Shown here: positions 1 through 49,711 of the stretch, one piece after another
Position numbering within the stretch: the stretch's first letter is position 1
Layout of the letters: every line of letters starts with the position of its first letter
Notes under the pieces: generated by a model
Seen by the model: only the letters and a program-made list of their open reading frames with translations
Told to the model about the DNA's origin: nothing
Databases searched by the model: none
Translations under genes and position numbers: made by a program
Virus record (IMG/VR): IMGVR_UViG_3300021957_000060
Coordinates: 1-49,711 of that record
Length of the DNA stretch: 49,711 nucleotides
Strand: one strand, 5' to 3'
Source of the DNA: a virus

Positions 1-1
1 G

Positions 2-1642
2 CAGAACTTATTTAGCACCAATGATTTAATTATAAGAAACAACCACAATACGTCTTGGTATAACCGCTTACGAATAAGTTATGACGGAGACATCAGCTTC
101 TACGAGGACACTGGCACAACGGCTAAGTTGTTCTGGGATGCTTCGGCGGAGTCTTTGGGAATCGGGGTTACGCCCAATTATCCGATCCACGTTGAAAAAT
201 CAGTGGGTGGAGATTGGCTGGGTAAATTTAAAAATACTCACGCAACAAACGGGTATGGCTTGTTAATCCACGCAGGAGATGATGCCTCAGTTACCGCGTT
301 AAGCGTTGGCAATTACGCTGGTGCTGGGGATTATTTAGTTGTCAAAGGTAATGGCAACGTGGGAATCGGGACGAGTTCGCCTAGTGCATCTAAGTTTTCA
401 AGCACTCCTGATGGTGTACTTAACGTATCAGGTGATAAGCCAGTTGTGTATTTAACCGAAGAAGATGAAACAGACTCAAACGTATGGATGGGTCTAAGTA
501 ATGAAGTAGGCATCATAGGAAATACAGGAGATGGTATTGCTTTCCGCACAGGGGCTTCTACGGCAACAGAACGCGCCAGAATAGACTCATCAGGCAACCT
601 GTTGGTGGGTAAGACTTCTACATCGCAGGCTACAGCAGGCACTGTTTTATACAGCAATGGTCAAGTTTATTCGACAACAAGCGGAACTCAAGCAAGCGTA
701 TTAACGAGGCTATCCAACGACGGTCCAATTCAGATTTTCTATAAAGATTCTAGTGAAGTAGGTAGGATTGGTACTAACGTGGGCAGACTTTCTATTGGTA
801 GCGGTGACACGGGTGTCCTCTTTGCTGGTGACATTGACGCTATTTACCCTGCTAACGGCATTGCTGCGCGAGACAGTGCTATTGATTTAGGGGTTTCAGG
901 CGCTCGCTTCAAAGACCTCTACCTATCAGGCACTGCTAATGTTGGTGGCTTAGACGCAACTCTTTCTACAAATGCTCGCGGTTCTTTTTCTAGTAGCGTT
1001 GGTGAAGTGGGCAGTGGTAACTTTGCTTTACAAGTCACTAACTCCGCAGGTTCAGCATTAAAGCCATTAGGGTTTAGAGCAGAAGATATACGTTTTGCTA
1101 CAGGTTCTTCAGAACGCATTCGCATAGACACATCAGGCAACCTGTTGGTGGGTACTACTAGCCCTTACAACTACTCAGGAATAGCGCCACTACTGACAAT
1201 AGATAATCATGCTGGCATAGGAATTAGAAACGTAGGCTCATCTGACGCTGGATATTCAACAATACCTAGCGCCAATCACAATTACTATGCGGGGTTTTTC
1301 CTTAATAGTTCAGGGGCAGGGGTCGGTAACATTTTTTGCACAGGTAGCTCCACAGCTTACAACACCTCATCAGACCAACGCCTCAAGGAAAACATTGCAG
1401 ACGCTGATGACGCAGGTAGCAAGATAGACTCTATCCAAGTACGACAGTACGACTGGAAGGCTGACGGCTCTCATCAAGACTACGGCATGGTTGCACAGGA
1501 GCTACAACTTGTTGCACCAGAGGCTGTGTCAGTACCAGAAGACTCAGAAGAGATGATGGGCGTTGACTACAGTAAGCTAGTCCCAATGCTCGTTAAAGAA
1601 ATACAATCACTACGCAACCGTGTTGCACAACTAGAGGAATAA
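2..1642 (+). CDS. Tail fiber, 3' part, with C-terminal S74 chaperone (5' truncated)
   Basis: The frame is open from base 2, so the gene enters from outside the window; a TTG at 128 is internal, not a true start. The protein is built of fiber repeats ending in motifs such as RIDSSGNLLVG and RFKDLYLSG. The last 90 residues (from base 1370) form a Peptidase_S74 intramolecular chaperone: SDQRLKENI supplies the Ser and the Lys five residues later that make up the self-cleavage dyad, and the tail ends in a short coiled coil. Known for the family: the chaperone trimerises the fiber and then cuts itself off before the Ser. A near-identical 193-bp segment is shared with the next gene. The frame matches that of the fiber at the right end of the window, so this may be its distal half. 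Confidence 0.9.
   Translation, partial: QNLFSTNDLIIRNNHNTSWYNRLRISYDGDISFYEDTGTTAKLFWDASAESLGIGVTPNYPIHVEKSVGGDWLGKFKNTHATNGYGLLIHAGDDASVTALSVGNYAGAGDYLVVKGNGNVGIGTSSPSASKFSSTPDGVLNVSGDKPVVYLTEEDETDSNVWMGLSNEVGIIGNTGDGIAFRTGASTATERARIDSSGNLLVGKTSTSQATAGTVLYSNGQVYSTTSGTQASVLTRLSNDGPIQIFYKDSSEVGRIGTNVGRLSIGSGDTGVLFAGDIDAIYPANGIAARDSAIDLGVSGARFKDLYLSGTANVGGLDATLSTNARGSFSSSVGEVGSGNFALQVTNSAGSALKPLGFRAEDIRFATGSSERIRIDTSGNLLVGTTSPYNYSGIAPLLTIDNHAGIGIRNVGSSDAGYSTIPSANHNYYAGFFLNSSGAGVGNIFCTGSSTAYNTSSDQRLKENIADADDAGSKIDSIQVRQYDWKADGSHQDYGMVAQELQLVAPEAVSVPEDSEEMMGVDYSKLVPMLVKEIQSLRNRVAQLEE
383..575 (+). repeat. 193-bp direct repeat, copy 1
   Basis: Bases 383-575 and 1956-2148 align without gaps and, by eye, differ at only two positions. 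They encode the same fiber segment in two consecutive fiber genes. Identity at the DNA level, including silent positions, points to recent duplication or gene conversion. Confidence 0.93.
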
Positions 1643-1646
1643 AAGC

Positions 1647-3401
1647 ATGGCATTAACTAAAGTAAGCAGAGGCTTGCTGAGTACAAGCATTGTAGACAAC
1701 GGTAACGCCACTGCAATTACTATTGATAGTTCTGAGAATGTGGGTATTGGTACAAGTTCGCCTAGCACCAAGTTGCACTTAGGTGGTACTGCGCCTTTAG
1801 ATTCTATTATTCGTCAAGACTCTACAGTTTCAGGAACAAACTGGGAGATTGGAGAAAGAGCAGCAGGTAAGTGGCAAATATGGGAAGACGATTCCGATTC
1901 TGTTGTTGCTACGTTTATGTCATCAGGCAATGTGGGTATTGGTACTAGTTCGCCAAGTGCATCTAAGTTTTCAAGCACTCCTGATGGTGTACTTAACGTA
2001 TCAGGTAATAAGCCAGTTGTGTATTTAACCGAAGAAGATGAAACAGACTCAAACGTATGGATGGGTCTAAGTAATGAAGTAGGCATCATAGGAAACACAG
2101 GAGATGGTATTGCTTTCCGCACAGGGGCTTCTACGGCAACAGAACGCGTGCGCATAGACTCATCAGGTCATACCATGTTTGCCACTACTGATGATGCGCC
2201 CGGTGCTGGCAATACGCAGTCAGGTGTTGCTATTAGAGGTGGCTCAGATAATCGTTCGTTTTTCTCAGCAAGCTCTAATTACGCCATGCACTTGAACAGA
2301 AACACAAATGACGGAGAGATTTTATATTTTGCCAAAGAAGGCACAGCCGTAGGTAGTATTGGTACTAATGCCGCAACTATGTATGTTTCAGCACCACAAG
2401 CAGGGGGCATGAAGTATTCTTACTTAAATTCTACAAACGCTGTGATGCTTCCTGTAACAACAACAGGTGCAAATGCTGACGGTCTTCACGACCTTGGTCT
2501 ATCAGCAGCTCGCTTCCGTGACCTCTACCTATCAGGAAAATCCATAGTAGGCTCAGGTTCTTTTGATGGCGGTGGTGTGATACATAATTATGGGAGCGAT
2601 GGTAATAGCCGTTCTTGGTGGGCTAAAACAGATACCCACGGTTATGGTGATTTTGCAATACGTCAATCCACAACACAGACTGGCTCTACTTATCAAACTA
2701 GACTGTTGATAGACTCAGCAGGCAACCTGTTGGTGGGTAAGTCTGTTTCTTCAAGTTCAATAACGGGTATGTTGATTGGTTCTAATGGGCGTTTTGATGC
2801 TATACGTGACGGAGGTTATGTCGGATACTTTAATCGTCTATCGTCTGATGGTGACATTGCAATCTTTGCAAAAAACGGCACAACCGTAGGTAGTATTGGT
2901 GCTAATGGCGGCGTTGTTTATGTTACTGGGCCAGTAGCGGGTGGTTTAAAATATAGTTATTACGACTCGACTCATGCGAGTATTTTTCCCTGTACCACAA
3001 CAGGCGGTATTGCTGATGATGTCCATGATTTAGGTTACTCCGGCTCTCGCTTTAACGACATCTACGCCACCAATGGTACTATCCAAACATCTGACCGCAA
3101 CGAGAAGCAGGACATAGCAGAACTCTCTGACGCAGAGCAGCGTGTAGCTGTAGCCGCTAAAGGCTTACTGCGTAAGTTCCGCTGGAAGGATTCAGTAGCT
3201 GAGAAGGGTGACGAGGCTCGCACACACTTTGGAATCATCGCACAAGACCTACAAGATGCTTTTACTGCTGAAGGCTTGGACGCAGGTGACTACGCCATGT
3301 TCATTAGCAGCACTTGGACTGACGAAGAAACCAACGAAGAAAAGACTAGGATGGGTGTTCGCTACAGTGAGCTACTCGCCTTCATCATCGCAGCAATTTA
3401 A
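1647..3401 (+). CDS. Second tail-fiber-like protein with S74 chaperone domain
   Basis: 584 aa. Starts ALTKVSRGLLST, followed by a block (NATAITIDSSENVGIG) shared with the next gene, then several fiber repeat modules (VGSIGTNA, RFRDLYLSG, DSAGNLLVG). The C-terminal 103 residues from S482 (base 3090) resemble Peptidase_S74: SDRNEKQDI keeps the Ser and Lys five apart. The domain ends in LLAFIIAAI without the long coiled coil seen in the preceding gene. The start is supported by AGAGGA upstream, placed within the end of the previous gene. It lacks the virion-binding N-terminus of the fiber at 48246, so it is probably attached through another fiber or is an alternative distal fiber; that is inference. 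Confidence 0.85.
   Translation: MALTKVSRGLLSTSIVDNGNATAITIDSSENVGIGTSSPSTKLHLGGTAPLDSIIRQDSTVSGTNWEIGERAAGKWQIWEDDSDSVVATFMSSGNVGIGTSSPSASKFSSTPDGVLNVSGNKPVVYLTEEDETDSNVWMGLSNEVGIIGNTGDGIAFRTGASTATERVRIDSSGHTMFATTDDAPGAGNTQSGVAIRGGSDNRSFFSASSNYAMHLNRNTNDGEILYFAKEGTAVGSIGTNAATMYVSAPQAGGMKYSYLNSTNAVMLPVTTTGANADGLHDLGLSAARFRDLYLSGKSIVGSGSFDGGGVIHNYGSDGNSRSWWAKTDTHGYGDFAIRQSTTQTGSTYQTRLLIDSAGNLLVGKSVSSSSITGMLIGSNGRFDAIRDGGYVGYFNRLSSDGDIAIFAKNGTTVGSIGANGGVVYVTGPVAGGLKYSYYDSTHASIFPCTTTGGIADDVHDLGYSGSRFNDIYATNGTIQTSDRNEKQDIAELSDAEQRVAVAAKGLLRKFRWKDSVAEKGDEARTHFGIIAQDLQDAFTAEGLDAGDYAMFISSTWTDEETNEEKTRMGVRYSELLAFIIAAI
1956..2148 (+). repeat. 193-bp direct repeat, copy 2
   Basis: Second copy of the repeat described at 383-575, lying inside the second fiber gene and in the same reading frame relative to the protein. 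Confidence 0.93.
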
Positions 3402-3417
3402 TTAGAGGAATAAGATA

Positions 3418-4884
3418 ATGGCATTAACAAAAACTCCTATAGAGCTTTCAAGCACTCCGGGAATTGTAGATAACTCTAATGCAACTGCAATTACTATTGA
3501 TTCTTCGGAAAACGTGGGTATTGGTGTATCGCCTAGTGCGTCTTTAGATGTTCGCAGAGGTGACGCAGACGGTAAGATTGCAGAGTTTCATCAATCAGAA
3601 GGTTACGGTCTTGAACTAAGTTCGTCTCAGAGTGTCGCAACAATAACTGCTGGTTATAATCAGGCGTTTACGTTTGAAACAGGTACAACTGCTACAGAAC
3701 GCATGCGTATAGACTCATCAGGGAACCTGTTGGTGGGTACTACTGATTCTACTCTGTACAATAATACAAGCGGTTCAGGAACTATGGTAAACAGTTTCGG
3801 TCGTCTTGATATAACCCGCGATGATGTAATGGCTATTTTTAATAGGAATACATCTGACGGAGAAATGATTAACTTCCGCAAAGACGGCACAACCGTAGGT
3901 AGTATTGGTACTTACGTAAATCTGCCTTACATTGGTAAAGCTGATGTAAACTTGCTGTTTGACCCTGCTGGGCCTCACATTATACCAAGAGGAACTAATG
4001 GCGGTGCTAGGGATGCTGCTATCAATCTAGGTTCATCAACAAACCGCTTCAAAGACCTCTACCTATCAGGCTTTCTGTTGGCGGGTAAGACTGCTTCTGA
4101 TACCGCTACTGTTGGGCACGAGTTGCGTACTAACGGGGTGGTCACTCACACATCTGGCGCTGTACCTACGTTGTATCTCAATCGTACAACATCTGACGGT
4201 GATATTGCAGTATTCCGCAAAAACAACACAACCGTAGGTAGTATTGGTACTGTTGCTGGAAGGTTAGGCATAGGCACAGGAGATGCAGGCTTATTCTTTG
4301 ACGATGACAACAACAAGATTAGCCCCGTCACAATGGTAAGTGGCACACCTGTAGATAGTAGTGGGTTGTTAAGTTTAGGCTACTCAGCAGCTCGCTTCAA
4401 AGACCTCTACCTATCAGGCGGTGTAGTCTTCGGAACCACTGGCGGCAGCGTATCAAGCAAGACGCTGGATGACTATGAGGAGGGGACTTGGACTCCTGTA
4501 ATAGCAGGTTCGGGAGGAGGTGCATATACCTATACAGCATCGGCTACGCCTCGCTATACAAGAATAGGCAATCTTGTCACTCTTTCAGCGGCAATTACTA
4601 ACATAGAACTTAGCGGAAGCGGTCATGCTGGTTATGTACAAATACAAGGAGCGCCGTTTAATAAAAACTCCTCTACTTTTGCAACAGGGACAATTGAGCT
4701 TAGTAATGGAGATATGAGCAGTGGGCAGACATATGCAACTGTGTCGTTTATTACAGCTAGTTCGACTACTGTTATGTATATAAGGCAGTTAGGAGATAAT
4801 TCTGCTGGTGCAGATTTTCCTGTTACAGGTATTAACAGCGCAAATACTGATTTTAACTTTACCATCACATACCAAACAGCATAA
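3418..4884 (+). CDS. Third tail-fiber-like protein, alternative C-terminus
   Basis: 488 aa. The N-terminus (ALTKTPIELSSTPGIVDN, then NATAITIDSSENVGIG) is paralogous to the previous gene, and the middle repeats VGSIGT, IDSSGNLLVG and RFKDLYLSG modules. Instead of an S74 chaperone it ends in a different module starting LDDYEEGTWTPV and running about 140 residues, a type often seen at the tips of phage fibers. Start supported by AGAGGA upstream. Role inferred: receptor-binding or fiber tip protein made alongside the two S74 fibers. Confidence 0.82.
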   Translation: MALTKTPIELSSTPGIVDNSNATAITIDSSENVGIGVSPSASLDVRRGDADGKIAEFHQSEGYGLELSSSQSVATITAGYNQAFTFETGTTATERMRIDSSGNLLVGTTDSTLYNNTSGSGTMVNSFGRLDITRDDVMAIFNRNTSDGEMINFRKDGTTVGSIGTYVNLPYIGKADVNLLFDPAGPHIIPRGTNGGARDAAINLGSSTNRFKDLYLSGFLLAGKTASDTATVGHELRTNGVVTHTSGAVPTLYLNRTTSDGDIAVFRKNNTTVGSIGTVAGRLGIGTGDAGLFFDDDNNKISPVTMVSGTPVDSSGLLSLGYSAARFKDLYLSGGVVFGTTGGSVSSKTLDDYEEGTWTPVIAGSGGGAYTYTASATPRYTRIGNLVTLSAAITNIELSGSGHAGYVQIQGAPFNKNSSTFATGTIELSNGDMSSGQTYATVSFITASSTTVMYIRQLGDNSAGADFPVTGINSANTDFNFTITYQTA

Positions 4885-4929
4885 CAACCATACGCCTATC
4901 GGACGGTAGGCACAGACAGGAGCAACACA

Positions 4930-5178
4930 ATGGCTTTAGAAAAAGTAATATCAGAAGACAAGATTGAAATCGTAGGTGAGTTCAAAGCAGTACAAGTACG
5001 AACCTGCACCAAAGTCCTAGAGGACGGCGTAGAGCTATCCTCTGGCTATCACAGACACGTTGTAGTCGCAGGACAGGACTACAGCAACGAATCAGCAGAG
5101 GTACAGGCTATCTGTGCTGCTGTGCATACTGACGCAGTTATTGCTGCATACAACACATCACTAGAAGAAGGTATTTAA
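4930..5178 (+). CDS. Small conserved-type phage protein, unknown function
   Basis: 82 aa, start with AGGAG upstream. No signal peptide or membrane segment. It contains SGYHRHVVVAGQDYSNES and is mildly acidic. It lies 45 nt after the last fiber gene and 2 nt before the next gene, so it is probably a tail or fiber accessory protein; this rests on position only. Confidence 0.7.
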   Translation: MALEKVISEDKIEIVGEFKAVQVRTCTKVLEDGVELSSGYHRHVVVAGQDYSNESAEVQAICAAVHTDAVIAAYNTSLEEGI

Positions 5179-5180
5179 TC

Positions 5181-5486
5181 ATGGCAGTAACTTGGACAAT
5201 CTCAACACTAGAACGTAACTCATCAGACGATGGCGTTATTGTTGCACACTGGCGAGCATCAGATGTAGATGGCGACCACTCAGGCAGCAGCTATGGCACT
5301 TGTAGCTTTACGCCCGATGCAGACGCAGAAGGCTTTATTCCCTATGCAGACATTACAGAAGCTCAGGCTATTGGCTGGTGCAAGGACAGCATGGGCGAAG
5401 AAACAGTGACCGCTGTAGAAGATTCTATCGCTGCACAGATTGCAGACAGCAAAGCTCCTTCAGTAGTTGCAGGAACTCCTTGGTAA
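5181..5486 (+). CDS. Small tail-region protein, DUF7936-like
   Basis: 101 aa. The pattern AVTWTISTLERN, then VAHWRASDVDG and AEGFIPYADITEAQAIGWCKDSMG is a type I recognise next to fiber genes in marine phages (tentatively DUF7936); function unknown. The stop overlaps the start of the next gene by one base. Confidence 0.72.
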   Translation: MAVTWTISTLERNSSDDGVIVAHWRASDVDGDHSGSSYGTCSFTPDADAEGFIPYADITEAQAIGWCKDSMGEETVTAVEDSIAAQIADSKAPSVVAGTPW

Positions 5487-5944
5487 TGATTGCAGAAATC
5501 TCCGCAGTTGTAGGCGTATTAAAGGCTCTTAATGACGGCATAAAAACCGTCAAAGAGTCTGGCGACCACTTGTCGGGATTGACAGGATTATTTACCAGCC
5601 TCACTGACAGCAAGGTAGCTGTCGAAAGTATTGAGGAAGCCACGAAAGCAGGCGACCACGTACTAACACAAGAAGAGGCTCTAGAACTTGCATGGGCTAA
5701 GAACGCCATACGAGAACAAGAAAAAGAGTTAAAGAAAATAACGCCTAAGCAGGTCTGGCGTGATATGTTGATGATTCAGAATAAATCTATTTTAGACCAT
5801 AAGCATAAGTTAGAAAAAGCTAGACTTGCTAAACTAAAAAAACAGCGTGAGTTAGGAGATGCAGTTAAGAACATACTAGCTACTATAGCAGTTCTTGCTT
5901 CTTTTGCTGGCGCATACTGGTTATTTAACACAGGAATTATTTAA
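5486..5944 (+). CDS. C-terminally membrane-anchored helical protein
   Basis: 152 aa from the ATG that overlaps the previous stop. A longer reading exists upstream, but it lies inside the previous gene and its codons are not supported. The middle is charged and helical (about residues 50-115, rich in K and E). Residues 125-150 are a hydrophobic segment (NILATIAVLASFAGAYWLF). It lies two genes before a holin, so a role in lysis such as an inner-membrane spanin-like protein is possible but not shown. One-base overlaps on both sides suggest translational coupling. Confidence 0.7.
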   Translation: MIAEISAVVGVLKALNDGIKTVKESGDHLSGLTGLFTSLTDSKVAVESIEEATKAGDHVLTQEEALELAWAKNAIREQEKELKKITPKQVWRDMLMIQNKSILDHKHKLEKARLAKLKKQRELGDAVKNILATIAVLASFAGAYWLFNTGII

Positions 5945-6105
5945 TGGAATACTTAATTGATATTTATGTACTGGCTACTTCGTTAGTGACTATTGCTAGT
6001 GTTGTGTGCAACTACACTGAAACTCCGAAAGATGATGAGTTTGTTGCTAAGGCTTACAAGGTCTTGGAGCAATTTGCATTTCTAAACAATAAAGCTAAGC
6101 AATAG
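5944..6105 (+). CDS. Small membrane protein next to the holin
   Basis: 53 aa. N-terminal hydrophobic segment (YLIDIYVLATSLVTIASVV, residues 3-21) followed by a polar tail. The start overlaps the previous stop by one base. It has the size of a small membrane lysis or superinfection protein, but the family is not recognised. Confidence 0.62.
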   Translation: MEYLIDIYVLATSLVTIASVVCNYTETPKDDEFVAKAYKVLEQFAFLNNKAKQ

Positions 6106-6115
6106 GGGCAATCTA

Positions 6116-6289
6116 ATGGCTGTAGCAGAATCAGTAAAAGAAACAGTAGATGTAGTAGCCGCCTCAACCGGCATACTTTCTTTAGTTGCTTGGCTTCCTC
6201 CTACAGCCTCGTTGTTCACTATTATATGGTTAGGTATAAGGATATACGAATCAGATACCGTAAAAGGACTTTTAAACAAGGAAGATTGA
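6116..6289 (+). CDS. Class II (T7 gp17.5-type) holin
   Basis: 57 aa. Polar N-terminus (AVAESVKETVDVVAAST), one or two short membrane segments (GILSLVAWLPPTASLFTIIWLGI) and a charged tail (KGLLNKED), the layout of the T7-type holins that open the inner membrane for the endolysin. The next gene starts directly after its stop. A second holin lies at 20737. Confidence 0.78.
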   Translation: MAVAESVKETVDVVAASTGILSLVAWLPPTASLFTIIWLGIRIYESDTVKGLLNKED

Positions 6290-7303
6290 ATGCAGTTCTA
6301 TATTTTAACGTCTATTAATTATGATGCTCTTGTTAGGCATTTTGATTCTAGATATAGTAACATAGAAATAAAGGATGCTGTAGTAGTCATAAACACATTA
6401 AATAAGAAGTATAGTGTTCAGGCCGAAGACTTCTGTAAAGAAAAAGACATTGAGTATTATATTACAGAAAGCAACGGAACTCCTGCAAAAGGCAAGAACT
6501 CTGTATTAGATATTTTTTTAGAATCTAATAATGATTATTGTGTTATGATAGATGGAGATGATTTCTTAACTCCACATGGAGTTTGGATGTACAAGAATTT
6601 AGAAACACTGGATAATCCTCCTGATGCAGTATGTTTAATAAATCAGAAGTCTTATCGGTATGTAAAAAATACTTTATATTCTTTGCAGCCCTTTACAGTA
6701 GACTATAGTGATTTGTTAAGCTCTGATTATTATACAATGTTTAAAGACAAATATGGACTGAGCGAAGAAAAATCAAAATACTTTGAAAGCTTGCATTACA
6801 GGTTTTATGCACAACACAAAAAGTATTCACAAGATAATGAAGTACATTGTCGTGTTACGTGGCTCAGCAAAAAAGCAGCACAGTTTAGATTTAATGAAGA
6901 TATAGTTGTAGGTGAAGATACTCTTCAAATGTTTGAGTTAAAAAACCAAGCGGTGTTAGGGAACTTAGATTTTTATACTACAGATGAAACGCCTGCAACC
7001 TATGTATATGACGAAAGAAATGCAGGCACAGTAATGGCAGTATCTAATTTTGGTTCTGATTATGAGTGGATGGATGTATACTTAAACGAACTTAGAAAAA
7101 TGGAAGACGAAAACAAACTACATGAAAATGTAAAGCTTCCTGAGTTAAAAGTAGAGTATCCTGTAGTATATAATAAAAGTGATTATAAACTTACAGATAA
7201 ACATATTCACAAGTACAACGATATAGATGTAGAGCTTCCAAAAAACGCTACAGAAAAGTCAATACATAAAAGCTATGTATACTTAAAAAAATATGCTGCG
7301 TAG
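6290..7303 (+). CDS. Glycosyltransferase-like protein (GT-A fold, GT2-like)
   Basis: 337 aa, preceded by AAGGAAG. The N-terminal ~110 residues have the GT-A pattern of alternating strands ending in DYCVMIDGDDFLTP, where D88 and D90/D91 fit the metal- and sugar-nucleotide-binding DxD motif. VVGEDTLQM (E209, D210) fits the later acidic catalytic motif. No membrane segment. The codon use looks more AT-rich than that of the neighbouring fiber genes. The acceptor cannot be read from sequence: virion proteins, host surface glycans or phage DNA are all possible. Position between holin and internal virion genes suggests late expression. Confidence 0.75.
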   Translation: MQFYILTSINYDALVRHFDSRYSNIEIKDAVVVINTLNKKYSVQAEDFCKEKDIEYYITESNGTPAKGKNSVLDIFLESNNDYCVMIDGDDFLTPHGVWMYKNLETLDNPPDAVCLINQKSYRYVKNTLYSLQPFTVDYSDLLSSDYYTMFKDKYGLSEEKSKYFESLHYRFYAQHKKYSQDNEVHCRVTWLSKKAAQFRFNEDIVVGEDTLQMFELKNQAVLGNLDFYTTDETPATYVYDERNAGTVMAVSNFGSDYEWMDVYLNELRKMEDENKLHENVKLPELKVEYPVVYNKSDYKLTDKHIHKYNDIDVELPKNATEKSIHKSYVYLKKYAA

Positions 7304-7318
7304 CACAAGGACATATTA

Positions 7319-10300
7319 ATGATTAAAGCTAGACAAACTTTAAAAAACCTGCAAGCTAGTCGAATACGAGCACAAGCTTATGGCGGTGGTTTGCAGTATC
7401 TTTACGGAAATACAGGAGGCGGTGGAGGCGGTGGAGGCGGTGGAGGCAGCATGGAAGGCTCTACTGTTTACGGCTATAATCCAAGCCCTACTGCGGGTGG
7501 AAGCTATAACAATGCTGGTGTAGGACAGTATAGTCGTACAGGCTTTGGAACTCCGGCTGGTCTTGGCTCAACTTATTCTGGTGGAGGTTATGGTGGAGGA
7601 AGCTCTAGCGGATATGCAAGCACTCCGGCCCCTGAAGAAGAAAAAGAACCAGAAGTAAACGAAGTAATAGTAGAAGCTGAACCTATAGACGACCCAGAAC
7701 CTGTTATTGATTATAACGATGAAGGAACAGGTGTAGACGACTATAATTCCCCACCTCCAACAGGCGGAAACACTTCTAGTACAAATGATAATGAATCTGA
7801 AGAAGAAGTAAACGAAGTAATAGTAGAAGCTGACCCTGTTCTTGTTTCTGAAAATGAAGAAACAGGTGTAAATGAATATGAGTCTCAACCTACTATGCCT
7901 GAAGGTGGCTCTAATACAGGTGATACAGAAACTGAAGATAAAGAAGAAGAAAACTCAGAAGATACTGAAGAAGACGACGGAGATAGCAGTATGGCAAACG
8001 AAGAAGGCAAAGAACTTCAAAACGGAAACGGTTATGGTGGTAGGCCGCCCAGCGGTGGTGGAAATCAAACCGGAGGAGACTCAACCCCGGTAGGTACTGG
8101 CGCTCCAATTAAAATTGAACAAACAGCTCCTGAGTATACTATTCCAGAAATGAAAGCTGTAAAAGCTGCTGGATACGGAATTACTACAGATAAAAAAGAT
8201 ATTCAATCTGTAGGCTATGCGAAAACCGTAACTGTAGGCGAAGATGTTACTGCTCCCGATATGGGCGAAACTGCGGAACAAGCAGCTCCAGATAAAATAG
8301 GCCCCGCAGCAAAAGTTGAAGGTGCTAAGTTTGACGCTTCTTTAATGGGCAAGGGCGCTGATGTTACAGCAGCTCAAGGACAGCTTTCTCCAGAAGCTAT
8401 AGCTAGAGCAGAAGATGCAGAGCTTAGTGAAAGAGCCGTTGCAGCACAAAGAGATACTCAAGCCGAAAGAGAAGCTCAGGCAGGCAATGTAGTTTTTGAT
8501 GTTGACTCAGGAGCCTACGTAAACAAAGTAAGTGGTAAGACTGCTTCTGTTGAAGAAGCTAAAGCTGCTGAAGCTCAAACACGTAAAGCTATTACAGACG
8601 ACACTCTTTCTGAAGGCGAAGCTGCTAAAATTATAGGTACAGTAGGCTTTGAAGCTGCACAGCGCAGAACAGTTCAAGGCGAAGCTGCTAAGGGCGCAGC
8701 GGCTGGAATGCTTGCAGAAGTTGGTGAGCTTCCGCCAGAGATTACAGCAGCAATTGTAGAAGACCCTGCAACCGTTGAAGCTGCTATAGACGAACAGCCT
8801 GTAGAAGTAAGAGCTGCCGTTGCAGCACTGCCCACAGAAGCTTTAGTATCTTCACAAATGGAAAGCTTGTTGGGTGGACTTGAAGATGGTAAAACTCCTG
8901 CATGGGCTAAGCCAGCACTTGCGGCAGTTGAAGCTAACTTAGCTAGACGAGGCATGAGCGCTTCTAGTGTTGGCCGTGATGCAATGTTTAATGCTATTAT
9001 ACAAAGCGCAATGCCAATGGCTCAAAGCAATGCTCAAGCTTTGCAGCAGCGAGCAGCTCAAAACCTAAGCAACGAGCAACAAGCTAACATGTCTACAGCA
9101 ACACTAGACATGCAGAGACGCATGGCTAATCTTTCTAATCAACAAACAGCCAACTCTCAAACAGCTCAAATGGCTCAACAAATGGCAACAATGCAGAGCC
9201 AGTTTAGACAAGATGCCGTAATGACCACTGCACAGATGCAGCAACAAACTCGAACTCAGAATCTTTCTAATCTTCAAGAAGCTGCTAAAGTTACTGCTAT
9301 GAATGAGCAGGCCATGAGAGCGCAGAACTTGGGCAATGAACAGCAGATTGAACTGGCTGAAATGCAGTACATGAATGCTACTGAGTCCGAAAACATGTCG
9401 GCAGTTCAACAACAGCGTTTAGTTGAAATGCAAACAGCCGCAGATTTCTTGTCTAAGAATGCTGGGTTTAAACAGCAAATGGAACTGGCTAATCTGTCTA
9501 ATGACCAGCAGATGAGGCTTGCTAACTTAACAGCTTTAAATCAATCTGAATCTGAAAACCTTAGTGCTGCACAGCAAACAGAGCTTGCAAACTTAAACAA
9601 TCGTATGCAAACCAATATGCTTCAGGGCAAGATTGCAGCAGAGATGAATCAAGCACAGTTGACTGTTGACCAGCAAAGAGCAGTTCAAAATGCTTCAACG
9701 GTAGCTAATATAGATTTAACCAAGTTTAATGCAGCGCAACAAGTAGAGCTAGCCAACAGTAAGTTTATGCAAACAATGGTTTCGGCACAGTTTAGTGCTG
9801 AGCAACAAGCAGCAATACAAAATGCAACTGCTTTGGCTTCTTTAGATATGGCTAATCTCGATAAGAATACTAGGCTTGCAGCACAAAATGCTCAGTCGTT
9901 TTTACAGATGGATATGTCTAATTTAAATAATCGGCAGCAAGCGAATGTAATTAAGTCTCAGAACCAACAACAAGCCATGCTAAGTGACCAAGCAGCTACT
10001 AATGCATCTAGACAGTTTGCAGCAACTAGTCAGCAACAAGCAGACCAGTTTATGTCCAGTCTGGGTGTACAAGTAGAGCAATATAACTCTTCTGCTGCTG
10101 CGGCCCGTGACCAGTTTAACGCTACTGAAAAGAACAGGATGGCCGCTATAGATGCAGGAAACGAACTACAAGCACAACAGTTTAATAATCAATTAGCTGT
10201 AGATGTACAAAAGTTTAACGAGCAGTCAGACTTTCAGCGTGACCAGTGGAATGCAGCAAATGCACAGGCTGTTGAGCAGTCAAACATTCAGTGGCGCAGG

Positions 10301-10570
10301 CAAGCTAACTTAGCTGATACAGCAGCGCAGAATGCAGCTAATCAGCAGAACGTGCAGATTGCATACAACATGACATCTCAGGAGCAGACGCAACTATGGC
10401 AGCAGTTACGAGACGAGGCAGCTTACATACGTCAAAACTATGAAAACGAACAGCAACGTAAAGCTCAGATGATTGCAACTGCTATTGGTAATGAATCAGT
10501 ATTTAAAAATAAAGATGATGCAAGTAAGTTTATCTCTACAATAATTAATTCAATAAGTAGCACAGGTTAA
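7319..10570 (+). CDS. Repetitive Q/N/A-rich virion protein, likely internal (ejection) or tail protein
   Basis: 1083 aa, three zones. Residues 20-100 are Gly-rich with a run of GGG repeats. Residues about 115-245 are acidic and contain two copies of VNEVIVEA(E/D)P. From about 560 to the end there is a long helical, glutamine-rich region with degenerate units such as LSNEQQ, LANLSNDQQM and LSAAQQTELANL. Such a region should form a long coiled coil. No enzyme motif is visible. The position, first of four large genes before the lysis genes, matches internal virion proteins of T7-like phages; a tape-measure-like or tail-spike role is the alternative. Confidence 0.65.
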   Translation: MIKARQTLKNLQASRIRAQAYGGGLQYLYGNTGGGGGGGGGGGSMEGSTVYGYNPSPTAGGSYNNAGVGQYSRTGFGTPAGLGSTYSGGGYGGGSSSGYASTPAPEEEKEPEVNEVIVEAEPIDDPEPVIDYNDEGTGVDDYNSPPPTGGNTSSTNDNESEEEVNEVIVEADPVLVSENEETGVNEYESQPTMPEGGSNTGDTETEDKEEENSEDTEEDDGDSSMANEEGKELQNGNGYGGRPPSGGGNQTGGDSTPVGTGAPIKIEQTAPEYTIPEMKAVKAAGYGITTDKKDIQSVGYAKTVTVGEDVTAPDMGETAEQAAPDKIGPAAKVEGAKFDASLMGKGADVTAAQGQLSPEAIARAEDAELSERAVAAQRDTQAEREAQAGNVVFDVDSGAYVNKVSGKTASVEEAKAAEAQTRKAITDDTLSEGEAAKIIGTVGFEAAQRRTVQGEAAKGAAAGMLAEVGELPPEITAAIVEDPATVEAAIDEQPVEVRAAVAALPTEALVSSQMESLLGGLEDGKTPAWAKPALAAVEANLARRGMSASSVGRDAMFNAIIQSAMPMAQSNAQALQQRAAQNLSNEQQANMSTATLDMQRRMANLSNQQTANSQTAQMAQQMATMQSQFRQDAVMTTAQMQQQTRTQNLSNLQEAAKVTAMNEQAMRAQNLGNEQQIELAEMQYMNATESENMSAVQQQRLVEMQTAADFLSKNAGFKQQMELANLSNDQQMRLANLTALNQSESENLSAAQQTELANLNNRMQTNMLQGKIAAEMNQAQLTVDQQRAVQNASTVANIDLTKFNAAQQVELANSKFMQTMVSAQFSAEQQAAIQNATALASLDMANLDKNTRLAAQNAQSFLQMDMSNLNNRQQANVIKSQNQQQAMLSDQAATNASRQFAATSQQQADQFMSSLGVQVEQYNSSAAAARDQFNATEKNRMAAIDAGNELQAQQFNNQLAVDVQKFNEQSDFQRDQWNAANAQAVEQSNIQWRRQANLADTAAQNAANQQNVQIAYNMTSQEQTQLWQQLRDEAAYIRQNYENEQQRKAQMIATAIGNESVFKNKDDASKFISTIINSISSTG

Positions 10571-10584
10571 GAGGGTACAAAAGC

Positions 10585-11748
10585 ATGGGATTTTTTAAAA
10601 AAGTATTTAAAAAAGTTAAGAAAGGTTTTAAAAGCATTGGCAAGGGCATTAAGTCTGCCTTTAAAAAGATTGGCAAGTTTATGGGCAAGATAGGCATTGT
10701 AGGCCAGTTGGCTCTTATGTTTACTCCTGTAGGTGCCATGATGGGTAACTTGTTTTCGGGAATAGGTAACGTAGCCGGACAAGCATTTAGAGGTGTTACA
10801 GGCGCTTTAGCTCAAGGCGGAAAGATTGCTCAAGCCGCAGGTAAAGTTCTTGAGGCAGGCGGCAGCTTTGCAAAAGCAGGACACTCTGCGTTTAAGACTG
10901 TAACTCAAGGAGTTGAAACTTTTGTAAAAGAATTTGGCGGCGCAGCTTTAAATACTATTCCGGGCATGAACAAATTAATGCCAAGCATTACAGATAAAAG
11001 TTTTGAGTCTGCTTGGAACGCTACTCAAGAGTCTGTATTACAAAACTCTAAATCTATTATGACTAATTTTGAAAACGCTATTAACGGCAGAATGCCTACT
11101 GCGTCTCAACAGGCTGCTTTAGATGCTAAGAAGGCTGCGGCTAAAGTAACTAAATCTGATTTTGTTGAGAGCAAAACCAAGGCACTGCAAGAACAAGCGT
11201 CTAAGTTCCCTGATTCAATAGATGAGCGCTTTAAGCCTTTAGATGATTTAACTGCTGGTGCTAAGCCTGAAGATATATTAGAGTATGAAGACTACGCTGT
11301 TGACGGAACTATTAAACAAACGCCAGCAGACCAACGAGTAAGCCCTGTTAAAAGCGATAGCATTTTAAGCAGAGCTACAGACTATGCTTCAACAAAATAT
11401 AAAGAGTTTCTTGACGACAGACCTTTAGGTGAAGCCGTATTTGAAGAAGGTAAAGACTACCTTGGCGAGCAAGTAGCTAAAATACCAGACGAAATAGTAG
11501 GGCTAGGCAAACAACGACTCTATCAAAACGTAGGTTTAGAAGCTAAGCCTGAAGCTGCTAATGTATACTATGGAGCTGTTGCTCAGTTTGATACAGCCCC
11601 AGCAGGAACTTACGGCTCTCCAGAAATTAACGACAGAGCCATGCAAGTTCAGCTTGCGGGTACTGATTTTTATAACTTGGCACCCTTTGGAGCTGGAGCT
11701 AATTTCTATACACAGACGATGGCTAGAGGAATTGGAGGTACAGCATAA
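10585..11748 (+). CDS. Internal virion protein with membrane-active N-terminus
   Basis: 387 aa. Residues 1-36 are an amphipathic Lys/Phe-rich helix (FFKKVFKKVKKGFKSIGKG), followed by a hydrophobic Gly-rich stretch (residues 37-110, IGIVGQLALMFTPVGAMMG). This resembles a membrane-inserting peptide. It fits, by role and position, the small T7 ejection protein gp14 that forms a pore in the outer membrane; homology cannot be shown by eye. The remainder is soluble. Stop and next start overlap (TAATG). Confidence 0.65.
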   Translation: MGFFKKVFKKVKKGFKSIGKGIKSAFKKIGKFMGKIGIVGQLALMFTPVGAMMGNLFSGIGNVAGQAFRGVTGALAQGGKIAQAAGKVLEAGGSFAKAGHSAFKTVTQGVETFVKEFGGAALNTIPGMNKLMPSITDKSFESAWNATQESVLQNSKSIMTNFENAINGRMPTASQQAALDAKKAAAKVTKSDFVESKTKALQEQASKFPDSIDERFKPLDDLTAGAKPEDILEYEDYAVDGTIKQTPADQRVSPVKSDSILSRATDYASTKYKEFLDDRPLGEAVFEEGKDYLGEQVAKIPDEIVGLGKQRLYQNVGLEAKPEAANVYYGAVAQFDTAPAGTYGSPEINDRAMQVQLAGTDFYNLAPFGAGANFYTQTMARGIGGTA

Positions 11749-12329
11749 TGGAAGAAGAAGTATATATGCAAGAAGTGTCTAAAATGAACAGACCTATTCC
11801 GGGCCAGTCTCTTACTACAGACCCGGAAAACCCTGCTCCGTATGAAAGACCTCCAGAGTTTACTAACGTCCACGAAGCTACTATGTATATGTGGGACTTT
11901 GTAACTGAAGATGAAACTTATGTAGCTTTGATGACTGGAATATCTAAGGGTGTTCCAATAATGAGCATTGTACAAGTTCTGTTATTTGACCAGTTTCAAC
12001 AAGGTAAGTTTAATCCTGACCTAATGATGATGCTTGCTGAGCCTTTAGCTTATATGCTTATTGCACTTGCTGAGCGTTTAGACCTAGACATTAAGATTGA
12101 CAACGATGAAGAAGAAGGCGACATCTTCGGTGTTGAAATGGAAAAAGGCAAATTAGAAGAACTTAGAAACTCCATGATTCCACAAGGTTTTATTACTGAA
12201 GATATGGCTACAGAAATGAAAAATCTTCCTAGTCTTCTTGAGCCTACAGTTAAAGAAGAAGAAGTAACAGAAGAAGTAAGCGAAGCTCCAGAACAACCTA
12301 GCCTAATGGCACAACCTGAAGGACAGTAA
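11748..12329 (+). CDS. Virion-associated protein, unknown function
   Basis: 193 aa. Central mixed helical region (MYMWDFVTEDETYVALMTGISKG, with hydrophobic LMMMLAEPLAYMLIALAERL at residues 90-110) and an acidic C-terminal third (VKEEEVTEEVSEAPEQP). It sits between two internal virion candidates with a one-base overlap upstream and a 2-nt gap downstream, so it is probably a virion component or a chaperone for them. Confidence 0.65.
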   Translation: MEEEVYMQEVSKMNRPIPGQSLTTDPENPAPYERPPEFTNVHEATMYMWDFVTEDETYVALMTGISKGVPIMSIVQVLLFDQFQQGKFNPDLMMMLAEPLAYMLIALAERLDLDIKIDNDEEEGDIFGVEMEKGKLEELRNSMIPQGFITEDMATEMKNLPSLLEPTVKEEEVTEEVSEAPEQPSLMAQPEGQ

Positions 12330-12331
12330 AC

Positions 12332-14212
12332 ATGGCACAAGATTCAATTGCATACGGTGAAAGCCTTTTAGCGGATATTCGTCAAAGAAACGATAAGCTT
12401 AGAAGCCAAGCAAAAAAAGAACAAAAAAGAAATCTTTGGAAAGCAGCGGCTGTAAAAATAGGTACAGAGGTTGTTTCAGATATTTTTACTCAACGTCAAA
12501 ATAATTTTTTAAATAACGAAGAAAACTTAGCTAACAAATTAAGAACTACAACTGCTCTTAATGAAAGCACTAGGTATACCACTGCTGATAAAACTGCTAA
12601 GGCTTTTCTTGGTGGTGAAACTGCTTACTGGGAAACTCAAGCAGCTCCACAGGTTGATAGTTATTTAAAAGCTACTTATGCTGATGGAACGTATAATCAA
12701 AATGAATATGATTTATTTAAAAATCAACTATCTAAAAAATGGAGTCAACAGCTATATAAAGAGCATCAAGAAGGTTTAAAATTAACTCAAGACTTTTTAT
12801 CTGCCGGAGGTGGCGAAGAAGATGCTTATGTTAATTCTATTAAAAGAAGTAGAGGTACTGGTATTGTTGGCGGCATAGCTAATTGGGTCGGTAAAGGTAC
12901 GGGAGTTCTTAAAGCAGACGTACATAACTCTACCTCAAAACTTTTAGAAACTTCAGATAAACTAACTCAATACAAATCGGCTTACGAAGGCACAGGTGAC
13001 TCAGCGCTTTCTGCATTTATTGCTGAGCAAGATTTATTGAAAGGCGTAGATTTAGGAAGGAAAGGCCCCACATTCGGAACTCCAACAATGCAAAAAACTG
13101 ATTTTGGTGGAGAAGTTGCTGTAATACCGATGACTACATATGATGAAAAGGGAAGAGTAGAAAGTCTTACAATGATTTCAGCTGATGCAAGCGGCAAATT
13201 TAATTTTGATACTTCAGAAACATCGACACAAAGAAAGGGGTTTAGTCTTCTATCTTCTCAAATTGCTACATCTACAAATAAAACATATTTAGATGCAGGT
13301 AAAAAAGCTTTAATGGGAATTGAAGGCGACAAAAGTGGAGAGCTTACTGAAGCTTTTGAAGAAATTGTTCGAGAAGCAAGGAAACGGGACACATCTAAAA
13401 CAGGCCAAGAAATGATGTTGTCTCTAAATGAAACGGTTAGTTCAAAAGCCGGTGCAATTATTTATCGTGCAAAAAATGAAGGCTGGGCAACAAGCTCAGA
13501 AGCCTCTATAATTGCTGGAGAGATGGTAGCTGACGCGTATATTGAGGGAAACCATCATCGAGTTTTATTTGATGCAGGACTTGGAAATCCTTATCATACT
13601 ATGTTTGCTATTGAAAGTGCAATTAACAATAAAAAAATAAACAATAGTGACGGCATAGGTCAGCTAGGTGGCAGTGAAAATTTAATGAATCTTTACCAAG
13701 CTTATCGTACTGAAACGTCTGAAGGTCGTTCAGTTCTAGACGCTAAGTTAGAAGCTAACAACTATTTTGAGGGTAAAACAGGCCCGTTGTTTGGAAACGT
13801 ACATAAAACTATTAAGTCTGTTATAAATAAAGGAATTGAAGGGACTGAAGAAAATTTAATTCGTGAATATAATAATCTTTTTAATAGAAAACCAAACACA
13901 ATAAGCACTGCTGTTGAAGATGAACAAGAGTCTGAAGTTATTGACATGGCATCACTTCCTGTTCCAGCACCTGCTGATGAGCGTGGTATTATAACAGCAG
14001 ACACCCGTAGGCAAATGAGAGCATATAAAAAATTAATGGAGCTAGATAAAAAAATTAAAGTTCGCAATGAAAAAATATCTTATTTTTCTGAAGAAGATAC
14101 ATATAACAAAGGAGCAATAGTTAACATATCTAAAGCACTTGAAAAAGAACAAAACCGTTTTAATAATCTATATGCTAACTATATGAATAAATACGGCTCT
14201 ACTGAAGAATAA
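12332..14212 (+). CDS. Internal virion protein (T7 gp15-like by position)
   Basis: 626 aa, mostly polar and helical. The N-terminus (ADIRQRNDKLRSQAKKEQKR) is a charged helix; the C-terminus (residues 590-626) is also a charged helix. No catalytic motif is seen. It lies directly before the giant internal protein, as gp15 precedes gp16 in T7, and has AAGGACAG upstream of the start. The assignment rests on order, size and composition. Confidence 0.65.
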   Translation: MAQDSIAYGESLLADIRQRNDKLRSQAKKEQKRNLWKAAAVKIGTEVVSDIFTQRQNNFLNNEENLANKLRTTTALNESTRYTTADKTAKAFLGGETAYWETQAAPQVDSYLKATYADGTYNQNEYDLFKNQLSKKWSQQLYKEHQEGLKLTQDFLSAGGGEEDAYVNSIKRSRGTGIVGGIANWVGKGTGVLKADVHNSTSKLLETSDKLTQYKSAYEGTGDSALSAFIAEQDLLKGVDLGRKGPTFGTPTMQKTDFGGEVAVIPMTTYDEKGRVESLTMISADASGKFNFDTSETSTQRKGFSLLSSQIATSTNKTYLDAGKKALMGIEGDKSGELTEAFEEIVREARKRDTSKTGQEMMLSLNETVSSKAGAIIYRAKNEGWATSSEASIIAGEMVADAYIEGNHHRVLFDAGLGNPYHTMFAIESAINNKKINNSDGIGQLGGSENLMNLYQAYRTETSEGRSVLDAKLEANNYFEGKTGPLFGNVHKTIKSVINKGIEGTEENLIREYNNLFNRKPNTISTAVEDEQESEVIDMASLPVPAPADERGIITADTRRQMRAYKKLMELDKKIKVRNEKISYFSEEDTYNKGAIVNISKALEKEQNRFNNLYANYMNKYGSTEE

Positions 14213-14230
14213 TTTAAAGGATAATATTTA

Positions 14231-17200
14231 ATGTCAAAACTTTTTAGTGCTTACCTTGATGAAATTAATGCCCCATCTGCGTATTTAACAGAAGCTGAAA
14301 AATTAAATTCAGATAAATCTTTTGTACCTGAAAATTATTCAGTTACTGATTTTGAAAAAGATGCTTCAGTTCAAGTAGCTTTTGACAAAGTTACAGACTA
14401 TTTGTCAGAGCATCGTGGTTTGGGTTCAGCTTTAATTGACCAAGCAACAATAGGAAAACAAACAGATATTCCTGAGTTTATGCGGGATGACGTAGCTCGT
14501 ATTGGTTCTCCACTAAGCAAAGCCACTATACTCAAAGATGCTCCAGAAGATGTTAAATCTGCTTACAGGCTAATGCAAGACAGGTTTAATGCTGCTGAAC
14601 TTTCTGGTGCTGGTGAATGGGCTTCTGCTGTAGGCGACTATGGTGCAGATGTGTTGTTTAATCCTGAAACTATTGGAGTTCTTGGAAGTCTTTTTGCTGC
14701 TCCCGCAACCGGAGGAGCCTCTGCCGTTGCAGGTGTGGGCGCACGTAAAGTAGCACAGCAGGGCGCACGAAGTGTCTTGGCTAATGCCATCAAAGCTACT
14801 AAGGCTGCTAATACTTCTAACCCTTATAAAGCTGCCGCAGGCATTGGCTCTATTTATGGCGGTGCAGGCGTACACGTAGCTCAAGAGCTTGACTTAGCTG
14901 TAGGCCAGAAGGATGAGTACAGTGTTACAGAAACCGCCGCAGGAGCAACTGTAGGCGCTTTAGCGGGCATGGGTTTATATTCTGTAGGTTCTAAAATAGG
15001 TAACAAATATTTTAGAGAAGCTACAGAACCTCGCAAAGAGCCTTCTGTTGAAGTAGGGGCTTCTCTGTATGATGAAGCTTTAGACGGAGAGTTTATTCCT
15101 TCTTCTGGAGGTTCGCTTATAGACGAAGCTTTAAGACTTTCAGGGCCTGAAGGTGCAACAGCTAAAGTTGTAGAAGGTAGTGATTCTTTAAATGCTGCGG
15201 CTAAAAAGTTTGCAGATGATTTGGGTGGCGGTGAAAAAACACGCGAAGAAATACTCCGCATTATTCGTGCTGCTGCGGATGCCGAAGAAACAACAGAAGG
15301 TGTAACTAATAGAGTTAAGCAGGGCTTGCATACTATTGCATCTGATTTAAGCGGAAACTTCTTTGGAAAAGCCGCAGGTGTATTATCGCCTATTACTAAT
15401 CTTTCTGGTACAGCAGCGCAATTGCAAAAGAAATTAAGCTATGAGTTTGGAATTAAATTTAAAGTTCAAGATAAAGTTGTAGAAAAAGACTTGTCTGAAG
15501 TACAGCGAGAAGTAACAGGAAAGTTCAATGACCGCTTCCGAGCCATTGTTGAAGATATTTCTATGAACTCCGCTAAGGGTACTTTAGCTGAAGAAATGAA
15601 CGCAGCCCTCATGTTGTCTGTCCGTAGCTCTAAACCTTTAAAGCATAAAAACTTTGACGCTACTACAAACAAAGCTATTAACTCAGCAGCCGCAGGCGTT
15701 AAGTCTTTGTATGCTGACATGGGTGTACAACTGCAAAAGATTGGAGTTATTGATGAGTTGGTTGATAACTACATCCCACGTATGTGGAGCCGTTCTGCAA
15801 TTGAAAAAAACAAAAAAGGCTTGATGGATTTGTTTCAGTCTAAGGGCAACATGTCAAAAGGTGGTGCCCGCCGAACTGTAGATTCTATGTTGGATGTTCA
15901 GAATCAAGTAGACACTGGTGGAAGCGGTGGTTATTTTTTCTCAGCTAAACGAAAGCTAAACGACCTTGGAGATGATGCAGATTTTCAAGAGTTTTTAAAC
16001 GATGATATTCTAGGTTCTTTACACGCATATACTTTTCAGGCTGGTAAGTCTATTGCTAAGCACCGTGTACTGGGAGTAAACAACTTTGACCAGTTTAAAG
16101 GTTTTTACATAAATCGCATTCGCAAAGAAGTAGAAGAAAAAGGCGAAGACTTTACCTTAAAACAAGAAAAACAACTTGAAATGCTTTATCGTACTGCTAC
16201 AGGCGAAGGCTTAGACAGGTATGGAAAGACTGCTCAAGATGTTGTAGATACTTATAGTTTTGTAAACAGAGTATCTATGCTTGGCTTAGCAACTGTTTCA
16301 AGTTTGACAGAAGTATTTCTTAACCTTGGTAAAGCGGGTGTGCGTAACTCAGCTAAGGGGTTAAGCGAAGCTATTGAGTTTTCGTTTAAAGGAGTTACAA
16401 AAGACCTAGAAACTAAATTAGTTACTAATCATGGCTTAACTGTAAAAGAAGCTATGTCTGAAATGCGACAGTTTAGCATTCATGTTGACCAAGCAATGGC
16501 TCAAGTAGGTGATAGATTATCTGGAGATGCTTTAGTAAATGAAAGATTGCAAAATGCTAGTAACAAATTCTTTCGTTTAAACATGCTCGACCAGTGGACT
16601 AAGTTTGTACAAGCTACGTCTTTTTCTAGCGGAAAGCATATGATTGCAGACAATATTGCTAAACTTGCAGGGCATGGAAACCGCAAGCTAGATAAGAGCA
16701 TGCAGGTCAGAGCTGGTGAGTTGGCTGAGCTAGGCATTGATTACAAAAAAGCAGTTGACTGGCACAAAGCAGGCGCAGACACAACAAGTGACTTTTATAA
16801 AACAGATGTCTTAGGCGGCGTTGCACGTTATACAAACTCTGTAGTTTTGCAACCTACTGCTATGTCAGGACTAAAGCCGCTGCTTTACTCTAATCCTAAA
16901 ACTGCTGTATTATTTCAACTGCTTAGCTATCCGGCAGCGTTTACAAATACTGTACTTAAAGGAGCTGCTAAGTCTTTAGCTAAAGCCCCTGTACGTAATA
17001 GTGCTAAGCTTGTCCCCGCTGCTTTAATTATGACAGGCATGTCTCGATGGACTAACTATCTACGAACTAACGGAGAAAGCGAGAGAGGCAAAGACTTAGA
17101 TGAAGTTCTTTATAACTCTGTAGCTCGTTGGGGCGGCAATGGTTTGCTGCTTGATAGCTTTAATCGTGCTAAGACTTCTGCTAAGTATTCTGGCAGCGCC

Positions 17201-20200
17201 TTGTCCTACGCTACTTTGCCTTTTGGCCCAGCAAGTTCAGATGCTTTAAACTTAATCCAGCAAGGAATTATTCCTACGTTGGGTGGTAAAGTTCCTGTTT
17301 TGTCTGGAACTTATATGGGCAAAACACTAATCGGCGACAAAGACGTTACTCATTATCGTAGAAGCTTACGTAAAGCACAAGAAGATATTTTTGGTGGTTT
17401 AATCCCAGAGTTTGAGAAAGAAGTACCTGCCCCCGGTTTCGTGGTGGGCGGGCTTGTTAAAATTGGAGCTAAAGCAGTTACAACTACAGCTTCTGACCTT
17501 ATGGGCAATAAGCTTGGAACTCTAGGGCCTAAGATAGCTTCTAAAAAACCTGCTGAGTTTAATGACGAAGTAGCTGAAAATTTATCTAAAGCCACGGATA
17601 ACTATTTTAATGAAGATACTTTGAGTTTAACTTCTGCAAGAATATCAGAAGGCTTAGAAGAATTAGAAATGGAAGGTGCCTTAGATTTTTATGACTTGAG
17701 TCATATTGAGTTTGTAGATGCTATGATTCATAGTGAAATTAAAAAAGATATTAAAAGCATTGAAGAGCTTGAAAAGCTTCCTGAATGGAAGAAAGCTATT
17801 GAAAGTACAAGCGAAAATGAAGCAATTACTAACTGGGCTAATGCTCAAAAAGCTATGGGATATAACGAAGAGCATCGTAAAGCTTTAAGAATTATTCAGC
17901 AAAGCAAAAATGAAGTAGACCCTGAAGGAACTATTGAATACATGGTTCCTGATATGGTGCGTTCTTTAAAGCAGGCTTACGATGAAGTTAAAATTAATGT
18001 TACCCCTGAAGAAGTAGCTTCCGCACAAAAACAAAAGTTTGATGACCCTTCATTTGATAATCTACACGATTTTATTTCAAGTTCAGCTAGAATGAGAATG
18101 GACACTTTGTCAGAAATGGGCGGAGATAAAATAGCAGAAAATGTACTTATTAAATTATCAGCAGAAGGCGATATTGATTTTACTGTTTTTAAAGCTCCTA
18201 AAATAAAAAATACTGTTGATGATAAGTACCCTGAACTTTTAAGTGCAAACGAAAGACTAGCGGCCAGTAAAAAATATCGTGAAAAATCGACAGAACAGTC
18301 TATACTTTTTCGTACAGAAACAAGCTTTCAAGAAGCTCAGTCTTTTCTTGCATTTTCTTTTGCTAGAGAAGTAGGTGTTCATGTAGGTACTGAAGGTGCA
18401 GCAACAACTATTGCTATACGTGGACTTCCTAACACTAAAGCTAAGCAAGAGTTTAAGTTAGAATCAGATGCAAAATCCTTGACTCGTGAACGCTCTGGTG
18501 AAATGTTTGGTAACCCAGACTTACTAAAAGAAGAAGAAGCAGTATTAAGCAGCACTACTCGCATTGAAGACGACATGCCTCTTGACGAGTATGGATACTT
18601 TGGTGGTGAAGCGGTAGAGCGAGAAGAGCTTCTTAAAATAAAACCCATTACAATGAACGCAGGTTACATTGATGTCAGGAATCCTTTGCTTATTGAAACA
18701 GACCTTCCGGGTTGGGAAGCTGAAAGAATCCTTACTCCCGGCGGTGGTTGGGATGAATACTTTGAGCCTGAGATTACACGTAGAGGTTTAAAGCTAAACA
18801 AGAAACAACAGTCTAAACTTGCTGAATTGACACAACGCTCTGAAGAATTTGAAGGTTTATTCTTAGACCCTCCAGTAGGAGAGGCCACAGATATTGTTGG
18901 TTTTTATCGTCAAGAATTAAAAAGAAATCAAATAAATGCGGAGTTTAGAAATCTTCTTGAAGACTTAGGATTTGATTCTATTAAGTACAACAACGAAGTA
19001 GAACAAGGTTTTGTAGGCGAAAGCCCTTATTCGTATATTCTTTTTAAACCAGAACAGTTTAAGTCTGTTACTGCTCGTGCATTTGACCCTAAAGACTCTA
19101 GACACGGCGCTGCTAAGGGCGGCTACATTGTTAAGGGTGGAGATACACTGAGTCAAATTGCTATTGACCAAGGAGTTGCACTAGAAGAAATAGCTAGATT
19201 AAATGAAATTGAAAATATTGACGTTATTTTTGAGGGTCAAGAGTTAAAGCTTAGCGACAAAGCTCCTGATATGTTTACAGCTCAAGCAGCAGAAGTTAAA
19301 GAAGTAGAACCTATTCAAGAAATTGAAGAAGCTAAAGAAAGTATTCTTGCAGGGTTACCTGAAAAAGCTACTAACATAAAAGACGTTGTAGTAGAGAAAG
19401 CTCGTGTCATGTCAGAAGCTGGGGAATCTACTCTAGATACACTGTCAGATGTTTCTAAAGATGTACAAAGTACAGTATCAGAAACATTTGATGACGTTAA
19501 AGAGTCTGTTAGCGGTGCTACAGGTCGGACACTTTCAGCCCTTAAAAAACTAGTGGGTTCCGACTTTAGTTCTAGAGGTCGTACAGCAGAGAACACAGCA
19601 GGAACCACGGCAGAGCCTAAGACTACATCCGTTATGGGCGACATGACTATGGAGCAGGTACGCGAAGCTAACACACCTGATGCACCTGACCTGTCAGATG
19701 TTAAGATGCCAGACGTAGACTTTAGTTCTAAAGGTCGTACAGCAGAAAACACTGCGGGTACTACAGAAGAACCTAAAGAAATAAAACTACCAGCAATAGA
19801 GTTTAAGCCTAGAGATATTGAGATAGAATCTGAAAAGCAAATGGAAGACCAAGAAAGTCTTGTAGATACGCTGAAAGGTTTTTATAATGCTTCGCAATCT
19901 CAAGTAGCTAAAAACCTTATTGCGTTTTTTAACCCGCTTGCTGGTGATAAAACAGAAGATGATTACAACCCACAAGTTGTTGAGGCGCTAGGCTTCGCTG
20001 CTGCTAATGCTTTGAAGAAAAACAAAAGCACTATTGACTATGGTGACTATAACTTAAAAGAATCTAATGTTAGGGCACAGGTAGGTAGCGCAGCGCAAAG
20101 AAAGCGTGACAACTTAGAAGGTCGCATGAAGTCTGGTGACATCACACCCACAGAAGAAGCAGCATTTTCTGTAGGTGGAGGAGGCGTAACTGTAGAAGGT

Positions 20201-20368
20201 GACAAGGTTTACGTTACAGACACATACGACTTTAGCAAACTAGAAAGACAAATAAACTCTGTTCTTCCTGATGAGTATGCAAAGCTTAGAGACTGGATAA
20301 GCAACTACAAGGGTAATGAATTTAAGAGCAAGATATTTGTTGGCACATTGAAGGACTTAGGACTATGA
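14231..20368 (+). CDS. Giant internal virion protein (T7 gp16-like) with ART-like and LysM segments
   Basis: 2045 aa, much longer than T7 gp16 (about 1300). Residues 140-260 contain Ala/Gly-rich hydrophobic stretches. Residues about 450-1080 carry the long helical core typical of marine podovirus internal proteins (MLDQWTKFVQATSF, NPKTAVLFQLLSYPAAFTN). Residues about 1375-1625 resemble ADP-ribosyltransferase domains of large polyvalent phage proteins (ART-PolyVal type): VGVHVGT with H1384, YIDVRNPLLIE, LGFDSIKYNNE, then YSYILFKPEQFKSVTARAFDP. Residues 1631-1676 are a LysM peptidoglycan-binding repeat (YIVKGGDTLSQIA). Two copies of FSS(R/K)GRTAENTAGTT follow at about 1778 and 1831. Likely role: leaves the virion during infection, forms the cell-envelope tunnel, and may carry an enzyme into the host. 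Its stop overlaps the endolysin start. Confidence 0.82.
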   Translation: MSKLFSAYLDEINAPSAYLTEAEKLNSDKSFVPENYSVTDFEKDASVQVAFDKVTDYLSEHRGLGSALIDQATIGKQTDIPEFMRDDVARIGSPLSKATILKDAPEDVKSAYRLMQDRFNAAELSGAGEWASAVGDYGADVLFNPETIGVLGSLFAAPATGGASAVAGVGARKVAQQGARSVLANAIKATKAANTSNPYKAAAGIGSIYGGAGVHVAQELDLAVGQKDEYSVTETAAGATVGALAGMGLYSVGSKIGNKYFREATEPRKEPSVEVGASLYDEALDGEFIPSSGGSLIDEALRLSGPEGATAKVVEGSDSLNAAAKKFADDLGGGEKTREEILRIIRAAADAEETTEGVTNRVKQGLHTIASDLSGNFFGKAAGVLSPITNLSGTAAQLQKKLSYEFGIKFKVQDKVVEKDLSEVQREVTGKFNDRFRAIVEDISMNSAKGTLAEEMNAALMLSVRSSKPLKHKNFDATTNKAINSAAAGVKSLYADMGVQLQKIGVIDELVDNYIPRMWSRSAIEKNKKGLMDLFQSKGNMSKGGARRTVDSMLDVQNQVDTGGSGGYFFSAKRKLNDLGDDADFQEFLNDDILGSLHAYTFQAGKSIAKHRVLGVNNFDQFKGFYINRIRKEVEEKGEDFTLKQEKQLEMLYRTATGEGLDRYGKTAQDVVDTYSFVNRVSMLGLATVSSLTEVFLNLGKAGVRNSAKGLSEAIEFSFKGVTKDLETKLVTNHGLTVKEAMSEMRQFSIHVDQAMAQVGDRLSGDALVNERLQNASNKFFRLNMLDQWTKFVQATSFSSGKHMIADNIAKLAGHGNRKLDKSMQVRAGELAELGIDYKKAVDWHKAGADTTSDFYKTDVLGGVARYTNSVVLQPTAMSGLKPLLYSNPKTAVLFQLLSYPAAFTNTVLKGAAKSLAKAPVRNSAKLVPAALIMTGMSRWTNYLRTNGESERGKDLDEVLYNSVARWGGNGLLLDSFNRAKTSAKYSGSALSYATLPFGPASSDALNLIQQGIIPTLGGKVPVLSGTYMGKTLIGDKDVTHYRRSLRKAQEDIFGGLIPEFEKEVPAPGFVVGGLVKIGAKAVTTTASDLMGNKLGTLGPKIASKKPAEFNDEVAENLSKATDNYFNEDTLSLTSARISEGLEELEMEGALDFYDLSHIEFVDAMIHSEIKKDIKSIEELEKLPEWKKAIESTSENEAITNWANAQKAMGYNEEHRKALRIIQQSKNEVDPEGTIEYMVPDMVRSLKQAYDEVKINVTPEEVASAQKQKFDDPSFDNLHDFISSSARMRMDTLSEMGGDKIAENVLIKLSAEGDIDFTVFKAPKIKNTVDDKYPELLSANERLAASKKYREKSTEQSILFRTETSFQEAQSFLAFSFAREVGVHVGTEGAATTIAIRGLPNTKAKQEFKLESDAKSLTRERSGEMFGNPDLLKEEEAVLSSTTRIEDDMPLDEYGYFGGEAVEREELLKIKPITMNAGYIDVRNPLLIETDLPGWEAERILTPGGGWDEYFEPEITRRGLKLNKKQQSKLAELTQRSEEFEGLFLDPPVGEATDIVGFYRQELKRNQINAEFRNLLEDLGFDSIKYNNEVEQGFVGESPYSYILFKPEQFKSVTARAFDPKDSRHGAAKGGYIVKGGDTLSQIAIDQGVALEEIARLNEIENIDVIFEGQELKLSDKAPDMFTAQAAEVKEVEPIQEIEEAKESILAGLPEKATNIKDVVVEKARVMSEAGESTLDTLSDVSKDVQSTVSETFDDVKESVSGATGRTLSALKKLVGSDFSSRGRTAENTAGTTAEPKTTSVMGDMTMEQVREANTPDAPDLSDVKMPDVDFSSKGRTAENTAGTTEEPKEIKLPAIEFKPRDIEIESEKQMEDQESLVDTLKGFYNASQSQVAKNLIAFFNPLAGDKTEDDYNPQVVEALGFAAANALKKNKSTIDYGDYNLKESNVRAQVGSAAQRKRDNLEGRMKSGDITPTEEAAFSVGGGGVTVEGDKVYVTDTYDFSKLERQINSVLPDEYAKLRDWISNYKGNEFKSKIFVGTLKDLGL

Positions 20369-20727
20369 GCGAATTTAAATACTTTAAACTAGAAGACTTT
20401 AATTGCCAAGAAACTGGCGAAAACGAAATGTCAAGGGACTTTATACACAAGCTTGACGAACTGCGGGAAGCGTGTGGCTTTCCGTTTATTATAACAAGTG
20501 GTTACAGAAGTCCCAACCACTCCATTGAAAAACGTAAGGAGAAAGCAGGAAAACATGCCCAAGGTATTGCAGCCGACATTAAAGCGGCAAATGGTTATCA
20601 AAGATACAAGATTGTGGAAGAAGCTATTAAGATGGGATTTAATGGTATTGGAGTCGCTCGTACTTTCATCCATGTGGATAGCAGGATTTGTGGAGCTGAC
20701 AAAGCTCCTGTGATGTGGTGTTACTGA
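20365..20727 (+). CDS. Endolysin, M15-type peptidoglycan endopeptidase
   Basis: 120 aa, Peptidase_M15_3 type. SGYRSPNHS leads the fold; the zinc ligands are H64 and D71 (in GKHAQGIAAD) and H103 (in FIHVDSR). The family cuts the peptide stems or cross-links of peptidoglycan. No signal peptide, so release needs a holin. ATG overlaps the TGA of the giant virion protein (ATGA), and the 3TM holin follows 9 nt downstream, forming a lysis pair. Confidence 0.88.
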   Translation: MSEFKYFKLEDFNCQETGENEMSRDFIHKLDELREACGFPFIITSGYRSPNHSIEKRKEKAGKHAQGIAADIKAANGYQRYKIVEEAIKMGFNGIGVARTFIHVDSRICGADKAPVMWCY

Positions 20728-20736
20728 GGAACTGAG

Positions 20737-21141
20737 ATGACTATATTAACTTCATTGATTGGGCCGGTTACTGGACTGTTAGATAAGTTCATAGAAGATA
20801 AAGATAAGAAGAATGCTATTGCGTTTGAGCTTAGCACTATGGCAGAAAAACACGCACAAGAACTTGCCAAGGGCCAGATTGAAGTAAACAAAGCTGAGGC
20901 AGCACATAAGAGTTTGTTTGTTGCGGGCTGGCGACCAGCAGTCGGGTGGGTTTGCGTATTTGGAATGGCCGGAAACTTCATAACTATTCCAATTACTAAT
21001 ATGATTTTAGAGCTTCTGGAATCAGGAGTTGTCGTTCCTCTAATACCGACTGGTGAAATGATGCCTGTGTTAATGGGGATGTTAGGCTTAGGGGCTATGC
21101 GCTCTGTAGAAAAAATTCAAAAAGTTTCGAGGGAAAAATAA
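20737..21141 (+). CDS. Holin, 3TM type (gene transfer agent holin family)
   Basis: 134 aa. A charged N-terminal helix with KAEAAHKSLFVAGWRPAVGW leads into hydrophobic segments (VCVFGMAGNFITIPITNMIL and MMPVLMGMLGLGAM), the hallmark order of Phage_holin/GTA_holin_3TM (PF11351-type). Start has GAGGAACTGAG upstream. It is the second holin-like gene in the window, next to the endolysin. Confidence 0.85.
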   Translation: MTILTSLIGPVTGLLDKFIEDKDKKNAIAFELSTMAEKHAQELAKGQIEVNKAEAAHKSLFVAGWRPAVGWVCVFGMAGNFITIPITNMILELLESGVVVPLIPTGEMMPVLMGMLGLGAMRSVEKIQKVSREK

Positions 21142-21142
21142 A

Positions 21143-21481
21143 ATGTCTAAATTTAAAAATATTTCACAGCTTGCAAATAGTCCTGTAGTTGGAGCAATAA
21201 CTACAGCTTTAAAACCAACTCCGGTTGGAATTGCGAACTTAGCTTCAAAGGTTATCACAGGTAAATCAATACCCCAACACTTTAAAAACTCTATTAAAGG
21301 CCCAGCAAAAGGAACTTCAAATAAAGTAGGCCCAAATAAAAAAGGAGACTCAACTATAAAAGGTTCAATACATAGAGATGCCGAACAAAAGAATATTTTA
21401 AGAGGCCGAAAATCTAAAGGAGGTCTTGTATCATACAAAAATATACAAGACATGGATAACAAGAACTACTCTAAAAGGTAA
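21143..21481 (+). CDS. Basic protein of unknown function
   Basis: 112 aa, rich in Lys, Gly and Ser, with GPAKGTSNKVGPNKKGDS in the middle. GAGGGA precedes the start. First of four consecutive small basic genes at the end of the rightward block. Not recognised. Confidence 0.62.
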   Translation: MSKFKNISQLANSPVVGAITTALKPTPVGIANLASKVITGKSIPQHFKNSIKGPAKGTSNKVGPNKKGDSTIKGSIHRDAEQKNILRGRKSKGGLVSYKNIQDMDNKNYSKR

Positions 21482-21486
21482 CTCTT

Positions 21487-21672
21487 ATGCCAGCAGCTAA
21501 AAAGAAATCAACAGTAAACAAAGCAGGTAACTATACTAAGCCTACTATGCGTAAGAACTTGTTTAACAAAATTAAAGCAAGCACTAAAGGCGGTAAGGCA
21601 GGTCAATGGTCAGCGCGTAAAGCCCAAATGCTTGCAAAGGAGTATAAAGCAAAAGGAGGAGGTTACAAGTAA
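21487..21672 (+). CDS. Small Lys-rich basic protein
   Basis: 61 aa; nearly one third Lys/Arg. GGKAGQWSARKAQMLAKEYK then AKGGGYK is a pattern I have seen in small proteins of marine phages and algal viruses. Function unknown; DNA or RNA binding is plausible from charge. The stop overlaps the next start (TAATG). Confidence 0.7.
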   Translation: MPAAKKKSTVNKAGNYTKPTMRKNLFNKIKASTKGGKAGQWSARKAQMLAKEYKAKGGGYK

Positions 21673-21926
21673 TGGCGCTTAAAAAATCACAGAAGTCTTT
21701 AAAGAAATGGACTAAAGAAGAGTGGGGTACTAAGTCAGGTAAGCCTAGTACCCAAGGAAAGAAAGCAACTGGGGAGCGCTATCTGCCTAAGAAGGCTAGG
21801 CAGGCTTTAAGCTCTAAGGAGTATGCGGCAACCACAAAGAAGAAGCGGGCTGACACTAAGAAAGGTAAGCAGCATAGCGCTCAGCCCAAAAAGATTGCAA
21901 AGAAAACACGGAGCTATAGAAAATGA
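21672..21926 (+). CDS. Small Lys-rich basic protein
   Basis: 84 aa. Contains KKWTKEEWGTKSGKPS and ATGERYLPKKARQALSSKEY, a conserved-looking domain of unknown function, with a basic tail (KKIAKKTRSYRK). GGAGGAGG upstream gives a strong ribosome binding site. Overlaps the next gene by four bases (ATGA). Confidence 0.72.
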   Translation: MALKKSQKSLKKWTKEEWGTKSGKPSTQGKKATGERYLPKKARQALSSKEYAATTKKKRADTKKGKQHSAQPKKIAKKTRSYRK

Positions 21927-22213
21927 GCAAGAAAAAAGACCCACGTTTAGCCAGAGCAGGAGTAAGCGGATATAATAAACCGAAGCGTACACCAAGCCAC
22001 CCGAAGAAGAGCCATATTGTTGTGGCAAAAGAAGGCGATAAAATTAAAACAATCCGATACGGGGAGCAAGGAGCCAGTACAGCAGGTAAGCCCAAAGCCG
22101 GTGAGTCAGACAAAATGAAGAAGAAACGTGCAAGTTTTAAAGCCCGCCACGCTAAGAACATTGCCAAGGGCAAAATGTCTGCGGCATATTGGGCTAATAA
22201 ATCTAAGTGGTAG
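21923..22213 (+). CDS. Small basic protein, DUF6321-like
   Basis: 96 aa. DPRLARAGVSGYNKPKRTPSHP, IRYGEQGASTAGKPKAGESD and FKARHAKNIAKGKMSAAYWA form a pattern I associate with a conserved phage family (tentatively DUF6321). Strongly basic. Last gene of the rightward block; its 3' end overlaps the 3' end of the converging leftward block by 11 bases, so no terminator fits between them. Confidence 0.75.
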   Translation: MSKKKDPRLARAGVSGYNKPKRTPSHPKKSHIVVAKEGDKIKTIRYGEQGASTAGKPKAGESDKMKKKRASFKARHAKNIAKGKMSAAYWANKSKW

Positions 22214-22424
22214 AGAAGGCTGTTAGCTCACGCTCAAGGTAGTCGTGCATCTTCTCTAGCTTGGGTTTAGCGTCACGGATAATCTTACGCACGAGCATCA
22301 GCTCATCACCCTTAAACACTTCATGTAGTCGGTCTTCGGGGAGACCACCCATCTCAGTTAGGATGGCCCCCGAATGATTGACAATGATTTTAAACGATAG
22401 TATATTAGCTTCCTTTGCTTTCAT
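22203..22424 (-). CDS. Small protein of unknown function, last gene of leftward block
   Basis: 73 aa with a strong Shine-Dalgarno (GGAGATATAC before ATG) 10 nt after the reductase stop. Charged helical C-terminal half (KIIRDAKPKLEKMHDYLEREL). Not recognised. Confidence 0.72.
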   Translation of the reverse strand: MKAKEANILSFKIIVNHSGAILTEMGGLPEDRLHEVFKGDELMLVRKIIRDAKPKLEKMHDYLERELTAFSTT

Positions 22425-22434
22425 GTATATCTCC

Positions 22435-24318
22435 TTATACTATCTCACAAGCTCCACCGACACACGCTAATTCCTGTGAGCCTGTGGTATTGTCTTCTTG
22501 TTCAAAGTAAATCAAGTCATTCCAATTAACATCTTTAGGCATAGCAGATACCAACTCTTCATACTTCTCTGCACTAATGTCCTCATATGGAGCTTGCTGA
22601 TATACATGGTCACTAACTGGCAACAAACTAATACCAGAACATATATCAAAGTTATCCCATATCCACTGAGCTACCTGAAGGTACTCGTCATCAGTGTAGT
22701 ACACAGTGATACTTGGCTTATGTTCGCACCAGTAATTTTGATAAGCCTTCCAAAGAGCTAACTGTTGCATAGCCCCTACTTCTTTTACAACCACACTAGC
22801 TTCGGGAGCCTTGACCGGAAAGCTGTAGACCACTGAAGACTCTGACATAACGTCTTGTTCTACTGGGAATCCGGCTGCTTCCATAAAGATTGCAAGCGGG
22901 TCTTTCTTGTCGCTACGTACTCTGCGAATGTAATGCTTAGAGAAGCGAGGATGGATGCCACTAGCACTATCAACAAGCTGAGATACAGTGCCGCTAGGCT
23001 TAACGCACGTAATAGCCGCAGACTGTTCAATACCAAGCTTCTTAGCCCATTTCTCGTTGACCTTAATAGCGTGGTCACGAAGACCTTCCAGTGTTGATGC
23101 AAGCTCTTCTGCACTTCCTTTACCCGATAGTAACTCATTGTCCATAATTCCTGTCATGCTTAAACCAAGCAGCGCTTCTTCTGCTGTGTTCTTCTGCCAA
23201 ATGTTTCTCAGGTATCGGAAGTCTGTAAGCGTTGCCTGTAGTGTGCCAATGATAGCAGCTAGTTCTACTTTTTCTTTAAGTGTTTCTGCTGTGTCGTCTT
23301 CACGCACAACAACCTCAGATAGATTACAGAACTGGTTAGAGCGTAGGATAATCTCAGAGCACGGGTTAGTGCCAAAGTCTTGCTCAGAATCTCTACGTCC
23401 ATTACGAGCTGCAATATTTTGTGCAGCTACACGGCTAAACAATCCTCGCTCACCTGCCCTGCTTTCGTAGAGTGTCTTCATCTCATTGATGAATGCCTCA
23501 AAGTCTGGCTTCTCGGTGTATGCTACGCTGTTGTTAGCCAGTCTACGATGTCCGTCTACTTCCCACCATGCGCCAGTCTTAGCTTTAGCCATACGATTGT
23601 CAGAAAGATTTGACAGGCTGATAAGTGCTGAACGGCGTACACCACCTACAACTACAATGTCAGCTACCTTACACACTACATCGTGACACTCAATAGAGGT
23701 TAATTTGCGGCCACCTGCTTTTTGAAAAACTTCAACACAGAAGCGAAACAAATCTTCAAGAGGCGCTGAGCCTGAAGCACGGCCACCAAAGGTTTTAAGT
23801 CTAGCACCAGCGGGACGTACTTTGCTCATGTCCCACTTAGGAATCTTACCGGCATATAGCATTGCAATCAACTCACGAAACGCAGAAGCCCACCCTATCT
23901 TACTGTCGGCAACAACAATCGTTGTGTCAGTTGGGTGGAATGTCTCAGCAATTATTGGGAGCTTGTTGATAAAAGCTCGTTCAACACTAAAGCCTACACC
24001 AGTACCACACATCAAAACATACATCAATTCATCAAAGCTTCGTGGTGAATCAATAGCCAAGTAACTACAATTAAATCCAGCCACATTATCTTTATCTAGA
24101 GCTTCACCCGCTGTCATCATACAACGCATAGACGGCATAACTTTCTGTGTTACAATGCCATCGTACAGGCGGTCTGCTGTTTTCTTATCTATCTGTTTAC
24201 GGTTGACCCAGAAATCTACGTAACGCTGTACTGTTTCTTCCCACGTTTCTCTACGGCCTTCAGCGCTCAACCATCGTGCGTATCTGCTTTTGTGTATAAA
24301 CTGCTGGTACTTGTCCAT
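22435..24318 (-). CDS. nrdJ: Adenosylcobalamin-dependent ribonucleotide reductase (class II, monomeric)
   Basis: 627 aa. Reduces ribonucleoside triphosphates to deoxy forms for phage DNA synthesis, using vitamin B12. Active-site motif NPCSEIIL supplies the radical Cys C320 and E322; C331 (CNLSEV) lies 11 residues on and C84 (FNCSYL) is its redox partner. The C-terminal CVGGACEIV (C619, C624, five apart) is the reducing shuttle. These spacings match the Lactobacillus monomeric enzyme (C408/C419 and C731/C736). No N-terminal ATP cone. It needs no small subunit and none is present. ATG overlaps the preceding stop (TAATG). The phage would depend on host cobalamin and host thioredoxin or a similar donor. 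Confidence 0.95.
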   Translation of the reverse strand: MDKYQQFIHKSRYARWLSAEGRRETWEETVQRYVDFWVNRKQIDKKTADRLYDGIVTQKVMPSMRCMMTAGEALDKDNVAGFNCSYLAIDSPRSFDELMYVLMCGTGVGFSVERAFINKLPIIAETFHPTDTTIVVADSKIGWASAFRELIAMLYAGKIPKWDMSKVRPAGARLKTFGGRASGSAPLEDLFRFCVEVFQKAGGRKLTSIECHDVVCKVADIVVVGGVRRSALISLSNLSDNRMAKAKTGAWWEVDGHRRLANNSVAYTEKPDFEAFINEMKTLYESRAGERGLFSRVAAQNIAARNGRRDSEQDFGTNPCSEIILRSNQFCNLSEVVVREDDTAETLKEKVELAAIIGTLQATLTDFRYLRNIWQKNTAEEALLGLSMTGIMDNELLSGKGSAEELASTLEGLRDHAIKVNEKWAKKLGIEQSAAITCVKPSGTVSQLVDSASGIHPRFSKHYIRRVRSDKKDPLAIFMEAAGFPVEQDVMSESSVVYSFPVKAPEASVVVKEVGAMQQLALWKAYQNYWCEHKPSITVYYTDDEYLQVAQWIWDNFDICSGISLLPVSDHVYQQAPYEDISAEKYEELVSAMPKDVNWNDLIYFEQEDNTTGSQELACVGGACEIV

Positions 24319-24422
24319 TAATCTTTATCCCCTGTGTAAATGTTGTGTATGGCTGCAAAAATAACTACGCTACTGAGCACTATTAATATAAAATAAAGTA
24401 TCCCTGTAATAATATCAATCAT
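24318..24422 (-). CDS. Membrane peptide, 34 aa
   Basis: Reads IDIITGILYFILIVLSSVVI then FAAIHNIY and a charged end: a single membrane helix. Its ATG overlaps the end of the upstream gene by 8 nt and its TAA overlaps the reductase ATG, so it fits exactly between the two, which supports expression by coupling. Function unknown. Confidence 0.55.
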   Translation of the reverse strand: MIDIITGILYFILIVLSSVVIFAAIHNIYTGDKD

Positions 24423-24579
24423 TTTCCATCTTCCACACGTTGCCAATAGTTATAACAAAAAAAGGTATAGAAAAAACTAATCCATCAAACTCTCCTGCTT
24501 CAATCTTTTCGTCCATGCTAGTAACCCAAACAGGTCTACTGCTACACGACTCAACGTCAAGACCCACACCTAACCTCAT
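24415..24579 (-). CDS. Small protein, unknown function
   Basis: 54 aa from the ATG at 24579, chosen because GGAG lies 7 nt upstream and the previous gene stops one base before; an earlier ATG (24618) would overlap that gene by 38 nt. Ends in a hydrophobic stretch (LVFSIPFFVITIGNVW). A conserved-looking marine phage type, not assigned. Confidence 0.6.
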   Translation of the reverse strand: MRLGVGLDVESCSSRPVWVTSMDEKIEAGEFDGLVFSIPFFVITIGNVWKMEND

Positions 24580-24580
24580 G

Positions 24581-24730
24581 TTAATGCTCCACAGCATGTC
24601 CATAAATTGTACTGTCATTGTCTTTCCTTTTATTTTTTTTGCGTTCGGTCTTAGCTTTAGAAGACCTTGTTAATTTTTTAAACTTCTTCTTGCGGTCAAA
24701 CCTATCCCGCCTTTCTTCTTTTCTATCCAT
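24581..24730 (-). CDS. Very basic 49-aa protein
   Basis: Begins MDRKEERRDRFDRKKKFKKL and stays Lys/Arg-rich to residue 36. Start overlaps the previous stop (TAATG). Probably binds nucleic acid by charge; no known family recognised. A longer reading from 24802 lies within the previous gene and is less likely. Confidence 0.52.
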   Translation of the reverse strand: MDRKEERRDRFDRKKKFKKLTRSSKAKTERKKNKRKDNDSTIYGHAVEH

Positions 24731-24912
24731 TATAAAAGACCCAGTGCCTTTACGTTGCCTGCAATAATAAAGATGCATGTAACCATATGAGTAAGCCACC
24801 AAACAGTCCTAATACCAGCAACAGTATTAGCTTGCTTATCTGTCTCGCCAACCTTTTCGCCTAGACTTTTTGCCCATATCCGCCACCACTTAGTTAATGT
24901 CTTTTGTTTCAC
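24730..24912 (-). CDS. Small protein with C-terminal membrane segment
   Basis: 60 aa from a GTG at 24912 with AAGAGGGT five bases upstream; the ATG at 24966 has no such site. TLTKWWRIWAKSLGEK, then a hydrophobic C-terminal half (VWWLTHMVTCIFIIAGNVKAL). The type is common in marine phages; function unknown. Confidence 0.65.
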   Translation of the reverse strand: MKQKTLTKWWRIWAKSLGEKVGETDKQANTVAGIRTVWWLTHMVTCIFIIAGNVKALGLL

Positions 24913-25063
24913 GTTTACCCTCTTGCCTAAATCGTTTGTTGTAACCCCGCTTAATGCTCTTAGCAACTCCAGACTTTTTTAAATAGCAATAAAGTTTTTT
25001 AGCGTTAGTAAGAGCATCCCACTCTGCGCCACCCTTCAGTGGTATTCTTTTATTCTTCCTCAT
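24890..25063 (-). CDS. Small basic protein, unknown function
   Basis: 57 aa: RKNKRIPLKGGAEWDALTNA, then KKLYCYLKKSGVAKSIKRGY and a basic tail. It overlaps the upstream gene by 14 nt and the downstream gene by 23 nt. The KGG-E(W/Y)DALT-K pattern with a basic helix is one I associate with small marine phage proteins. The Shine-Dalgarno is poor. Confidence 0.58.
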   Translation of the reverse strand: MRKNKRIPLKGGAEWDALTNAKKLYCYLKKSGVAKSIKRGYNKRFRQEGKRETKDIN

Positions 25064-25238
25064 CTAGTGGTATGTGGTAGGAGCATGCTTTTAAAAAGTA
25101 ATTGAACTGCTCTCTCATGTCATGTACTGTTTGCCCGTCACTATATATCGTATAGACTATCTTGACTGCTGGACATACTCTCTCTGCTTCTCCGAACTCT
25201 GGATAGTGTATAAACTCAAACACTGGTTGTCTATCCAT
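25050..25238 (-). CDS. Small protein, unknown function
   Basis: 62 aa from the ATG at 25238, which overlaps the previous stop (TAATG) and has GGAG 8 nt upstream; the ATG at 25286 lies inside the DUF3310 gene. Contains FEFIHYPEFGEAERVCPAVK and an acidic end. Not recognised. Confidence 0.65.
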   Translation of the reverse strand: MDRQPVFEFIHYPEFGEAERVCPAVKIVYTIYSDGQTVHDMREQFNYFLKACSYHIPLDEEE

Positions 25239-25702
25239 TAGCTGTTCTCCTCGGAAACCATTTTTGTTAGCTTCTGCAAGTACCAACCTGCTTTCTGTAG
25301 GTCTTCTACCTGCTTGCCTTTGTAGTCATAGCGCCACAAATACTTCATGCAGTTGCCCTTGAGGTAGCCTTTGAATGCATGACTGGACATGGATTCCTCT
25401 ATTGCATCAATACACTCTATGTTGCCTGAGTTGTAATGCTTAGGAGCGCCTACCATGTCTTCTTCCTCGTCTTCCCAGAGGTCTACATCTTCATCGTGAG
25501 CTGCCTTCATCCACACATCTACCGCAGTCTCAGTCCAACAATCTGCAAAATCTCCTGCATCATTAGTAACTTCATTGCCGTAGTTTTCGGTGCTGTCATA
25601 AACATAATTAGACTTTAGTCGTTTCATATATTCCTCGAATGTAGGTTGTCCGGTTTGCCTCACCCTGTCCCAGTCTTGGGGAGTAGCGTCATTAATGCTC
25701 AT
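25238..25702 (-). CDS. DUF3310 protein (T7 gp1.7-like)
   Basis: 154 aa from the ATG at 25702, chosen because AGAGGA lies upstream and the residues before it lie in the endonuclease gene. The C-terminal third carries the DUF3310 signature: PKHYNSGNIECIDAIEESM, GYLKGNCMKYLWRYDYKGK and DLQKAGWYLQKL. T7 gp1.7, in the same family, is a nucleotide kinase affecting dTMP/dGMP pools; whether this one is active is unknown. Sits in the nucleotide and DNA metabolism block. Confidence 0.85.
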   Translation of the reverse strand: MSINDATPQDWDRVRQTGQPTFEEYMKRLKSNYVYDSTENYGNEVTNDAGDFADCWTETAVDVWMKAAHDEDVDLWEDEEEDMVGAPKHYNSGNIECIDAIEESMSSHAFKGYLKGNCMKYLWRYDYKGKQVEDLQKAGWYLQKLTKMVSEENS

Positions 25703-26168
25703 CTTTAAAGTCCTCTTTCTTCTTCGTGTTAATCCAGTTATCAGGTATACTATCTTCACTAAACCATTTAAAGTTATTTGCAGAGGCCCACTCACCATGT
25801 GACCGTCTTGTTCCATCTTTGCGTACCTTGGAAGCAGGCATTGGAGCGTTAGGGTTAGCAAACAAAAACACCAGTTCAACGTCAGTCGGTAGAACTTTTG
25901 CTATCCAGATATACTTAGAGTATTCTGCGCTGTCCCAGAACCGGCCCTTTGCTTCAAGCAGTATCTTCTTACCTTCTATTTCTTTAACAAAGTCTGGCTC
26001 GTACTTGTGAGCAACTGTGTACTCAACTTTGTCGGCATGAAACTCCCAAGCATCTAGGATGCCAGAGTGTAGCTCATATTCCCAGTTTGAGTCATAGCCT
26101 TTAACTAAGTCCTTTTCAACTGGGCGCTTCACCCTTGGTTTCCTATATCCTTTGCGTATTTTTTTCAT
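25692..26168 (-). CDS. Endonuclease I (T7 gp3-like Holliday junction resolvase)
   Basis: 158 aa from the ATG at 26168, which overlaps the upstream stop (ATGA) and has GGAG 5 nt before it. Catalytic PD-(D/E)xK core: YEPDF (D59) and LLEAKGRF (E72, K74), with E30 in the preceding helix as the likely fourth residue. The wording matches T7 endonuclease I (PDF ... ETKG), and GEW ... WINTKKK matches its C-terminus. It resolves branched DNA and, in T7, also breaks down host DNA. Length is close to T7's 149 aa. Confidence 0.9.
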   Translation of the reverse strand: MKKIRKGYRKPRVKRPVEKDLVKGYDSNWEYELHSGILDAWEFHADKVEYTVAHKYEPDFVKEIEGKKILLEAKGRFWDSAEYSKYIWIAKVLPTDVELVFLFANPNAPMPASKVRKDGTRRSHGEWASANNFKWFSEDSIPDNWINTKKKEDFKDEH

Positions 26169-26452
26169 CGCTGCTCCATCTTCCATGCAATGTCTTGGGG
26201 AGTTACGTCCTCAACATCCTTGTCGGGAAAGATTTTTATTAGTTGTTTTATTTTATTGCTCAGCCACTTCAGTGTGTAAAAACTAGTGTGTATTGTGCCT
26301 TGTGCCCACAAGTGTGTTTGTTTGGGCAGCATGTCTTTGAAGTTATCTTTAGTAATCTTAGAAGCCTCCTCGTCATTGAGGAGACTTTTAAGCCATTCAA
26401 TCTGCAAAGTTTCTGCATGCTTCCTTATACGCTTAGACTTCTTGCGATTCAT
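26165..26452 (-). CDS. Small protein, unknown function
   Basis: 95 aa, basic N-terminus (NRKKSKRIRKHAETLQIEWL), followed by a helix-rich body. It overlaps both neighbours by four bases (ATGA), so translation is probably coupled between two nuclease genes. The N-terminal pattern is widespread in marine phages; no function known. Confidence 0.7.
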   Translation of the reverse strand: MNRKKSKRIRKHAETLQIEWLKSLLNDEEASKITKDNFKDMLPKQTHLWAQGTIHTSFYTLKWLSNKIKQLIKIFPDKDVEDVTPQDIAWKMEQR

Positions 26453-27312
26453 AGTATCTCATCCACCTTTGGTTCTGCCTCTACATGTGTTAGATATTTA
26501 TAGCCAGTAGAGTATTTGAAAGTTCTGAGGCCAGCTCCATCGTTGGCATCCTTGTGGCATTCATACTTATACTTACACCACGTACAACCTTTAGGCAATT
26601 GCATGTTTCCTTTCTTGCCATCAGGTGTGGGAGTATAGCATAGTTCTGGTGGCGTGTCAAGTTTTAATTCGTCTAGCAGCGTATTTATTTTAGTATCTAT
26701 GTTCGGCTTATCTAAATCATCCGGCACATACATACAAAGCTCACCACTCTCTTTGTTGATAACAAGAAATCCACCCTTGTCTGTGCCCTCTGCTTTCTCG
26801 TAACCGGCAAGTTGTCCTAAGTAACCGAAGGGGTCATCATCGGCCAGTGTTCCTTTGACAAACTTATTGAAAGCAAACTTGGATGCAGACTTAACGTCTA
26901 CTACCTGACCGTTAATCTTACAGTCCATGTGTCCTACAATACCGTTGACTGTAACTTCTTTCTGCTCGTCGGTGACGTTGTGCTGTGCCATTCGTACAAG
27001 CATAAGTACAATCTCTTCAAGCACATGACCGTATAGAAACTTAATCTGCGTTGCGCCATCAACACTTCCACGGCCATTGGGGTCACGCTTTTCAAACCAC
27101 ATCTGGCGAGATGGCTTACCTACGTTAGACATTCGGACAGTGAAGTCAGTGTCTCTGGGTCTTGGTGTTGCCCAATGAAGGATAGCTTCTTTCATAGATG
27201 CCATCGTTTCATCAAGCGCCTCCTCCGTTATTGGAAGAGGCTCTCCGTTTGAAAGGTTTTCAAGCAGCCCGTAGATGTCAGGGACTATAGTATTAAGCGG
27301 CTTCTGGTTCAT
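26449..27312 (-). CDS. PD-(D/E)XK exonuclease, Cas4/RecB-like
   Basis: 287 aa. Nuclease core: GHMDCKINGQVVDVKSASKF gives D130, D139 and K141, and the QLAGY motif (Q167, Y171) follows as in RecB/Cas4 nucleases. Cysteines C225, C243, C246 and C252 (CTWCKYKYEC) may bind an Fe-S cluster or zinc; their arrangement differs from canonical Cas4, which has an N-terminal first Cys. Likely role: DNA end processing for recombination or host DNA breakdown. Located in the replication block, not with any CRISPR array. Confidence 0.83.
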   Translation of the reverse strand: MNQKPLNTIVPDIYGLLENLSNGEPLPITEEALDETMASMKEAILHWATPRPRDTDFTVRMSNVGKPSRQMWFEKRDPNGRGSVDGATQIKFLYGHVLEEIVLMLVRMAQHNVTDEQKEVTVNGIVGHMDCKINGQVVDVKSASKFAFNKFVKGTLADDDPFGYLGQLAGYEKAEGTDKGGFLVINKESGELCMYVPDDLDKPNIDTKINTLLDELKLDTPPELCYTPTPDGKKGNMQLPKGCTWCKYKYECHKDANDGAGLRTFKYSTGYKYLTHVEAEPKVDEIL

Positions 27313-27718
27313 CTTCTAACTCCTTGAATGCTTTGATTACATCAGAAGAGAAGAGCTTCTGAAGGTTTAACAGGTACATCTGGCTTGCCCTGTTGTCACC
27401 ACCCGACACAGTTTTAAAACTATCTAGGCGCTTGACAATCTTCTTGAGTGTAGCAGTGTTAAACACAAGTGTACAGTATTCATCATCACCGATACATAAG
27501 TTATGGAACCAGTAGTCAGATTCAGTTGCGTCAATACCTGACGGCTTACCGTATGACTTATACTCAATACATATGTTCCCTGTCTTCTGCCACAGGTCAC
27601 GCTCTGATTTAACTTCTATCTTCTTTCCTGTAAGCATAGCAGCAATCTTATCTTCACGTACTTCTCCGTATGCTAGGTCAAGGTCGAACTTCTTTCTGTC
27701 TGCTTTAGTGGGTTTCAT
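27293..27718 (-). CDS. Possible PD-(D/E)XK-like nuclease
   Basis: 141 aa from the ATG at 27718, with GGAG upstream inside the end of the polymerase gene (14-nt overlap). Residues 25-70 read GKKIEVKSERDLW, then CIEYKSYGKPSGIDATESDYW. The E-x-K spacing and following E-Y-K fit a restriction-like nuclease fold of the VRR/PD-(D/E)XK group. It lies beside the DNA polymerase and another nuclease. Assignment is by motif only. Confidence 0.6.
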   Translation of the reverse strand: MKPTKADRKKFDLDLAYGEVREDKIAAMLTGKKIEVKSERDLWQKTGNICIEYKSYGKPSGIDATESDYWFHNLCIGDDEYCTLVFNTATLKKIVKRLDSFKTVSGGDNRASQMYLLNLQKLFSSDVIKAFKELEDEPEAA

Positions 27719-29462
27719 GCCATCCATCTCCGATGTTGAAGTCCCCATCTAAGGGACAGTTTAAGTTTAAGTTCTTACCTGCTTCGACAATAGCATCAAT
27801 ACCTGCTTGACCTACGGCTTCTGCATCTTGTTCGCTGCATTCAATCTGCCACTCGTCATGGACGTTGGCTACAAACTTAGCGTCTAAGTGTCGTATCTTT
27901 TTCTCCAGTACAACCAGCGCTTCCTTCATAACTATAGCACCTGCTGATTGTAACAGCGTGTTGAGTGCTGCATGTTCAGAGCGTATAGAAAGCTTACGTC
28001 CGTCTAGCCCCTTGAGGAATCCTTTTTTACTGTCTCGCTGTACTCGTTGGACAAGAGATTTAAGTGATGGGACACTATTAAGAAACTGTTCTCGCAGTTG
28101 TTTACCTCTTGCTTGACCTGCTTTAGCCACTGACCCAAGCTTTGCATTTCCTGCTCCGTAGAGGAAGGCATAGATGAAAGTCTTCGCCTGATTTCTTGAT
28201 TCAAGTCCTGCAAGTCTTTGGTTAGCGCTGTGAATATCACCGTTGAGGATTTCATTTGTATACTCCTTGTCGTTCATATAGTGTGCAAGCATCCTAAGCT
28301 CTAAGCCTGAAGCATCAATACCTACCAGCTTGTTACCAGACTTTACAGTCCAACAAGACCTACACTCTTTGCCGTAGGGTGAGTTGCTGCTAGGTATCTG
28401 TGCCATGTTAGGATGACTGTGTGTCATGCGGCCTGTCACAGCACCGTTAGGATTAACATAACCACGCACCCTGTTGTCAGGCTCAACTGCTTTTATCCAG
28501 CTATTTACCTGAGCCAAGCGCTTCTGAAGCATTAGATACTTAGCAATCAAAGCAGCTTCGGGTATATCTTTAACCTTAGACAATGTGCCCTCATCAACAA
28601 TGGGCTGTCCGGTAGGTGTAAAGTTCTTAGGTGTCCAACCAGCATCAATAAGATACTCACCTATCTGCTTACGGGAACCTAGATTAAAGTCTATGTGTGT
28701 CTCACGCTTGAGAGGCTTGTTGGTTTGAAGCATGATGTCATACTCGTCATCAGTAAGTCTAACACCCTTACCCTCTGGGCCTTCGGAAACCTTGGCAAGC
28801 TTACCGCTTTTAGTATACTTAGGCTTGAGAATATCTACGATAATCTTAGGCTTAAATGTTTCATGCACTTCAGATTCTGTAGCGTCAAGCTTCTCTTGGA
28901 ACATTGCAACAAGCAGCATAGCCTTACGCATATCCAACTCAAAACCATTGCGGCGTTGCTCATCTATAATCTTAGCAACTGAATGCTCAAGCTTTACTGC
29001 GGTAGGTGTGAAGCCTCGGCTCTCGACACGCAACTGCTGATATACTTTAGTGTTCAGCTCTACATCACGCTTACAATACTCTAACATCTCAGGGCAGTAA
29101 GCATCCCAAGCATCTTGGTTGTCACCGTAGTCACCCTTGCTAAACTTGAGACGATAACCCCAAGACTCTAGACCATGACCACCCTCACGGGTTGGTTTAA
29201 ATAATCTAGAAAGTACAAGTGTGTCTACAATCTTCTTGTTGCTTAGGTCAAGTCCGGTAATACTTTTAATTGCCGGAAGGTCATAGCCAATAATGTTATG
29301 CCCAATTAGTTTGTCTGCGGCCCGAAGTAGACCGTAGCCCTCTTCGAGTTGGGTGTTGTCAAATGTAAACACATCCATTGTGTCTACATCTTGAGCAACA
29401 ATACAAAAGATTTTAGTGGGGTCAAGTCCGTCTGCCTCAATGTCAAACACTAAGTTACTCAT
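27705..29462 (-). CDS. DNA polymerase, family A (T7 gp5-like)
   Basis: 585 aa. Proofreading 3'-5' exonuclease: VFDIEADGL (D7, E9), HNIIGYD (D61), YCKRD (D133). Polymerase: motif A VGIDASGLELR (D383), motif B R423, K427 and Y431 within RNQAKTFIYAFLYG, motif C ANVHDEW (H535, D536). All catalytic residues are present. The residue equivalent to E. coli F762 is Tyr (Y431), as in T7 Y526; in viral ecology work this residue is linked with lytic life. It is about 120 residues shorter than T7 gp5, so the thioredoxin-binding loop may be reduced or missing. Starts inside the primase-helicase stop (four-base overlap). Confidence 0.95.
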   Translation of the reverse strand: MSNLVFDIEADGLDPTKIFCIVAQDVDTMDVFTFDNTQLEEGYGLLRAADKLIGHNIIGYDLPAIKSITGLDLSNKKIVDTLVLSRLFKPTREGGHGLESWGYRLKFSKGDYGDNQDAWDAYCPEMLEYCKRDVELNTKVYQQLRVESRGFTPTAVKLEHSVAKIIDEQRRNGFELDMRKAMLLVAMFQEKLDATESEVHETFKPKIIVDILKPKYTKSGKLAKVSEGPEGKGVRLTDDEYDIMLQTNKPLKRETHIDFNLGSRKQIGEYLIDAGWTPKNFTPTGQPIVDEGTLSKVKDIPEAALIAKYLMLQKRLAQVNSWIKAVEPDNRVRGYVNPNGAVTGRMTHSHPNMAQIPSSNSPYGKECRSCWTVKSGNKLVGIDASGLELRMLAHYMNDKEYTNEILNGDIHSANQRLAGLESRNQAKTFIYAFLYGAGNAKLGSVAKAGQARGKQLREQFLNSVPSLKSLVQRVQRDSKKGFLKGLDGRKLSIRSEHAALNTLLQSAGAIVMKEALVVLEKKIRHLDAKFVANVHDEWQIECSEQDAEAVGQAGIDAIVEAGKNLNLNCPLDGDFNIGDGWHETH

Positions 29463-31120
29463 AGCTCGTCTCCGTCAAAGGCATCATAGTTATCACCATC
29501 ATTAATCTCTCGTAGCCTGCCAGTGTCGGCATCGTATAGAAGACTACAAGCTACGCCAACATCTCCAGTGTATCTAGATTTAAGCACTCGCACCTTGGTG
29601 GTTGATGCCTCAATCTCATCCTCTGATTGCTGGTTGCGCTCTAGAGATATAACACAGTCTGATAACTGAGCGATACTCTGAGAGCCTCGAAGGTGTGACA
29701 GCCCTGTCTCGATACCGTTCTCATGTCCACGGTTGCCTTCAACTCTACGAAGGTGGGACACTAGTATCATACCGGCACCCGTCTCTTCTACAAGGGAACG
29801 TAGTCGGTGCATGATACCGTCAATAGCTTTACGCTCATCGCCCTCCAAGGCTTGAAGCACCAGCATATGAAGGTGGTCAACCACAACCCACTTACAATCT
29901 AATCCAACAATCAGGTAGCGTAGCTTGCTGAATATATCTTCTAGATTGTTTACTCCGAGGTGAGCATGAATCCAAACACGCCCCTCGTTCTCTCCCATAA
30001 ATACCTTGCGGTAGTATTGTTCAAGCCTGTCATCACCCATCTGATTCTTAACGCTGTCTAGGTGTAGCTTGGCGTTAGCTTCAACAGCCATGATACCCTC
30101 AGCAGTGCGGCTCCAGTTCTCTTCAAGAGCTACAATGCCTACGTTATCTTTGGTGTGGTTGATAAGCCAGTGCTCTAGTTCTCTAGTAACAGAAGACTTA
30201 CCAAGACCAGTGCCGCCAGTAAGAGTTACTAGCTCACCTGCTCTCATGCCTTCTAGCTTCTTGTTTAAGCCACCCCAAGGATATGGGATTGACGGAAGCT
30301 TTTCTGTACGTAAACGCTTGTACTCGTCTAGCTGGCTGGACAGGTTCATAATCCCTGAAGGGGTGTAGACTTTTGCATCCCAGAAACAATTAACAAACAT
30401 AGAATGCTTGTGTTCCTTGAGCATATCATTAGGGTCTTTGAACCCCTCGGGCAGTGTCATTAACTTAGCCTTGTTGGGGGTGAGAAGCTTGGCAATTGCC
30501 TTAGCTCCGTCCTTACCCACCGTGTCGCTATCGAAACATAACACTACTGTATCAAAAGATTCTAGAAACTCTAGACTATTCTTAACGTCACGAGCACCTC
30601 CTTGTGCTCCTGATTTTATAGATACTACAGGCCACTTACTTCCAAGTAGTTCGTATGCTGCCATCGCATCACACTCTCCTTCTACCACTGTAATAAACTT
30701 ACCGCCTGCTTTAAACAACTGCTCTCCGAACAGCCCCGTTTCTTTAGAGTTACCCGTCCAAGCAAACTGCTTGTTGAGCTTTCTAATTTTTGTAGCTACC
30801 TCTTCGCCCTTATGGAAGTAAGGGTAGTGGTGGCTAGTAACCTTGCCGTTAAGGGTAGTAGATTTAACGCCATACTTTTTGGCTGTCTCAATACTAATAC
30901 CCCTGTCGGTCAAGGAGTTGTAGCTGGAACCACTGCCGGTTCCGTTGGCTTGATACTTTGTAAAGTCCGTTACAGTATCTTGTGGTTGCACTTCCGATGT
31001 GCCGTAGTCTTTAAAATAAGTATTGCAACTGAAGCAATACGCTGACCCGTCATCGTTCTGACTTACTGGGTCACTGCCGCCACAGTCGTGACACGGCAGG
31101 TGAAATTTAACAAACGGCAT
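29459..31120 (-). CDS. Primase-helicase (T7 gp4-like)
   Basis: 553 aa, similar in length to T7 gp4. N-terminal zinc ribbon C10, C13, C29, C32 (CHDCGG ... CFSC) for template recognition; TOPRIM catalytic core with VVEGECD (E147) and CFDSD (D197, D199). The helicase domain has Walker A TGGTGLGKSS (residues 301-310), Walker B VVVDHLHML (D415), LVSHLRR and LRGSQSIAQLSD motifs of DnaB/gp4 hexameric helicases. It unwinds the fork and makes primers for the polymerase encoded next. Confidence 0.95.
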   Translation of the reverse strand: MPFVKFHLPCHDCGGSDPVSQNDDGSAYCFSCNTYFKDYGTSEVQPQDTVTDFTKYQANGTGSGSSYNSLTDRGISIETAKKYGVKSTTLNGKVTSHHYPYFHKGEEVATKIRKLNKQFAWTGNSKETGLFGEQLFKAGGKFITVVEGECDAMAAYELLGSKWPVVSIKSGAQGGARDVKNSLEFLESFDTVVLCFDSDTVGKDGAKAIAKLLTPNKAKLMTLPEGFKDPNDMLKEHKHSMFVNCFWDAKVYTPSGIMNLSSQLDEYKRLRTEKLPSIPYPWGGLNKKLEGMRAGELVTLTGGTGLGKSSVTRELEHWLINHTKDNVGIVALEENWSRTAEGIMAVEANAKLHLDSVKNQMGDDRLEQYYRKVFMGENEGRVWIHAHLGVNNLEDIFSKLRYLIVGLDCKWVVVDHLHMLVLQALEGDERKAIDGIMHRLRSLVEETGAGMILVSHLRRVEGNRGHENGIETGLSHLRGSQSIAQLSDCVISLERNQQSEDEIEASTTKVRVLKSRYTGDVGVACSLLYDADTGRLREINDGDNYDAFDGDEL

Positions 31121-31135
31121 GTGTTCACCTTTAGG

Positions 31136-31369
31136 TTAGTCTTCAACTACAATTTCAGCGTCCTCTGCATCTTCGGTGATGGCTTCATCCGTGAGCCTAT
31201 CTTCAAACAAAGCTTTAATCTGCTGAGCTGCTGCTTGATATAACTGTACATCGTTGTTAGATACTTGTACCTTAACCATTGCGTCCTTCAAAAGCCCAAA
31301 CAATCCTTGGGCTTCTGAGTCTAGCAAAGATACATCGTATACGGTGTCGCCTACTTTATATGTACCCAT
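31136..31369 (-). CDS. Small acidic protein, unknown function
   Basis: 77 aa. YKVGDTVYDVSLLDSEAQGL, a helix with LYQAAAQQIKALFEDRL, and an acidic tail (EDAEDAEIVVED). Resembles small uncharacterised phage proteins (DUF6447-like, tentative). The start overlaps the SSB stop (TAATG). The acidic tail could mimic the SSB tail. Confidence 0.7.
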   Translation of the reverse strand: MGTYKVGDTVYDVSLLDSEAQGLFGLLKDAMVKVQVSNNDVQLYQAAAQQIKALFEDRLTDEAITEDAEDAEIVVED

Positions 31370-31794
31370 TAAATTGCTTCCTCCATTTCATCTTCTACTT
31401 CAAATTCTCCGCCGTCTGCTGTTCCGACAGATACCAAATCTAGAACCTGCATAGCTTGGAAGTCTAAGCCTTTGAAGGTCTTACCTTTCCATACAGATTC
31501 CCACTCTTTGTACTGCACCTTAACTGAAGAGCCATTACCTACACGCTCATCAATGGGGTTCTTGCTGGCATCAACAAGCTTGGGGGCTTGGCGTACCATT
31601 CCATTTGGGCCATTAACTTTACGCTTGATTACCAGCGCTGGGCCTTCGTCCATGTCCTTGACTGCAAAACCTTTAGACCGAAAGCTTTGTGCAGTGTCTT
31701 CATCTACTACTAAGTTTACTGTGTATACTGGTTCGTAAGTAGTGTTCGGGGTAGTTACGCTTGCCCAGTATGCTGTTCCTGATAATATAGCCAT
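31369..31794 (-). CDS. Single-stranded DNA-binding protein (OB-fold, probable)
   Basis: 141 aa from the ATG at 31794 with AGGAAA upstream; the earlier ATG at 31845 is beyond a promoter -10 and unlikely. The body has the strand-rich pattern of small phage OB-fold proteins (GTAYWASVTTPNTTYEPVYT, VKVQYKEWESVWKGKTFKGL), and the tail is acidic (EFEVEDEMEEAI), as in SSB and T7 gp2.5, which use it to contact the polymerase and helicase. Located directly before the helicase-primase, first gene after its own promoter. Confidence 0.72.
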   Translation of the reverse strand: MAILSGTAYWASVTTPNTTYEPVYTVNLVVDEDTAQSFRSKGFAVKDMDEGPALVIKRKVNGPNGMVRQAPKLVDASKNPIDERVGNGSSVKVQYKEWESVWKGKTFKGLDFQAMQVLDLVSVGTADGGEFEVEDEMEEAI

Positions 31795-31833
31795 GTTTAT
31801 ATTTCCTATCGTTGGTGTTAAAAATGAAGTGGC

Positions 31834-31862
31834 ATTGTACCACAAGTTACTACGTTTGTAAA
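31834..31862 (-). promoter_or_regulatory. Sigma70-type promoter before SSB and replication genes
   Basis: On the minus strand, -35 TTTACA (31857-31862), 17-bp spacer, -10 TACAAT (31834-31839); each box differs from consensus at one base. The AT-rich upstream stretch (to about 31881) is nearly identical to that of the leftward promoter at 37770. Expected start near 31827, about 33 nt before the SSB ATG. Confidence 0.82.
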
Positions 31863-31875
31863 GTTTTATTTCAAT

Positions 31876-31989
31876 TTATTTATATGGATGAAACATTTCC
31901 GCAAAGAAGCACACAACAGATGCAGCGCCAATCAACCATATCGGAGCGCCAACCAGTGCAAGTCCTAAGACAACTGCCGCTGTAGTCAT
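31876..31989 (-). CDS. Membrane peptide, 37 aa
   Basis: TTAAVVLGLALVGAPIWLIG followed by AASVVCFFAEMFHPYK: two short hydrophobic stretches or one long helix. The start overlaps the MazG stop (ATGA). Last small gene before the SSB promoter. Function unknown. Confidence 0.58.
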   Translation of the reverse strand: MTTAAVVLGLALVGAPIWLIGAASVVCFFAEMFHPYK

Positions 31990-32297
31990 TGTCCTGCCCT
32001 CTCGTCAACAGACTCTTTAACAAACAAGCCGTCAACCATCCTGCCTTTCCTATCTTTAATATCATTGTAAGCGTGTTCCATGCACTGCTCTAGTGTTAGC
32101 TTGCTTCGATGAGCTATGTTAATTAACACTACAATAATATCTCCGATGTCATCAATAACTAACTGGTCATTCTGAATGTTAACCCGAAGCTCTTCAACCT
32201 CTTCGAGAAGTTTTTCAAATTGTTGATGGTCTGTTGAGCCATCAAACAAATTGCGGTCATGGTGCCATTGTACTATCTTTTCTTCCAGTGTCTTCAT
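31986..32297 (-). CDS. MazG-like nucleotide pyrophosphohydrolase
   Basis: 103 aa. All-alpha NTP pyrophosphatase pattern: LLEEVEEL (E32, E33, E36) and DDIGDIIVVLIN (D50, D53), then the helix ending NDIKDRKGRM as in MazG-like enzymes. The family hydrolyses (d)NTPs or alarmone-type nucleotides to monophosphates. Phage MazG copies have been proposed to affect host ppGpp or base pools; its substrate here is unknown. A second, divergent member lies at 32424. Confidence 0.82.
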   Translation of the reverse strand: MKTLEEKIVQWHHDRNLFDGSTDHQQFEKLLEEVEELRVNIQNDQLVIDDIGDIIVVLINIAHRSKLTLEQCMEHAYNDIKDRKGRMVDGLFVKESVDERAGQ

Positions 32298-32442
32298 TCT
32301 TTTCGGCTTCCTCTTGTATATAATTAAGCAGTTCTTTAGATGTTACGTCCCATTTACTGATGGCTTGTAACAGTGTTAAGCGTCCCTGCATTAAGTCTTC
32401 CATAGCATTCTTTAAGTTCTGATTCAATACAGGCTGCTCCAT
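32257..32442 (-). CDS. Small protein, unknown function
   Basis: 61 aa, overlapping the downstream MazG gene by 41 nt and the upstream gene by 19 nt. Residues 15-45 (LMQGRLTLLQAISKWDVTSK) could form helices of helix-turn-helix type, but this is weak. The Shine-Dalgarno is poor. Confidence 0.5.
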   Translation of the reverse strand: MEQPVLNQNLKNAMEDLMQGRLTLLQAISKWDVTSKELLNYIQEEAEKNEDTGRKDSTMAP

Positions 32443-32687
32443 TCTTTAAGCTTGTCTTGTTTCTTAAACATCTGTCCTAGCTTTTCTATTTGGCTCACCA
32501 GTTTATAATCTGAGAGCAGGTTAATCATCACAGTAACATCGGCTGACTCCTGTAGTAAGTTATCTAAATGTTTTTGTTCTTTGCCAAACCTCAGAAGCTT
32601 GCTGCAAACCATCGCTAGTTCGCAGCACTCCTCCATAGTTATAACAAGAAGCTCTTGTTCTTGCGGGGTTAGTTCGTTGTTTAACAT
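32424..32687 (-). CDS. Second MazG-like (all-alpha NTP pyrophosphatase) protein
   Basis: 87 aa. TMEECCELAMVCSKLLRF gives E19, E20 and E23; LLQESADVTVMINLL gives E47 and D50: the EExxE ... ExxD metal site of all-alpha NTP pyrophosphatases. Shorter than typical MazG. One-base overlap with the DUF932 stop. Confidence 0.72.
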   Translation of the reverse strand: MLNNELTPQEQELLVITMEECCELAMVCSKLLRFGKEQKHLDNLLQESADVTVMINLLSDYKLVSQIEKLGQMFKKQDKLKEWSSLY

Positions 32688-33607
32688 TACGCCACCTTTG
32701 AGAAGTGATGTTGGACAACAGCCTGTCGAGTGTTCTGTGTTGCAGCTATATTAACTATAGCATCTCGACGTTGTGCTGTTGCATGAGTAGACCAGTCGGT
32801 CATAGCATTATAAAATGCCCAGCGATTAGCACCTAAACGTCTCTTGTATTTATGCCAAGCAGCATAGATGTATTCAAGTGCTGGATTAGTTCTAGGCATC
32901 TCACCCATGATAGCCTCAGGGGAAGATGGTGGTCTAGAGTTTATAATCTTTTGAGCTGAAGAAATCTTCAAAGCTTCTACAATCTCTTGGAATGCCATGC
33001 TGTCTGTCATGGGCTGAGCACTCCACTCTGACCAGAGTTCACGTTGGTTCTCGAAAACATCTAGAGCCTTGGTGATAACTCTTGAGCCTACTTCAATGTC
33101 TAGGTTTCGGGTATGCTTAGCTCTGAACACTGCAACCTCACCGCCAACAAAGACTTGTAGATTTGTACAAGCTTGTTGAATAGCTGCTGCACTAATCATG
33201 AAGGGCCAAGTCCCATCAAAGCTTGACACTGCAAGCAGTCCAAGGGATGCAGTGTCACCGTCTGGAGTATTATAAGTATGAGCAGGTAGCTTATATTGTA
33301 CAAAGGTTCTGGAGCCATTGTGAGAAGTTCTGATAGTCTCTCTGATGCCGTCAACATTAAGACCTGAACGCTCGATAATATTACGGGTAACATCTATCAT
33401 CTTCTTGGGAGCCACTGGCTTATAGCTATGACCATGTACACCTAACTCTTGAGCTGTATCTGTACGATAGATAATAGACTTGGAGCTTTCATAAGCATCT
33501 AAATAAATTAAAGGTGCTGTAGCTATATCAAAATCTGCTGAGCCGTAGCCACCCTCTCGGATGGCTTGAAGTGCTGAGTTGTTTGGAAACATTTGCATGA
33601 TAGTCAT
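32687..33607 (-). CDS. DUF932 phage/plasmid-type protein
   Basis: 306 aa. Characteristic stretch LGVHGHSYKPVAPKKMIDVT ... GSRTFVQYKLP ... DGTWPFMISAAAIQQACTN ... VFRAKHTRNLDI, as in DUF932 proteins found on phages and plasmids. Function unknown; some members lie near anti-defence or recombination genes. Start overlaps the previous stop (TAATG) with AAGGAG 10 nt upstream. Confidence 0.8.
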   Translation of the reverse strand: MTIMQMFPNNSALQAIREGGYGSADFDIATAPLIYLDAYESSKSIIYRTDTAQELGVHGHSYKPVAPKKMIDVTRNIIERSGLNVDGIRETIRTSHNGSRTFVQYKLPAHTYNTPDGDTASLGLLAVSSFDGTWPFMISAAAIQQACTNLQVFVGGEVAVFRAKHTRNLDIEVGSRVITKALDVFENQRELWSEWSAQPMTDSMAFQEIVEALKISSAQKIINSRPPSSPEAIMGEMPRTNPALEYIYAAWHKYKRRLGANRWAFYNAMTDWSTHATAQRRDAIVNIAATQNTRQAVVQHHFSKVA

Positions 33608-33864
33608 TATGCTTGTACTCCTTCGATGCCATTAATATCTTTGATGTTCTTGAAGCTAATGCTTCGAGACTGTTTGTGCTGTACATAGAAAGCCCACTTA
33701 TAACAGTGGAAGATATGAAAACACTCTCCTTTGCTAACCTCGAAACGATTCTTGATGCTCCGCTGTCGTACAATAAAAGACTTACCGAAGACAGTACCGT
33801 TTTTCTTGCCGCTAAATGCCAAAGAGTGTGTAGATTTTGCGATTAAGTTGAATAAAGTTTCCAT
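33607..33864 (-). CDS. Small basic protein, unknown function
   Basis: 85 aa, rich in Lys, Ser and Phe (FGKSFIVRQRSIKNRFEVSK). First gene downstream of a 177-nt gap that holds a promoter on the other strand, tandem repeats and a long hairpin. The ribosome binding site is weak. Codon pattern is plausible but the family is not recognised. Confidence 0.6.
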   Translation of the reverse strand: METLFNLIAKSTHSLAFSGKKNGTVFGKSFIVRQRSIKNRFEVSKGECFHIFHCYKWAFYVQHKQSRSISFKNIKDINGIEGVQA

Positions 33865-33881
33865 AATTTTAATGCCTATTT

Positions 33882-33917
33882 GAATGTATATTAGAATGTA
33901 TATTAGAATGTATATTT
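33882..33917. repeat. Three tandem 12-bp repeats
   Basis: GAATGTATATTA occurs at 33882, 33894 and (last base T) 33906, head to tail, in the gap between 33864 and 34042. AT-rich iteron-like array; may bind a protein or arise by slippage. Confidence 0.85.
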
Positions 33918-33944
33918 ATTTAAAAGTAAAGCGGTTTTTTTTAC

Positions 33945-33973
33945 TTGACACCGCCACCTAAGTGTGGTACAAT
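33945..33973 (+). promoter_or_regulatory. Sigma70-type promoter pointing rightward, against the early operon
   Basis: -35 TTGACA (33945-33950), 17-bp spacer, -10 TACAAT (33968-33973). The bases GTGGTACAAT are the same as at the SSB promoter. A start near 33980 would fall at the first bases of the hairpin 33975-34030, and the transcript would run antisense to the early genes. No plus-strand gene follows. Confidence 0.75.
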
Positions 33974-33974
33974 A

Positions 33975-34030
33975 ACTTAATGTCTTATAAGTTAGTTCGT
34001 AAGAACTTACTAACTTATAAGTCATTAAGT
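33975..34030. repeat. Long inverted repeat (hairpin) with 12-nt loop TCGTAAGAACTT
   Basis: Two 22-nt arms (33975-33996 and 34009-34030) pair with one mismatch around the loop TCGTAAGAACTT. The same loop and adjoining stem bases, 26 nt in all, recur in the hairpin at 35419. No T-run follows on either strand, so a simple intrinsic terminator is unlikely. Confidence 0.9.
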
Positions 34031-34041
34031 AATTGAGTATA

Positions 34042-34215
34042 TTAATTATCATTGATGCAGATATTAAATACTCTAGTAGCTAGGTCATCTAGCATCTCAA
34101 GCTCTTCCTCTGTTGGTTCAAAAGCAGTGTCATATTTCAACTGCTCTGTAGTTATTGTTAAGTCTTTTAGAATGTTAAAAAAATCTAGTTTGTTTTGTGT
34201 TAGTTTGTAAGCCAT
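34042..34215 (-). CDS. Small acidic early protein
   Basis: 57 aa, AYKLTQNKLDFFNILKDLTI with an acidic second half (FEPTEEELEMLDDLA). The ATG overlaps the previous stop (TAATG). Unrecognised. Confidence 0.62.
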   Translation of the reverse strand: MAYKLTQNKLDFFNILKDLTITTEQLKYDTAFEPTEEELEMLDDLATRVFNICINDN

Positions 34216-34409
34216 TATCTTGTACCTGTAAGTTCGCTTTGAAGTCTATCACCATTTAACATGGTAATTATGTATGGTTTATTGCCTCTCGTTCTAGCTA
34301 TTTTATGTGCATCTTCTAAACTAAAACAATACATAGGCGAATCAAACTCATCTGTAAAATCTATACGCCATAGAACATTGCCTTCTTTAATTCCATCTGA
34401 GTTTTTCAT
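34215..34409 (-). CDS. Small early protein
   Basis: 64 aa, VLWRIDFTDEFDSPMYCFSL and KPYIITMLNGDRLQSELTG. GAGG lies 9 nt before the start, inside the upstream gene (23-nt overlap). Unrecognised. Confidence 0.62.
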   Translation of the reverse strand: MKNSDGIKEGNVLWRIDFTDEFDSPMYCFSLEDAHKIARTRGNKPYIITMLNGDRLQSELTGTR

Positions 34410-34575
34410 GGTGCTCTGCCTCGTTTAAATAACCTTCAAGTATATAGTTAGGAAGTCTTTCAATCATTTCGTATATTGCTTGGCCCTCACCGTCTCTTAC
34501 ATCTCGATAGATTTGATGCATGACATCCGATAAAAGCTCTTGAGTTTTTTCTAATTCTTCAGTTGCTGGTACCAT
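34387..34575 (-). CDS. Small helical early protein
   Basis: 62 aa, acidic and helical (EELEKTQELLSDVMHQIYRD). A consensus AGGAGG with 6-nt spacing precedes the ATG, strong support for translation. Unrecognised. Confidence 0.7.
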   Translation of the reverse strand: MVPATEELEKTQELLSDVMHQIYRDVRDGEGQAIYEMIERLPNYILEGYLNEAEHHEKLRWN

Positions 34576-34786
34576 TTCTAGCCTCCTGTTTAACTTTATC
34601 TATGTAATCTTCAAAGGCTTTGCGGTGTATCTTCTTGTATTTCGAGCCTCCTTTTTTGATAACATCTTGCATGTAGTGGTAGGTTTGAAGACCTTCCATA
34701 GCTTTATTGAGGTCTGGCTCAAGCATAAAGCTAAACATATGCGACTGACAGGTCGCAATAAACTCTTCTTCTGTGGGTAAATTCAT
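34559..34786 (-). CDS. Small early protein
   Basis: 75 aa, NLPTEEEFIATCQSHMFSF with a basic C-terminal helix (YKKIHRKAFEDYIDKVK). GGAGG precedes the start, which overlaps the previous TGA. Unrecognised. Confidence 0.68.
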   Translation of the reverse strand: MNLPTEEEFIATCQSHMFSFMLEPDLNKAMEGLQTYHYMQDVIKKGGSKYKKIHRKAFEDYIDKVKQEARNGTSN

Positions 34787-35403
34787 CAGTGACCTCCGGT
34801 CAGGTAAGTATAATGTACTTCAGACACATGGTTGCCGTCTTGCCAGCGCTTAGATTTAGTAGCTACAAAGTCGCACCAAGCATTCCAAAGATTCTCACAG
34901 CCATAGTCAGCACACAACTCTATGTACTTATCTATCTTAGCGTTGTTAGCATCAATGCCCTTCTGGGTCTTTGGATTCTTAGCTAGTGTTAAGTCTTTGG
35001 TGTCCAGCCCATACATTCTAATGTTATGAGTATCCATACAGCCAACCAATCCAGCAATCAACTGGCAGCAGAAGCCAGCTTTAGCTAAGCCCAAGCCATC
35101 AACCCTCAAGAATATATTCATTAGCGATATAGACTTCATAAAGTCTGTTTGCTTGCTGTTGATAACAGCCATCACTTGAGCATATACTTTGTGCTGATTA
35201 GATTTAAGATAGCTATATGTTTTTCCTTTGTTGCCCCACAAGAATCGGGACTCAGATTTATTTAGCCTTACATCAGTTAGCTGGTCGCCAACACCGAGCC
35301 AGTTTTGTTGGATGCTTAGCACTACCATTAGAACTGTATCTGACATATTAGTAGCACTACGCTGTGAGTATTCTTGAACCGCTTTGCAGTGAGTGTTGAA
35401 CAT
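34786..35403 (-). CDS. HhH-type protein resembling DNA glycosylase/AP lyase core
   Basis: 205 aa from the ATG at 35403 (GGAG six bases upstream); an in-frame ATG two codons earlier is possible. Residues 99-130 read LRVDGLGLAKAGFCCQLIAG, then LVGCMDTHNIRMYG. This fits the helix-hairpin-helix plus Asp region of endonuclease III-type glycosylases, where a GxGxxKxA loop Lys is followed by a VDTH Asp: K108 and D124 are 16 apart (18 in E. coli Nth). No Fe-S cysteines. It could be a base-excision-like enzyme or a catalytically altered HhH protein. Early gene. Confidence 0.55.
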   Translation of the reverse strand: MFNTHCKAVQEYSQRSATNMSDTVLMVVLSIQQNWLGVGDQLTDVRLNKSESRFLWGNKGKTYSYLKSNQHKVYAQVMAVINSKQTDFMKSISLMNIFLRVDGLGLAKAGFCCQLIAGLVGCMDTHNIRMYGLDTKDLTLAKNPKTQKGIDANNAKIDKYIELCADYGCENLWNAWCDFVATKSKRWQDGNHVSEVHYTYLTGGH

Positions 35404-35418
35404 CGGCATCTCCAATTG

Positions 35419-35464
35419 TGTACTTATTAGTTAGTTCGTAAGAACTTACTAACTAATAAGTACA
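35419..35464. repeat. Perfect 17-bp inverted repeat with the same 12-nt loop
   Basis: Arms 35419-35435 and 35448-35464 are perfect complements around the loop TCGTAAGAACTT, identical to the loop at 33975-34030. It lies between the stop of the gene at 35472 and the Shine-Dalgarno of the gene starting at 35403. Confidence 0.93.
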
Positions 35465-35471
35465 TTTAATA

Positions 35472-35603
35472 TTAATCTTCTTCAGGTATATAGCGCTCAT
35501 TCCAATCTTCTACGGCATTAAAGACTTCACCGCTAGTTACATAACCGCCATCTAATAGTCTTTCGACTAGATAATGCACAAATTCATTACTTAGTTCTAC
35601 CAT
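35472..35603 (-). CDS. Small early protein
   Basis: 43 aa, VELSNEFVHYLVERLLDGGY and VTSGEVFNAVEDWNERYI; acidic. AGAGGTGG precedes the start, which lies one base after the previous stop. Unrecognised. Confidence 0.6.
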   Translation of the reverse strand: MVELSNEFVHYLVERLLDGGYVTSGEVFNAVEDWNERYIPEED

Positions 35604-35604
35604 T

Positions 35605-35865
35605 TTACCACCTCTTGCCCCTTGGGTTCTGATTAATTTTATCTTTCCAGATGTCTAAAGCTTCTGATAGTGTGAGGTCATAGTGACCCCAGAATATATC
35701 TACCCCTTCTTCAGTGTTGCCCCAGCTATGGAACATATATTCAGCATCAGGTTTAAAGGCATCTATATGTTTGCTCTTGTAGCTAATACAGATTCCTAGT
35801 ATACCACAAGTGCTGACAAGTTCGGCATCTAAACGTGACCGTAAAGTCTTTTGTAGTTCTAACAT
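35605..35865 (-). CDS. Small early protein
   Basis: 86 aa from the ATG at 35865, which has AGAGGA 8 nt upstream; the ATG at 35886 is inside the previous gene and less likely. FHSWGNTEEGVDIFWGHYDL is the most distinctive part. Unrecognised. Confidence 0.62.
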   Translation of the reverse strand: MLELQKTLRSRLDAELVSTCGILGICISYKSKHIDAFKPDAEYMFHSWGNTEEGVDIFWGHYDLTLSEALDIWKDKINQNPRGKRW

Positions 35866-35866
35866 A

Positions 35867-36028
35867 TCACTTATCCTCTTGTTCATTGTTAGATATATCG
35901 CAAGCTAGGTTCCAAGCCATCATTGCGGCCAGCCAAGCTATAGATTTTTCACTGCCTGAGAAACTTTCGAGTCTATCTTCTAAGTCTTTCATGCTAGTCG
36001 GAGTGTAAAACAAATCAACTTTATTCAT
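35867..36028 (-). CDS. Small early protein
   Basis: 53 aa from the ATG at 36028 with AAAGGT upstream. MKDLEDRLESFSGSEKSIAW, then a hydrophobic stretch (LAAMMAWNLACD): the pattern is common in small marine phage proteins; function unknown. Confidence 0.66.
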   Translation of the reverse strand: MNKVDLFYTPTSMKDLEDRLESFSGSEKSIAWLAAMMAWNLACDISNNEQEDK

Positions 36029-36032
36029 AGTT

Positions 36033-36164
36033 CTATACCTTTTCAATGTAAACATCGTGATAACCTTCAGCTCTGTAAATAGCTGCTAACTTTTCTGCTT
36101 CACCTTTGGTGAGATAGTATTGATTTGCCTCAACACCACCAACCCAAACTGTATATTTATTCAT
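36033..36164 (-). CDS. Small early protein
   Basis: 43 aa, NKYTVWVGGVEANQYYLTKG then EAEKLAAIYRAEGYHDV. GGAG 8 nt before the start. The beta-alpha-beta pattern is typical of many tiny phage proteins of unknown role. Confidence 0.65.
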   Translation of the reverse strand: MNKYTVWVGGVEANQYYLTKGEAEKLAAIYRAEGYHDVYIEKV

Positions 36165-36247
36165 AAGTCTAACTCCTTTGCAGCTAAATATATTATAAAA
36201 CCAGACAATGATAACACTATTATAAACGCTACGTCAATTATAATCAT
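36161..36247 (-). CDS. Membrane peptide, 28 aa
   Basis: IIIDVAFIIVLSLSGFIIYL with a short charged end: one membrane helix. GGAGATATAAG precedes the ATG and its stop overlaps the next start (ATGA). Small but well framed. Confidence 0.52.
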   Translation of the reverse strand: MIIIDVAFIIVLSLSGFIIYLAAKELDL

Positions 36248-36248
36248 C

Positions 36249-36407
36249 TTATATCTCCACTTCAATGAAAGAATCTAAGTCAGTCGGCTCTGCCGGAACA
36301 ACTTCTACTAAACTATATTCTGCATTTCTTAAATGCATAGCAGTTTCAGTAGCATCTTCTAAGTCTTGACAGACCATTACATTACCATCGAATATAACTT
36401 TATACAT
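36249..36407 (-). CDS. Small acidic early protein
   Basis: 52 aa, YKVIFDGNVMVCQDLEDATE and an acidic end. An ATG two codons upstream (36413) is an alternative start, since AAGG lies closer to it. Unrecognised. Confidence 0.58.
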   Translation of the reverse strand: MYKVIFDGNVMVCQDLEDATETAMHLRNAEYSLVEVVPAEPTDLDSFIEVEI

Positions 36408-36430
36408 AAGCATTGAGCCTTTTGTTTTGG

Positions 36431-36480
36431 AGTTAATTTAGTAGAGCCTACTACTTCGTAATAGGCTATATAAATTAACT
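36431..36480. repeat. Imperfect inverted repeat in the early operon
   Basis: A 10-bp perfect outer stem (36431-36440 with 36471-36480) and an inner, partly mismatched stem around AGCCTA/TAGGCT close to a TTC loop. It overlaps the stop of the gene at 36479 and lies just before the next gene, like the other hairpins here. Confidence 0.75.
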
Positions 36481-36658
36481 AAACTTCGTAGCATTTAGCG
36501 ACAGTAGACCAGTCTATACTATGTAAAACTTCTTCGCAATAGTATAGATGTTTATGCACAACTATTGTACCGTCATCCCATTCTATACAAACTTTATCAC
36601 GAAATGAAACATCAGGAAACATTCTTGCCCATATATAACTATTATCAAAGTCTTGCAT
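36479..36658 (-). CDS. Small early protein
   Basis: 59 aa, QDFDNSYIWARMFPDVSFRD then KVCIEWDDGTIVVHKHLYY. GAGGT precedes the start. Three cysteines. Unrecognised. Confidence 0.62.
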   Translation of the reverse strand: MQDFDNSYIWARMFPDVSFRDKVCIEWDDGTIVVHKHLYYCEEVLHSIDWSTVAKCYEV

Positions 36659-36713
36659 AAATCTATACCTCGAAAATTAATAGAATTTAACTGGCCGTCC
36701 GTGGCCGATAGAA

Positions 36714-37130
36714 TTACTTGGCAGACAGAATCTCAAGGATTTTATCCATCTTCGCTTCTAGCGAATCAACTCGCTGAGTCAAAGTCGAAGACTTCTTGGG
36801 AGCCTTGGAAGCCTTTGGCTCCACTGAAGCTTTAGCTTTTCTGGAAGCCTTTGGCTTCGCCTTAGCCTTAGATTTCTTGGTAGAAATCATGTGGAGGAAC
36901 TGCTCTGGGACACAATCCCATTCAAACCATTCTGAGACATCAGAATGGGTCATGAAGCTATCGGAGTCTTTGTAGTGCTTGTTAATCACTGCATTGAAAA
37001 CCTTGGTCAATCCATATCTCTCCGAAGGAGACTTGGCTTGGATACTGGCAAAGTGGGAAGCTACGGCAAACACTTGTCGAGCAGTGGCAATTTGATTGGC
37101 ATCGATTGAGTTGAAGTTTGATTTGGCCAT
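36714..37130 (-). CDS. First early gene: basic-linker protein with C-terminal coiled coil
   Basis: 138 aa. Folded N-terminal ~80 residues (ATARQVFAVASHFASIQA; YKDSDSFMTHSDVSEWFEWD), a Lys/Ala-rich linker (residues 85-112, KKSKAKAKPKASRKAKAS) like histone H1 tails, and a C-terminal heptad helix (LTQRVDSLEAKMDKILEIL) likely to oligomerise. It is the first gene of the leftward block and has a 630-nt leader. The Shine-Dalgarno AAGGAA lies in the 3' arm of a long inverted repeat. Position and charge suggest an early DNA-binding or host-takeover protein; no family recognised. Confidence 0.72.
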   Translation of the reverse strand: MAKSNFNSIDANQIATARQVFAVASHFASIQAKSPSERYGLTKVFNAVINKHYKDSDSFMTHSDVSEWFEWDCVPEQFLHMISTKKSKAKAKPKASRKAKASVEPKASKAPKKSSTLTQRVDSLEAKMDKILEILSAK

Positions 37131-37134
37131 TATA

Positions 37135-37202
37135 GTATTCCTTATTTATTAAGTTAAAAAGTTCATTCTGAACTTCTTTTTAACTTAATAAATAAGGAAT
37201 AC
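37135..37202. repeat. 68-nt inverted repeat containing the Shine-Dalgarno of the first early gene
   Basis: Outer 25 bp pair perfectly, then a 3-nt bulge and a further 6 bp (AGTTCA/TGAACT) around a 3-nt loop. On the leftward transcript the 3' arm ends in AAGGAATAC four bases before the ATG at 37130, so folding would hide the ribosome binding site. Confidence 0.92.
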
Positions 37203-37205
37203 TTT

Positions 37206-37246
37206 TTAGTATCTCTATAACCTTTTATAGGTTATAGAGATACTAA
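37206..37246. repeat. Perfect 17-bp inverted repeat
   Basis: Arms 37206-37222 and 37230-37246 are exact complements (TTAGTATCTCTATAACC and its reverse), loop of 7 nt. Three bases from the preceding hairpin. No T-run on either side, so not an obvious terminator. Confidence 0.93.
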
Positions 37247-37256
37247 GTCGACCTTT

Positions 37257-37563
37257 AAGACTTTTAAAGTCTTTACCGTGCGGCATTCCCTATCGGGAAT
37301 TTCCTGTAGGCGATAGAATCTTAGGAGACTTTAAAAGTCTCAAGGGAGGTTGATTAGTCGTAGACTAAAAAGCTTGTAAGTCGTTGAAATGCTTGGAAGT
37401 CTCTGGAGTAAACCTAAAGGTTTAAAAAAGCTTCAAAGCCTCCCTAGTTTTGTAAACTAGAAAGCTAGTCACCAACTCTAAGACTTTTAAAGTCTTCAAA
37501 GGGGTGCGGGCGTTAAGATTCTATAGAATCTATGGAGATTTTAAAGACTCTCTGGAGTCTTTA
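37257..37563. repeat. Cluster of short palindromes, three sharing AGACTTTWAAAGTCT
   Basis: In 307 nt: 37257-37273, 37325-37341 and 37480-37496 (all with AGACTTTWAAAGTCT), 37285-37300 (ATTCCC/GGGAAT), 37354-37368 (TTAGTC/GACTAA), 37410-37423 (AAACC/GGTTT), 37444-37460 (CTAGTTT/AAACTAG), 37516-37531 (AGATTCTATAGAATCT, perfect) and 37542-37563 (TAAAGACTC/GAGTCTTTA). Each could be a dimer binding site in DNA or a small stem in RNA. Confidence 0.88.
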
Positions 37564-37702
37564 GGGGGTGGGCAAGCTGCCATGGGGGGGGTACTGGGAT
37601 ATATATACAATCATATACATTTTATGGAGATATGCCATGTAAACCAGATAGTGCCGCAGCTTTAAAGGCTTTAAAGGGAGGGGCAAGGTTTGGGAAGTCG
37701 GG
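37564..37702 (+). other. Two G-rich tracts with quadruplex-type spacing
   Basis: Tract 1: G runs at 37564-37568, 37570-37572, 37584-37591 and 37596-37598. Tract 2: 37676-37678, 37680-37683, 37692-37694 and 37700-37702. Unusual in an AT-rich genome. Formation of quadruplexes is only a possibility. Confidence 0.6.
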
Positions 37703-37769
37703 CGGCTTCCAAGGGCTTTAAAGGCAGGTGCAGTATACATATGCTATAACCCCGGTGGGCTTAATATCT

Positions 37770-37798
37770 ATTATACCCGTAGAATAAGCATCTGTCAA
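37770..37798 (-). promoter_or_regulatory. Consensus sigma70 promoter for the leftward early block
   Basis: Minus strand: TTGACA (37793-37798), 17-bp spacer, TATAAT (37770-37775), a perfect consensus, with TACGGG directly before the -10. AT-rich upstream sequence to about 37816. Expected start near 37763, giving a leader of about 630 nt before the first early gene. Confidence 0.92.
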
Positions 37799-37886
37799 GT
37801 TTTATTTCATTTATTTGCAGGTCTTCCTTCTATATACTATATATAGGGATAATATAAGTATATTATGAAAAAAAGTTATAAAAAAC

Positions 37887-37915
37887 TTGACAAGACTCAA
37901 TATTACGGGTATACT
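37887..37915 (+). promoter_or_regulatory. Sigma70 promoter for the rightward packaging and virion block
   Basis: TTGACA (37887-37892), 17-bp spacer, TATACT (37910-37915). It shares CTTGACA and TACGGGTATA with the leftward promoter. Expected start near 37922, 29 nt before the small terminase ATG. Confidence 0.9.
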
Positions 37916-37950
37916 ATAGTATATACAGTTTAAATGACTAGGAAGTCTAA

Positions 37951-38349
37951 ATGCCTGACAAACAACTAACCACCAAACAACAAGCGTTTCTTGACAATCT
38001 GACGACTTGTGGCGGAGATGTTAAACACGCAGCAGAGTTAGCAGGCTATGCAGAGGGCACACATTACACAGTAGTTAAAGCATTGAAGTCTGAAATACTA
38101 GACATAGCTACAAACATACTGGCGCTCAATGCACCTAAAGCAGCTTCTAAGCTTATTCAGATTATGGATAGCCCAGAACCTATACCACAAGCTAACATGC
38201 GTATACAAGCTGCACAGCAAATCCTAGACCGTGTAGGACTAGGCAAAACAGAACGCCTAGATGTAAATGTAAGTTCTGGTGGGGGTTTGTTTGTTATACC
38301 CGCCAAGAAGGAGGTAGTGATAGATGGAGAATATACGGAGGTCGAGTAG
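37951..38349 (+). CDS. Terminase small subunit
   Basis: 132 aa. N-terminal helix-turn-helix: LTTKQQAFLDNLTTCGGDVK then HAAELAGYAEGTHYTVVKAL, the arrangement of Terminase_2-type small subunits that recognise phage DNA for packaging. A helical middle (residues 45-95) for ring assembly. First gene of the rightward block, followed by the large subunit after one small gene. Confidence 0.82.
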   Translation: MPDKQLTTKQQAFLDNLTTCGGDVKHAAELAGYAEGTHYTVVKALKSEILDIATNILALNAPKAASKLIQIMDSPEPIPQANMRIQAAQQILDRVGLGKTERLDVNVSSGGGLFVIPAKKEVVIDGEYTEVE

Positions 38350-38557
38350 CACCATACCGTTTGGTTATAAGATAGATGAGTCTAATAACCAAATGCTAGA
38401 GCCAGTACAAGAAGAACTAGACATGCTGGACAAGGTACTACCGCTTATAAGGGAAAAGACCCTAAGCCTCAGAGAAGGCAGCATGTGGTTGACCCACGAG
38501 ACAGGACGCTCAATATCACACATGGGATTAAAGAAAATTGCAGAACAAAGAAAATGA
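38324..38557 (+). CDS. Small protein resembling the recombinase domain of serine recombinases
   Basis: 77 aa. PFGYKIDESNNQMLEPVQEE, then KVLPLIREKTLSLREGSMWL, then GRSISHMGLKKIAEQRK: this is the order of the DNA-binding Recombinase domain of large serine recombinases (RxPxGY, helices, SLREIAxxLN, TxxTVxRIL). There is no catalytic Ser domain in the window, so it should act as a DNA-binding module. It overlaps the small terminase by 26 nt and the large terminase by 20 nt, suggesting a packaging role. Confidence 0.65.
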   Translation: MENIRRSSSTIPFGYKIDESNNQMLEPVQEELDMLDKVLPLIREKTLSLREGSMWLTHETGRSISHMGLKKIAEQRK

Positions 38558-40226
38558 TTGGGACATCAACCCCGAAAATTACCTAACTGACGAAGAAGGT
38601 AACTTTAAGCTCAGAGCTGACGGAACTCCCCGCAAGAAAGGTGGTAGACCAAAAGGCTCAAAGGGCAGAGGGTACACATACCACTCAGAAACAAAAGCAA
38701 AACAAGCAGCAAAGCGCAGCGTAAAAGACAAAGAGAAGAAACTCAAGTCAGCGCAGAACAAAATAGATAACTACAAGAAGTCTATAAAGAAAACTAAAAA
38801 GACTCTTAGCAAGCTCGAAAACGAGAACGATACAAAACTCGTAAGCGCCGAGGAGCTGGACGACATTCCATCAGCACTGCAAGCTGAAGCACAAGAGAAT
38901 GTTATCTTCAAGGCTAATGAAGGCCCACAGGAAGACTTTCTTGCAGCAGGTGAGACAGACGTACTGTACGGTGGTGCCGCAGGAGGAGGTAAGTCATATG
39001 CTATGCTTATTGACCCTTTACGCTTTGCTCACCGTCCAGCCCATAGAGCACTAATTATTCGACGCTCTATGCCTGAACTGCGAGAACTTATTGACAAGAG
39101 TCGGGAGTTGTATCCAAAAGCATTTCCCGGCGCTAAGTACAAAGAAGTAGAGAAGCTCTGGATATTCCCAAGCGGAGCAAAGATGGAGTTCGGGTTCTTG
39201 GAGCGTGATGCAGATGTATACCGCTATCAAGGTCAAGCATACAGCTTCATAGGCTTTGACGAGATTACACATCTTCCCACAGAGTTTGCTTGGAACTACT
39301 TAGCTTCACGACTACGTACTACAGACTCAGAGATTGAGACGTACATGCGTTGTACAGCTAACCCCGGCGGTTCGGGGGCTAACTGGGTAAAGAAGAGATA
39401 CATAGACCCGTCGCCACCCAATGAAAGCTTTAGGGGCGCAGATGGTCTAACAAGAAAGTTTATACCGGCTAGATTACAGGATAACCCCTACCTAGCTAAA
39501 GACGGACGATACGAGCAGATGCTAAATGCTCTACCGCCAACACAGCGTAAGCAACTGTTGGACGGTAACTGGGATGTTGCAGAAGGCGCAGCATTCACAG
39601 AGTTTAATCCGTTTGACCATGTAATTACACCCTTTGAGATTCCAATACACTGGGAACGCAGCAAAGGCATTGACTACGGTTATGCTTCAGAGAGTGCATG
39701 TGTATGGGGCGCAGTTGACCCAAGTGACGGTACACTGATTATATATCGTGAACTGTACCGCAAAGGTTTGTTGGGCACTGACCTTGCAAGCATGATTACA
39801 GAGATGGAGTATGAAGACCCCTTCTCGGTAGCAGGAGTGCTCGATACAGCGTGTTGGAGCCGAACAGGTACTACAGGCCCAACAGTAGGAGAAACCCTTC
39901 AGAGAGCCGGACATAAGCTCAGAAGGGCAGACAAAAACAGAATACAGGGAAAGATACAGATTCACGAATACTTGAAGCTCAAGCAAAGCGGTAGACCCAA
40001 AATACAAATATTTAATACATGTCCTAACCTGATACGCGAGCTTCAAAGTATTCCACTAGATAAGTCTAAGCCAGAAGACGTAGATACGAATGCATCAGAC
40101 CACGCATACGATGCACTAAGATACTTAATAATGGCTAGACCACGTATCAATGATACAATAAACCAACTTAGACAGTTTAGAAGAGAATCACATTTTAATC
40201 CGTCTGACTCAACATTTGGATATTAA
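38538..40226 (+). CDS. Terminase large subunit, TTG start, with basic AT-hook-like N-terminus
   Basis: 562 aa. ATPase: Walker A GGAAGGGKS (residues 145-153) and Walker B FIGFDE (D241, E242). Nuclease: GIDYGYA (D379), VLDTACW (D436), DHAYDALRY (D521, D525). The frame opens at 38532 and has no ATG or GTG before the Walker motif, so the start must be the TTG at 38538 or a frameshift from the upstream gene. The first ~125 residues are extra compared with T7-type subunits: KKGGRPKGSKGRGY is AT-hook-like, then a Lys-rich coiled coil (residues 52-95). The enzyme pumps and cuts DNA at the portal. Confidence 0.93.
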   Translation: MQNKENDWDINPENYLTDEEGNFKLRADGTPRKKGGRPKGSKGRGYTYHSETKAKQAAKRSVKDKEKKLKSAQNKIDNYKKSIKKTKKTLSKLENENDTKLVSAEELDDIPSALQAEAQENVIFKANEGPQEDFLAAGETDVLYGGAAGGGKSYAMLIDPLRFAHRPAHRALIIRRSMPELRELIDKSRELYPKAFPGAKYKEVEKLWIFPSGAKMEFGFLERDADVYRYQGQAYSFIGFDEITHLPTEFAWNYLASRLRTTDSEIETYMRCTANPGGSGANWVKKRYIDPSPPNESFRGADGLTRKFIPARLQDNPYLAKDGRYEQMLNALPPTQRKQLLDGNWDVAEGAAFTEFNPFDHVITPFEIPIHWERSKGIDYGYASESACVWGAVDPSDGTLIIYRELYRKGLLGTDLASMITEMEYEDPFSVAGVLDTACWSRTGTTGPTVGETLQRAGHKLRRADKNRIQGKIQIHEYLKLKQSGRPKIQIFNTCPNLIRELQSIPLDKSKPEDVDTNASDHAYDALRYLIMARPRINDTINQLRQFRRESHFNPSDSTFGY

Positions 40227-40229
40227 TTG

Positions 40230-42419
40230 ATGACCGAAGAAAACGAATCATACGAAAACGCTGATTACCTCTACTTCGAGCCTGAAGAAACAGCGGGCGG
40301 TCTTGAAATGGACTTAGAAGAAGATGTACGCAATCGTTTTGTCGGCTTAGTAGAAGACCGTTACGCCTCTGCTGAACAGGCACGAGACTTCGACGAAACG
40401 CGTTGGCTCAAAGCCTATCACAACTTCCGAGGAATTTACAACAAGAATGTTCGTTTTCGTGAAAGCGAGAAGTCAAAAGTATTTGTTAAAGTAACCAAGA
40501 CCAAAGTATTAGCAGCGTTCGGTCAGCTAGTGGACGTTATCTTTGGCACCGGTCAGTTTCCTATTGGTGTACGTGAAACACAACTGCCCGAAGGTATTGC
40601 AAAATATACACACTTAGAAGCTGGTGGAACTGGAATAGAAACCAGCGCACCAAGTTATGAAGAACCCGCAGAAGAGTCAGAAGGCCCTAAGCCTATCTCT
40701 CCATATGATGTTGGTTATGCTGGAGACGGTCGTGATGAGCCACTAAAAGCAGGCGCAACACTAACAGCAACTAAAGATGTATTAAGCGTAGCAATAGAAG
40801 AAGCAGGAATACAGTTTGCAGAAGGAGCTTCACCAGACCCACAAGTGCTAGAGCGTTCTCCGGCTAAAGAAATGGCACGGAATATGCAGACACTAATACA
40901 CGACCAGATTGAAGAATCCGGCGGCTCTAGTGAATTGCGTAACGCATTACTAGAAGCAGCACTATTCGGAACTGGTATCGTAAAAGGCCCTTTCAACTAT
41001 AACAAGACGCTTAGCCGTTGGACAGTTGATGAGGATGGAGAGCGAAGCTATGACCCACTTGAAGTTCGTGTTCCTCGTATTGAGTTTGTAAGTATTTGGG
41101 ACTTTTTCCCAGACCCTAGTGCAACTTCTATTGAAGATTGTGAGTATATTGTACACCGCCACAAAATGAATAAATCTCAGTTGAGAGCGCTAACAAAAAT
41201 GCCTTTCTTCAACAAAGATGCAATTCGTGGTTGTTTGCAAATGGGGCCTAATTACAATGAAAAAGATTACGAGCACGAACTAAAAGACGACCAAAGAACA
41301 GAAGACTATGGTACTGCACAGTTTGAAGTTTTAGAATATTGGGGAATAATGGATGCTGAATATGCCAGAGAAGTAGGAATGGCACTACCCGATGAGGTTG
41401 ATGATTTAGATGAAGTGCAAGTTAATGCTTGGGTTAGTAATGGTAAGTTGCTACGTGGGGTTGTTAATCCATTTACTCCATACCGACTCCCATACAATGC
41501 CTTTCCTTACGAGCGTAATCCTTATTCTTTCTTCGGTATTGGCGTTGCTGAGAATATGGACGACTCTCAACAAATAATGAATGGTCACGCACGTATGGCT
41601 ATCGATAACCTCGCACTTGCAGGCTCGTTAGTCTTTGACGTAGATGAATCAGCCCTAGTGGGTGGACAGAGCATGGATATTTATCCCGGCAAAGTATTCC
41701 GCCGTCAGGCTGGAATGCCCGGTCAGGCTATTCATGGTGTCAAGTTTCCGAACACTTCGCAAGAAAATATGATGATGTTCGATAAATTCCGACAGTTAGC
41801 TGACGAACAAACTGGCATTCCAAGTTACTCCCACGGCCAGACAGGCGTACAAAGTATGACCAGAACTGCATCGGGCATGAGTATGTTGCTAGGTGCAGCG
41901 TCATTAAACATTAAAACAGTTATTAAGAACATTGATGACTTCTTGCTAAAGCCTTTGGGCGAAGCATACTATCAGTGGAACATGCAGTTCTTTGAAGGCG
42001 AGCTAGATATTCAGGGCGACCTTGAAGTACGTGCAATGGGCACAAACAGCTTAATGCAAAAAGAAGTACGCAGTCAACGACTGACTATGTTTCTTCAAAC
42101 TGCACAGAACCCTGCTATTGCACCGTTTGTTAAAATCTCTAAGATTGTTAGTGAGCTGGCATACAGCCTCGACTTAGACCCCGATGAGATTCTTAACGAC
42201 CCTGAAGAAGCAGCAATCATGGCACAAATTATAGGAGCACAGAATGTTGGACAAGGAAATGGCGAACCGACTGGGGCCGCTGGTCAACAACCCGGAGCTA
42301 TGGGGGGCCTTGAAGGAGCACCTCAACAACCTCCGGAACTTGGAGCTACAGGGACTGGCGGTGGCAACATCGGAACTGGAACTGTACCGCAAGCAGGGGA
42401 AAGCGAGTTCACTGGCTAA
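40230..42419 (+). CDS. Portal protein
   Basis: 729 aa from the ATG at 40230 (a TTG one codon earlier is unlikely). Acidic N-terminus, then RWLKAYHNFRGIYN and FVKVTKTKVLAAFGQLVDVI; the middle has YRLPYNAFPYERNPYSFFGI and ENMDDSQQIMNGHARMAIDN, typical of podovirus portals. The C-terminus is Gly/Pro/Gln-rich. It forms the twelve-part ring at the head vertex through which DNA passes. Its position directly after the large terminase agrees. Confidence 0.88.
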   Translation: MTEENESYENADYLYFEPEETAGGLEMDLEEDVRNRFVGLVEDRYASAEQARDFDETRWLKAYHNFRGIYNKNVRFRESEKSKVFVKVTKTKVLAAFGQLVDVIFGTGQFPIGVRETQLPEGIAKYTHLEAGGTGIETSAPSYEEPAEESEGPKPISPYDVGYAGDGRDEPLKAGATLTATKDVLSVAIEEAGIQFAEGASPDPQVLERSPAKEMARNMQTLIHDQIEESGGSSELRNALLEAALFGTGIVKGPFNYNKTLSRWTVDEDGERSYDPLEVRVPRIEFVSIWDFFPDPSATSIEDCEYIVHRHKMNKSQLRALTKMPFFNKDAIRGCLQMGPNYNEKDYEHELKDDQRTEDYGTAQFEVLEYWGIMDAEYAREVGMALPDEVDDLDEVQVNAWVSNGKLLRGVVNPFTPYRLPYNAFPYERNPYSFFGIGVAENMDDSQQIMNGHARMAIDNLALAGSLVFDVDESALVGGQSMDIYPGKVFRRQAGMPGQAIHGVKFPNTSQENMMMFDKFRQLADEQTGIPSYSHGQTGVQSMTRTASGMSMLLGAASLNIKTVIKNIDDFLLKPLGEAYYQWNMQFFEGELDIQGDLEVRAMGTNSLMQKEVRSQRLTMFLQTAQNPAIAPFVKISKIVSELAYSLDLDPDEILNDPEEAAIMAQIIGAQNVGQGNGEPTGAAGQQPGAMGGLEGAPQQPPELGATGTGGGNIGTGTVPQAGESEFTG

Positions 42420-42474
42420 CTTAATGAATCTCAAAGAACAAGCAACAGAAGCTAAACAACGGATAGAGGAATAA
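42244..42474 (+). CDS. Small helical protein overlapping the portal 3' end
   Basis: 76 aa in another frame, with AGGAG six bases before its ATG; 176 nt overlap the portal. LGPLVNNPELWGALKEHLNN, then a helical body with ELYRKQGKASSLANL and KEQATEAKQRIEE. The pattern is one I have seen next to phage portal genes. It overprints the Gly/Pro-rich portal tail. Possibly a head assembly or packaging accessory. Confidence 0.68.
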   Translation: MLDKEMANRLGPLVNNPELWGALKEHLNNLRNLELQGLAVATSELELYRKQGKASSLANLMNLKEQATEAKQRIEE

Positions 42475-42476
42475 CA

Positions 42477-43838
42477 ATGAAAGTACCTAAACTAAAATAT
42501 GCAGTAGGCTCAGTAGCTCAAGCAGCAGCAGAGGGTGCCGATTCATTGTTGTCTGAAGCTCGTAAGGATGTAGTGGCTGCCCGTGAACCAGAGCCAGCAG
42601 TATCCCCTGAAATTGAAGAGCTTGCAGAAGCTGCATCTAAAGTAGAAGCAAGCCCAGATACACAAGCCCCTGAAACAGAAGTAAACATGAAGGATACTAC
42701 TAAGCTTGTAAACTCTTTTGAGTTTCAAGGCGGCAACAAGAAAATGGACAAGGCTTTCATTATGGAGTCTCTGGGCGAAGTAGCTGACTCTCCTATTGTT
42801 GAGTCTAAACAATCTATTGCTGAGTTTATTACTGACCTTCACCGTGTACAGTTGGAGCAAGAGTCTAAACCTTTACTGTCTCCTAAAGACTTTAAAAAGT
42901 TGACTAGCTTTGCAAGCACTGAAGAGCGCATGGAAAAGAAAGAAGGCGGCGAAGTATCTGACGTAGATAAATATATTAGTCTATACGGACAGATGGAACA
43001 GTCTATGGACAAAGCAGAAACTCCCGAAGATAAAAAAGCAATTTATGAGCGTTGGTCTGAGGTAGAAAAAACATTTGACGGTAATACTATTAGTACTGCT
43101 TTACAGAAGATGGATTCTGAAAGTGAAGGACGAGAAGGTAAATTTATAGGTGGCTTACTCGGAGCAATTGTAGAAGAAGTAACATCTTCTAAAGGAACTA
43201 CTACTGAGCCTGTAGGTCAAGAATCTGAAGCAAGTATAAGCAACCTTGAAGGCCCTGACCCAATTGCTGCGGCTAACAACGCTCCAATTTCTAATACAGG
43301 CTTTGCGGAAGGTGGTTCACTTATGGCTCCCGATATGCCCGTAGATACTTATGATAATATACCACCAGAGGAAATGGAAGCCGTAAAAGCTACACAGCTT
43401 CCAGATGCTGAGATGGAAGATGAGTACGCAGGATTCGTGTTAGACGAAGCGTTGTCTCCTGACGACCAAGATTATTTAATAAATGCTCTCGAAGGCGATG
43501 AGCGTTTAGGGCAAATCTTTGATAACATCATGGATATTGCCGGAGAATTTGCTGGTGAGGGAGCTGTAAAAGGCCCCGGTACTGGCACATCAGATTCGAT
43601 ACCCGCAAGGTTGTCGGATGGTGAATTTGTTTTCACCAGAAAAGCAACTGACCAAATAGGCACAGAAAAGCTTCAGACTATGATGGATGATGCTGAACGT
43701 GCTTATGATGGCGGTTTAATGAAAAAGTACGCAGGCGGTAACATACTTGATGGCGTTATGGATGTGGAAGACCCTGATGAAGGAGTCCACAATCAAATGC
43801 TTCTCTCGAATCCAATGCCTAGTGTACGAAACCGATAA
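42477..43838 (+). CDS. Head/structural protein with GPGTGTSDSIPA module
   Basis: 453 aa, acidic. The C-terminal region has GPGTGTSDSIPARLSDGEFV then TRKATDQIGTEKLQTMM, a module found in many phage virion proteins (tape measure and head proteins) whose function is unknown. The N-terminal half is acidic, low in complexity and helical. Located between portal and scaffold. Starts 2 nt after the previous stop. Confidence 0.68.
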   Translation: MKVPKLKYAVGSVAQAAAEGADSLLSEARKDVVAAREPEPAVSPEIEELAEAASKVEASPDTQAPETEVNMKDTTKLVNSFEFQGGNKKMDKAFIMESLGEVADSPIVESKQSIAEFITDLHRVQLEQESKPLLSPKDFKKLTSFASTEERMEKKEGGEVSDVDKYISLYGQMEQSMDKAETPEDKKAIYERWSEVEKTFDGNTISTALQKMDSESEGREGKFIGGLLGAIVEEVTSSKGTTTEPVGQESEASISNLEGPDPIAAANNAPISNTGFAEGGSLMAPDMPVDTYDNIPPEEMEAVKATQLPDAEMEDEYAGFVLDEALSPDDQDYLINALEGDERLGQIFDNIMDIAGEFAGEGAVKGPGTGTSDSIPARLSDGEFVFTRKATDQIGTEKLQTMMDDAERAYDGGLMKKYAGGNILDGVMDVEDPDEGVHNQMLLSNPMPSVRNR

Positions 43839-43861
43839 GGCCACCCGCAAGGCCCCTTATC
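43834..43861 (+). repeat. Stem-loop at the end of the structural gene; part of a repeated sequence
   Basis: GATAAGG (43834-43840) pairs with CCTTATC (43855-43861), with GGCC inside. The segment AAGGCCACCCG(C/T)AAGGCC recurs at about 44095 inside the scaffold gene. No T-run, so termination is doubtful; it may slow transcription or be a recombination trace. Confidence 0.55.
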
Positions 43862-43966
43862 ACTAACTTTTAACCTAGAGGCCACCTTGTAGTATCAAGC
43901 CCTATTCTTCAGTCGCGAGTTGAATAGCTACCTTGAAAAGACGACAAGCCCCAAAAGGAGTGCGAC

Positions 43967-44773
43967 ATGACTGACTTACAAGAAATAGAAGAAGAAGTAG
44001 CAAATCCATACAACATGAGAAAAGAATGGCATGATGAAGATGACCAACTCTTTGAAAGTGCTGATGGTGTTTACTACGAAAAGAAAGCTAAGAAGGCCAC
44101 CCGTAAGGCCCCTTCTGAAGAAGAATCTGCTACAGATTACAAGAAGCGATACGATGACCTAAAAAAACATTACGATACTAAGATTAACGAGTTTAAACAG
44201 AAAGAACAAGAACTTCAAGCCGAAGCTCGAATGACACAGCAAGTTGAACAGGCCGTTCGTCACGAGGATACAGTAGAGGCACAAGAAGAAGTTCAGGACG
44301 AGTATGTAGAAACAGCACCCGCTGTAGAGTCTGATGATAGACTTTCAGCACTTGATGAGCGTGAAGCTAGGATTGCACGAAAAGAGGCTGAAATGACTCT
44401 GAGTTCAGCACATCCTGACTTTTCAGAAATACGGCAAAGTGATGAGTTCCACGAGTGGGCTAAGTCACAGCCAGAAGCAATTCAAGATTGGGTATACAAT
44501 AATCCTAATAACGTAGACTTGGCGGTCAAAGCTATCGACCTTTACAAACTGGAGTCAGGTTTAAATGCTCAAAATTCTTCCAGTAAGAAAGTACAGTCGC
44601 AGCCTGTGTCACCATCGGCAGCAGACATGGTTTCAACTAAAACAAAAACCGTGAATGCTAACGAGCCGAAGGTATGGACACAACGGGAAATTGCTGCACT
44701 GTCTATGGATGATTATGATAAATATGAAAAAGAAATCGATTCAGCCATAATTGAAGGCAGGGTAGTAGCTTAA
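43967..44773 (+). CDS. Capsid scaffolding protein
   Basis: 268 aa, highly charged and helical: YKKRYDDLKKHYDTKINEFK, then EREARIARKEAEMTLSSAHPDF; the latter pattern (AR...EA...HPDF) is typical of podovirus scaffolds. Located right before the major capsid gene. AAAAGGAG lies upstream of the start. Confidence 0.85.
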   Translation: MTDLQEIEEEVANPYNMRKEWHDEDDQLFESADGVYYEKKAKKATRKAPSEEESATDYKKRYDDLKKHYDTKINEFKQKEQELQAEARMTQQVEQAVRHEDTVEAQEEVQDEYVETAPAVESDDRLSALDEREARIARKEAEMTLSSAHPDFSEIRQSDEFHEWAKSQPEAIQDWVYNNPNNVDLAVKAIDLYKLESGLNAQNSSSKKVQSQPVSPSAADMVSTKTKTVNANEPKVWTQREIAALSMDDYDKYEKEIDSAIIEGRVVA

Positions 44774-44806
44774 TAACTATTGTCTTAAATAAAAGGAAAA
44801 ATAATC

Positions 44807-45769
44807 ATGGCTAATAACGTATCAGACCAGTTTTTTGCAGATGGCTCAAACAGTAACTTTGGCACTAGCAGCAACTTTATGCCTGCTATTTACTCGAAGA
44901 AGGTTCTTAACTTCTTCCGTAAAGCTTCGGTTGCTGAAGCAATTACCAACACTGACTATGCAGGTGAGATTTCTGCATTCGGTGATTCTGTAAAAATCAT
45001 TAAAGAACCCACTATTACTGTACATCAGTATGAGCGTGGCGCTGACACAACTGCAACTGCACTGACCGACACCGAAGTAACTCTGGTTGTTGACATTGCT
45101 AACGCCTTTAAGTTCATCGTAGACGACATCGAAACTTCTATGTCTCACGTAAACTTCAAGGAAGTAGCTGCTTCATCTGCTGCTTACGCTCTGCGTGATG
45201 CATTCGATGCTGGCGTACTGGCTACTATGGAAGCAGGTCTAAGCGCTTCTACTCCTGACCACATTCTAGGTGGCGACACTACCGCTTCAGCCGCTTCTGG
45301 CGTATTGACTGGTACTGACGCTCTGGGTCTGCAACACGCAGGCACTGACCCTCTGGATGTTCTGGCTCGTATGGCTCGTCTGCTTGACGACGAAAACGTA
45401 CCAGAAGAAGGTCGTTGGATTGTAGCTCCCCCTGTATTCTACGAAGAGCTGTCTCAGTCTGACTCTAAGCTCTTGTCAGTAGATTACAACGGTGGTCAAG
45501 GTTCTATCCGTAATGGTCTAGTAAGCTCTGGTAAGCTTCGTGGATTTAGCATGTACAAGTCTAACAACATGACTGGACTTGTTGCTAATGCTGACGGCCT
45601 TATTCTAGGCGGTCACATTTCTGCGGTATGTACTGCACAGACTATCACCAGCACTGAAGTCATTCGTGACCCAGATAGCTTCGGTGACATCTGTCGTGGT
45701 TTGCACGTATACGGCGCTAAGGTTCTACGACCTGAAGCTCTCGTAGGTGCTTACTTCAACGTAGCATAA
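44807..45769 (+). CDS. Major capsid protein (HK97 fold, probable)
   Basis: 320 aa, codon use visibly more optimised (fewer AT-rich codons) than its neighbours, as expected for the most abundant virion protein. The N-terminal arm and spine helix (SKKVLNFFRKASVAEAIT) are followed by GDSVKIIKEPTITVHQYERG. A beta-rich C-terminus contains PEEGRWIVAPPVFYEELSQS. Framed by a scaffold gene before and tail genes after. Confidence 0.88.
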   Translation: MANNVSDQFFADGSNSNFGTSSNFMPAIYSKKVLNFFRKASVAEAITNTDYAGEISAFGDSVKIIKEPTITVHQYERGADTTATALTDTEVTLVVDIANAFKFIVDDIETSMSHVNFKEVAASSAAYALRDAFDAGVLATMEAGLSASTPDHILGGDTTASAASGVLTGTDALGLQHAGTDPLDVLARMARLLDDENVPEEGRWIVAPPVFYEELSQSDSKLLSVDYNGGQGSIRNGLVSSGKLRGFSMYKSNNMTGLVANADGLILGGHISAVCTAQTITSTEVIRDPDSFGDICRGLHVYGAKVLRPEALVGAYFNVA

Positions 45770-45788
45770 GCTGTAACCTAATAAGTGC

Positions 45789-45808
45789 GGGGGCTGTAAA
45801 AGGCCCCC
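45789..45808 (+). terminator. Terminator-like hairpin after the major capsid gene
   Basis: GGGGGC (45789-45794) pairs with GCCCCC (45803-45808), followed by AATCTTTAAC, only a weak T-run. Probably a partial terminator that keeps capsid mRNA levels above those of the tail genes. Confidence 0.6.
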
Positions 45809-45840
45809 AATCTTTAACAAATTAAAAGGCAAAGAACCCT

Positions 45841-46611
45841 ATGGCAACATCATATTTAGATTTGACTAATGAGCTACTTAGAGAACTTAATGAAGTTCCA
45901 TTAGACTCAAGTAACTTTGTATCAGCTATAGGTGTGCAAGGACATGTTAAGGATTCTATCAATAAAGCATACTTTGATATTATTAACCAAGAACCTCAAT
46001 GGCCTTTCCTTTCTGCCGGTGAAAGCGGAGAGATTGACCCAATGTACGGAAACGTATATGTCGAAACAGTTATAGGTCAAAGGTATTATGAACTAAAACC
46101 TTCAAGCGATTCCATTACTACAGATTACGGTTCTATAGACTGGGATAACTTTTACTTAACTACAGTAGGGGTGACAAACGAAACCGCACCCTATGTAGGA
46201 CGAAACTTGCGTTATACTACCACAGAAGAGTGGAAAAGTTTTAGGCGCGTTTCAGAAAATTTAGATGACGCAGATGCTCAAACATTTGGCGAACCTGACC
46301 GAGTTATACGTAGCCCCGACGCACGTAAGTTTGGACTAAGCCCAATACCAGATAAAGTATATCGTATTTGGTTTTATGCTTGGAATCTGCCCACAAAGCT
46401 TGTTGCTTATAGCGACGAAATTATATTTCCAGAAATGTATAGTACAGTTCTGTTAGCTCGTGCAAGATATTATATGCACCAATTTAAAGATAATCCACAA
46501 GCTGCTTCATTTGCAGCGGATGACTATAAAAAAGGGTTGCGTAGTATGCGCTCAAATCTTATTGAGCCTGCTCCGTTTTATATGACTGACGACAGAGTGA
46601 GACTTATATAA
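45841..46611 (+). CDS. Tail tubular protein A (T7 gp11-like head-tail adaptor)
   Basis: 256 aa, about 60 longer than T7 gp11 (196 aa). Helical N-terminus (TSYLDLTNELLRELNEVPLD), a strand-rich middle, then EMYSTVLLARARYYMHQFKD. This pattern is found in gp11-type adaptors that bind the portal and start the tail tube. Gene order (capsid, then this, then nozzle, then fiber) matches T7. Confidence 0.86.
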   Translation: MATSYLDLTNELLRELNEVPLDSSNFVSAIGVQGHVKDSINKAYFDIINQEPQWPFLSAGESGEIDPMYGNVYVETVIGQRYYELKPSSDSITTDYGSIDWDNFYLTTVGVTNETAPYVGRNLRYTTTEEWKSFRRVSENLDDADAQTFGEPDRVIRSPDARKFGLSPIPDKVYRIWFYAWNLPTKLVAYSDEIIFPEMYSTVLLARARYYMHQFKDNPQAASFAADDYKKGLRSMRSNLIEPAPFYMTDDRVRLI

Positions 46612-46612
46612 T

Positions 46613-48241
46613 ATGGCAGCTTCTCAACCATTTGGTTTCTCGTCTAAAGGTGGTTTAAATACTAATCTTAATGAAATAGAAATGCTCCAGCAGCCGGGAA
46701 TTGCTACAATCTTAACTAATTTTGAGGTTGACCCTGATGGTGGCTACCGTAGAATCAACGGCTTCACTGTTTATGGCGGAGATAACGCCACTCGTCCTAT
46801 AAACAATACTACCATATTAGGAATTAAAACTTATGCAGATGGAGTTGTTGTCTGCCTTCAAACAGGTATTTTCTTTAGTAACGATGGAGTTACTTGGCTT
46901 CAAATAAATCGTGCTGGTGTTCATAGTAGTGGGGATAACTACACAACCTTTATAGGTCGCTCAGCGCTGGTCAGGACAAATCAAGGTCAATCTTCAATTG
47001 ATATTTATGAAGGTAGTAAGTCGGTATACGGTGAGCTAGTAATCTGTGACGGGGAAAACAAGCCTTATTATTTTTATATGACAGGTACAGGTGCATTAAG
47101 CTCTCGTACTTTTTTTGCATCAGAAATTACGGTATCAAGCACAGAAGCCCCTACAATCGGGACAGTACACAGTAATCACCTTGTAGTGGGCGGAACAGCA
47201 GAAAATCCTAACCAGATATATTATAGCCATCTACATGAAATGGATAACTTTGCTGGCGCAGGTGCGGGTCAGATACGCTTAGCAGATAAAGTAGTGGGGC
47301 TTAAAAGCTTCCGTGGCGACTGTATTATATTTTGTAAAAACAGTATTTATAAGCTAGTTAATGTTGAAGCTAATGATGCTACTACTGCAATTATACCTAT
47401 TACAAAAAACGTAGGTTGTTTAGATGGCAATAGCATTCAAGAAATTGGAGGCGACTTAGTATTCCTAAGCCCTGATGGTATTCGTACACTAGCAGGTACG
47501 GAGCGTATTGGTGACGTTGAGTTAACTTCTGTAAGTAGAAATATCCAACAAATTGTAAGTAAGCTTGCAAATAACATTAACACGTATACAATCACAAGCG
47601 TTGTCTTGCGCTCTAAATCTCAGTACCGTTTATATTATCATAGTGACACAGAAGACCTTGAAGACTCACAAGGAATTATTGGAACTTTTACGGGTCGTGG
47701 ATTTGAATGGTCTGAAACAAAAGGCATATCAGTTACGGCAATAGATAGTGGATTTTTACACTCAGGAGTTGAGCAAGTAGTACACGGCGATAGAGATGGC
47801 TATATTTATAATCATGATACTGGAAATTCTTTTATACACGATGGTCTTGCTGCAAACGTAAGCGCTCATTATAGAACTCCGTTTTTAGACTTTGGAGATA
47901 TGGGTACTCGAAAGACTCTTCAGTATGCTAAAATATCTGCAACTCCAGATGCAAACACAGGGGGTTATTCTCAACCTAGTTTAGTAGTTAAACTAGATTA
48001 TGAAGACGTTACTCTTCTGCATCCTCCAGCATACCTCTTACCAGAAATTAGAGGCGGAGCATCGTTTGGAACCGCAATATTTGGAAGTTCTTATTTCGGA
48101 GCGCTAGAAAACCCTCTCATAAGGCAAACACTTCAAGGAAGTTGTTACTCGGCTAACTTTGCAATAAAAAGCGATGACCAACTCCAACCCTATACAATTA
48201 ACGGTTTATACTTAAACTACGTTCCCGCAGGCAGGAGATAA
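46613..48241 (+). CDS. Tail tubular protein B (T7 gp12-like nozzle)
   Basis: 542 aa, strand-rich. Starts FGFSSKGGLNTNLNEIEMLQ ... GYRRINGFTVYG, as in gp12-type nozzles, and contains NQIYYSHLHEMDNFAGAG. It forms the end of the tail to which fibers attach. Shorter than T7 gp12 (794 aa). Begins one base after the adaptor stop. Confidence 0.86.
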   Translation: MAASQPFGFSSKGGLNTNLNEIEMLQQPGIATILTNFEVDPDGGYRRINGFTVYGGDNATRPINNTTILGIKTYADGVVVCLQTGIFFSNDGVTWLQINRAGVHSSGDNYTTFIGRSALVRTNQGQSSIDIYEGSKSVYGELVICDGENKPYYFYMTGTGALSSRTFFASEITVSSTEAPTIGTVHSNHLVVGGTAENPNQIYYSHLHEMDNFAGAGAGQIRLADKVVGLKSFRGDCIIFCKNSIYKLVNVEANDATTAIIPITKNVGCLDGNSIQEIGGDLVFLSPDGIRTLAGTERIGDVELTSVSRNIQQIVSKLANNINTYTITSVVLRSKSQYRLYYHSDTEDLEDSQGIIGTFTGRGFEWSETKGISVTAIDSGFLHSGVEQVVHGDRDGYIYNHDTGNSFIHDGLAANVSAHYRTPFLDFGDMGTRKTLQYAKISATPDANTGGYSQPSLVVKLDYEDVTLLHPPAYLLPEIRGGASFGTAIFGSSYFGALENPLIRQTLQGSCYSANFAIKSDDQLQPYTINGLYLNYVPAGRR

Positions 48242-48245
48242 TTAG

Positions 48246-49711
48246 ATGGCAGGCACAAGTTATACAAGACAAAGTACACTTACAGACGGTAGCCTCATTA
48301 CTGCTGCTCTTTTTAATGATGAATATAATCAGCTACTAAATGCTTTTGTGTATTCATCTACAGGTACAACAGGCCACACACACGACGGTAGTGCAGGACA
48401 GGGCGGCGCAATCGCTAAAATCGGCGACCAAGATTTTAAAAATAAAATAGAAATTAGCTCAACCAACAACCGTATAGAATGTTATATTGAAGTTAGCGGC
48501 TCGCCTGTTGAACAACTCCGTATTCAAGACGGAGCTATTGTACCTGTAACTGATAGCGACATAGACCTCGGTACAACTTCTTTAAGATTTAAAGATGCTT
48601 TTGTAGATAGCCTAACTGTAACTGGAGTTGTCACTGCTACAGGATTTACAATAGGCTCAGCAGTTATTACTGAAGCAGAGTTAGAAATCCTAGATGGTAA
48701 AACATTTTTAGACGAAGATGGATTAACTTCTGATAGTGCTACAGGTATTCCGTCACAACAGTCTGTAAAAGCTTACGTAGACGCACAGGTTACTGCACAA
48801 GACCTAGACCTAACTGATGGCACAACAAGCATCTCAATTGATTTAGATTCAGAGGCTTTGAGTGTTTTAGGTGGAACCGGCATAACCTCTACTGCAAGCG
48901 GCAATGGTGTAACACTCGCAATAGACAGCACTGTAGCTACTCTTACAGGTACACAGACGCTAACTAACAAGACTCTTACAAGTCCAGACGTTAATGGCGG
49001 CACTATCGATGGTGCAGTAATTGGTGGCACAGCCGCCGCAGCAGGTTCATTTACAACCGTAGATGCTACAGGAAACATTACAGTAGGGGGCACAGTTGAT
49101 GGCCGTGACGTTGCTGCTGATGGTACTAAGCTTGACGGTATTGAAACCGCAGCTACCGCAGACCAGACAGCCTCAGAAATTAGAGCATTGGTTGAAGCCG
49201 CTACAGATTCTAATGTCTTTACAGACGCAGACCATGGTAAGTTAAACGGCATTGAAGCTAGTGCAACAGCAGACCAGACAGATGCTGAAATCAGAGCCGC
49301 TGTAGAAGCTGCTACAGATTCTAATGTTTTTACGGATGCTGACCATACAAAACTAGACGGCATAGAAGCTAATGCAACTGCTGACCAAACAGACGCAGAG
49401 ATTCGCACAGCAGTAGAAGCAGCAACAGATTCTAATGTGTTTACTGACGCTGACCATTCTAAACTTAACGCTATTGAAGCCTCCGCAGACGTAACAGACA
49501 CAGCTAACGTAACAGCCGCTGGTGCCTTGATGGACAGCGAGCTAACAGCTATTGCGTCCGTTAAAGCATTGAACCAAGGCGTAGCAACTACCGATAGTCC
49601 TTCATTTGTAAATCTTACACTTAGCGGCACAGGCTCTGTAAAAGTACCTAGCGGCACTACAGCCCAGCGTGACGGCAGCCCTGTTAACGGCATGTTCCGT
49701 TACAACTCTAG
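48246..49711 (+). CDS. Tail fiber, N-terminal part (continues beyond the window)
   Basis: 488 complete codons with no stop before the window ends. AGGAG precedes the ATG. N-terminus GTSYTRQSTLTDGSLITAAL, then TTGHTHDGSAGQGG, a type of fiber attachment domain. Then IDLGTTSLRFKDAFVDSLTV, ILDGKTFLDEDGL and LTNKTLTSPDVNGG fiber modules, followed by 37-residue tandem repeats. The ending RDGSPVNGMFRYNS normally leads into a further fiber module. The reading frame is compatible with continuation into base 1 of the window. Confidence 0.9.
   Translation, partial: MAGTSYTRQSTLTDGSLITAALFNDEYNQLLNAFVYSSTGTTGHTHDGSAGQGGAIAKIGDQDFKNKIEISSTNNRIECYIEVSGSPVEQLRIQDGAIVPVTDSDIDLGTTSLRFKDAFVDSLTVTGVVTATGFTIGSAVITEAELEILDGKTFLDEDGLTSDSATGIPSQQSVKAYVDAQVTAQDLDLTDGTTSISIDLDSEALSVLGGTGITSTASGNGVTLAIDSTVATLTGTQTLTNKTLTSPDVNGGTIDGAVIGGTAAAAGSFTTVDATGNITVGGTVDGRDVAADGTKLDGIETAATADQTASEIRALVEAATDSNVFTDADHGKLNGIEASATADQTDAEIRAAVEAATDSNVFTDADHTKLDGIEANATADQTDAEIRTAVEAATDSNVFTDADHSKLNAIEASADVTDTANVTAAGALMDSELTAIASVKALNQGVATTDSPSFVNLTLSGTGSVKVPSGTTAQRDGSPVNGMFRYNS
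49125..49490 (+). repeat. Tandem 111-bp (37-aa) repeats in the tail fiber
   Basis: Units start at 49125, 49236 and 49347, with a partial fourth at 49458; each encodes (T/G)KL(D/N)GIE ... ADQTxxEIR ... EAATDSNVFTDADH. Likely a coiled or beta-helical shaft of variable length. Confidence 0.92.

Follow-up and report, generated by a model that had tools for sequence, protein, structure and literature searches.

The plus-strand promoter Pas, TTGACA-17-TACAAT at positions 33945-33973, is on comparative evidence a genuine, selectively maintained sigma70-type promoter, and it lies where the small early genes give way to the DUF932/replication block in an uncultured marine phage. The complete record of this phage (49,711 bases) was analysed and is referred to here as the window. 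By analogy with phage lambda, we propose that Pas acts by interference, opposing the early polymerase, and that the hairpin overlapping it is a distinct element of the minus-strand mRNA. We give this reading a probability of roughly one in two.

TerL of the window phage is 67% identical to that of Pelagibacter phage HTVC115P, the nearest sequences being those of HTVC115P, HTVC103P and HTVC104P (63-67%). Since its terminase is closest to these Pelagibacter phages, the window phage was placed with the HMO-2011-type phages; the gene order, including that of SSB, primase and polymerase, likewise matches this type. One study describes phages of the HMO-2011 type as dominant and widely distributed in the ocean (PMC9038755). 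How these phages regulate their genes has hardly been studied. The early genes are encoded on the minus strand and follow a TTGACA-17-TATAAT promoter that matches the consensus at 12 of 12 positions (37798-37770) and is opposed by Pas, while the late genes are encoded on the plus strand and follow a promoter at 37887-37915, upstream of the terminase small subunit gene (TerS, 37951). Among the large genes of the downstream block, the minus-strand gene for the DUF932 protein (32687-33607; PF06067, E 1.1e-18) comes first, followed by an SSB-like gene, a primase-helicase and a DNA polymerase. A DUF932 homologue was not found in any cultured HMO-2011-type phage, so that none of these can serve as a bench system. 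Pas is separated from the DUF932 gene by an 85-aa ORF (33607-33864, minus strand) that is kept in the window's group, and on its other side lies a 57-aa early gene (34042-34215, minus strand), the 3′ end of which is opposite the predicted antisense RNA.

Pas consists of a -35 hexamer at 33945-33950, a -10 hexamer at 33968-33973 and a 17-nt spacer ending in TGTGG, an extended -10. The hexamers match the consensus at 11 of 12 positions and, judged from the spacing to the -10, transcription would start at about 33980. Five promoters with at least 11 of 12 matches were detected on the two strands of the window, the others being located at 37798 (minus), 37887 (plus), 22378 (plus) and 26660 (minus). 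As dinucleotide shuffles yielded 1.2 ± 1.0 such promoters, the consensus match of Pas alone is only suggestive. It had been proposed from the sequence alone that this promoter serves no plus-strand gene, and this was borne out: no plus-strand gene was found for 4 kb downstream of Pas, the first being TerS. The possibility that Pas is itself a plus-strand late promoter was rejected; the late genes have their own promoter at 37887, and Pas is therefore not needed to reach them. We also rejected a leaderless frame of 18 codons, MSYKLVRKNLLTYKSLSN, which starts exactly at 33980, its ATG being missing in four relatives (L023, L028, L148 and L167). No strict intrinsic terminator was found on the plus strand between 33980 and 37800, and a loose scan downstream of Pas returned two weak candidates only. 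The antisense RNA would thus lack a defined end, unlike OOP of phage lambda, and a defined short antisense RNA from Pas is not supported by the sequence.

The comparative evidence for Pas is much stronger than its consensus match in the window alone. Relatives of the downstream DUF932 gene were collected, and 38 were kept of which the 480 upstream bases were less than 85% alike. A promoter pointing away from DUF932, and thus opposing the early operon as the sequence-only reading had it for the window, was present with at least 10 of 12 matches in 35 of the 38 relatives (6.35 in shuffles) and with at least 11 of 12 matches in 29 (0.45 in shuffles). Pas was missing from three relatives, and two of these loci (L038 and L149) may have been mis-sliced. 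In the window's group Pas is located 288-419 nt upstream of DUF932, behind the 85-aa ORF, and in more distant phages the antisense promoter is usually found 29-94 nt upstream. When ten promoters of the window's group were compared, the hexamers were 93% identical, as opposed to 42% for the spacer and 33% for its first 12 bases. Such conservation of the hexamers relative to the start of the spacer is a signature of selection on the promoter.

A sense promoter directed towards DUF932 was also enriched among the relatives, with at least 10 of 12 matches in 20 of 38 and at least 11 of 12 matches in 13 of 38. In several relatives its -35 sits 13-36 bp from the Pas -35, a back-to-back TTTACT-17-TATAAT promoter is present in L003, L006 and L007, and in L025, L051, L221, L224 and L242 a symmetric ATTATAAT is common to both directions. 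The window retains a degenerate site, TTTACT-17-TCTAAT (33902-33930, minus strand), which matches the position of the sense promoter in close relatives. Here the sense -10 has changed to TCTAAT, inside three 12-bp repeats, and Pas is still near-consensus. These direct repeats, GAATGTATATTA at 33877-33911, stand in place of the sense -10 region of the close relatives. Pas belongs to a promoter pair; in many relatives its partner, the sense promoter, stands back-to-back with Pas or uses the same -10.

The hairpin at Pas is formed by an inverted repeat at 33970-34035 with arms of 27 nt (33970-33996 and 34009-34035) that are 93% complementary, and it begins inside the Pas -10 (CAAT). Its RNA fold has an energy of -20.6 kcal/mol (z = -7.3), which none of 200 shuffles equalled. 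The 22-bp stem-loop at the start of the transcript, as read earlier from the sequence alone, is hence real as a hairpin, although those 22 bp are the inner part of the 27-bp repeat. An intrinsic terminator at this position was rejected: the stem is A+T-rich and lacks a U tract, and it was not listed as terminator-like on either strand. On the minus strand, the orientation of the family and of the early mRNA, the hairpin carries an invariant 12-nt apical loop, AAGTTCTTACGA, at 33997-34008. The window contains one further family hairpin, at 35419-35464 and also on the minus strand, with a 17-bp perfect stem and its loop at 35436-35447; this copy is located just upstream of the ribosome-binding site of a 202-aa gene and is not accompanied by an antisense promoter. 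The arm sequence of the Pas hairpin recurs exactly in 25 viral contigs, and the hairpin sequence is nearly invariant across the window's group. Promoter and hairpin had been presented as one unit, a promoter firing straight into a hairpin, which did not hold in general. In most relatives (L025, L043, L053, L167 and others) the promoter persists in the absence of the family hairpin, L026, L037, L043 and L167 having another hairpin or none, and most of the hairpins lack an antisense promoter, which among 91 family hairpins was seen only at DUF932-proximal copies and in one weak case. From their distribution across these sequences, the two elements meet at this site and neither requires the other.

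A search by loop alone revealed that RAGUUCUUACGA caps unrelated but complementary stems in many uncultured marine phages. Three or more additional Watson-Crick pairs flanked the searched letters in 87 of 106 distinct contexts, compared with 1 of 45 for the reversed pattern. Because this reversed control also matched, in 55 stretches, raw pattern counts are not evidence, and it is the flanking stems that are. In an alignment of 35 distinct hairpins, which were preselected for having a stem so that 87 of 106 remains the unbiased figure, the covariation score was 0.765 (0.166 when shuffled), and 14 of 16 pairs had changed on both sides; the covariation collapsed when the partner was slid by one column. 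The loop was almost invariant even with two loop mismatches allowed. On the minus strand, RNAfold and RNAalifold placed G-C and U-A pairs inside the loop and left over RA and GA, which may form tandem sheared purine pairs. Among 21 whole records, 18 contained family copies (46 in total; none for the reversed control), all on one strand per genome and clustered within a few kb in most. The genes flanking the hairpins mostly run in the same direction as these, and an ORF strand test scored 38 of 60 as sense, with exceptions; the stem pairs themselves (G-U in 6 of 955, A-C in 3) were too thin to decide the strand. Since the loop, which is asymmetric and invariant, has the orientation of the minus-strand mRNA in the window, and likewise follows the mRNA in most other phages, the hairpin more likely acts in the sense transcript, and judging from this orientation the functional strand is probably the minus strand.

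Neither the window nor five carriers matched any Rfam 15 family at the curated (gathering) threshold, BLAST against phage records returned only chance-level hits for the hairpin and no clear match, the literature contained no relevant hit for its sequence, and in bacterial genomes seven exact 18-mers were found, none with a comparable stem. The hairpin is thus like the Rfam families in its conserved structure with compensatory changes, but unlike them has no match in that collection. It also resembles the RNase III hairpins of the T7 early genes, as long intergenic stems occur in an early polycistronic mRNA at several places per genome. It differs from these in that its loop is nearly invariant across unrelated stems; to our knowledge, T7 RNase III sites show no such invariant loop. 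On balance we lean, by a slight margin, to the view that the hairpin is an undescribed phage regulatory element, in which a 12-nt loop (probably sheared purine pairs, G-C, U-A and a UCUU tetraloop) caps freely varying stems, which occurs one to six times per genome on a single strand, as a rule with its copies close together in the early region, in several marine phage groups, which would be read by a shared RNA-binding or RNA-cleaving factor, and through which an antisense promoter fires in one clade. The hairpin family appears to be undescribed and the more novel half of the finding, Pas being a further case of an already known kind of regulator, the antisense promoter. With its exact 12-base loop, the family would offer a means of tracing the factor by which it is read, for which in vitro RNA suffices and a cultured phage is not required. 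In a 54.5-kb phage, six such hairpins lie within about 3 kb, four of them with the same CTCTTTGCAGT stem (L280, 8910-11970; record G001, 50627-53681). The variant loops GAGTTCTAACGA and GACTTCTTACGA were encountered on perfect stems at L288 10176, L303 1621 and 1884, and L331 10308, which suggests from the sequences that the family is wider than the searched pattern.

For Pas, regulatory antisense RNA or polymerase interference, as put forward earlier from the sequence alone, remains the leading candidate function. Leftward-moving polymerase that started at the early promoter (37798) would be opposed by Pas, through collision and/or an antisense RNA that covers the preceding gene at its 3′ end. 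Its activity would limit early read-through into the replication block and so tune early versus replication expression, and the hairpin loop would act in the minus-strand mRNA, as a candidate site for RNA processing or for the binding of a protein in the gaps between early genes. The closest described analogue appears to be lambda pO, and we infer the same role for Pas. The lambda promoter, between cII and O, converges with pR at the start codon of the replication gene O and lowers pR transcription; its loss harms replication, and OOP is also antisense to cII (PMC3985674). Like pO, Pas opposes an early operon where the block of replication genes starts, has no coding gene, and would start in or near an intergenic gap, overlapping the preceding gene at its 3′ end. 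Unlike pO/OOP, it has no terminator defining a short RNA, no homology and no known cII-like target, it is usually paired with a sense promoter, and in the window's group its -10 is overlapped by a hairpin. Because Pas shares both address and direction with pO, interference with early read-through is favoured, whether or not an antisense RNA takes part. An antisense promoter maintained where the early and replication genes meet would carry the logic of lambda pO over to phages of abundant marine bacteria.

Conceivably, Pas could simply be the DUF932 sense promoter working in the other direction, made bidirectional by symmetry of the -10, and its antisense RNA functionless. Bidirectional promoters of this design (symmetric -10) have been described for bacteria, are common, often give noncoding antisense RNA and can be non-functional by-products (PMC10268837), and the five relatives in which ATTATAAT serves both directions form a class that shares the arrangement reported by Warman et al. 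(2021). Promoters of this type share a symmetric -10 and have starts 7-25 bp apart on opposite strands, whereas the window and most of its group have two separate sites. In that group and in several others, Pas has a TTGACA, a -10 and an extended -10 to itself, all retained while the spacer became random; moreover, the sense promoter of the window has decayed and Pas is intact. We therefore consider this explanation unlikely, though it ranks ahead of the following ones. Transcription from Pas might instead prime or activate a replication origin, through an R-loop or transcriptional activation. The lambda and T7 origins are transcription-linked, Pas adjoins the replication block, the DNA downstream is A+T-rich, and the three direct repeats lie at 33877-33911. 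These repeats are, however, missing in close relatives, by which an iteron origin was rejected, no clear GC-skew switch was observed at the Pas site, and the idea of OOP as a primer in lambda has itself been dropped (PMC3985674), which makes such an origin improbable.

We hold to be equally improbable that the 5′ hairpin of the Pas antisense RNA pairs with the early mRNA hairpins, at its own site and at 35419-35464, in long duplexes for RNase III. The plus-strand RNA is fully complementary to the hairpin of its own site and 93% so over 44 nt to the second copy, and the near invariance of the sequence across the group would fit such pairing; against it, many relatives have Pas without the family hairpin, and most hairpin copies are without Pas. 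Least probable is that the palindrome acts as DNA, as an operator or cruciform controlling Pas, and that the family represents protein-bound DNA and not an RNA. The scarcity of G-U stem pairs, by which complementarity is strict on both strands, would agree with this, but the stems are unrelated with only the loop constant, the loop is asymmetric, and the copies keep to one strand per genome. Interference by Pas, combined with a separate hairpin element in the mRNA, is thus the reading that we prefer.

A few further elements were noted. At 22378-22406 another plus-strand promoter with 11 of 12 matches, TTGACAATGATTTTAAACGATAGTATATT, is antisense and aimed into the 3′ end of a 627-aa minus-strand gene, which is probably a ribonucleotide reductase. 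The early leader (37240-37750, about 500 nt) has no clear gene and is rich in CTTTAAAG and GACTTTTAAAGTC palindromes, and in distant relatives similar CTTTTAAGG-type palindromes are located directly where the antisense transcript is predicted to start; a phage regulator might bind palindromes of these types. Two adjoining hairpins (37134-37203 and 37206-37246) with perfect stems of 28 and 18 bp and other loops immediately precede the first early gene, and these hairpins display two-sided, pairing-preserving changes in L007, L011 and L036.

Follow-up and report, generated by a model that had tools for sequence, protein, structure and literature searches.

Phage lambda keeps two divergent major promoters, PL and PR, under one factor whose specificity defines immunity. 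In Cluster A mycobacteriophages, which have lysogeny, a known repressor is paired with operators and stoperators at 20–30 sites per genome (accessible text of PMC6550527 and PMC9283540). For HMO-2011-type marine podoviruses, the main text of PMC9038755 does not contain the word ‘promoter’, the pelagiphage transcriptome of PMC12753301 covers, in its accessible text, other phage groups, and the accessible text of PMC10504331 reports sigma-70 promoters in an unrelated pelagiphage. We found in the literature neither an account of gene timing in HMO-2011-related phages without their own polymerase nor a description of the divergent promoter hub reported here.

The window, meaning the whole stretch of DNA analysed, is an IMG/VR virus record of 49,711 bases from an HMO-2011-related marine podovirus, not an autographivirus. 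Its PHROG matches form a podovirus gene set (ribonucleotide reductase, Cas4-type exonuclease, DNA polymerase, primase-helicase, terminase, portal, major head protein and tail fibres). Over the hub–terminase–portal region the nearest named phage is Pelagibacter phage HTVC115P (68.9% identity over 49% of the query), followed, after the kin of HTVC115P, by HMO-2011 (64.6% identity over 18% of the query) and Roseobacter phages. The window thus resembles the HMO-2011-type marine podoviruses, as the accessible text of PMC9038755 describes them, in its related terminase and portal genes, the similarity that characterizes the group, and in yielding no T7-type RNA polymerase. Four features define the hub and its right-hand neighbours, the promoters coming from a consensus promoter scan and the genes from PHROG matches:

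37770–37798, minus strand: leftward promoter, TTGACA - GATGCTTATTCTACGGG - TATAAT, 17-nt spacer
37887–37915, plus strand: rightward promoter, TTGACA - AGACTCAATATTACGGG - TATACT, 17-nt spacer
37951–38349, plus strand: terminase small subunit (TerS, PHROG 2538), first gene of the rightward block
38538–40226, plus strand: terminase large subunit (terL), the query for finding relatives

The initial annotation had proposed twin sigma-70 promoters that share a motif and drive opposite genome arms, and both parts hold, with exact positions. The two spacers end in TACGGG, and TACGGGTATA occurs exactly twice in the 49,711 bases, once at each promoter (37772–37781, minus strand; 37904–37913, plus strand). 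The leftward promoter faces the replication and early genes, and the rightward one faces terS–terL–portal–capsid. TTGACA and TATAAT hexamers stand 16–18 nt apart, as in sigma-70 promoters, and the pattern TTGACA-N15..19-TATAMT is found three times in the window against 0.16 expected, a count reached by none of 100 shuffles. The further proposal that host polymerase reads both blocks, in contrast to T7, is supported as well: the phage single-subunit RNA polymerase of T7-like (Autographiviridae) transcription (PF00940) was found in none of the 23 records searched, window included, and was detected in the positive control, pelagiphage HTVC019P. The contrast with T7 is unsurprising, because the window belongs to an HMO-2011-related podovirus rather than an autographivirus.

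The arrangement is conserved among relatives. Searches with terL, together with named phages, gave 215 loci with a terL match, 148 of them with more than 1,300 bp upstream of terL. Requiring at least 11 of 12 consensus bases in each promoter, we found a divergent pair in 144 of these 148, and shorter loci added 33 for a total of 177; many loci are repeats of one contig, and the 177 pairs reduce to 98 distinct promoter regions, window included. The pair is missing from four eligible loci: L121, L125, HMO-2011 and CRP-1. The last two differ from the window both in having no divergent hub beside terL and in carrying integrases; integrase PF00589, a lysogeny gene of the kind expected with a repressor–operator immunity system, was found solely in these two of the 23 records searched. 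Both -35 boxes read TTGACA in all 98 distinct hubs, which were chosen by the consensus scan itself and which, whole or as dereplicated subsets, underlie the word counts below. The two -35 boxes lie 6 to 124 bp apart (median 39). In a whole-record scan both hub promoters showed the full TTGACA/TATAMT in 28 of 29 records, and one of the two did so in the remaining record (G008, leftward -10 box TACAAT). In HTVC103P the consensus scan shows only the early-side promoter, and a weaker -35 box can be made out by eye on the terS side.

The promoter pair itself is ordinary; what is unusual is a short element, specific to each lineage, whose two copies evolve in concert. Comparison across phages places it as follows:

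37776–37782, minus strand: co-varying heptamer of the leftward promoter, CTACGGG, abutting the -10 box on its upstream side
37903–37909, plus strand: co-varying heptamer of the rightward promoter, TTACGGG, abutting the -10 box on its upstream side

The element is about 7 nt long, it differs between phages, and its two copies change together beyond what phylogeny and base composition give. Among the 98 distinct hubs, the 6-mer beside the -10 box takes 33 different forms on the right and 44 on the left, and left and right words agree at five or more of six bases in 60. After dereplication by terL, a phage's own pair matched at 4.27 of 6 bases against 2.42 for exchanged pairs (n = 79) and 4.13 against 2.33 (n = 55), and stricter dereplication gave 4.00 against 2.39 (n = 31) and 4.17 against 2.25 (n = 18); at each of these four sizes none of 20,000 permutations did as well as the own pairs. 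Each of spacer positions 1–7 upstream of the -10 box is significant for the left/right match, position 9 gives a weak signal at n = 55 only, and positions 8 and 10–16 are not significant. The 15 bases upstream of the -35 box and most positions downstream of the -10 box carry no match signal, the isolated weak exceptions outside the spacer being downstream positions 7, 11 and 12 and upstream positions 16–20, the latter a region where both promoters overlap in short hubs.

Two strong promoters could resemble each other through common descent or by chance, given that the overall consensus is common to both and that some 6-mers will agree by chance. We consider this extremely unlikely. It is refuted by the permutations above and by a phylogenetically controlled comparison, unless the terL tree (FastTree) on which the latter is based is badly wrong. 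Among pairs on non-overlapping paths of that tree, 15 supported co-variation, one opposed it and two were ties when the rightward word differed at three or more of six positions; at two or more of six the result was 17 for, none against and five ties. A control stretch of the spacer (bases 9–14 from the -10 box) gave 10 for, four against and six ties. With strong/weak base class held equal, identity within a phage was 0.914, compared with 0.644 in permuted data (n = 98), and none of 3,000 permutations reached the observed value. Taken together, these controls leave neither ancestry nor composition nor general similarity of the spacers as an explanation of the pattern. A lineage-specific site sequence common to several promoters of one phage, as in an immunity system, is present.

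Matching is not universal, and 18 of 55 dereplicated hubs agree at three or fewer of six bases. L012 combines CAGCAC with TACGGG, and it and L186, both from the window's own clade, keep TACGGG on the right only. Some poorly matching pairs contain words that look like reverse complements (L180, with CAGGTG and TACCTG; L165; L157; L023). Reverse-complement matching gave no more than a hint in the 18 poor pairs (2.56 against 1.80, n = 55) and showed no excess overall (1.96 against 1.89, n = 55).

The segment beside the -10 box is where core polymerase and sigma contact the spacer. It might accordingly set promoter strength or melting, with both promoters of a phage drifting to one optimum that is intrinsic to the polymerase or specific to the host, and the avoidance of the extended -10 motif at hub promoters (present in 2 of 196) would fit such tuning. 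We nevertheless regard this explanation as improbable: identity lies far above what base class explains, phages whose terminases are almost the same can carry different words (L137 and L019, tree distance 0.027), and a promoter of another type in the same genomes keeps one consensus. That promoter and the gene downstream of it are:

26632–26660, minus strand: third strong promoter from the consensus scan, extended -10 type (TATGCTATACT), without TACGGG
26165–26452, minus strand: core 95-aa gene, function unassigned, a regulator candidate

The extended -10 promoter is conserved in the window's clade, some 180–200 nt upstream of the 95-aa gene. In the window it sits at the end of the Cas4-type exonuclease gene.

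A purely mutational origin was also weighed. On this view the two promoters are the arms of an imperfect inverted repeat, and template switching or conversion could copy one arm onto the other with no reader involved. In its favour, a 13-nt inverted repeat (92%) made up of the elements spans the hub, and the -35 boxes lie close together. This, too, seems unlikely to us. Co-variation ends after 7 nt, whereas the -35 side of the spacer and the flanks, which are equally parts of the arms, show almost none, and in the HTVC115P clade the same kind of word recurs at a third promoter about 3 kb away, near the portal gene. Counted over loci, which are not independent genomes, a GGTG-like word ends 93 of 93 non-extended consensus matches in that clade (five matches have an extended -10), and a GGTG-type promoter lies near the portal gene in 35 of the 37 loci that reach this gene. 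Local copying from one inverted arm to the other is hard to reconcile with a word that recurs over kilobases. No other listed consensus promoter in the window's own clade carries the hub word.

We therefore turn to what might read the word. A reader was not found among the genes tested, those far from the hub being covered in 14 genomes, and the same set yielded no repressor gene tracking the site as in an immunity system. A partial-correlation scan of 31 core families in the 14 genomes gave no convincing covariation, the best family being SSB (partial r 0.41). Most other families within about 8 kb include closely similar proteins from genomes whose words differ. One gene beside the hub encodes a small protein:

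38324–38557, plus strand: 77-aa protein between terS and terL, with a predicted fold similar to the DNA-binding recombinase domain of large serine integrases

This protein is present in all 98 loci, and its AF2 model (pLDDT 94) has serine integrases as top Foldseek matches (probability 0.96, E 0.1), which suggests that it may bind DNA. It was rejected as the reader, since the region of the presumed recognition helix stays almost constant between phages of different word (for example, L036 and L143). The first leftward genes (F2/F21 and F3/F24) were rejected in turn, having been swapped without a change of word (L180 and L183; L137, L140, L163 and L181), and a supposed HTH at 24730–24966 resembled, by eye, a family with a hydrophobic tail instead. 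For the 95-aa gene, newly fetched relatives carry TACGGG in every record with a visible hub, which limits the covariation test; in G012, a 70% identical protein occurs with hub words other than TACGGG, and nothing in the PDB matches the AF2 model (pLDDT 82; best E 1.9).

TerS has a hypervariable, modular N-terminal half and is otherwise conserved, in the window as in its relatives; the N-terminal half may track the packaging site. As TerS is the first rightward gene, its modular half would also suit a word that is no transcriptional signal at all, for example a site for packaging or replication that has been duplicated around the hub. That possibility appears very unlikely, for the word stays in register with the -10 box at both promoters and near the portal gene, and TerS N-termini are common to different words and differ within one word. 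The latter observation also led us to reject TerS as the reader. The initial annotation had suggested that TACGGG is bound by a phage factor acting as a switch. The variation of the word between phages and its co-variation within a phage over 7 nt lend this idea genuine support; none of the plausible neighbouring genes tracks the word. The reader may be encoded elsewhere in the phage, may be a small gene that is quickly replaced, or may be a host protein.

On its early side, the hub is followed by a long leader:

37131–37763, minus strand: untranslated, strongly structured leader of the leftward transcript, from folding against shuffles
36714–37130, minus strand: first leftward gene (138 aa, family F2), with a Lys/Ala-rich linker and, by eye, a likely coiled-coil tail

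The minimum free energy of the window's leader is -204.2 kcal/mol, compared with a mean of -126.3 for shuffled sequences (z -11.9), and the leader forms about a dozen hairpins, the last of which, by eye, pairs the likely ribosome-binding site of the first gene. Across 46 distinct leaders, the untranslated stretch ahead of the first gene spans 480–951 nt. With 12 shuffles for each, a z of -4 or below was reached by 35 of the 36 leaders that precede F2-type genes, by four of the 10 that precede F21-type genes and by eight of 43 control stretches. Rfam gave only matches below gathering scores, microRNA-like, to hairpins of the leader, and the F2 gene has no Pfam or PHROG match. In one sub-clade the first leftward gene is F21 (for example, L137 and L145), which alternates with F2 at the same place and whose proteins vary in the N-terminal part but are conserved in the middle.

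The most likely mechanism, which we infer from the paired words, is that both promoters share an operator for one regulator. More specifically, we think it probable that the heptamer pair is an operator at host sigma-70 promoters, read by one trans-acting factor of fast-changing specificity. The hub would then be a strong host sigma-70 promoter pair firing in opposite directions, each promoter carrying one 7-bp operator-like element at about -13 to -19. A single DNA-binding factor, more likely encoded by the phage than by the host, would recognize both copies of the element and so place early and structural transcription under one regulator; as among immunity groups, its specificity would shift rapidly from one lineage to the next. 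Because the -35 and -10 boxes are already at consensus, classical activation is less likely than repression, or than gating by a factor seated between the two boxes.

Such a hub would share with the lambda-type PL/PR system two divergent major promoters and, as proposed here, one common factor. It departs from that system in having a single 7-bp element per promoter in place of lambda's set of dyad operators, and no cI/Cro-like gene was found (HTH_3 in none of the 23 records searched). Like the Cluster A sites, as far as the accessible text of the papers cited above describes them, the words are short, asymmetric, held in one orientation to transcription, located inside promoters (as some Cluster A sites are) and distinct between related phages. 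By the same descriptions, they differ in that most clades have two sites, always abutting the -10 box, and that no repressor or integrase was found in the window.

It is a tentative reading, and one we hold with considerable doubt, that in an abundant and apparently lytic marine lineage both genome arms run from a hub with a phage-specific 7-bp tag whose reader belongs to an undescribed family, the tag diversifying as immunity types do in a lineage that yielded no lysogeny genes. The hub and its co-evolving tag offer a concrete starting point in the search for the missing regulator, and uncultured phages could be assigned to regulatory types simply by their tag. If the tag is read in this way, two related phages in the same cell could either disregard or silence each other's transcription, and transcriptional incompatibility between lytic phages becomes testable through seven bases.
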